32,322 bases of DNA from a virus. Within the stretch, counting starts at the first letter, position 1; each line of letters starts with the position of its first letter. The position numbers and the translations under genes were made by a program. Where the stretch lies: IMG/VR virus record IMGVR_UViG_3300008111_000087, positions 1-32,322 of that record. One strand, written 5' to 3'. Below are positions 1-32,322 of this stretch, one piece after another. The notes beneath the pieces are model-generated. The model saw only the letters and a program-made list of their open reading frames with translations, was not told the DNA's origin and did not search any database.

Positions 1-3000
1 GGTTTATTTATGAACTTAGTTGGAACCTTGGCAAAGATGAGTCAAAGCATAGTTATATTCGGAGCAACTTGGAAAAAGAGTGGAATATTAGCAGCATTTC
101 AATCACTAACTCAATCATCAAAATATTTAAGTCTTTCAGAAATAGATGCAGCAAATGCAGCACGACAACTTGGTAGTGCAACAGAAATAGCAAATAGAGC
201 AATATTAGAACAGGCTGCAACTCAAAATAATTCAAGAGCAGCAATAGAAGCATATACAACTGCACTGTATAGACAGATTGCAGCACAAAAAGAAGCAGCA
301 TTACTAAATCCAACAATGTTTGCTACAGGACAAAAGGCTGCCACAAGTGTTCCTAGGGTTATTAAAAGATCAACAGGTGGCATTGTTCCAGGAACTGGCA
401 ACACAGATACTGTTCCAGCCATGCTTACAGGTGGAGAATTTGTAGTTAATAAACAATCTACTCAACAAAACTTAGGATTGCTCAAAGCAATCAATAATGG
501 CTACAATGCTGGCGGGGTAGTAAAGAGTAAAAGAAATGCATATGGATTCCCTCCATCAGATACTCAATTAAGAATAGAATTGAATAAGTTTACAAAAGAT
601 CCAACAAAATGGTCTACAAATGTTAAAGGACAACCAGTAGAAAATAGAAAATCATTTAAAGTATTTAAAGATGCAATTGATTTTATTGATGAAGAAGGTT
701 CTGGAAAAGGTCAAGAGTTTGTTAGAAAATTATTGGCTGAGGCAGATAAAAAATCAACTGGAAGAATAGGTTCAAAAGAAGTATACAAAGTATTTGAAGA
801 GATATTTGATATTCCAAAAAATGCTAGTGCAAGAGCACAAAAAGTTGCCTCAATGGGCTTTGATATACGTGAGTCAGGAGGAATAACTCAGGCATCTCAC
901 ACAACATTAAGCAGATCAGGTATTTTAGGACAAGACACTTTTGATGGTTCAAGAGGATTCAAAGCAGGAACACCAGTAAAGTTTTTGAAGAATAGAGTTA
1001 TGGATCTTCCAGATTGGATGAATCAAAACTTTAAATCAAGTGGAGTAAGAGCATCAAGAGTCCGTGACTATATACAGGCAAATGGCAAGGAGATATTTTC
1101 TACACAACAAGGACAGTTAAATAGATTTATTTCCGCTATGGAGCCAGCACAGATTGGTAGATTATTTGATAAAGAGTACAACTCTGTATTAGATGAAATT
1201 ATAAAAAATCTAATTGATGAATTGGACAAGAATCCAAATGCAATGATAACTGACGCTACCTTTGAGCCTATAGTTACAAAGGCATACAAGCCTCTTGCAG
1301 AATCGCCAGTTCAAGTATTAAGAGAATTTAATGAATTAATAAATACAGAAAGCCTTCTTAGATTAGACGATGAAAAGGCCATTGCTGATAGATTAAGAAC
1401 ATTAGGTGGAAGTCCTGTATCTAGTGCAGTTGGTGGAAAACAACCTAAACTTGTTAATTATGAAAACTTACTAAGAAAACTTGGAGTCGCAGAAGCAGAC
1501 ATTCCCAAGTTTTTATCATATGCAGAAAATAGTACAAGAGTAAAAGAAGAAACTCTCAATATAGCAAAAAGTCCAAAAGGTATTGCAGTTTTTTATGAAG
1601 CAGCCAAAAAGGCAATAAGAAGAGGTGGACTACAACGTAAAAATGCTGGTGGATCAATTCTTGGAAGCACAAATAAAGATACTGTTCCAGCAATGCTTAC
1701 ACCTGGAGAATTTGTAATTAATAGAAAATCAGCACAAGCAAACATGCCTTTGCTAAACGCTATTAATAATGGACAAAGATTAAATAAAGGTGGAATGGTT
1801 AAGGGCGGAGTTCTATATGCAAACGATGGAACACCAGGTGGGGTAACTACTGGATCACCATTAACATTTGGTGCAACACCACAAAGATCAACAATGACTA
1901 CTCAAGCAGCATTTGTACCATCACCAAGTAGAGGTGGAATGCTAAAAAGTTATTTGCCAATGGTTGCTGGAACTGGTGCTCAAATGGCACTGTTTATGCC
2001 ATTAATGGAAGCAGGAAATAAATTAGCAGGAACAATGGGTGGTCTTGCATTATCTCTTGCTGGAACAACTGCAGTTAGTGGAGCAGTACAATTTGCACTT
2101 AAAAGAATGATGGGAACACCAATTAAACTGTCTGAACAATTTAACATAACATCAAAGGTATTGTCAAAAGTTGGACCAGTTATAGGAAGAATAGGCCTTG
2201 TTGGTACTGGATGGATAGCCGCAGTTTCTGGTGCAGCATTTGCAACCTATAAAGTAATTCAAACTATGAATAACGTAAAGAATGCTGGTGCAGAACTTTC
2301 AGAAGCAATGTCTGGTGGAGTTAATAGCGTTAATAATATGGCTGCAGCATTTGGTAGACAAACCCCAACCCAAAAACTTACAGCACTAAGAGCACAAGCC
2401 GCTGGCGGTGCAATTGGCCAAGAAGCACAACAACAAGCAAGTCAATTTATGAAAACAGACGCTGCTAAAGAAATTCTTAGCGATATAGAAACAGCAAAGA
2501 AAAATGGTGAAGATGCAGTAGAACTATTAAGAAATCAACTTACAAGATCAGTCTTGGCTGGAGTAATTACACCAGAAGAAGCAAGAGGTGTGGCGGTAGA
2601 AATTGGAAATGCTCTTAATGATGAAAAATTAGCAATAGATGCATCAGGTAGAATAACTGAATTAATAGGACCTAAAGGTGAATTAATTAAAGATAATAGA
2701 GTAAAGATTATAGGAGAAATAGCACCTACTATAGATCCTGCATCACTTAAAAAGATAGCAGAAGATCAGTATAAGGCAGAGACTAGCGGATTCTGGGGAC
2801 CACTTACTAGATTAGTTGATGATGAATCAAAGGCCATATCAATAAACACTACAAAAGCATTAGCATCAGGAATATCAAACTATGCCTTAATCCAAAAACA
2901 AAATATGGATGCATTAGAAATTCAATTATATGATGGACAAATTACATTAGAACAATATAACAAAGAGGTTGAACAATTAGATAAGAATGCTAGAAACTTT

Positions 3001-4482
3001 AACGCAGAAGCATTAACATCATTTATAGAAATTACTGGTTCAAACAACCTAGAAGAATTTAATAGAATATTAAAAGAAACAAAAGAGGTAGATTCTCTTG
3101 CTGGAACTGGAGTGGTGACTGTTCCAACAGCAGCAGCCGCAGCCGCTCAAAAACAAGTTGAAGATCAAGTAAAGCAAATGCAAGATGCGTATTTTGCACA
3201 AATGCCAAATATTAAAGAAGAAGAAAAGAAAGCAATCATTGATGGTATGAAAGAAGCATTTGGTGGAACTGAGTCAACAGACATTATTGTTGGATGGGCA
3301 CAACTACTTGGCTCATATATATCAGTTGAGGCCGTTAAAGGATTAGCAGGTAGCAATGCTCCAGATGGTGTATTAAACAAAGAAGGACTTGACAGAAGAT
3401 TATTAACTAGTAAGTTAAGAGAAGAAGCAGCAGCAAATGCTGCTAAGTTTGGAGATTTTGGTCCAAAAGTTCCTGAACCTGGAAAAGAATCAGCATGGGC
3501 AAGAATTAAGAGAGAAACTGAAGAAACTAAAAAATATTCATCAGCAGTTCAAGGACTTCTTGGCTCTGGATTAAAACCACAAAATATTGCATTGCTAAGT
3601 CAGGCAGACTTATTAGAGATGTCAAACTCTCAAAGAAAAGAAGCAATTAAACTTCTTAAAGACCAACAAGATGCTTCAAAAGTTTTGTCATTTGTATTGA
3701 TGAGTACAGAAGAGCAAAACATTAAGAATTTAAATGATGCTGTTAAGATTAAAGACTATCAAATCGCACAACTACAAAGAGAAATTCAAAAGAAAGAAAG
3801 ATTAAATGATATAGAGCAAGATCAAATTGATAAACTATCAAGACAAAATGAACTAGATACTAGACAGACTGAATTAAGAAATAGAGCAATTGATCAAATT
3901 ACCAAGAAAGAAGAAACTGTAAATAATGTTTATGATGCTAGATTTAAAGCATTAGATAAGGTTGCTCAAGCAAACGACAGAATTGCTCAACAACAACAAG
4001 GAAGAATATCTTTAGCAGGTGCCTTAACTGGTGGAGACTTTGGAGCAGCCGCAAGTGCAGCAGCACAAATGTCTGCAAACTATGCAACTGCACAATTAGA
4101 AGATACAAGATCTGCACTAGAAAATCAAAGACAAGCAGAACTATCATCACTTACAGCAGAAGTAAATGGACAACTTCTAACCAAACAACAAATTCAAATT
4201 CAGATTGATGAAATTGGAGAAAGAATATATCAAAGAGATTTACAAATACAGGCATTGGAAGATATCATATTCCAAAGAGAGCAAGAGTCACTTCCTTATA
4301 AACAAGCAATAAGAACAATAGAAGAGCAAAGATTAGGACTTACTCAACAAATTGAAGATGCAGAATTTAATAGATGGAAAACAGAACTTGATGGAATTAA
4401 CAAGGCAATACAGGGATACAACCAACTTTGGATAGCAAAAACCAAAGGAACTGGAAGCACAGTTGGAAGGTGGATTTATTAG
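1..4482 (+). CDS. Tape measure protein, 5' end outside window
   Basis: Tail length-determining protein that fills the tail tube. The frame is open to base 1 with no stop (GGT TTA TTT before the first ATG at 10), so the gene most likely begins upstream; 1490 residues remain from that ATG. Two copies of the tape-measure motif (Gly-rich run, then DTVPAMLTxGEFVxN, then a Leu-Asn-rich tail) lie near residues 124-165 and 546-590. Hydrophobic, Ala/Gly-rich segments at about 650-705 and 720-755 resemble the membrane-active regions of tape measures. Residues about 1200-1470 are rich in Gln, Glu, Lys and Leu and look like long coiled coil. Between the two motifs is a roughly 370-residue stretch that looks globular. 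A third motif copy lies just beyond the stop codon in another frame (next entry), suggesting the true protein is longer. Function is firm from motif and position; the start is not visible. Confidence 0.9.
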   Translation, partial: GLFMNLVGTLAKMSQSIVIFGATWKKSGILAAFQSLTQSSKYLSLSEIDAANAARQLGSATEIANRAILEQAATQNNSRAAIEAYTTALYRQIAAQKEAALLNPTMFATGQKAATSVPRVIKRSTGGIVPGTGNTDTVPAMLTGGEFVVNKQSTQQNLGLLKAINNGYNAGGVVKSKRNAYGFPPSDTQLRIELNKFTKDPTKWSTNVKGQPVENRKSFKVFKDAIDFIDEEGSGKGQEFVRKLLAEADKKSTGRIGSKEVYKVFEEIFDIPKNASARAQKVASMGFDIRESGGITQASHTTLSRSGILGQDTFDGSRGFKAGTPVKFLKNRVMDLPDWMNQNFKSSGVRASRVRDYIQANGKEIFSTQQGQLNRFISAMEPAQIGRLFDKEYNSVLDEIIKNLIDELDKNPNAMITDATFEPIVTKAYKPLAESPVQVLREFNELINTESLLRLDDEKAIADRLRTLGGSPVSSAVGGKQPKLVNYENLLRKLGVAEADIPKFLSYAENSTRVKEETLNIAKSPKGIAVFYEAAKKAIRRGGLQRKNAGGSILGSTNKDTVPAMLTPGEFVINRKSAQANMPLLNAINNGQRLNKGGMVKGGVLYANDGTPGGVTTGSPLTFGATPQRSTMTTQAAFVPSPSRGGMLKSYLPMVAGTGAQMALFMPLMEAGNKLAGTMGGLALSLAGTTAVSGAVQFALKRMMGTPIKLSEQFNITSKVLSKVGPVIGRIGLVGTGWIAAVSGAAFATYKVIQTMNNVKNAGAELSEAMSGGVNSVNNMAAAFGRQTPTQKLTALRAQAAGGAIGQEAQQQASQFMKTDAAKEILSDIETAKKNGEDAVELLRNQLTRSVLAGVITPEEARGVAVEIGNALNDEKLAIDASGRITELIGPKGELIKDNRVKIIGEIAPTIDPASLKKIAEDQYKAETSGFWGPLTRLVDDESKAISINTTKALASGISNYALIQKQNMDALEIQLYDGQITLEQYNKEVEQLDKNARNFNAEALTSFIEITGSNNLEEFNRILKETKEVDSLAGTGVVTVPTAAAAAAQKQVEDQVKQMQDAYFAQMPNIKEEEKKAIIDGMKEAFGGTESTDIIVGWAQLLGSYISVEAVKGLAGSNAPDGVLNKEGLDRRLLTSKLREEAAANAAKFGDFGPKVPEPGKESAWARIKRETEETKKYSSAVQGLLGSGLKPQNIALLSQADLLEMSNSQRKEAIKLLKDQQDASKVLSFVLMSTEEQNIKNLNDAVKIKDYQIAQLQREIQKKERLNDIEQDQIDKLSRQNELDTRQTELRNRAIDQITKKEETVNNVYDARFKALDKVAQANDRIAQQQQGRISLAGALTGGDFGAAASAAAQMSANYATAQLEDTRSALENQRQAELSSLTAEVNGQLLTKQQIQIQIDEIGERIYQRDLQIQALEDIIFQREQESLPYKQAIRTIEEQRLGLTQQIEDAEFNRWKTELDGINKAIQGYNQLWIAKTKGTGSTVGRWIY

Positions 4483-4828
4483 AGCAGCCAATGGTATGGA
4501 GGTTCCTGGAACTGGAATAAGTGATAAAGTTCCAGCATTATTAACTCCTGGAGAATTTGTAGTTCGTAAATCAGTTGCTCAAGCAAATATGCCTTTATTA
4601 AAAGCGTTAAATAGCGATGTTTTCCCAAGCATGAGTTCGCTTGATATGTCACCAGAAGTTCCAGTAAGTGACACAGTAGTGTCTACAGTGAACGCTCCAG
4701 TGTATAATAATTATAGCGTTAGTGTCAATGTTGCTGATACAAATGCATCTGCAGATGATATAGCAACAGCAGTAGTATCTAGAATTAAAATGAATCAAGG
4801 TAGATCTATTAGGGGAAGTAGAGTTTAA
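4463..4828 (+). CDS. Tape measure C-terminal segment in +1 frame, or small separate tail protein
   Basis: 121 codons from a TTG start. The N-terminal half is a third copy of the tape-measure motif (GGFIRAANGMEVPGTG, then KVPALLTPGEFVVRK, then an ANMPLLKALN tail), matching motif two of the preceding gene. The C-terminal half (DTNASADDIATAVVSRIK and a basic RSIRGSRV end) looks like a tape-measure terminus. It overlaps the preceding gene by 20 nt. Frame 2 is open from 4436, so a +1 shift between 4436 and 4479 would fuse the two. The TTG has only a weak GGAAG five nt upstream and the first ATG (4496) has no Shine-Dalgarno. It could be a programmed frameshift product, an assembly indel or a split gene; the sequence alone does not decide. 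Confidence 0.7.
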   Translation: MEGGFIRAANGMEVPGTGISDKVPALLTPGEFVVRKSVAQANMPLLKALNSDVFPSMSSLDMSPEVPVSDTVVSTVNAPVYNNYSVSVNVADTNASADDIATAVVSRIKMNQGRSIRGSRV

Positions 4829-5412
4829 TGGCAACCAGAGCGTATATACAAAATAGATGGAAATATAGCAGGCCTCAAGCCATAGCATTTGCCAATAACT
4901 TTGGTGTTTTAGATGATGGATTATTAGTTCCAGAAGGTAATGAATTTGAAGACTTTATAATTTTGTCTGACGATAATAGAGCAGAAATAAGTGTAAACCC
5001 TGTTAGAATTGAAAATCGTAGAAGAATGATTAACGGAACTATGCGTTCATATCACATTGCTGATAAAAATGCTTACTCAGTTAATTGGGAAAATATTCCA
5101 TCTAGATCATTCAACGGAGATCCAAACTTTAGTGATACTGGTATCAAAGCATCTGGGCTTACTCAATACACATCAGATGGTGGTGCTGGGGGTGTAGAAA
5201 TAGTAAAGTGGTATGAAGATCACCAAGGACCATTTTATATGTTTTTAGCATATGATAGATATGATAAGTTTACAACAGATAAATATAACAATTTAGCAAA
5301 ATATAACGAAGTAGTAGAAGTTTATTTTTCATCCTTTAATTATAATGTTGTAAAAAGAAGTGGAAGCACATACGACTTTTGGAATATATCCCTCTCTCTT
5401 GAGGAGGTATAA
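4828..5412 (+). CDS. Tail protein, distal-tail-like, 194 aa
   Basis: I do not recognise a named domain with certainty. The ATG overlaps the previous stop (TAATG), the junction used through this tail module, implying translational coupling. The protein is rich in aromatic and polar residues and probably beta-structured (segments such as EISVNPVRIENRRRMINGT and VVEVYFSSFNYNVVKRSG), with no signal peptide or membrane helix. Lying directly between the tape measure and the large hub-like protein is the usual place for a distal tail or tape-measure-adjacent baseplate component, so that role is inferred from gene order. The end SLSLEEV overlaps a strong Shine-Dalgarno (GAGGAGG) for the next gene. 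Confidence 0.6.
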   Translation: MATRAYIQNRWKYSRPQAIAFANNFGVLDDGLLVPEGNEFEDFIILSDDNRAEISVNPVRIENRRRMINGTMRSYHIADKNAYSVNWENIPSRSFNGDPNFSDTGIKASGLTQYTSDGGAGGVEIVKWYEDHQGPFYMFLAYDRYDKFTTDKYNNLAKYNEVVEVYFSSFNYNVVKRSGSTYDFWNISLSLEEV

Positions 5413-8400
5413 TGTTTTCTGATTTAGCGTTAAAAGAACATTTATACAAAAATAATACTATTAAAACAGAAGGCTTTGTTACGGCAGAGTGGAATCTTAA
5501 TGATTACGAAACCATAGATAGATATGGTAATTATAGATATAGAAAGAATGAACAGTCATCTCCATACTCATTACTAACTACAGTTTACGACTCATTTGAT
5601 TTAGAAGATTTTTATACTGAGGCAACCAAGTCATTTTCTCAATCTGAAACATACATCAATAACGCTGGACAACTTCAAACATTTTATACTGCTGAAAAAG
5701 CAAGAGACCTATACTTTGACTTAAGACAATGCTTTGACCAATTTAGACCACGATCTGGAATTAACAAGGTTCTATTTTTAGAATCAGGAAAGTATATTGA
5801 CAACATCAGATCAGCACGTAGGCCAAGATACTACATGGCTTCCAGAGATGACTCATTTAAATACTGGTGCTCCTACCGAAAAGAAGGCGGGGTAGAAAGA
5901 GGTATATCTAAATCATTAGATACTACTGGAATAGGATACTCAATAGATGATACTTCTCCATTCGTAATATACAAGAATAATATTCCAACAAATAGAATTG
6001 TAGTCAAAATGCAGACTAATCTTGCTGAATCAGCATTATCTACATTTAGAAATAAAGATGGAAATCTAGTAAATGACTATCTGGGAGATAGAACAAAATC
6101 AAGTATTCCAAAAAGATGGTCTATTGAATATTTGAATGAAACTAATAACTGGGTAAATGCAATTAGTTTTGATGAAAATTCTTTAAAGTCAGATGGCTCT
6201 AATATAGTTAGTTGGGATGGATACGTAGAACTATACTATGGAATAGTTGTCCCTCAAAAATTTAAAACATCCTTTAACTTTGTAGATTATATACAAATAG
6301 AAAACCTACCATCATCTGGAGTTCAAGGCGAAGCATACATTATTGATTCTGATGAAAATAATCCAGGCTTATTAAAGATATGGGATCAAGAAGATTTAGA
6401 GTGGGAAACATATAATGTAGATTATAAATTTCAACTATTAGAAACAGACGATACTAAAAGACTAGGTGTAGTAAGATCATTAACCAACCCAGAATACTAC
6501 ATTAGCGGCACTACAACAGTGTTTAGAGACCTTGCAATGATTAAGGGACTAAGAGTAGTGGTAGAGACTATGTATGGCCCAAATACTACCTTTGATTTGA
6601 TTGAACTAAGTCCTAGGCTAAAGGCAGATATAACTGATTACGTAACAGGTTTTAATTTTAACAAGTCTATAGCAAAAGATAAAGGCCTACCAGTTGGAGG
6701 TTTGCTTGCATCAAACGGAAGCCTAGATTTAATGAATCATGATTTTGCATTTGCAGAACAGAATATATTTGAAAACAATCAAGGCAGTTTGGTTCACAAC
6801 CTACTAAAGCCTAATGTAAAGTTTGATTTCTATGACGTAGTGTTAGGAGTAGGTGGATACGATAAGTTTATTCCTGTCAAAACATTATATGGAGAAAACT
6901 TTCCATCAATTACAGATGAAAACGCAGACTTAAATATATCATTAAGAGATGCTTTCTTTAGACTAGAAACACAAAAAACACCTAGCATACTTTTACAAAA
7001 CATAACACTCACATACGCTGTGGCAGTGTTGCTAGACAATATTGGATTTAGTAACTATGTATTTAAAGGAATCTCAAATGCAAACGATCCAGTAATCCCA
7101 TACTTTTTTGTTGAGCCAGACCTAAGTGTTGCTGAAGTATTACAAAGACTAGCAGTGGCAACTCAAACCGCAATCTTCTTTGACGAATATAACAACCTTG
7201 TGGTTATGTCAAAAGAATACTTATTGCCAGAGCCAGGAACAAGACCTACCGATATAGTTCTCTATGGACAAAATCAAGATAGCAATATAGCAAATATAGT
7301 TGACATCTTAGATGGAGAAACTACAGTTTTTAATGCTGGAACAATTAACTATACAACCAGATACATACAAAGAGCACCATCATCATTGCAGCAAGCATAC
7401 TATGTAGACGAAGATAGAACATATAGGTATCAACCTGTTTTGCTTTGGGAAGTTGCTGGAGATACTGCAAGTAAGACAATTAATGAAAGTGCAAAAAGTT
7501 CATCATATGCTTTAGGAGCAGCAGGGTTAAACACAAGCCTTACAGCAAGTGTCCCATATATTGTTAACAATGCAATCACAAACAATATTCTTGACCTAGG
7601 AGAAAACGTATATTGGCTTCCAAGATTTCAGGGGTATCTATATGCAAATGGAGAAATTATTAAGTATGATGCAGTAGAATATGCAATATCTGGATCTACA
7701 AAACAATGGATATCAAGTAATCAAGAATATCAAAAATACTTTAGTCAATTACCATTTAATGGAAAAATGTATCCTACAGGACTAATAAGAATTTATGCAG
7801 AACCATTCTATGAAGAGATATCTACAAATACAAATAATGTAGAAGTTAGATTTAAAAATGGTGCAGTCAAGGCTCACGGACGTGGTCAGTTTGGAACAGA
7901 GGTAACTGGTCATGAAGCAGGACTAAACTCATACTGGTCAGATAATACAAATGTTCGTGGTATCAATATGGATGCAAACTACTTATTTACAACAGTTCCA
8001 ACAAAGAGCATTGCTCTTCCTACTAAATTAACAATAGATCCTTTGGTAAGTGCTAGTGCAATACCTAATGCAGTTAGTGCTTCTGTTTCGCAGCAGTCAT
8101 CTAGAACTGGAGTTCTTGTTAACTTCAACAGAGAAAGTCTTCCAACAGAAGATATTAGAAGACAACTGCAAACTACAATATCTGGAACAGTTCAATCATC
8201 GGCATTAATATTTACAGGGCCAAGTCCTATGCCAACAGGTATCACATCTAAAAACTTTGTAAGTTATGTTGCAAAGGAACTAAGTTCAGACTTTAAACAC
8301 TTCGGAACAAGAATGAGAATCATTGGTAAGTATGAGACAAGTTCTAGAGTCCAGACACCTACAAATGCTTCAGAATACTATTCAGTTCAATCACAAAGTG

Positions 8401-9746
8401 CTGAGCAAGTAGCAACACTAAGCGGTGGTTCTGGCGGTATAGGAATCATGATTAATAGCAATACTAATTATGGATACTACTTTGAAATATGCTCATTGAC
8501 ATCTGATAATCTACAAAACTTTAATTTAAAAGATTCAGAAACAGGAGAAGAAAGTTCAGTTCTTCATAATATCTTGTTCTACAAGGTTGTTCCAGCAACT
8601 AAAGATGGACAGACTATCGAGTTGCCTCAAAAACTTTGGGGTGGACTGTCAAAGATATTAGTAGATGAAGGAAGATTTGTTGGGCAAGATAGACTTATGA
8701 GCACAGAAAATCCAACTGTATACGACTTATCAGTTGAATATGAAGATTTAGGAACATCTAGAAGATTCTATCTGTATCTAAATGGAACAAATATAGCAAT
8801 AGTTGATGATGCAGATCCACTTCCTAAATATAACAACATGGCACTATTCGTTAGAGCATCTTCAAAGTGTATGTTTGAAAACGTATATGCACTAGAAAAC
8901 TTGATGAGCAAAGAAAAGAACGTTCCTATAGTAAAAGATATTGCAGCAACATTTGGAGATAGTGAAATTGTTTCCTCAGAGGCATTAAATAAATACGCCT
9001 TGTCTGGATTTATTAAGGGTTCATACCTATCTGGTGTAAGCAGCGTTACATCTCCAAAGTATGACATATACTATGATGAATTTGGAACTATCATGAGAGA
9101 GTGTGCATACTTTAATATTAAGTATGACAAAGCATATCCAGCATTCTATGCCATGTTAGCACCTACTTTTAATAATGAAAAAACTTATACGACATCTGGA
9201 TTCTACGCTGGATCATACGGAGCAGAGTTCTTAATATTTAATTCTACTGACAAGACTATAGTTCTGGATGAAACATCTGGAACATTCTTAAGAATTGTTG
9301 GCCTTTCCTTTACTCAGAATACTACACATACTTTAACAGTAGACGATTATTATAAAGAAAGAGCAAATTTTGCTGACCCATTAATTATAAATAATATTAT
9401 TACAAATCCAGAAAGACAAGAGAAGATTTATGATACTATACTAGGAAGCAGATCTAAATATGGCAAAAGAGAATTTACATTAGACTCGCCATATATTCAA
9501 GATCAAGATTTGGCAAACTCTTTAATGGGATGGATAACCTCAAAGACAATTAAGCCAAGAAAAAATATACAGTTAGAGGTATTTGCAATGCCACACTTAC
9601 AACTTGGAGATATTGTTACAATAGATTATGAGATGCCAACAGGTGATAAATTTATCAATAATACAAAACAGTTTATCGTTTCAGAAATGCAATATGCAAG
9701 AAATGAAAGTGGACCATCTCAAACCATTAGGGTGGTGGAAGTATAA
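5412..9746 (+). CDS. Large tail hub/baseplate protein with lectin-like domain, 1444 aa
   Basis: Large structural protein expected at the tail tip. Start choice is firm: ATG overlaps the previous stop and has GAGGAGG four nt upstream. Residues about 405-445 (a DYVTGFNFNKSI-type segment followed by GSLDLMNHD) and the C-terminus (HLQLGDIVTIDY ... FIVSEMQYARNESGPSQTIRVVEV in two pieces) resemble hub-type tail proteins that form the ring below the tube. Residues about 945-1165 contain alternating beta-strand patterns with RFYLYLNGTNIAIVDD and NMALFVRASSK, typical of a concanavalin/laminin-G-like jelly roll and suggesting glycan binding on the host surface. No membrane segment. The hub assignment rests on motif resemblance and position; the lectin-like fold is inference from pattern. 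Confidence 0.75.
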   Translation: MFSDLALKEHLYKNNTIKTEGFVTAEWNLNDYETIDRYGNYRYRKNEQSSPYSLLTTVYDSFDLEDFYTEATKSFSQSETYINNAGQLQTFYTAEKARDLYFDLRQCFDQFRPRSGINKVLFLESGKYIDNIRSARRPRYYMASRDDSFKYWCSYRKEGGVERGISKSLDTTGIGYSIDDTSPFVIYKNNIPTNRIVVKMQTNLAESALSTFRNKDGNLVNDYLGDRTKSSIPKRWSIEYLNETNNWVNAISFDENSLKSDGSNIVSWDGYVELYYGIVVPQKFKTSFNFVDYIQIENLPSSGVQGEAYIIDSDENNPGLLKIWDQEDLEWETYNVDYKFQLLETDDTKRLGVVRSLTNPEYYISGTTTVFRDLAMIKGLRVVVETMYGPNTTFDLIELSPRLKADITDYVTGFNFNKSIAKDKGLPVGGLLASNGSLDLMNHDFAFAEQNIFENNQGSLVHNLLKPNVKFDFYDVVLGVGGYDKFIPVKTLYGENFPSITDENADLNISLRDAFFRLETQKTPSILLQNITLTYAVAVLLDNIGFSNYVFKGISNANDPVIPYFFVEPDLSVAEVLQRLAVATQTAIFFDEYNNLVVMSKEYLLPEPGTRPTDIVLYGQNQDSNIANIVDILDGETTVFNAGTINYTTRYIQRAPSSLQQAYYVDEDRTYRYQPVLLWEVAGDTASKTINESAKSSSYALGAAGLNTSLTASVPYIVNNAITNNILDLGENVYWLPRFQGYLYANGEIIKYDAVEYAISGSTKQWISSNQEYQKYFSQLPFNGKMYPTGLIRIYAEPFYEEISTNTNNVEVRFKNGAVKAHGRGQFGTEVTGHEAGLNSYWSDNTNVRGINMDANYLFTTVPTKSIALPTKLTIDPLVSASAIPNAVSASVSQQSSRTGVLVNFNRESLPTEDIRRQLQTTISGTVQSSALIFTGPSPMPTGITSKNFVSYVAKELSSDFKHFGTRMRIIGKYETSSRVQTPTNASEYYSVQSQSAEQVATLSGGSGGIGIMINSNTNYGYYFEICSLTSDNLQNFNLKDSETGEESSVLHNILFYKVVPATKDGQTIELPQKLWGGLSKILVDEGRFVGQDRLMSTENPTVYDLSVEYEDLGTSRRFYLYLNGTNIAIVDDADPLPKYNNMALFVRASSKCMFENVYALENLMSKEKNVPIVKDIAATFGDSEIVSSEALNKYALSGFIKGSYLSGVSSVTSPKYDIYYDEFGTIMRECAYFNIKYDKAYPAFYAMLAPTFNNEKTYTTSGFYAGSYGAEFLIFNSTDKTIVLDETSGTFLRIVGLSFTQNTTHTLTVDDYYKERANFADPLIINNIITNPERQEKIYDTILGSRSKYGKREFTLDSPYIQDQDLANSLMGWITSKTIKPRKNIQLEVFAMPHLQLGDIVTIDYEMPTGDKFINNTKQFIVSEMQYARNESGPSQTIRVVEV

Positions 9747-10579
9747 TGGCTCCTAAAAAAGGTACAACTAGACCATCAGGAAATATTGCTAAAGCACCCA
9801 ATCCAACATCAAAAATTGTCAAGGATTCAAAAGGCAATATTGATCCTAGATATGGAACTAGAACACAAAAAGAACAAGGTGTTTTAAAACCTTCTTCATC
9901 TAATTTAAAGGGTACAGACATGAGCAGAGGTGTAATGGCTACATCTAAGTCTGCAGAACAGATAAGAAATGAAGCAAGAGGAAAGATGTTTGCTGGAACG
10001 GTAAGCAAAGAAAAGAAAAAGAAAAATAGAAGAATTATACAGGATCAAACAAACACAGCCACTATACCTTTACCATCACTTGATTTAAACATAGATCCTA
10101 CTGGTGGATACATACCATACACTCCATCTATTCCTACATCTGTAAAAGTTCCAGATAGAGATGCCGTAATAGCACTACAGAGAGATGGTGCCGACCAAGC
10201 ATTAATTACGTCTGTTTTATTTGAACAAATAGGTGCTACCGAACTTGTTAAATTTGTCAAGAATGACACAGTAGATGGCTTAAACCCACAATATAACGTA
10301 ATATCAAATGTTGCTGATTTAAAAAGCAAATTAGATACTTCATATTTAATTGCTAAGCAAAGACCAGACGTTACTATTGATAATGGATTCTCCATTAGAC
10401 TACAAGACAAACTTCCATCTATAGACTATTTATTTGATAACAATATCCCAAACTACATTCATTTTGATAGCACAATAGGCCAGTATGGATCATTGGTTAT
10501 AGAATTAGACAATATTGACATTGATGAAATTGTCGAGGTAGAAATAGACACGAATGGTACAATTGTAGAGGTGAGATAA
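9746..10579 (+). CDS. Tail protein of unknown function, 277 aa
   Basis: Coupled to the hub gene by a TAATG junction. The first 100 residues are basic, low-complexity and probably disordered (MAPKKGTTRPSG at the start, KEKKKKNRR near 90). The remainder is mixed alpha/beta: a PSLDLNIDPTGGYIPYTPSIP linker-like run, a helical segment around DADQAL-type residues 140-165, and a strand-rich acidic C-terminus (ELDNIDIDEIVEVEIDTNG). No catalytic motif is evident. Position among tail genes suggests a minor tail or baseplate component. I do not recognise the family. Confidence 0.6.
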   Translation: MAPKKGTTRPSGNIAKAPNPTSKIVKDSKGNIDPRYGTRTQKEQGVLKPSSSNLKGTDMSRGVMATSKSAEQIRNEARGKMFAGTVSKEKKKKNRRIIQDQTNTATIPLPSLDLNIDPTGGYIPYTPSIPTSVKVPDRDAVIALQRDGADQALITSVLFEQIGATELVKFVKNDTVDGLNPQYNVISNVADLKSKLDTSYLIAKQRPDVTIDNGFSIRLQDKLPSIDYLFDNNIPNYIHFDSTIGQYGSLVIELDNIDIDEIVEVEIDTNGTIVEVR

Positions 10580-11694
10580 TGATTACTAATAAAGGTCGAC
10601 AAATCATAGCAAAATATGTTTTAGGTCAAGCACCTTCCTTTGCCTCATATATTGCAGCAGGATGTGGCCCAAGACCCTTACTTAACTCTGGATCAGCATC
10701 TATTTCACCATCTAAAGAATCATTAGACTTTGAAATGTTCCGTGTCCCTATTATCTCAAGAGGATTTATTAAAGAAGGCAACGTAGAAAAACTTGTATTA
10801 AAAGCAGAAATGCCTACAGATCAAAGATATCTAATTACAGAACTTGGCGTATTCCCATCAGAGTCAAATTCAGTTGCTGGACAATACGATAGCAAACTTA
10901 TGATAACCTTTGCACCAACAGAATCATGGGTATATTCAGATGGTCAAAACGCTTCTGCAGTTACCTATGTTAATTCACCAGTAGATTCTCAAAATAACTC
11001 AGCAAGTATTGATGCTTCGACACCAGACTTTTTGTTTATTAACTCAGACATGAATATATTTTCTAATACAAACAGGGCAGATAGATATGAGGCCCCAAGA
11101 TTTTTGAATAGAGCATTAATGGTTTATGCCAATACTGCATCAATCAATTCATCATTTGCAACATCAGCATCTTCAAGGTATATTGAAAATAGCAATATCC
11201 TTTTTAACTTTGGTCAAAACCTTCCAGATGATGAGATTAAACTAGCATTTTCTCTCGTAAGTAAGACAGCAAATCAATCAACTAATCCAGATGTTAGAAT
11301 ACTTATGGAATTCTACAACAACATAAGTGGAAGCAATAATGGCGTTCCTAAAGCAATAGCCAAGTACACCTTGCCAGCATCAACGTTTGCAGACAGTAGA
11401 TATAAAGTAATACCTAAAAAAATATCAGAGTTTGAAAAAGAGCCTAACTTCTCTTGGGCAAACGTCAACATGGTTAGAATATATGTCTCTACATTTGCTG
11501 CGGGTACAAATAATATTAGCAATGACTACTATATAATATACGATGGAATTAGAATTGATAATCTAACAGCAGAAAATCCTCTATACTCTTTAATTGGATA
11601 TAACGTAGTTAAAAATACAGAGGCAGAACCTATTGATAAATTAGAAAATACAAATAATTATGTAGAATATAGGTTCGGAATCAGTGTTGTATAA
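10579..11694 (+). CDS. Tail fibre/baseplate-like protein, 371 aa
   Basis: Starts at a TAATG junction with GAGG just upstream. The N-terminus (MITNKGRQIIAKYVLGQ, then ASYIAAGCGPRPL) resembles the attachment segment of fibre or baseplate-associated proteins in tailed phages, as does LVLKAEMPTDQRYLITELGVFP at 70-95, where strand-turn-strand patterns dominate. Residues about 150-320 look like a beta-sandwich (IKLAFSLVSK, VRILMEFYNNISG), as in carbohydrate-binding modules. No signal peptide. A role in host recognition or tail-tip architecture is inferred from position and the beta-rich character. Confidence 0.65.
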   Translation: MITNKGRQIIAKYVLGQAPSFASYIAAGCGPRPLLNSGSASISPSKESLDFEMFRVPIISRGFIKEGNVEKLVLKAEMPTDQRYLITELGVFPSESNSVAGQYDSKLMITFAPTESWVYSDGQNASAVTYVNSPVDSQNNSASIDASTPDFLFINSDMNIFSNTNRADRYEAPRFLNRALMVYANTASINSSFATSASSRYIENSNILFNFGQNLPDDEIKLAFSLVSKTANQSTNPDVRILMEFYNNISGSNNGVPKAIAKYTLPASTFADSRYKVIPKKISEFEKEPNFSWANVNMVRIYVSTFAAGTNNISNDYYIIYDGIRIDNLTAENPLYSLIGYNVVKNTEAEPIDKLENTNNYVEYRFGISVV

Positions 11695-12131
11695 TGGCAA
11701 ATTTATCAAATAAGAAGTTCTTTATTCCACTTTCAAAACTTCCATATCCAAATATAGATGGAAAGCATAGAGTTAGATTTAGAATAACAACACAGGATAG
11801 AAATGAGATCTCAGAATGGTCTCCTATATTTGTAGTAGATAGCCCAAACCAACAGGTATCAGCATCAATTAACTACACATCCCAAACGCTAGGTTCAACC
11901 GTAACTTTTTCATGGCTTCCAGATAGCAAGTATAAAGAATATGATGTATTCACATCTTTAAGTGGTGAGGATTTACAATACTTTACAAGAACGGCAAATA
12001 ACAATGTAAGCATAAATGTGCCAACAGAGGCCACTAGTTATAGGGTTTGGGTACAACTTCCTACATACCCTACACCACCAACAACATCAGAATTATTTAA
12101 ATTATTCGACAGTGGCACAATATCGCTGTAA
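11694..12131 (+). CDS. Fibronectin-III-like tail protein, 145 aa
   Basis: TAATG-coupled to the preceding fibre-like gene. Sequence pattern fits one or two Ig/FN3-type beta sandwiches: HRVRFRITTQDRNEISEWSP is the typical strand plus conserved Trp of an FN3 module, and TVTFSWLPDSKYKEYDVFTS followed by YRVWVQLP matches a second FN3 strand set. Such modules are common on phage tail and capsid surfaces and usually mediate weak surface binding. The C-terminus is short (FDSGTISL). The family is inferred from strand pattern only. Confidence 0.6.
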   Translation: MANLSNKKFFIPLSKLPYPNIDGKHRVRFRITTQDRNEISEWSPIFVVDSPNQQVSASINYTSQTLGSTVTFSWLPDSKYKEYDVFTSLSGEDLQYFTRTANNNVSINVPTEATSYRVWVQLPTYPTPPTTSELFKLFDSGTISL

Positions 12132-12132
12132 G

Positions 12133-12141
12133 TGATATAAT
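12133..12141 (+). promoter_or_regulatory. Extended -10 promoter (TGATATAAT)
   Basis: A perfect TGnTATAAT element whose last base is 9 nt before the ATG at 12151. Transcription would start at about 12148-12151, giving a leaderless or nearly leaderless mRNA. A GGAGAG run at 12142-12147, only 3 nt from the ATG, could act as a ribosome site for read-through transcripts. No clear -35 box is seen. Confidence 0.5.
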
Positions 12142-12150
12142 GGAGAGATT

Positions 12151-12579
12151 ATGGGACTAATATCATTACCTGAACGTGGACAGCCACTAGATGTAAACTA
12201 TATCTATGAAATGGCTAACCAGATTTATGAATTACAAAAGGCAACAACAAATACAAGCACTAATATCTCTAGAATTAATGGTGTAGGAACAACAAATAAT
12301 AGGGTTATTTTTTATGCTAACTCAGCAACAATAGCCTATCCAAACGTAATTTCTGGTGAATCTAGAGATTTTGAAGTTCCACTACAAGGTTTTAACACCC
12401 CACCATTGGTAACAGCAACAGTATTAAACCCAGCAGGTGCAACATCTTCAAATGCTGGAGACAATGTTAATCTAGTTTTAACTCTCGTTTCAAACGATAC
12501 AGTTAAAGGTAAGATCAGATTTGGAACACCTGGTCCAGTAAGTTTAATTATAAATGTTCTAGCAATCGGAATAGCGTAA
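12151..12579 (+). CDS. Small fibre-tip-like tail protein, 142 aa
   Basis: The N-terminal 45 residues (GLISLPERGQPLDVNYIYEM then ANQIYELQKATTN) look like an attachment helix plus short coiled coil. Residues about 60-142 are beta-rich (SRDFEVPLQGFNTPPLVTAT, then VNLVLTLVSNDTVKGKIRFG) and suggest a compact beta-sandwich of H-type-lectin style, a fold used by fibre-tip proteins; this fold call is inference. It is the last gene of the tail module and, unlike its upstream neighbours, is separated by 19 nt containing a promoter, so it can be transcribed on its own. Confidence 0.6.
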   Translation: MGLISLPERGQPLDVNYIYEMANQIYELQKATTNTSTNISRINGVGTTNNRVIFYANSATIAYPNVISGESRDFEVPLQGFNTPPLVTATVLNPAGATSSNAGDNVNLVLTLVSNDTVKGKIRFGTPGPVSLIINVLAIGIA

Positions 12580-12583
12580 AGTC

Positions 12584-12592
12584 TGGTATAAT
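12584..12592 (+). promoter_or_regulatory. Extended -10 promoter for leaderless mRNA (TGGTATAAT)
   Basis: Perfect TGnTATAAT located 8 nt before the ATG at 12601, with no Shine-Dalgarno in between (TTTTCACT). The predicted start of transcription falls on or next to the A of the start codon. It separates the tail module from the replication module. Confidence 0.65.
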
Positions 12593-12600
12593 TTTTCACT

Positions 12601-12810
12601 ATGAATATTAATGAACTCTTAGCATGCGGAAAATGCTCAGCAAAAATGCTCGTGGATAGAGTATTCCTAACGCACGATCATCTTGAACTATATTGTATAA
12701 GATGTGGTAAAAGAGATATGTATCACAATCCACAAAAGTTTGGTGCAAAGATAAGATGGATAATGGAAGTAGAGAAGAGAAGAGCCAGAATAGCAGGCAA
12801 TCCTCTATAA
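12601..12810 (+). CDS. Zinc-ribbon protein, 69 aa
   Basis: Two CxxC knuckles (C9/C12 and C32/C35) separated by about 20 residues form a classic zinc ribbon, followed by a basic helix (EVEKRRARIAGN). Zinc binding is well supported; nucleic-acid or protein binding is inferred from the basic tail. The start has no Shine-Dalgarno but follows a strong extended -10 by 8 nt, so a leaderless mRNA is likely. It is the first gene of the replication segment. Confidence 0.75.
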   Translation: MNINELLACGKCSAKMLVDRVFLTHDHLELYCIRCGKRDMYHNPQKFGAKIRWIMEVEKRRARIAGNPL

Positions 12811-12893
12811 AAGCCAGTAGCGTAATATTTTTTATAAATAATGAACTGGTAAAAATAGTACATAAAAATAAGCCTAACAACATATGTACACTT

Positions 12894-12899
12894 TATAAT
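12894..12899 (+). promoter_or_regulatory. Possible -10 box in leader of HTH gene
   Basis: TATAAT within the AT-rich 12811-12923 gap. A start about 7 nt downstream would give a leader of some 18 nt containing AAAGAG (12912-12917) at a good distance from the ATG at 12924. In such AT-rich sequence a chance match is quite possible. Confidence 0.35.
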
Positions 12900-12923
12900 T
12901 ATAAATATGATAAAGAGCAAACA

Positions 12924-13301
12924 ATGCTTTATTCTGATTTTAAAAAACATAGGAAAAAGGCATATACAGTTTCTACCACAATAAAGATATTTAAAAGATC
13001 TAGAATGCAATTTCACAGAATGATGAGTAACAACATTATTCCGCTACCAACTGGTGCCTCATTAGGCGGGGAAAGAAAATGGCAGATTATGTCTTATTAC
13101 TCAGAAGATGATCTTTATAAAATTAGAGAGGCTATGGCTAATATACATATTGGCAAACCTAGAAAAGATGGCAGAATAACACCTGCAAAAGATATTCTTT
13201 CAGAGAAGGACTTGCGTTCTTTATTGGGAGATGGTATTATGTTATATACGAAAACAGAGGATGGGCGGTTCATCCCTGTGTGGCAAGAAGAAACGTGGTG
13301 A
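12924..13301 (+). CDS. MerR/excisionase-like HTH protein, 125 aa
   Basis: Residues 11-42 (KKAYTVSTTIKIFKRSRMQF, then a HRMMSNNIIP wing) fit a MerR/excisionase-type winged helix: helix-turn-helix followed by a Pro-containing wing and a GGERKW strand. A second helical part (SEDDLYKIREAM) and a basic linker (GKPRKDGR) follow, ending in a short strand domain (DGRFIPVW). The frame is open back to 12756, but that extension overlaps the zinc-ribbon gene and is low-complexity; ATG 12924 has AAAGAG six nt upstream and starts just before the domain. Probable DNA-binding regulator or replication accessory factor. Excisionase function is unlikely because no integrase is seen. Confidence 0.65.
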   Translation: MLYSDFKKHRKKAYTVSTTIKIFKRSRMQFHRMMSNNIIPLPTGASLGGERKWQIMSYYSEDDLYKIREAMANIHIGKPRKDGRITPAKDILSEKDLRSLLGDGIMLYTKTEDGRFIPVWQEETW

Positions 13302-13303
13302 AT

Positions 13304-13504
13304 ATGTCAGAAGATACTAAAATATCAGTAACGCTAGGCTATACATTAAATCTTGGAAATTTTCAAAGTTTAAGAGTAGACATTGGTTGCACTGATTTTG
13401 TTAGAAGTGAAGAAACAAAAGAATCTGCAGTTGAAAGAATATACAAATTTGTTGAAGAACAAGTTATCTCAAAAGTAGATGAGGCAAAGAAAGAACTAGA
13501 ATAG
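13304..13504 (+). CDS. Small conserved-looking phage protein, 66 aa
   Basis: Begins 2 nt after the preceding stop. A longer GTG start at 13280 is possible but overlaps the previous gene. The protein has a strand-rich first half (KISVTLGYTLNLGNFQSLRV, then DIGCTDFVR) and a long amphipathic C-terminal helix (SAVERIYKFVEEQVISKVDE), so probably a small alpha/beta fold that dimerises through its helix. No motif identifies a function. Overlap with the next gene (TAGTG) places it in the helicase operon. Confidence 0.6.
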   Translation: MSEDTKISVTLGYTLNLGNFQSLRVDIGCTDFVRSEETKESAVERIYKFVEEQVISKVDEAKKELE

Positions 13505-13806
13505 TGACCAATAAGCAACAGAAATTTGCATTGCTTACTAGGTTCAAGAAACGTCTTAAAGAAAAAGGCCTAGATGATTCTATGAATATCTACGCTGAGC
13601 AATGGACAGCAGATGCCTTGATACAGTCTTATACTTTACAAGGCTGTTATGATCTGATAGAATATTACTTTGCTGTGTCAGCAAGTCCTACGTGGAAGTG
13701 GTTTGCTTACAATGCAGAAAAAATACACAAGGCTAAAAAAGATAAAGAAGAAGACGACAGAGTAAGAGAACTGTTGAGAAAACAAGCGAAAGAGTGGTTG
13801 CAATAA
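13504..13806 (+). CDS. Unknown helical protein before the helicase, 100 aa
   Basis: GTG start overlapping the previous stop by one base; its own stop overlaps the helicase ATG. Almost entirely helical and highly charged (FALLTRFKKRLKEKGL at the start, KAKKDKEEDDRVRELLRKQA at the end) with an aromatic centre (YYFAVSASPTWKWFAYNAEK). A position directly before a DnaB-type helicase is where phages often keep a helicase loader or partner. That role is only a guess from gene order; no AAA+ or known loader motif is present. Confidence 0.6.
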   Translation: MTNKQQKFALLTRFKKRLKEKGLDDSMNIYAEQWTADALIQSYTLQGCYDLIEYYFAVSASPTWKWFAYNAEKIHKAKKDKEEDDRVRELLRKQAKEWLQ

Positions 13807-15032
13807 TGTCTGCTGAACTAGAGGCCAAGGTTCTTTCAGCAGTATTGAAAGATAAGCAAATATATGTTTTGCTACAGGCCAACCCAGATCAATTGTTCAG
13901 AACCCACAAAGACGTGTGGCACTTCATTAGAGACTACAGTGAACAAAACTCAACAACACCTACAATAAACCTAGTTCTAGAAAAGTTTAGAGACTTTGTT
14001 CCAGTTGGAGAAATTGGCAACACAAAGTATCATTTAGAGGAATTAAGAACTGCATTTCTAGAGTCTACATTAAGTAATGTTCTTATGTCATCTGCTAGTC
14101 AATTACAGAATCACCAACCAAACGAAGCACTAAATACATTAATATCAAAAACATCAGAATTAAAAAAGATTACTGCAGATATCAGAGATGTTGATGCAGT
14201 AGATATTGAAGACGCAATTACACATTTTGAATACATTAAGGAGTTAAATGAAAAAGGTAATCACGGCATTAAAACAGGTCTTGCAGGTTTCGACAATTAT
14301 CTTCCAGCGGGTATTACTCCTGGTCAGTTTGGCATTCTTCTTGCCTATCCTGCTATTGGTAAATCTTGGCTTGCACTTTTTATGGCTGTCCAAGCATGGA
14401 AGAACGGAAGAAAGCCACTAGTTATATCTCTTGAAATGACAGAGACAGAAGTTAGAAATCGTGTCTACACAATTATGGGACAGGGAATGTTCTCACATAG
14501 AAAACTATCTTCTGGAGAAGTAGATACAGAATCATTTAGGCTTTGGGGTGATCAACATCTATCTAAGATGCCACCATTCTATATTGTGTCAAACGATGGG
14601 GTAGGAGAATTATCCACTTCTGTATTAAGAGGAAAGATAGATCAATATTCTCCAGATGTAGTATTTGTAGACTATATTCAATTAATGCAATCAAACATTC
14701 CAACAGATAATGAAGTTGTAAAAATTAAAAATATTTCTAGAGAATTAAAAGTATTGGCAATTAGTGAGCAAGTTCCTATCGTAGCCATTGCATCTGCAAC
14801 ACCAGACGATGCAACTGATATGAATAGTGTTCCAACACTTGGTCAGGTTGCATGGTCTAAGCAATTAGCCTATGATGCTGATTGGGTATTAGCACTAGGT
14901 CGTGCACAAGGAACTACAATTCTTGAATGTGCTTTTAGAAAGAATAGGCATGGGTTTTCTGGAGACTTTATGATCGATGTTGACTTTGATTCTGGTAGAT
15001 TCTTATACAAAGATTTTGAGGATAAATCATAA
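13806..15032 (+). CDS. dnaB: Replicative DNA helicase, DnaB family
   Basis: 408 residues from the ATG in the TAATG junction; an in-frame GTG 12 nt earlier was not preferred. An N-terminal helical domain (1-115) is followed by a linker and a RecA-type motor. The P-loop is AYPAIGKSWLA with GKS at 185-187; the catalytic Glu region is LVISLEMTETEVRNR (about 205-219), the hallmark of DnaB helicases; Walker B is VVFVDYIQLM with D289. A typical ending (AYDADWVLALGRAQG, then AFRKNRHG) supplies the late motifs including basic residues. It should unwind DNA ahead of the phage polymerase and recruit the primase two genes downstream. Shorter than bacterial DnaB (about 470), as usual in phages. Confidence 0.93.
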   Translation: MSAELEAKVLSAVLKDKQIYVLLQANPDQLFRTHKDVWHFIRDYSEQNSTTPTINLVLEKFRDFVPVGEIGNTKYHLEELRTAFLESTLSNVLMSSASQLQNHQPNEALNTLISKTSELKKITADIRDVDAVDIEDAITHFEYIKELNEKGNHGIKTGLAGFDNYLPAGITPGQFGILLAYPAIGKSWLALFMAVQAWKNGRKPLVISLEMTETEVRNRVYTIMGQGMFSHRKLSSGEVDTESFRLWGDQHLSKMPPFYIVSNDGVGELSTSVLRGKIDQYSPDVVFVDYIQLMQSNIPTDNEVVKIKNISRELKVLAISEQVPIVAIASATPDDATDMNSVPTLGQVAWSKQLAYDADWVLALGRAQGTTILECAFRKNRHGFSGDFMIDVDFDSGRFLYKDFEDKS

Positions 15033-15040
15033 TCTAAGGA

Positions 15041-15046
15041 TATAAT
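15041..15046 (+). promoter_or_regulatory. -10 box for leaderless mRNA (TATAAT)
   Basis: Consensus TATAAT ending 6 nt before the ATG at 15053, in the 20-nt gap after the helicase gene. The upstream TGn is missing (GGA instead). The spacing places the start of transcription at the start codon, matching the arrangement at 12584 and 26794. Confidence 0.55.
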
Positions 15047-15052
15047 TATCGT

Positions 15053-15364
15053 ATGTACAGCCACAAACCTATTAAACGGTTTGGTCTCGAAGGCGAAATA
15101 TACGATGATTCACATATCGTAAGACTTAAAGACCAATATGTATTTATGGTCACATCAGTGATGAAGAATCACGGCTATGTGCCAAGATATGATATTGACC
15201 CAGACTTCACAGTTGGGTATAATGGTAAGACATTTGAGTTTCAACTATCAGTATATGGAGTTTATGTTGGGAAAGAAAGAGCAAAGTGGATATTAGGAAT
15301 AGACAAAAACACACCAATACAATCACATATTACTCAGACGAGCAAGTCAAACGAACTCTCGTAG
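15053..15364 (+). CDS. Unknown small protein overlapping primase, 103 aa
   Basis: No recognised family. Residues 1-80 alternate strands and turns (HIVRLKDQYVFMVTSVMKNH, DFTVGYNGKTFEFQLSVYGV) and look like a small beta-rich domain; the tail (SHITQTSKSNELS) is polar and lies in the part that overlaps the primase frame by 79 nt. It has no Shine-Dalgarno but a TATAAT 6 nt upstream. A primase-associated role is possible from position only. Confidence 0.6.
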   Translation: MYSHKPIKRFGLEGEIYDDSHIVRLKDQYVFMVTSVMKNHGYVPRYDIDPDFTVGYNGKTFEFQLSVYGVYVGKERAKWILGIDKNTPIQSHITQTSKSNELS

Positions 15365-16242
15365 CCGCTGGCATAGATATACAATATGAACTAGATAATG
15401 ACTTAATGATCTTTTGTCCGTTTCATAATAACACAAGATCTCCAGCAGGCGAGGTATCAAAAGAAACAGGATTATTCTGGTGCTTCTCATGTCAAGAATC
15501 TAAGAACCTAGAAGAAGTAATAATGCAGGCAACTAAAAGATCATACTTTGAATCAGTTAGACTTATAGACTCTAAAAAAGATGATAGAAATCTACTAGAT
15601 AAATTATCTGATAAGTTAGAAAATAAAAAAGAACTAAAAAGATTTGATGAAAACTTAATAGATAAATTGCACGAAAACTTGATGTCAAATAGCAGGGCAC
15701 AACAATACTTGGCAAATAGAGGAATTACTAAAGATAGTGCGATTAACTATAAACTAGGATATTCAGAGAATCAGGATATGATAACAATACCAGTTCATTC
15801 ACCAGATGCATACTACCTTGGTTTTGTTGGAAGATCAATTGAAGGCAAAGTATTTAAAAATTCAACTGACTTGCCTAAAAGCAAAACTTTATTTAATCTT
15901 TGGAGAAATAAAAGAGTAGACAAGGTTTTTGTTGTAGAGTCATCTTTTGATGCAATAATGATAGAGCAAGCAGGAGGCCATGCAGTCGCAACTCTTGGAG
16001 CAACAATATCAAAAGAACAACGTAGATTGCTAAAACAATACTTTAATCAAGTGATAGCCCTAGGTGACAACGATGAGGCTGGTCAGAATATGTCCAATAA
16101 GTTAATTACAGATTTAGGTGCTGGAAAGTGTATTGTTGCTAAATTACCAGATGGATACAAAGATGTGTCCGATCTTTCATTTGATGATCTAAAAAAGTTT
16201 GTGCATTCATTTGACAACATAGTTGTCTCAATGCTACAATAA
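15286..16242 (+). CDS. dnaG: DnaG-type DNA primase
   Basis: 318 residues. The N-terminal CHC2-like zinc finger is C44-x2-H47 ... C66-x2-C69 (FCPFHNNTRSPAGEV, then GLFWCFSCQ), which reads the template. The Toprim catalytic core has E218 in VFVVESSFDAIMIEQ and D261/D263 in ALGDNDEAG, metal-binding residues of DnaG primases. It makes RNA primers next to the DnaB helicase. It lacks the long C-terminal helicase-binding domain of bacterial DnaG. The only standard start before the finger is GTG 15286 with AAAGAG upstream, giving an unusual 79-nt overlap with the preceding gene; an initiation at a non-standard codon closer to the finger cannot be excluded. Confidence 0.9.
   Translation: MDIRNRQKHTNTITYYSDEQVKRTLVAAGIDIQYELDNDLMIFCPFHNNTRSPAGEVSKETGLFWCFSCQESKNLEEVIMQATKRSYFESVRLIDSKKDDRNLLDKLSDKLENKKELKRFDENLIDKLHENLMSNSRAQQYLANRGITKDSAINYKLGYSENQDMITIPVHSPDAYYLGFVGRSIEGKVFKNSTDLPKSKTLFNLWRNKRVDKVFVVESSFDAIMIEQAGGHAVATLGATISKEQRRLLKQYFNQVIALGDNDEAGQNMSNKLITDLGAGKCIVAKLPDGYKDVSDLSFDDLKKFVHSFDNIVVSMLQ
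16232..16240 (+). promoter_or_regulatory. Extended -10 promoter (TGCTACAAT)
   Basis: TGn followed by TACAAT at the end of the primase gene. A start at about 16247 would give a leader of some 38 nt before the ssDNA-binding protein gene, containing a small hairpin at its very 5' end and a strong AAGGAG. This would give the ssDNA-binding protein its own high-level transcript. Confidence 0.45.
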
Positions 16243-16247
16243 AGTAA

Positions 16248-16262
16248 GCCCATTTACAGGGC
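16248..16262 (+). promoter_or_regulatory. Short 5'-leader hairpin
   Basis: GCCC (16248-16251) pairs with GGGC (16259-16262) around a 7-nt loop ATTTACA. Only four base pairs, all G-C. It sits at the predicted 5' end of the leader and before AAGGAG at about 16270-16275. It could stabilise the mRNA or be a site for feedback by the encoded protein; both are speculative. Confidence 0.3.
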
Positions 16263-16284
16263 AATTATTAAGGAGAAAAACAGT

Positions 16285-16935
16285 ATGTCAATTATAAAAG
16301 GACTCAAGAACATTGAAGCCGTTCTTGATAAAACAAAAGTAGAAAACAGCGGAGCCAAAGTAAATTGGCTAAAATTAGATGATGGCGAAAGCGTTCAAAT
16401 AAGATTCGTTAGCGAACTAGATGCAGACTCACCAAACTATGATGAAAAGCGTGGTCTTGCTATTGTAATTAGTGAACACACAAATCCAGAAGATTATAAA
16501 CGTAAGGCTGCTTGCACTGCAGATAGTCAAGGCAGATGCTTTGGTTGCGAAATGTATCGTAAAGAACCTAAGAGTGGCTGGAGAGCACGTCTTCGTTTCT
16601 ATTGCAACGTATTAGTAAACAATGGAACAGATGAACCAAAAGTAGCAGTATGGAGCATGGGTGTAAGCAAGAGTGCAACATTTAGCACAATTCGTGAATT
16701 TGCTGCAGACTCAAATAGCATCAGCAACATGGTTTGGAAACTAAAGAGAAATGGAAAAGGAACAGAAACAAACTATATCCTACTTCCAGGAACTCAAGAC
16801 TCAGAACCATTTAACTGGGGATCACAAGAAGCATTCAACTTAGATAAGGTTGTTCGTGAACTTCCTTATGCTGAACAAGAATCATTCTATCTAGGATTTA
16901 ATAATCCAACCACTACTGCAGCAGCAGAGTGGTAA
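16285..16935 (+). CDS. ssDNA-binding protein, T4 gp32-like with zinc site
   Basis: 216 residues with an excellent Shine-Dalgarno (AAGGAG). An OB-type region (VNWLKLDDGESVQIRFVSEL) is followed by a zinc site H65-x11-C77-x7-C85-x2-C88, close to the His-Cys-Cys-Cys zinc cluster of T4 gp32. Later strands (WRARLRFYCNVLVNNG, then KVAVWSMGVSKSATF) and a KRNGKGTETNYILLPG segment complete the core, and the end is polar with a final AAAEW. It should coat single-stranded DNA at the fork and pair with the helicase, primase and polymerase encoded beside it. A second, bacterial-type SSB gene lies at 29913. The gp32-like call is well supported by metal ligands and context. Confidence 0.85.
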   Translation: MSIIKGLKNIEAVLDKTKVENSGAKVNWLKLDDGESVQIRFVSELDADSPNYDEKRGLAIVISEHTNPEDYKRKAACTADSQGRCFGCEMYRKEPKSGWRARLRFYCNVLVNNGTDEPKVAVWSMGVSKSATFSTIREFAADSNSISNMVWKLKRNGKGTETNYILLPGTQDSEPFNWGSQEAFNLDKVVRELPYAEQESFYLGFNNPTTTAAAEW

Positions 16936-16956
16936 ATTAATCTGAAAGGCTATGGC

Positions 16957-19900
16957 TTGAATTACGTTCCATTACACGTTCATACACACTATTCACTTAT
17001 GGATGGTGTTGCAACTCCAGAAGAGTATTGCAAGCGTGCAAAAGAAAACGGCATGACAGCCATAGCCATTACAGACCATGGTGCACTTTCTGGACATCGT
17101 CCAATGTATCGTGCAGCAAAAGCCGAGGGTATAAAGCCAATCCTTGGTATAGAAGGCTATATAACTACTAATAGATTTGACAATAGAGATAAATCAGAAA
17201 GAACTAGCCCATTAGACTTAGTTTATAATCATATTGTTATATTGGCTAAAAACCAACAAGGACTAGAAAACTTAAATAGATTAAATGAAATAGCATGGAC
17301 AGAAGGATTTTATAAAAAACCTAGAATTGATTTTGAAGTATTAGAAAAATATAAAGATGGATTGATTGTTCTGTCAGCCTGTATGTCTGGCCTTATTGCC
17401 AAAGCCTTAGAGTTTAATGAATATGCAGAGGCAAAGAGATTGCTTAAGTGGTTTAAAGATACATTTGCTGATGACTTCTATGTTGAGGTAATGCCACATA
17501 ACTCTAAAGAACTAAACAAAGAATTACTTGAGTTAGCAGACTCTATGGAAATTAAGTCAGTCGTTACACCTGATTGTCATCATTCTACAACAGATCAAAA
17601 AGTTGTACAAGAAATTATGTTACTTTTAAATACTCATGCCAAACTAGACAAAGAGGCAAAGTTTGAAAAGTCTCAAAAGATAGATGATATTATGAAACGT
17701 CTTGACTACCTATATGGTGCAGATAGACCTATGTCATTTAGATCTTTTGATATTCATTTACTTTCATACGAAGAGATGAAACAGGCTATGAATATGCAAG
17801 GGATTACTAGGGAAGATATTTATACAAATAGTATTGAAATTGCAGACAAGGTAGAAGATTATGATATTCAGTCTAATCTAGACCTATTGCCTACTAAAAT
17901 AGATGATCCACACATGGGTCTTGTTGACTTGGTTTTGAAGGGTATGACAGAAAAGGGACTATACGATATTCCAGAATACAAAGAAAGAATGCAAGAAGAG
18001 TTAGATATTATTAAAGATAAAAACTTTTCTCCATACTTCTTAATCGTATCTAATATGCTTAACTGGGCCAAAGAGCAGGGAATATTGGTTGGACCTGGTC
18101 GTGGATCAGCAGCAGGTTCACTTGTATGTTATGCACTTGGAATTACAGATGTTGATCCAATAAAATATGGACTACTATTTTTTAGGTTTATCAATCCAGA
18201 GCGTAATGACTTTCCAGATATTGACTCTGACATTGCAGACTCAAGACGTGATGAATTAAAGGTTCATTTAGAACAAGAATATAAAAACGTTGCATCAATT
18301 GCTACCTTCTTAGAATTTAGAGGAAAGGGTATTGTAAGAGACGTATCTAGAGCATTTAATATTCCTTTGTCTGATGTTAACAAAGTATTAAAGCACGTTG
18401 ATGATTGGGATGAATTTACTACAAGCAAACAGGCACAATGGTTTAGATTGAAGTATCCAGAAGTAGTTAAGTATGGAGAACAAATGAGAGGTAGAATTCG
18501 TGGAACTGGTATCCATGCTGCTGGTGTAGTAACAGCCAAAGAACCAATCTTTAAGTATGCACCAATGGAAACAAGACTGGCACCTGGAACCAAAGATAGA
18601 ATTCCAGTAGTGGCAGTTGACATGGATGAGGCAGCAAGTATTGGTCTGATCAAACTAGATGTTCTTGGATTAAAAACTTTAACTGTTATTGATGAAACAA
18701 TAAAAACTATTAAGCAAAGACATAAGATTGATATAAAACTAAAAGATATAAACTTAGACGATAAACATGTATACGATATGCTTTCAGAAGGCAAAACAAA
18801 AGGAGTGTTTCAGTGTGAAGCAACTCCGTATACAAACTTGCTTGTAAAGATGGGCGTATCTAATCTAGATGAACTAGCCGCTTCCAATGCTTTAGTAAGA
18901 CCAGGTGCTATGAACACAATTGGTAAATCGTATCTTGCAAGAAAACATGGAAAGTCAATGATTGAATATGTTCACCCAATTATGCAAGAGTTTACAAAGG
19001 ATACATATGGATGTATTCTTTACCAAGAACAGGTTATGCAGGCTTGCGTTCATCTTGGTGGAATGACAATGGCAGAAGCAGATAAAGTTAGAAAGATTAT
19101 TGGTAAGAAAAAAGACGCTAGAGAATTTGATCAATTCAAAGATAGATTCGTTACTGGTGCACAACAACACATTACGCCGTTTGTTGCAGAAGCATTATGG
19201 CAAGACTTCGAAGCACATGCTGGATACTCATTTAATAAGTCTCACGCAGTAGCATACTCAATGCTTTCATACTGGACAGCGTGGTTAAAATACTACTATC
19301 CAATTGAATTTATGTATTGCTTATTAAAGAATGAACAAGATAAAGATGCTAGAACAGAATATCTAATTGAAGCAAAAAGAATGAATATTTCTGTTAAACT
19401 CCCACATATTAATGAGTCAAACTCAGACTTCAGCATTGAAGGAAAAGGTATTAGAATGGGCCTATCTTCTGTTAAATGGATATCTGACAATGTTGCATCA
19501 AAGATAATTTCATATAGACCATACAATTCATATTCTAACTTTGCAAGCATTGCTTCTAAAAAAGGTAGTGGTATTAACGTTAGAGCAGTGGAAGCACTAA
19601 ACGCAATTGGTGCCTTGACATTTCCTGACAATCCTAGAAATGAAAAGGTTGTAAAGGAAAACTTATACGAATATTTAAACTTACCTGAATTTACTACAAG
19701 CGTGCCTCCACATTACTATGCATACATAGACGATATTGAAGACTATGATGAGCAAGGTGCTTTCATATTAATGGGTGTAGTAAAAAATATTAAACGAGGA
19801 AAAGGCTGGTCAAGGGTAGAAGTAATGGATGCTACTGGAATGGTTGGTGCATTCGATGACGAAGATACCAAGATTGAGCAAGGTAAGACTTATATATTTT

Positions 19901-20232
19901 TAATTGGATCAAACAGAATTATGGAAGCAATACAAATAGATGAAATAAAGAATTTTACAACTAATAGTTTAGTTAAGTTCTTAAATTATAAATCTTTGCC
20001 ATATAGCGGAGAAGAGTATTATGTGCTATCATTTAAGCCTAGAGTAACTAAGGCTGGAAAGAAAATGGCAAGTATGGTTGTAGTAGATGCAAATAGAGAA
20101 ATGAAACCTATTATAGTTTTCCCTAGACAATTTTCTGAGGGATATATGAAATGCGAACCAGGAACTGCAGTTAAACTCACGTTTGGCAAATCAGATGATG
20201 GTTCATTGATACTGAATGAGGTAGTTAAATAA
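16957..20232 (+). CDS. dnaE: DNA polymerase III alpha-type replicative polymerase
   Basis: 1091 residues. An N-terminal PHP domain starts at once (H7, H9, H11 in LHVHTHYSLMDG; ITDHGALSGH near 37; a PDCHHSTTDQ metal motif near 205) and appears intact, so it may have metal-dependent proofreading activity. The polymerase palm has GPGRGSAAGS at 379-388 and the catalytic pair D421/D423 in FPDIDSDIAD; the third Asp, D568, is in LIKLDVLGLKTL. Fingers motifs include GCILYQEQVMQ and KSHAVAYSMLSYWTAWLK. The C-terminus (about 930-1000, GAFILMGVVKNIKRGKGWSR) is an OB domain. TTG at 16957 is chosen because AAAGG lies 7 nt upstream and the PHP motif begins right after. It is the phage replicase. Confidence 0.95.
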   Translation: MNYVPLHVHTHYSLMDGVATPEEYCKRAKENGMTAIAITDHGALSGHRPMYRAAKAEGIKPILGIEGYITTNRFDNRDKSERTSPLDLVYNHIVILAKNQQGLENLNRLNEIAWTEGFYKKPRIDFEVLEKYKDGLIVLSACMSGLIAKALEFNEYAEAKRLLKWFKDTFADDFYVEVMPHNSKELNKELLELADSMEIKSVVTPDCHHSTTDQKVVQEIMLLLNTHAKLDKEAKFEKSQKIDDIMKRLDYLYGADRPMSFRSFDIHLLSYEEMKQAMNMQGITREDIYTNSIEIADKVEDYDIQSNLDLLPTKIDDPHMGLVDLVLKGMTEKGLYDIPEYKERMQEELDIIKDKNFSPYFLIVSNMLNWAKEQGILVGPGRGSAAGSLVCYALGITDVDPIKYGLLFFRFINPERNDFPDIDSDIADSRRDELKVHLEQEYKNVASIATFLEFRGKGIVRDVSRAFNIPLSDVNKVLKHVDDWDEFTTSKQAQWFRLKYPEVVKYGEQMRGRIRGTGIHAAGVVTAKEPIFKYAPMETRLAPGTKDRIPVVAVDMDEAASIGLIKLDVLGLKTLTVIDETIKTIKQRHKIDIKLKDINLDDKHVYDMLSEGKTKGVFQCEATPYTNLLVKMGVSNLDELAASNALVRPGAMNTIGKSYLARKHGKSMIEYVHPIMQEFTKDTYGCILYQEQVMQACVHLGGMTMAEADKVRKIIGKKKDAREFDQFKDRFVTGAQQHITPFVAEALWQDFEAHAGYSFNKSHAVAYSMLSYWTAWLKYYYPIEFMYCLLKNEQDKDARTEYLIEAKRMNISVKLPHINESNSDFSIEGKGIRMGLSSVKWISDNVASKIISYRPYNSYSNFASIASKKGSGINVRAVEALNAIGALTFPDNPRNEKVVKENLYEYLNLPEFTTSVPPHYYAYIDDIEDYDEQGAFILMGVVKNIKRGKGWSRVEVMDATGMVGAFDDEDTKIEQGKTYIFLIGSNRIMEAIQIDEIKNFTTNSLVKFLNYKSLPYSGEEYYVLSFKPRVTKAGKKMASMVVVDANREMKPIIVFPRQFSEGYMKCEPGTAVKLTFGKSDDGSLILNEVVK

Positions 20233-21239
20233 TGTCAATACAGATAGAAGAATTTCTGTCACAACTAGATCCTAATCTAAGAAAAAGATTAAGTAATGCA
20301 ACAGACGTTGAAGTTAAAAAACAAAAGACACCAAGCATAAGTCTTAACAATGCACTCAAAGGTGGGTTTGCATATGGAAGACAAGTAATGATTTGGGGAA
20401 ACAAATCTGCTGGTAAATCTTCATTCTGCTTACAGATGATTGGTGAAGCACAAAAGGAAGGCAAACTATGTGCCTGGATTGATGCTGAGCAGTCATTTGA
20501 TCCAGAATGGGCTAAAAAACTTGGGGTAGATACAGATAAATTAGTATACTCTGCTGCTAAGACTATTAATGATATGGTTGATGTTGCTACTCAACTAATG
20601 AAGGCAAAGATAGATATTATTATTGTAGATTCTATATCTGCTCTATTGCCTGCTATTTATTTTGAAAAAGACTCAGATGAATTAAAGGCTTTAGAAAATA
20701 CCAAACAAATTGGTGCTGAAGCAAAGGATATGACTAACGCTGTTAAGATGCTTAACTATGCTAATAATCAAGATGGCCAAACACTGTTAGTCTTAATATC
20801 TCAATTAAGAAATAATATTGGTGCAATGTATGCGTCACACATGCCAACAGGAGGCTTAGCAGTCAAGTTCTTCTCTAGCACTGTAGTAAAACTATGGTCA
20901 AGTGATTCTGATAACAATGCACTAAAGTCAAAGATTGCAGTTGGAGATAAATTAATTGAAGGAAAAGTAGGCAGAAAAGTTAATTGGCATATTGACTTTA
21001 ATAAAACTGGCCCAGGATTCCTTGCTGGCGAATATGACTTTTATTTTGAAGGCGACACAATCGGAGTAGACAAAGTAGCCGATCTTGTAGATACAGCAGA
21101 ACTTCTAGGAACCATTGAAAAGGGTGGGGCTTGGTATACGGTCTTAGGTGAAAGATTGCAGGGTAGAGCCAAAGTAATTGAATATCTAAAAGAAAATCCA
21201 GAGAAACTAAAAGAACTTGAATCAACAATCAACGCCTAA
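20232..21239 (+). CDS. recA: RecA recombinase
   Basis: 335 residues, TAATG-coupled to the polymerase. The P-loop is GNKSAGKS (56-63), the RecA glutamate is E86 in WIDAEQSFDP, and Walker B is IIIVDSISALLP with D133. The L1/L2 DNA-binding area includes QLRNNIGAMYASHMPTGG with the conserved Gln and Gly. It should form filaments on single-stranded DNA and drive strand exchange for replication restart and repair. The C-terminal acidic lobe of bacterial RecA is short (ENPEKLKELESTINA). Genes for a Holliday-junction-type nuclease, a Cas4-like nuclease and a RuvC-like enzyme follow, making a recombination cassette. Confidence 0.95.
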   Translation: MSIQIEEFLSQLDPNLRKRLSNATDVEVKKQKTPSISLNNALKGGFAYGRQVMIWGNKSAGKSSFCLQMIGEAQKEGKLCAWIDAEQSFDPEWAKKLGVDTDKLVYSAAKTINDMVDVATQLMKAKIDIIIVDSISALLPAIYFEKDSDELKALENTKQIGAEAKDMTNAVKMLNYANNQDGQTLLVLISQLRNNIGAMYASHMPTGGLAVKFFSSTVVKLWSSDSDNNALKSKIAVGDKLIEGKVGRKVNWHIDFNKTGPGFLAGEYDFYFEGDTIGVDKVADLVDTAELLGTIEKGGAWYTVLGERLQGRAKVIEYLKENPEKLKELESTINA

Positions 21240-21387
21240 CTATACTTTATATAATGGTAAGTTTGTTTGCCATACATGCAAAGAAATAGTTCCTAAAGCA
21301 AGAATGTATGCAGAAAAAGGAGATCTTACTTGGATGTGCTCTCAAAAGCACTTATCAAAAGTAACTTTTCCACAGAAGGGATATTAA
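21217..21387 (+). CDS. Tiny zinc-finger protein overlapping recA end, 56 aa
   Basis: Short frame starting with TTG inside the end of recA and ending in a TAATG junction with the next gene. It carries C18-x2-C21 (VCHTCKEIV) and C41-x3-H45 (WMCSQKHL), a plausible CCCH zinc finger. The Shine-Dalgarno is weak (AAAGAAC), although a TATAAT lies at 21250-21255 inside the frame. The metal ligands and exact abutment with the next gene argue that it is real. An upstream TTG extension of the next gene (21330) is a shadow of this frame. Confidence 0.6.
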   Translation: MNQQSTPNYTLYNGKFVCHTCKEIVPKARMYAEKGDLTWMCSQKHLSKVTFPQKGY

Positions 21388-21677
21388 TGAGCGAGCGTTC
21401 TGAACTAAAACGTATTGGTGCAAAGCCACACGTTAATTCAGGTAGAGGGCCAGTCAAGGCTGATGGATCACTGGATGACTTCGTAGTAGATGTCAAAGAG
21501 TATTCTAAATCCTATTCCATCAGCCAAGACTCATGGGCAAAAATTGTGTCAGACACAATGAGAGTGGATAGAAAAAAGAATCCAGCACTTATGGTAGTTC
21601 TAGGTTCAAAGCATAAAAAGGTAAGACTTGCTATAATTGAGTGGGAAGTATTTGAACAGTTAAGAGAAAAAGAGTAA
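21387..21677 (+). CDS. Putative Holliday-junction resolvase-like PD-(D/E)XK nuclease, 96 aa
   Basis: Starts at ATG 21387 (TAATG with the previous gene), with AGAAGGG six nt upstream. The small fold fits Hjc-type nucleases: E3 in the first helix, SGRGPVKADGSLDD (18-31) providing an early Asp, and DVK (35-37) as the catalytic D/E-x-K, followed by KEYSKSYSISQDSWAKI, which resembles the Lys/Ser helix seen in this family. The end has strands PALMVVLGS and VRLAIIEW. It would cut branched DNA before packaging. Confidence is moderate, since the motif spacing is judged by eye. Confidence 0.65.
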   Translation: MSERSELKRIGAKPHVNSGRGPVKADGSLDDFVVDVKEYSKSYSISQDSWAKIVSDTMRVDRKKNPALMVVLGSKHKKVRLAIIEWEVFEQLREKE

Positions 21678-21988
21678 TGGAAACAACAGTAGAGTTATTA
21701 AATAAGTTAACATCTTTTAATGAGATGTCAGAGTATATGAGTGATGAGGAGTTTACCAAGACCCTCACTGTCGTAGCAAAATTAATAGCAAACCCAGATG
21801 TGCCTGCTGCAAAAGCAACGCTATTGATTACCCAATTGCAAGCCTACTCAGCAAAGTTTGCAATGTTGGCTGCATGGTATTCACATGTTAAAAAAGATGA
21901 TAGATCAAAGAAAAATATGTACTATGCAGTAAGAGAAGCAACCGACAAACTGGTCGATGCCCTTAAATACAGTGTGAGGAATTTCTAA
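21677..21988 (+). CDS. Unknown helical protein in recombination cassette, 103 aa
   Basis: TAATG-coupled on both sides. The whole protein looks alpha-helical (VELLNKLTSFNEMSEYMSDE, KATLLITQLQAYSAKFAMLA, YYAVREATDKLVDALKYSV), with Trp and Tyr in the middle (AAWYSHVKK). No cysteine cluster, membrane helix or catalytic motif. Position between the resolvase-like and Cas4-like genes suggests a structural partner of one of them, as inference only. Confidence 0.55.
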   Translation: METTVELLNKLTSFNEMSEYMSDEEFTKTLTVVAKLIANPDVPAAKATLLITQLQAYSAKFAMLAAWYSHVKKDDRSKKNMYYAVREATDKLVDALKYSVRNF

Positions 21989-22764
21989 TGGCGAAAACGC
22001 TACTACAAAAGATTATTAAAAAGGTTGATACAGGAACTGTAGATTTAAAAAAAATAACAGATGCTATCAACAATGGATATCTATTAAATACAGCAGATAA
22101 ACCTGCCTACTCTAAAAAGTATTCATTTGCTCCGTCTAAGTTAGTTTGGAACGAAGGAACTTGTCCTAGATACTGGTATTTAGCATTTGAAGGCAATGAG
22201 TTTGAAAATAAGAATGATGGTCCAAGTATTGCTAACATGCAGTCTGGAACAGATGCTCATACAAGAATTGGCAAGGCATTAGAAAAAACAGGAATAGTTA
22301 AATGGCTAGAACAAGAGGTTAAATATGACAACCCTCCTATCTATGGATACTGCGATGGCCTTTTTACCATTGATAATGAAGATGTTTTAATAGAAATCAA
22401 AACAACAAATGATACAGCATTTGAGTATAGAAAACAAACAAATAGCCCAAGCAAGAGTAATAGAATGCAACTACTAATGTATATGAAGATTTTAAATTAT
22501 TCATTAGGTGCTATTGTTTATGAAAATAAAAATACTCATGAAATATTAACACTTCCAGTAGTTCCAACTAGCGAAGATGTTGAATCAGTAAACAAAATGT
22601 TTGATTGGATGATTAGAGTTAGAAAAGCATTTGAAGATAAACAGTTACCAGAAAGAATTTCTAGACAGGGAACTAAGATGTGTGCTGCTTGTCCATTAGA
22701 AAAGGTTTGTGACTCTAGAGAAAAGGGTGTCATAAAAATTGAAAAGAGGAAAGATTTTGAATGA
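21988..22764 (+). CDS. Cas4/RecB-like PD-(D/E)XK exonuclease with Fe-S cysteines
   Basis: 258 residues. The nuclease core is H91 (DAHTRIG), D123 (GYCDGLF), E136-x-K138 (LIEIKTTN) and Q161/Y165 (QLLMYM), the complete RecB/Cas4 motif set. Four cysteines, C59 near the N-terminus and C232, C235 and C241 near the C-terminus, match the 4Fe-4S iron-staple of Cas4 and AddB. Expected activity is single-strand exonuclease/DNA end resection feeding RecA, whose gene is four upstream. No CRISPR array or Cas1/2 is present, so a recombination role is preferred over spacer acquisition. The ATG overlaps the previous stop (TAATG). Confidence 0.88.
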   Translation: MAKTLLQKIIKKVDTGTVDLKKITDAINNGYLLNTADKPAYSKKYSFAPSKLVWNEGTCPRYWYLAFEGNEFENKNDGPSIANMQSGTDAHTRIGKALEKTGIVKWLEQEVKYDNPPIYGYCDGLFTIDNEDVLIEIKTTNDTAFEYRKQTNSPSKSNRMQLLMYMKILNYSLGAIVYENKNTHEILTLPVVPTSEDVESVNKMFDWMIRVRKAFEDKQLPERISRQGTKMCAACPLEKVCDSREKGVIKIEKRKDFE

Positions 22765-23057
22765 CAACAAAACACTGCGAGTGGTGTGATAAGGCGTTTG
22801 AAACAAAAAGCAAAAATCAAATTTATTGCGGTGTTGAGTGTAGAACTTTGGCAACCAAAGAAAAGATTACTAAAAGATATAAACTAACCAAAGCCAAAGA
22901 AAGAGTTGGCAAGGATAGAAGATGTGCAGGTGGTTGTGGAACATTGCTTAACATATATAACGATGAGTCATTTTGTGATCAATGTTTGGTAAATTGGAAA
23001 AAGGTAGATAAAACTTTGAAAGAGATAAAGGATTTTTTTGATTATGAGCAAAACTAA
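22761..23057 (+). CDS. Double zinc-finger protein, 98 aa
   Basis: Start overlaps the nuclease stop (ATGA). Two cysteine quartets are visible: C6/C9/C23/C27 (CEWC, YCGVEC) and C55/C59/C72/C75 (CAGGC, FCDQC), joined by a basic linker (KRYKLTKAKERVGKDRR). The first resembles the MYM/FCS or HNH-associated treble-clef pattern. The C-terminus is a charged helix. Nucleic-acid binding is likely; a specific function is not evident. It overlaps the RuvC-like gene by 14 nt. Confidence 0.75.
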   Translation: MTTKHCEWCDKAFETKSKNQIYCGVECRTLATKEKITKRYKLTKAKERVGKDRRCAGGCGTLLNIYNDESFCDQCLVNWKKVDKTLKEIKDFFDYEQN

Positions 23058-23655
23058 ATTAAGGTATATTGGTAACCCAAAAACTATACTTGCTATTGAT
23101 GCTTCTACTAACTCAATGGCATTTTCTTTGTTCTCAGAAAGAGAGTTAATTAAATATGGCAAGGTAAACTTTCATGGTAATCACGTATACGAAAGAACTG
23201 GCGATGCTACTAGAAAGATTAGTCAGTTTCTAAAAGACTTTAAGATTGATGCAATAGTTGTTGAGTCAGCAATTTATACTAACTCACAAAATACTGCAAT
23301 AACACTATCACTAGTTCAGGGTGCAATACTTGGAGCAAGCCAAATGTTTAATAAGGCACCAATAGTTTCATGCTCGCCAGTATCTTGGCAATCTTGGATA
23401 GGAAACGGTAGACTTAAAAAAGAAGAAAAACTTGCTATTAGAGATCTATATGGACACGATAAATCTTATTCGTTTTATAAAGCCAGAGAAAGAGAAATGA
23501 GAAAAACAAGAACTATAAATAAAGTTAATATACAGTTTGATTTAAAAGTTGACGATGATGACGTTGCCGACTCAATTGCAATTGGATGGTATGCATCTGA
23601 AAATTGGCATAAACTGGTAGATCAACCACATAATCTTGACAAGGGCAAGGGGTAG
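23044..23655 (+). CDS. RuvC-like Holliday junction resolvase
   Basis: 203 residues from ATG 23044 (a TTG two codons earlier is possible; AAAGGA lies upstream of both). RNase-H fold with catalytic acids: D19 in TILAIDASTNSMAFS, E74 in AIVVESAIY, and D170-D173/D176 in KVDDDDVADSIAI. It should resolve four-way junctions before packaging. It is the second predicted junction-processing enzyme of this phage beside the small PD-(D/E)XK protein at 21387. The segment KKEEKLAIRDLYGHDKSY has a helical, basic look suited to DNA binding. Confidence 0.82.
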   Translation: MSKTKLRYIGNPKTILAIDASTNSMAFSLFSERELIKYGKVNFHGNHVYERTGDATRKISQFLKDFKIDAIVVESAIYTNSQNTAITLSLVQGAILGASQMFNKAPIVSCSPVSWQSWIGNGRLKKEEKLAIRDLYGHDKSYSFYKAREREMRKTRTINKVNIQFDLKVDDDDVADSIAIGWYASENWHKLVDQPHNLDKGKG

Positions 23656-23662
23656 TGGTAAA

Positions 23663-23812
23663 ATGAAGTTATATACAAGTGAAGTTTGGTTAAAGAAAAG
23701 GTATCAAGTTGATAAGAAAAGTCCTGAACAAATTGCAAAAGAGTGTGGAACATCTGTTGAAACTATATACGTATATCTTGCCAAGTTTGGCCTTAGAAAG
23801 TCGAAGAGGTAA
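23663..23812 (+). CDS. Mini helix-turn-helix protein, 49 aa
   Basis: Short gene filling the 159-nt gap before the next gene. Residues 20-46 (SPEQIAKECGTSVETIYVYL then AKFGLRK) fit a homeodomain-like helix-turn-helix, with a basic tail (RKSKR). A weak AAGGGG-like purine run lies about 10-15 nt upstream, and the stop is two nt before the next ATG. A TGGTAAAAT promoter-like match overlaps the start codon itself and is probably chance. Likely a small DNA-binding regulator; its position just before the packaging genes could be relevant. Confidence 0.65.
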   Translation: MKLYTSEVWLKKRYQVDKKSPEQIAKECGTSVETIYVYLAKFGLRKSKR

Positions 23813-23814
23813 AA

Positions 23815-24150
23815 ATGGCAGATTATAAGTATCCAGATTTTGAAAAACAACTTGAAGATCGCATGAAGTTTATTCGTGATATCTCAACCCAAGCACCTGC
23901 GGGTAGAAAGATATTAGATGAATGTCTAGATATAGCAGAACTACTTATTAATAAGAATAATTCATATGGTAGTTCATATAGTCATCCTATTAATATATTT
24001 AGTAAATCTACCCCCAAAGAACAAATTTATATTCGTATTGATGATAAACTTAATAGAATCCATAAGGGTAAAGAATATGCATCTGAAGATACTATCTTAG
24101 ACCTTATTGGATATCTTGTATTATTAAGGACACTAGACAATGAACGATGA
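23815..24150 (+). CDS. DUF1599/Nmad1-like nucleotide-modification-associated protein, 111 aa
   Basis: The segment KNNSYGSSYSHPINIFSK, then IYIRIDDKLNRIHKGKEY and EDTILDLIGYLVLLRTL matches the pattern of the DUF1599 family (nucleotide modification associated domain 1, MazG-like helical fold): a Tyr-Gly after a helix, a K-x2-R-I helix and a D-x3-D-x-I-G-Y helix near the C-terminus. Members occur in phages near nucleotide metabolism or modified-base genes. AAGAGG is 5 nt before the ATG. No modified-base synthesis enzyme is seen in this window, so the substrate is unknown. Confidence 0.65.
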   Translation: MADYKYPDFEKQLEDRMKFIRDISTQAPAGRKILDECLDIAELLINKNNSYGSSYSHPINIFSKSTPKEQIYIRIDDKLNRIHKGKEYASEDTILDLIGYLVLLRTLDNER

Positions 24151-24664
24151 TTTAGTAAAACATTTAGACTTGGTAAATCAGGTTGCAGCAGAGTATCTTA
24201 AAGGATCTGATGCTTCTCAAATATCAAAAGATTTAGTTATACCACGTCAAAAAGTTTTAAACCTACTAAATGACTGGCGTTCAATGGTCTCTAATAACCA
24301 GGCCATTCATGCACGTGCTAAGGAAGCACTTGCTGGTGCTGACCAACATTACTCATCTTTAATTAAAAAAACATATGAAGTTATTGACGCTGCAGACTCT
24401 ACTGCAAATCTTACAGCCAAAACAACCGCTATTAAACTAATAGCAGATATTGAAAGTAAAAGACTTGAAATGCTACAAAAGGCAGGACTGCTAGATAATA
24501 AAGAAATAGCAGAACAAATTATTGAAATGGAAAGAAAGCAAGAAGTATTAATGAAGATATTAAAAGAAGTTGCCTCAAAACATCCAGAAGTCCGTGAAGA
24601 AATAATGCGTAGATTGTCTGAGATTCAAACGGAGGTAGTTATAATTGACTCCGACACCGATTGA
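24140..24664 (+). CDS. terS: Terminase small subunit (putative)
   Basis: 174 residues, overlapping the previous gene by 11 nt and the large terminase by 20 nt. Residues about 14-48 (QVAAEYLKGSDASQISKDLV, then RQKVLNLLNDWR) form a helix-turn-helix suited to pac/cos recognition. Residues 60-165 are long helices (AKTTAIKLIADIESKRLEML, IEMERKQEVLMKILKEVA) that would oligomerise, and the end (VVIIDSDTD) is acidic. Gene order directly before the large terminase supports the call. Confidence 0.8.
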   Translation: MNDDLVKHLDLVNQVAAEYLKGSDASQISKDLVIPRQKVLNLLNDWRSMVSNNQAIHARAKEALAGADQHYSSLIKKTYEVIDAADSTANLTAKTTAIKLIADIESKRLEMLQKAGLLDNKEIAEQIIEMERKQEVLMKILKEVASKHPEVREEIMRRLSEIQTEVVIIDSDTD

Positions 24665-26441
24665 TTTTAGTGACTTTATAGAGGCACTTGATCAAAGTCC
24701 ATTTGAAGAAGATCCTGTAGATGTAAGAACATTTGTTACTGGAAAAGATTATTTAAATCAACCAGAACTTTCTGAGTATCAATATACACTTGTAGAATGT
24801 ATGAGTCAAATTTTTAAAAAAGAAGATGTTGAAAGATGGCTAGGAAAGGAAAAGGGAAGTGACCATTATAAAAAATACACCAAGTCTGAAGTTATTCTTA
24901 TGTGTGGAAAAGGTAGTGGTAAAGATCATACTTCTACCATTGGCTGTGCTTATATTGTCTATAAACTTTTATGCCTCAAAGATCCATCGAGGTATTTTGG
25001 GAAACCATCGAACGATGCAATAGATTTAATTAACGTTGCAGTAAACGCACAACAAGCAAAGAACGTATTCTTTAAAGGATTTAAATCAAAGATTGAAGGC
25101 TCACCCTGGTTTGCGGGAAAGTATGAAGCAAAGGTAGATAACATAGAATTTAACAAAGCAATTACAGTTTATTCTGGACACTCAGAAAGAGAGTCTGCAG
25201 AAGGTTTAAACTTAATGCTTGCCGTTCTTGATGAAATTTCTGGATTTGCTATGGAAACAGGAACTGGAAACGATCAAGGAAAGACAGCAGATAACTTATA
25301 TAAAGCATTTAGAGGCTCTGTTGATTCACGTTTCCCAGACTTTGGAAAGGTAATTCTTCTTTCATTTCCAAGATACAAGGGTGACTTTATTTCACAAAGA
25401 TATGAAGATGTTGTTGCAGAAAAAGAAACTGGTCTTAGAACACACGAATTCATAATTAACCCAACACTTTCTGATGATGATCCAACAAATAAATTTACAA
25501 TTGAGTGGGAAGAGGATAACATTCTTAGTTACAAATATCCTGGAGTATTTGCATTAAGAAGACCTACATGGGAAATGAATCCCACAAGAAGCATTGAAGA
25601 CTTTAAAATAGCATTCTTTACAGATCAGTCAGATGCATTAATGCGTTTTGCTTGTATGCCTACAGTTTCATCAGATGCATTCTTTAAGGATAGAACTAAA
25701 GTCGAAAAGGCACTGTCAAGACATAACCCATTAGACAACAATAGAAGATTTGATTTTAATTTTAAACCACAAGAGGATGTTGAATATTTTGTTCACGCTG
25801 ACTTAGCACAAAAACATGATAAGTGTGCAGTATCTATTGCACATGTTGAAAAGTGGGTTAGTGTTCAGTCATTCAATAACTATGAACAGGTTATGCCATT
25901 AGTTGTTGTTGATGCTATCGCATACTGGGAGCCAAGACGTGAAGGTCCAGTTGATCTAAGTGAAGTTAAGAATTGGATTATTGATTTAAGAAGACAGGGT
26001 TTTAATCTTGGACTAGTTACATTTGATCGTTGGCAATCCTTTGATATTCAAAATGAATTAAAACAGGTGGGTATAAAAACTGAAACACTATCTGTTGCAA
26101 AAAAGCATTATGAAGACTTGGCAATGCTTGTTTACGAAGAAAGAGTTGAAGCACCACATATAGACATACTTTTAGAAGAAATGTTTGAATTAAGAATCAT
26201 GGGTAATAGAGTAGACCATCCTCGTAAAAAGTCAAAGGACTTGGCAGATGCTATGTGTGGCTCTGTTTATAATGCTATTAGCAGGTCACAAAAGGACAGA
26301 ATAAAAGAAGTAGAGGTTCATACATGGTCAAGAGGTGGGGTAGACAATGACTCTATCAGAGATGATGACTACGGATATGAAAAAGAAAGAATTGCTGGAA
26401 GGTCACTAAACAACTGGAATGGTGGGTTCAGATTGATATGA
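24645..26441 (+). CDS. terL: Terminase large subunit
   Basis: 598 residues. The TTG start follows GGAGG by 9 nt and overlaps the small subunit. The ATPase has Walker A CGKGSGKD (87-94) and Walker B MLAVLDEIS with D196/E197. The C-terminal RNase-H-type nuclease has D386 in FVHADLAQKHDKCA, D461 in VTFDRWQS and D532/D535 in KDLADAMCG. It pumps DNA into the prohead and cuts the concatemer. Unusually, portal and capsid genes do not follow within this window. Assignment is secure from motifs and length. Confidence 0.95.
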   Translation: MTPTPIDFSDFIEALDQSPFEEDPVDVRTFVTGKDYLNQPELSEYQYTLVECMSQIFKKEDVERWLGKEKGSDHYKKYTKSEVILMCGKGSGKDHTSTIGCAYIVYKLLCLKDPSRYFGKPSNDAIDLINVAVNAQQAKNVFFKGFKSKIEGSPWFAGKYEAKVDNIEFNKAITVYSGHSERESAEGLNLMLAVLDEISGFAMETGTGNDQGKTADNLYKAFRGSVDSRFPDFGKVILLSFPRYKGDFISQRYEDVVAEKETGLRTHEFIINPTLSDDDPTNKFTIEWEEDNILSYKYPGVFALRRPTWEMNPTRSIEDFKIAFFTDQSDALMRFACMPTVSSDAFFKDRTKVEKALSRHNPLDNNRRFDFNFKPQEDVEYFVHADLAQKHDKCAVSIAHVEKWVSVQSFNNYEQVMPLVVVDAIAYWEPRREGPVDLSEVKNWIIDLRRQGFNLGLVTFDRWQSFDIQNELKQVGIKTETLSVAKKHYEDLAMLVYEERVEAPHIDILLEEMFELRIMGNRVDHPRKKSKDLADAMCGSVYNAISRSQKDRIKEVEVHTWSRGGVDNDSIRDDDYGYEKERIAGRSLNNWNGGFRLI

Positions 26442-26806
26442 GCGATATGGAAGACTTCAGTGAAGAACAGAAAGAATATGTTAATAGATTTTTAGAATTA
26501 ATGATTGAATTAGGTGCTATAGAAATTTCGGGGTATGACTCAAAAATAGACTCTTTTACATATACCATTACTCCTAAGATGAAAGAACTTATTCCAGAGT
26601 TCTTTGAAGAACATATGAAATTTATAAATCAAATAGCCTTTGATCTATGGAATCAGGGATATGTAGAAATTAAATTTGAGGACGAAGGTCCTTTGGTAAT
26701 GCTTAAAGAGGACATAGACTATCCAGCCATACTTGATGGTTTAAAAGATGAAGAAAGAATGTTTTTAGAGAACATGCTCAACTACGATAACGGTGGTATA
26801 ATTTAG
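26438..26806 (+). CDS. Unknown acidic protein after terminase, 122 aa
   Basis: ATGA overlap with the terminase stop. Acidic, helical first half (EEQKEYVNRFLELMIELGAI) with an ITPKMKELIPEFFEEHMKFI helix and a strand pair QGYVEIKFEDEGPLVMLKED in the middle; this looks like a winged-helix-sized alpha/beta domain that could contact proteins rather than DNA, given its charge. No family recognised. Its last codons contain the promoter for the following gene. Confidence 0.6.
   Translation: MSDMEDFSEEQKEYVNRFLELMIELGAIEISGYDSKIDSFTYTITPKMKELIPEFFEEHMKFINQIAFDLWNQGYVEIKFEDEGPLVMLKEDIDYPAILDGLKDEERMFLENMLNYDNGGII
26794..26802 (+). promoter_or_regulatory. Extended -10 promoter for leaderless mRNA (TGGTATAAT)
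   Basis: Identical nonamer to the element at 12584. It ends 6 nt before the ATG at 26809, with TTAGTT between and no Shine-Dalgarno. It overlaps the end of the preceding coding sequence, so transcription of the next gene can start at its own ATG. Confidence 0.65.
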
Positions 26807-26808
26807 TT

Positions 26809-27894
26809 ATGCCTTACGATATTAAGAGAAACTATGGTGGTTGCAAGGGTTATGCAGTAGTTGGTCCATCTGGATCACACGGATGCCACCCATCACGTAA
26901 AAAGGCAATCGAGCAACAAAGAGCCTTGTATGCTGCTGAAGCACAGGCTAAAAAATCACATGATGATGTAATTACTAATGAAGATACCCCAAATACAAAG
27001 CCACATTCTTTAGAAGAGTGTGAAGACAAAGAAAATTGTCCAGAGCATATGGGTAAAAAATCTCCATGTTGGGATGGATATGTGCAACGTGGTATGAAAC
27101 CTGGAAAAGATGGAAAGATGGTTCCAAACTGTGTTCCAGTAACTAAATCAGATTGCTGCCCAGACATGACAAAAGCAGAAGGATGGGAAGGTCAGTCTTT
27201 ATATGAAGAATTACCAGAACCAGAAAAAGTTTTAGCAAATAAATTATTAGAATTAGCAGATGAAGTAGGTCCACTAGATAAAGCAGAAGGAATCTGGGTT
27301 GGATATGTTGATGGTAGTCAAAACGACAACCTATCTATAGGAATTAAATGTGGCAATTGTGCACTTCACAAATCAGAAAATTCTTGTATGATTTTATCTA
27401 TTCCAATTGAAGAAAATGGTAATTGTAGATTTGCTGTAGTTCCAAATTCTAGAGTAAATACAGACATGATAATGGATGATGAAATGACAAAGAGATCAAT
27501 AGAAGATTTAGATTTAAGACCAACAGAGTCTATGGCAAATAATGCACGTAGAGGGCTAGAATTAAGACGTAAGTTTGGAAGAGGTGGCACAGCAGTTGGT
27601 GTTGCTCGTGCAAGAGACTTAGCAAATAGAAAAGAATTAAGTCCAGAAACAGTAGCAAGAATGTACTCTTTCTTTTCTCGTCATGAAGTAGATAAAAAGG
27701 GTAAAGATTGGAATAACTCAGAAAGACCATCCAATGGAAAAATTGCATGGCTTCTTTGGGGTGGAGACTCTGGATATGCATGGGCTAGATCAAAATGGAA
27801 TGCTATACAAAGAGTTAGAGCACAAAAATCAAACGACCCAGTCTGGTATGGATCAGCGTTTGAACTTAAAAAAGATATTGACAACGGCTTCTAA
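26809..27894 (+). CDS. Cysteine-rich multi-module protein, probably head-associated
   Basis: 361 residues built of several small modules. Residues 8-45 (GCKGYAVV ... CHPSRKKA, then a helix) match a motif common at the front of phage head/prohead proteins. Residues 87-110 (CWDGYVQRGMKPGKDGK, then MVPNCVP) are a second such short motif. Residues 160-212 hold a quartet C181-x2-C184 ... C193 ... C206, resembling a small HiPIP-like or metal-binding fold. Residues 240-335 (RRGLELRRKFGRGGTAVGVA, then RHEVDKKG and IAWLLWGGDSGYAW) resemble the DUF5872-type domain found in phage and plasmid proteins. Position after the terminase suggests a role in capsid assembly. No protease catalytic site can be assigned. 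Start: ATG directly after a leaderless-type promoter. Confidence 0.65.
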   Translation: MPYDIKRNYGGCKGYAVVGPSGSHGCHPSRKKAIEQQRALYAAEAQAKKSHDDVITNEDTPNTKPHSLEECEDKENCPEHMGKKSPCWDGYVQRGMKPGKDGKMVPNCVPVTKSDCCPDMTKAEGWEGQSLYEELPEPEKVLANKLLELADEVGPLDKAEGIWVGYVDGSQNDNLSIGIKCGNCALHKSENSCMILSIPIEENGNCRFAVVPNSRVNTDMIMDDEMTKRSIEDLDLRPTESMANNARRGLELRRKFGRGGTAVGVARARDLANRKELSPETVARMYSFFSRHEVDKKGKDWNNSERPSNGKIAWLLWGGDSGYAWARSKWNAIQRVRAQKSNDPVWYGSAFELKKDIDNGF

Positions 27895-27900
27895 ATAGTA

Positions 27901-27924
27901 TAGAATATTATAAAGGAAACGGAG
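27901..27924 (+). promoter_or_regulatory. Possible promoter and ribosome site before accessory genes
   Basis: The 35-nt gap after 27894 holds TAGAAT (27901-27906) as a poor -10 candidate and GGAAACGGAG (27915-27924), whose GGAG is 5 nt from the ATG at 27930. The ribosome site is good; the promoter is tentative. Confidence 0.3.
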
Positions 27925-27929
27925 TTGTA

Positions 27930-28115
27930 ATGAATGGAAATAAAATCCCAGAAGATACTTTACAAGTTATGCTTAATTATTACAGGAACAAGTGCAGCCA
28001 ACTTGAGTATGAATTTTTACTTTATAAGGCAACTGCTGAAAAACAAATTGCTGAAATTCAGTCAATTGCAGACAGTAGACGAAATGCTCAAAATACCACA
28101 GAGTCCAGTAATTAG
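27930..28115 (+). CDS. Small coiled-coil protein, 61 aa
   Basis: Clear GGAG ribosome site. The sequence is a predicted helix (NYYRNKCSQLEYEFLLYKAT, then AEKQIAEIQSIADSRRN) with heptad-like hydrophobic spacing and a polar end. No membrane segment. It opens a block of short genes of unknown function. An overlapping frame from 27934 is not coding in its first part. Confidence 0.55.
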   Translation: MNGNKIPEDTLQVMLNYYRNKCSQLEYEFLLYKATAEKQIAEIQSIADSRRNAQNTTESSN

Positions 28116-28335
28116 TGAATTTGAAAATCAAACAGCAAAATTTTTATCAAAGATAAAAACTAGTTTTGCTATCGTAAATGACAAGGCATATTGGGTGAAT
28201 GACAACAAAGTTTACGAATCATCAATTCGTCCTAACGGAAGTATAGATATTAAAAATGCCAAAGTCATTGATGTTTTTTCAATGTCAGATAAAGAGATGA
28301 AGTCTCTTTTAAAGATCATAGATAGTTTAAAATAG
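28084..28335 (+). CDS. Small protein with W-V-D-K-Y motif, 83 aa
   Basis: ATG 28084 lies inside the end of the previous gene (32-nt overlap); the in-frame upstream extension is low-complexity and antagonised by the other frame, so the shorter start is preferred. Its Shine-Dalgarno is weak. The middle contains FAIVNDKAYWVNDNKVYESS, a strand-turn-strand unit that reappears in the next gene, followed by SIDIKNAKVIDV. The C-terminus is helical. Function unknown; the shared motif suggests a duplicated small domain. Confidence 0.5.
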   Translation: MLKIPQSPVISEFENQTAKFLSKIKTSFAIVNDKAYWVNDNKVYESSIRPNGSIDIKNAKVIDVFSMSDKEMKSLLKIIDSLK

Positions 28336-28554
28336 ATGAATAATTTTCAGTTGATTTACACCTTAGTGTTTTTTACTTGCTCTATATTATATACAGGATA
28401 CAAGATAAACAAATTATCAGAAAGAGAACCAGAAATTGTTAATATAGAGGTTATTGACAACAAAGCCCAGTGGGTGTATGATAGTAAGATATATTACGCT
28501 GATGTTATTAATGGAAAAATTGATAACTCAACAATGAAAAGAATAGAGATATAA
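28336..28554 (+). CDS. Membrane-anchored small protein with same motif, 72 aa
   Basis: Starts directly after the preceding stop. Residues 5-23 (QLIYTLVFFTCSILYTGYK) form one membrane helix or uncleaved anchor, so the short C-terminal domain should be placed on one face of the host membrane. That domain (IEVIDNKAQWVYDSKIYYAD, then VINGKIDNSTMKRIEI) aligns by eye with the motif in the previous protein. No signal cleavage site is obvious. Function unknown. Confidence 0.6.
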   Translation: MNNFQLIYTLVFFTCSILYTGYKINKLSEREPEIVNIEVIDNKAQWVYDSKIYYADVINGKIDNSTMKRIEI

Positions 28555-28555
28555 A

Positions 28556-28906
28556 GTGATTATCGCAGTAGAGGGAACCAAAGGGTTTTCTGATTATGAA
28601 GTTTTTATGAGAGCAATGGGTGTTGCTTTATCTACGCCAACTGTAGATAGCGACATTCAAGTGTGGTCACTAGGACCTCATAAAATCAATAACTTTACAG
28701 CAGCATTTTGTAATTCATCAGAACACTTTTTAAAAACAAAAGGATTTAAGATTTCTTTCTACAAAGTTAACCATGGATGGGTCGCAGAAAATCTTCATAG
28801 TGTAAACTATTTTGGATTTTTTAGTTTACCTAACGATCCAGTATCAAGAATGTGTAAGGCAGCACAAGATATAGAAGGGTGCGAAGTTGGAATTTTTAGA
28901 TACTAA
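28556..28906 (+). CDS. SLOG/DUF2493-like protein, 116 aa
   Basis: GTG start two nt after the previous stop, with AGAG seven nt upstream. The N-terminus MIIAVEGTKGFSDYEVFMRA resembles the start of DUF2493/SLOG (YspA-like) proteins, a Rossmann-type strand followed by a G-[ST]-[RK]-x-F-x-D loop and a helix. Later strands (DIQVWSLGP, FKISFYKV) and an EVGIFRY end fit a small alpha/beta nucleotide-binding fold. Some SLOG proteins sense nucleotides in conflict systems; that link here is only a hypothesis. It overlaps the following membrane-protein gene by 20 nt. Confidence 0.5.
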   Translation: MIIAVEGTKGFSDYEVFMRAMGVALSTPTVDSDIQVWSLGPHKINNFTAAFCNSSEHFLKTKGFKISFYKVNHGWVAENLHSVNYFGFFSLPNDPVSRMCKAAQDIEGCEVGIFRY

Positions 28907-29162
28907 TACGTGGTCATTAATTATATTTTTAATTAACTCACTATCGTTACTATCAATAACATTATTATTTTCAAGAACGTCTGTAAAAACTATTCTATTA
29001 ACAATATCTCTGTGGCTAATATTACAAGTTGTATACATAATTTATGGATATTACAGTAATCAAATAGGCTTTACATTGATGGGAATTTTTAATATAATAG
29101 TTTCACTGGTTATGACATTTGCACAATTTGGACAAGAGGAAGAAGAATATGAAGACAGTTAA
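28887..29162 (+). CDS. Three-helix membrane protein, 91 aa (holin candidate)
   Basis: TTG start with AGAAGGG seven nt upstream. Three hydrophobic helices at about 8-27, 33-53 and 58-78 and an acidic tail (FGQEEEEYEDS) are visible; the length and topology would suit a class I holin, and an M23 endopeptidase lies 1.2 kb downstream. However, the tail is acidic instead of the basic end common in holins, and the gene is not next to the endopeptidase, so it may equally be a SLOG partner or exclusion protein. Confidence 0.55.
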   Translation: MEFLDTNTWSLIIFLINSLSLLSITLLFSRTSVKTILLTISLWLILQVVYIIYGYYSNQIGFTLMGIFNIIVSLVMTFAQFGQEEEEYEDS

Positions 29163-29373
29163 TAGCATAGACGAAATGGAACAAATCATAAGTTCTAATC
29201 CAGATATGGAATGGGATAACTGGACAGTAGTTGCGTATACCAATGATGATGGATACTATACTAAAGATGGTGTGTTTAGAAATAATAAGTGGATGACACA
29301 ATATAGATTTGATATGGTGTCATATGGTGTGTGGAATATTCCAGACAGGTTTATTACACATGTACAAGTTTGA
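29149..29373 (+). CDS. Unknown acidic protein, 74 aa
   Basis: ATG 29149 follows GAGGA by 8 nt and overlaps the membrane-protein end by 14 nt; an upstream in-frame ATG (29119) would overlap more and lacks such a site. Sequence is aromatic and acidic (EMEQIISSNPDMEWDNWTVV, then YTNDDGYYTKDGVFRNNKW). It looks like a small alpha/beta domain. No family recognised. Confidence 0.55.
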   Translation: MKTVNSIDEMEQIISSNPDMEWDNWTVVAYTNDDGYYTKDGVFRNNKWMTQYRFDMVSYGVWNIPDRFITHVQV

Positions 29374-29644
29374 TGAAAATAGATCGTGTCTTAATATGGA
29401 CACAAACTTATTCTTTGAAAAGTATGAAGAAGATCCGTTGGTGGCAGAAGGTGTTGATACATTATGTTCACAATGTCCAGCACAAAGACAATGCCTTGCT
29501 TACGCAGTCAGTAATCAAGAGTGGGGCGTTTGGGGTGGGGTTTATTTTGAAAACGGAAAGATATCAAAAGAATTTAACAAGCATAAGAATAATGACACAT
29601 GGTTTAAAACATGGTCTGGTATAACATTGGATAAGCAGAAGTGA
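29360..29644 (+). CDS. whiB: WhiB-family Fe-S transcription regulator
   Basis: 94 residues from ATG 29360, 14-nt overlap with the previous gene. Four cluster cysteines C10, C36, C39, C45 (CLNMDTNLFF, CSQCPAQRQC) and the GVWGG turn at 56-60 define the WhiB fold, which binds a 4Fe-4S cluster and contacts the host primary sigma factor. WhiB proteins are limited to Actinobacteria and their phages, so this is the best host clue in the window. It could reprogram host transcription or block host WhiB function, as known for mycobacteriophage WhiB proteins. The basic AT-hook-like tail of some WhiB proteins is only weakly represented (KEFNKHKNN). Confidence 0.9.
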   Translation: MYKFDENRSCLNMDTNLFFEKYEEDPLVAEGVDTLCSQCPAQRQCLAYAVSNQEWGVWGGVYFENGKISKEFNKHKNNDTWFKTWSGITLDKQK

Positions 29645-29913
29645 TGTATACAGAGCAAATGCAAAAAGCATTTAAGTCAATTCCAGCACCTAAAGAATTT
29701 AGAGCAGCAATTGTTGACTACGATACTTTTATAACTATAAGATTCTATGAAAGTCAGTGGAGACACTACACAGAGTCAGAAAGATTTAAGTGTGTTCAAT
29801 ACATGATGAATGTAAAGAAGGCACTTGAAAGTCTAGGAGCGGTTGTGGCAATTGACCCAGTCCTAGATTTAGAAACACCAGAAGATAGAGCACAGAGAAG
29901 AAGGAGAAAATAA
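29644..29913 (+). CDS. Unknown small protein before ssb, 89 aa
   Basis: ATG 29644 overlaps the WhiB stop (TGATG) and the stop overlaps the ssb ATG (TAATG), so it is coupled on both sides. The sequence has a strand pair with Asp and Tyr (AAIVDYDTFITIRFYESQW), a helix (SERFKCVQYMMNVKKALESL) and a very basic end (EDRAQRRRRK). This looks like a small RNA- or DNA-binding domain, but no family is recognised. Confidence 0.6.
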   Translation: MYTEQMQKAFKSIPAPKEFRAAIVDYDTFITIRFYESQWRHYTESERFKCVQYMMNVKKALESLGAVVAIDPVLDLETPEDRAQRRRRK

Positions 29914-30302
29914 TGCCACAAGTAATAACAGCAGTAGGAAATCTAGTTAAAGACCCAGAAGTAAAAACATTTGAAAAGGGTGCCTTAACAAAGTTACGCA
30001 TCGCATGCACAGACAGAATGTCTGATGGCAATGGTGGTTGGAAAGACGGAGATACAAATTTTTATGATGTAGCCGTCTGGAAAAGCCTTGGCGAATATGC
30101 AGCATCTACCTTGAAAAAGGGAGATAAAGTAATTGTTCAAGGTAAGATGAAATACCGTGAATTTAAAAAGAACGATGGATCCAATGGTCATGCATACGAA
30201 ATCGATGCATCAGATCTTGGTGTATATCTGACTAAAAAAACTGCTAATCCAGTAGCAGCAACAGTAGTAGCAGCACCAGGTGCAGCAACTGTTTGGGGCT
30301 AA
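29913..30302 (+). CDS. ssb: Single-stranded DNA-binding protein, bacterial SSB type
   Basis: 129 residues. The OB fold is clear from QVITAVGNLVKDPEVK, LTKLRIACTDR, FYDVAVWKSLGEYAASTLKK and GDKVIVQGKMKYREFK. The usual C-terminal DDDIPF-type acidic tip is missing; the protein ends in an Ala/Pro-rich stretch and TVWG, so it may not recruit host repair proteins the standard way. It is the second ssDNA-binding protein in this window beside the gp32-like one at 16285. Followed by a hairpin/terminator. Confidence 0.93.
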   Translation: MPQVITAVGNLVKDPEVKTFEKGALTKLRIACTDRMSDGNGGWKDGDTNFYDVAVWKSLGEYAASTLKKGDKVIVQGKMKYREFKKNDGSNGHAYEIDASDLGVYLTKKTANPVAATVVAAPGAATVWG

Positions 30303-30310
30303 TAGGATAG

Positions 30311-30316
30311 TATAAT
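30311..30316 (+). promoter_or_regulatory. -10 box before the M23 gene (TATAAT)
   Basis: Consensus TATAAT nine nt after the ssb stop, without the TGn extension. Transcription would begin at about 30323, inside the 5' arm of the hairpin that follows, giving a leader of about 50 nt to the endopeptidase gene. Confidence 0.45.
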
Positions 30317-30319
30317 AAA

Positions 30320-30354
30320 AGGAGGGTAGGTAAAACTGCCCTCCTATTTTATTT
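30320..30354 (+). terminator. Strong hairpin with T-rich tail after ssb
   Basis: AGGAGGGTAG (30320-30329) pairs with CTGCCCTCCT (30336-30345), ten pairs including one T-G, around a 6-nt loop, followed by ATTTTATTT. It looks like an intrinsic terminator for the ssb transcript. Because a -10 box lies just upstream and AAGGAG (30358-30363) just downstream, it could also be a 5' hairpin of the endopeptidase mRNA. Confidence 0.75.
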
Positions 30355-30372
30355 TATAAGGAGATATTAATA

Positions 30373-30786
30373 ATGGGATTACCAATTAAAGATGGAAAAA
30401 TTACAACACACTATAAGAAACTAGGAAAGATGTGGTCAAAAGGCTATCATACTGGTGTCGACTTCGCATGCAAAGAAGGAACAGAAATTATTGCAGTTGC
30501 AGACGGAAAAATTGAACCAGCAAACTGGGGAAAATCTTATGGCATTCAAGCAGTGCAAAAAGTTGAAGGCGGATGGGTAATTTATGCACATCTTTCTAAA
30601 CTTGATGTAAAGGCTGGAGATGTTGTAAAGGCAGGACAAAGAATTGGTGCATCAGGTAACACTGGCAACTCTTCTGGTCCTCACTTACATTTCGAAATGA
30701 GAAATAACATTCGTTGGTCTGCAGGACAAGATTTAGATCCTTCAAACATTCTCGGTGTAAATGCATTGCCACCTGCTAAAAAATAA
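30373..30786 (+). CDS. M23 family zinc metallopeptidase (endolysin-type)
   Basis: 137 residues with AAGGAG nine nt upstream. LytM/M23 motifs are complete: H26-x3-D30 (GYHTGVDFA), H73 (YAHLSK) and H104-x-H106 (GPHLHFE), which bind zinc and catalyse cleavage of peptidoglycan cross-bridges. Conserved glycines such as DVKAGDVVKAGQRIGASGNT precede the HxH. There is no signal peptide and no cell-wall-binding domain; the catalytic domain makes up the whole protein. Role: lysis or local wall opening. If it is the endolysin it needs a holin; the candidate at 28887 is uncertain. Its own transcript is suggested by the promoter and hairpin upstream. Confidence 0.9.
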   Translation: MGLPIKDGKITTHYKKLGKMWSKGYHTGVDFACKEGTEIIAVADGKIEPANWGKSYGIQAVQKVEGGWVIYAHLSKLDVKAGDVVKAGQRIGASGNTGNSSGPHLHFEMRNNIRWSAGQDLDPSNILGVNALPPAKK

Positions 30787-30805
30787 CATTTATAACTCAA
30801 AATAA

Positions 30806-30814
30806 TGTTAAAAT
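30806..30814 (+). promoter_or_regulatory. Extended -10 promoter (TGTTAAAAT)
   Basis: TGn plus TAAAAT in the 67-nt gap before the secreted-protein gene. Transcription would start at about 30820-30822, at the first base pairs of a hairpin. The bases after the box (AGTAAG) resemble those after the promoter at 16232 (AAAGTAAG). Confidence 0.5.
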
Positions 30815-30818
30815 AGTA

Positions 30819-30840
30819 AGGGTGTAATATGTTTTACCCT
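30819..30840 (+). promoter_or_regulatory. 5'-leader hairpin before secreted protein
   Basis: AGGGT (30819-30823) pairs with ACCCT (30836-30840) around a 12-nt AT-rich loop. GGAGA of the ribosome site starts at the next base. The stem lies at the predicted 5' end of the mRNA, as at 16248. Confidence 0.4.
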
Positions 30841-30853
30841 GGAGATCGGAGAA

Positions 30854-32322
30854 TTGTCCAAAAGAACTAAAATAAGAATAATGCTTTTAGCCCCCATGCT
30901 TTTAGCATTATTCTTTTCTTATGTGCCACAAACTGCTAATGCAGCCGCTGCACCATGTGATACCTATCAGGTAAACGGTGGCGACCAAGCATTCTTGATG
31001 AATTTAAATACTCCACTTAAATGGGGAGATACAGTTTATACAAATAATATTTATGTAAGTCCAAAAGGAACTATTACATTTGGTGTAGGAGATTATACAT
31101 TTTGGGACTATCCACCTACTCCGTCTATATCAATTGGATCTTTTGATTATCATGCATTTCCAAATAGTGCAGCAGGTGGATGGAGTCCAGGATGGGGTTA
31201 TGGAAATAATTTATATGTTAGATATGGATCTACGGCAACTTCTATATGTGTAGATTGGAAGGTAATGGTATGGGGACAAAGTTCTGGAAATCCAATCTAT
31301 ATAAGAATGTTAGCAGAAGTAAATCCAATAAATTATACATGGACGCCAACTTATGAAGTAAGTGCTAACGCACCTGCTAACGCAAGATATGGTGCTAGAT
31401 ATACTCAGAATGGGCCAATTCAACCATTAAGTGTTCAAACTATTACTCAGCCACCAGTAGCAAGTCCAACACCTTCTCCAACTGCTACACCAACTCCTAC
31501 ACCAACTCCTACACCAACTCCTACGGAAACCCCTACACCAACGCCTACACCAACAGAGACACCAACACCTACGCCAACACCTACACCAACGCCTACAGAA
31601 ACTTTAACACCAACCCCTGAGCCTACTCCAACTCAAACTCAAGATCCTGATCCAGTTCAGCCAACTCAAGATCCTGAGCCAGTTGTCGAACCAGAACCAG
31701 AAGTGACACAGGAACCAGAACCAGAAGTGACAGAAGAGCCGCAACCAGAACCTGTAATCGAACCTTCACCTGAACCAACTCCTTTAGAAGAAATTATATC
31801 AGTTGAAGAAGAAATTAATAATGCTATTGATGAATTAATAGTTAATGAAGAAGAAATTTCTAATGAGCAATTAGAAAATATTACAGAATTATTATTGGAA
31901 AACTATGAAGTAAATGAAGTAATGCCAGTAGCAGAATTATTAGATAATTTATCTGACGAACAAGTATTAGAACTATTAGAACAATTAGATGAAAATCAAA
32001 TTATTGAATACCGTGAAGGTGTCGAATTAGAAGCAGGTGTTGCTGTTGTGTTTGAGCAACTATCAGACCCTGCAGCCTTAATAGGAGAGTTATTCTCAGA
32101 CCCAAGTCAAACCTTAGAGGCACTTGGTCAATTAGGTGCTGACATGACAGAAGAAGAAAGAGAAGACTCACAAGATGTAGTTGTCGCAGCAGTTGTAGCA
32201 ACTCAGGTTGCAACAATGGCTATGGCAATGGCTCCACCAAGTGCACCAAGTGCACCAGCACCAAGTTCACCACAAGGTCCAAGTGGACCAGGCTCACAGC
32301 CTAAGAACGAGTTTGATGCTGG
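30854..32322 (+). CDS. Secreted Thr-Pro-rich surface-type protein, 3' end outside window
   Basis: TTG start with GGAGA eight nt upstream; 489 codons are open to the right edge, so the gene is partial. Residues 1-32 form a Sec signal peptide: basic start (SKRTKIR), hydrophobic core ([15 protein letters not shown]) and a TANA-A cleavage site. The mature part opens with an about 170-residue aromatic, Gly-rich domain (segments [34 protein letters not shown]), probably a beta sandwich. A long Thr-Pro linker (about 204-263) and Glu-Pro repeats follow, then an acidic helical region with repeated Asp-Glu-Gln-Val/Leu units, and an Ala/Pro/Ser-rich stretch. Such architecture is that of a cell-envelope or exported adhesin-like protein. 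Not a virion protein by its signal; function unknown. Confidence 0.75.
31463..31640 (+). repeat. Thr-Pro coding tandem repeat
   Basis: Imperfect repeats of ACACCAACTCCT and variants (codons for Thr-Pro) inside the secreted-protein gene, interrupted by Thr-Glu-Thr. It encodes an extended, probably glycosylation-prone linker. Third-position variants (ACA/ACG, CCT/CCA) show it is not a recent perfect expansion, except 31486-31524, where near-identical units occur. Confidence 0.8.
31688..31732 (+). repeat. 24-bp direct repeat coding Glu-Pro-rich unit
   Basis: A 21-nt sequence starting GAACCAGAACCAGAAG occurs at 31688 and again at 31712, with a 24-nt period, encoding EPEPEVT twice. A perfect duplication inside the same gene, pointing to recent slippage or unequal exchange. 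Confidence 0.75.

Follow-up and report, generated by a model that had tools for sequence, protein, structure and literature searches.

A shuffled modular protein encoded downstream of a phage terminase carries a putative metal module resembling the smallest HiPIPs

HiPIPs are bacterial electron carriers. In PMC7462912, PioC of Rhodopseudomonas palustris (PDB 6xyv) is described as the smallest HiPIP, the cysteines of its cluster are given as Cys22, Cys25, Cys34 and Cys47, and the tryptophan immediately before the fourth cysteine (Cys4-1) is called well conserved in HiPIPs. In phages, the tail-tip protein gpL of lambda carries a 4Fe-4S domain, according to PMC11101478. No description of a HiPIP module in a phage protein was found in a search of open-licence literature that covered passages of PMC10611076, PMC11101478, PMC10975493, PMC10654088 and PMC7462912. 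Here, we analyse a viral gene whose product contains a segment with HiPIP-like cysteine spacing.

The post-terminase locus

The window, that is, the whole stretch of DNA analysed, comprises the 32,322 bases of one virus record, in which tail genes are followed by replication genes, the terminase, the gene under study, small ORFs, a gene for a single-strand DNA-binding protein (SSB) and an M23 peptidase gene. The terminase large subunit gene (24645..26441, + strand; phrog_17415, E 2e-13) is a conserved upstream neighbour, and the interval is occupied by a small conserved gene (26438..26806, +) for which no family exceeded a cut-off. The gene under study starts with ATG and encodes 361 aa (26809..27894, +), exactly the ORF proposed in the first-pass annotation, and all the strings quoted there are found in the translation. 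Among 79 loci encoding module C (described below) and having enough upstream sequence, a terminase homologue lies at most 3.5 kb upstream in 69; the terminase is farther away in five of the remaining 10, and none of the window's neighbours is present in the other five (L155, L156, L160, L162 and L164).

A TATAAT box at 26797..26802 (+), 6 bp upstream of the ATG, belongs to a probable leaderless promoter, from which the modular protein would be expressed by itself. TATAAT occurs at the identical place in 46, and TANNNT in 48, of 56 upstream regions of relatives, which differ from each other by at least one base and may include near-identical ones; the same placement of TANNNT is seen at 3 of the 35 ORF starts listed for the window. 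The earlier remark on a leaderless promoter thus holds as a sequence pattern. Two other window ORFs, starting at 12601 and 15053 (+), have TANNNT at -12 in the same leaderless-type arrangement.

The gene had also been said to lie where a head protein should be. This is half correct. The terminase does precede the gene, yet a partial match to the S78 prohead protease (PF04586; approximately profile positions 93–159 of 165) was found in a different gene, far from the target, in 8 of the 12 records examined. In three of these eight records, the protease gene is preceded by a portal-like gene and followed by a capsid-like or capsid-sized gene, the portal-like and capsid-like names being our own reading. 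The same 12-record search found no S78 protease in the window record or in L155, and a phrog_9232 portal search gave matches in two of the 12 records and none in the window record. This record is a fragment, and the 28 of its proteins that were scanned against PHROGs had no portal or capsid match. According to Pfam, the target protein itself has no protease, portal or capsid domain; its identification as a maturation protease was rejected, since no Pfam match falls within it and the S78 matches sit in other genes.

Two different single-strand DNA-binding proteins are encoded in the window, at 16285-16935 (phrog_9721) and 29913-30302 (phrog_44), both on the + strand. After the M23 peptidase gene, an open protein of 489 aa with a long TP-rich repeat (30854-32320, +) is cut by the window end. 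By eye, it has a signal-peptide-like start, homologues occupy the same place in several relatives, and it is possibly secreted or wall-related.

Modular architecture and module exchange

As first described, the protein is cysteine-rich; it contains 12 cysteines in total, and a linker motif, C71-x5-CP-x-H80 with C116-C117, had been overlooked. Module A (26809..26958, +; residues 1-50) bears GCKGYAVV..GCHPSRKKA with C12 and C26, is predicted to form a strand-strand-helix block (pLDDT 80-97 in the predicted structure) and is N-terminal in relatives. The linker motif (27019..27048, +) and C116-C117 (27154-27159) may form a further metal site; among 31 distinct genes with A and B, C-x5-CP-x-H is found in 22 and CCPD or CCPE in 18. 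Module B (27046..27144, +; approximately residues 80-112) comprises CWDGY..VPNCVP with C87 and C108 and two predicted strands, and also occurs in the haloarchaeal virus HCTV-1 (tblastn E 8e-5). The HiPIP-like module C (27229..27471, +; residues 141-221) contains the four-cysteine unit, whose residues are C181, C184, C193 and C206, as stated previously. Module D (27502..27837, +; approximately residues 232-343; HEVDK..PSNGKIAWLLWGGD) is all-helical, with pLDDT 84-98 in the predicted structure. No clear fold match to module D was found in the PDB, and the best match of the full model to the PDB (Foldseek, VIA-align) reached Z 4.9, within a helical domain.

Searched against Pfam and NCBIfam at E up to 1, the whole protein had no match, and PHROGs matched parts of it: phrog_2859 aligned with module D only (E 2.5e-20; residues 233-329 with positions 160-260 of 740), and phrog_9737 and phrog_36547 reached up to module B. 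All three are families of unknown function, and no single known family covers the whole protein. We discarded the idea that a single motif is repeated in modules A, B and C: MAFFT placed B onto C, yet the hhalign probabilities were 0.07% for A-B, 0.17% for A-C and 2.6% for B-C.

The proposal that the protein is a mosaic is strongly supported, as every module is also found apart from the others in further viral proteins. In module searches against the ORFs of the fetched loci, the four modules occur apart and in many orders, with 26 module strings in 96 loci where the terminase or the small pre-target gene has a homologue. These strings include ACD (22), CTSD (16), AB+CD (9), ABED (4) and ABCD (3), where '+' denotes separate genes and some strings are clipped by contig ends. 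Here, E denotes a module found in L002, T occupies the place at which Pfam identifies Hva1_TUDOR in L010, and S is, in our reading, a DUF6582 domain; Pfam DUF6582 was found in 3 of 24 other proteins, hand-picked for containing C or D. By eye, a protein of the protease region in L209 has a stretch resembling module T.

Module C is present in 83 of the 96 loci and module E in 10, neither is present in 3, and none has both. These loci combine 25 from a whole-protein scan with 71 from a scan baited with module C, and neither the counts of upstream terminases nor those of module strings are independent, because seven contigs came from both scans (L001/L086, L005/L100, L006/L114, L008/L105, L009/L147, L011/L124 and L012/L143). 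Restricted to the 25 whole-protein-scan loci, the counts are 12 with C, 10 with E, 3 lacking both and none with both. Ten relatives at the same locus have E and lack C, so the core role of the protein does not require module C. Judged by sequence, the pieces are separate modules that, at a single post-terminase locus, have been acquired or lost, divided among genes and exchanged. A set of unannotated phage proteins thereby gains a readable grammar of about seven modules, in which the candidate metal site is directly testable.

Fusions link the same modules to head proteins. Among the 24 hand-picked proteins with C or D, we found the S78 protease in 7, Phage_capsid in 5, Phage_portal_2 in 3 and Phage_portal in 1 (below the cut-off), as well as zinc-ribbon models in 3. 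Similarly, the 50 listed viral models resembling our predicted structure include six named prohead protease, five XkdF and two portal; one similar viral model with module D is named DNA-binding Dps. Among cultured phages, Roseobacter phage CRP-831 has a head protein with module D. L155 encodes a protein of 1000 aa that contains both C and D, located between the genes for the portal (phrog_9232, E 2.8e-34) and the major head protein (phrog_3922, E 4.5e-10), with others intervening; its N-terminal part looks protease-like by eye, yet no protease family matched. These fusions to proteases, portals and capsid proteins only suggest that the target is a head protein.

Two large viral proteins carry module D in other company: a 1974-aa protein (L061:4753-10674) with ADP-ribosyltransferase and zeta-toxin-like domains, and a 1072-aa protein (L072:5299-8514) with a ferritin-like domain and weak TUDOR and protease matches.

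Module C compared with HiPIPs

Module C was confirmed in at least 574 stretches, of 599 candidates among the matches listed, in one viral scan. The genome-contig scan gave 41 stretches with two relatives, both on short MAG contigs, one of which has two copies in adjacent genes. In phage DSL-LC01, module C was recognized, by eye and by sequence search, at the C-terminal end of a protein that is a capsid maturation protease by its GenBank name; a search with this piece found no other phage record at E up to 1. In L166 (1897-2651), two adjoining small genes each encode a module-C-like domain; the second ends in a HiPIP-like CKLW and has relatives in 10 viral loci.

None of the four cysteines varies across 19 dereplicated module-C rows (19 of 19) or across a wider set of rows (30 of 30), and G154, Y166, N172, G178 and P212 are likewise invariant in the latter. 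The cysteine spacing, C-x2-C-x8-C-x12-C, is that of PioC (Cys22/25/34/47) and of L170/L171. Searched against the PDB, the single module-C sequence had PioC as the best of three matches (E 0.014), only one of which is a HiPIP, and with an 11-row profile the stronger of two matches was again PioC (E 0.011), the other not being a HiPIP. A 15-row profile gave four matches among 177,635 PDB sequences, all HiPIPs (E 0.005, 0.0051, 0.1 and 0.36), and the protein of a second viral clade gave two, again both HiPIPs (E 0.0058 and 0.77). Comparison by hhalign with 22 bacterial HiPIPs gave probabilities of 92-96% and E-values of 6e-7 to 3e-9, which refer to one chosen profile pair and not to a database; these 22 are from one phylum, and 11 of 33 HiPIP loci, in which the motif expression found nothing, were left out. 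None of 200 cysteine-preserving permutations, nor any of 300 in a second set run against the 96% comparison, reached the profile score.

Beyond the cysteines, the glycine found two residues before Cys4 in HiPIPs is present in 22 of the 30 module-C rows. The tryptophan at Cys4-1 is absent from all 30 and present in 22 of 22 bacterial HiPIPs, and an aromatic residue at Cys4+2/+3 is found in 19 of 30 rows, including F208 of the window protein, compared with 22 of 22. No module-C row passed the cut-off of Pfam HIPIP (PF01355); one of the 19 matched at E 0.032, and the window protein had no match to this model. Other Pfam families touch more of the 19 rows, namely YhiY (8), DUF3716 (7) and CTD5 (3), with best E-values of 0.006-0.02. 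Going by their descriptions, none of the six Pfam families touched by module-C rows, DUF3716 and DUF7479 among them, is zinc-binding. The best PHROG match of module C had E 0.014.

Structure prediction for module C reached a confidence of 69.4 in one model and 49-53 in the other four. The first of these, a weak template-free model, aligned with HiPIPs 1b0y and 1eyt at Z 2.5 (rmsd 3.9-4.0, 50 residues aligned); Z values were obtained for the eight chains ranked highest by Foldseek, of which only these two HiPIPs exceeded Z 2. Foldseek itself found no meaningful PDB match for module C, returning one match at E 8.8.

The designation HiPIP-like is supported by sequence profiles and only weakly by structure; one conserved HiPIP aromatic has been lost and another is retained in some rows. 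In the profile and permutation results, the resemblance of module C to the smallest HiPIPs extends past the cysteines, and we regard the two as very probably homologous. Judged on sequence, module C is a diverged HiPIP variant and a putative metal module, and we lean towards its binding an Fe-S cluster.

Proposed role and comparison with known systems

We prefer, at a probability of about 0.5, to read the protein as a modular accessory component of a tailed phage that probably acts in or at the head of procapsids or virions and whose metal module derives from a HiPIP; for the association with head or procapsid by itself, the odds appear even. The four cysteines would ligate a [4Fe-4S] cluster, and a segment with otherwise little fixed structure would fold about it. 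Because the Cys4-1 tryptophan is gone, such a cluster would more probably serve as a structural pin or as a site of altered potential than in classical electron transfer, and we have low confidence in a redox role. Module D may be the core through which the module string is attached to head proteins, with A, B and C, or E, T and S in their stead, as interchangeable attachments. It is highly improbable that phages use a HiPIP-type [4Fe-4S] domain as a swappable, redox- or iron-responsive part of their head assembly proteins, through which the redox or iron status of the host would adjust capsid maturation or packaging.

Module C could instead bind zinc on a HiPIP-derived scaffold or form disulfides in the virion, making the protein a structural mosaic that has small metal sites but no Fe-S function. 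The missing shielding tryptophan (30 of 30 rows), the second cysteine-histidine motif in the same protein and the zinc-ribbon models in 3 of 24 fusion proteins agree with this; the HiPIP spacing, the permutation-backed similarity beyond the cysteines, the PDB matches to HiPIPs and the lack, going by their descriptions, of a zinc-binding model among the six touched Pfam families argue against it, and we consider it unlikely. A convergent cysteine pattern, with module C unrelated to HiPIPs, is decidedly less probable still. It would fit the weak single-sequence match (E 0.014), the failure to pass any Pfam cut-off where other families touch more rows, and the weak structural evidence (model confidence 69.4, Foldseek E 8.8, Z 2.5), but not the permutations, of which 0 of 200 and 0 of 300 reached the profile score, nor the broad profile, whose four PDB matches are all HiPIPs, nor the second viral clade, which finds HiPIPs independently.

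The head location competes with a different placement, in which the protein serves in the infected cell and not in the virion, by regulating, by taking over the host or by supporting replication, has a promoter to itself and uses its modules as general phage interaction domains. We consider this somewhat unlikely. The conserved leaderless-type promoter points in this direction, as do the nearby SSB and M23 peptidase genes with the protease block elsewhere, and the occurrence of module D with ADP-ribosyltransferase and zeta-toxin domains (L061) and in a Dps-named protein. However, module D partners include S78 proteases, capsid proteins and portals, the 50 similar models include the 6 prohead protease, 5 XkdF and 2 portal entries, and the L155 protein is located between portal and capsid genes.

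For the preferred reading of a head-associated accessory protein with a HiPIP-derived module, the closest counterparts are PioC and PF01355. Module C shares with them the C-x2-C-x8-C-x12-C arrangement and profile similarity across the cysteine region, including the glycine two before Cys4. It differs in being part of a phage mosaic protein with no signal peptide discernible by eye, in lacking the Cys4-1 tryptophan (30 of 30 rows) and, in 11 of 30, the following aromatic, and in having an N-terminal GP.DK..G.WVGY segment. A GenBank 'High potential iron-sulfur protein' of DSL-LC01 (P0002) and six Manatee Spring phage records has a similar CxNC start, but its spacing is different and it has extra cysteines. 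It sits among virion genes in DSL-LC01 and in the one spring record with named neighbours. Its match to module C spans only 12 columns (20% probability) and its match to HiPIPs 20 columns (56%), and this name was set aside as proof, being a weaker HiPIP match than module C. Phage proteases, portals and capsid proteins, like phrog_2859, share module D, whereas domains of these three kinds are absent from the window protein. Lambda gpL, as presented in PMC11101478, has a 4Fe-4S domain in a phage structural protein and serves as a comparison for the structural-pin reading; unlike the location proposed here, it is in the tail tip, and no relation to module C is claimed. A diverged HiPIP module that recurs in environmental phage contigs, within proteins that also bear head-associated modules, would make Fe-S chemistry a part of phage assembly, and the finding is a variation on these known kinds rather than a new system.
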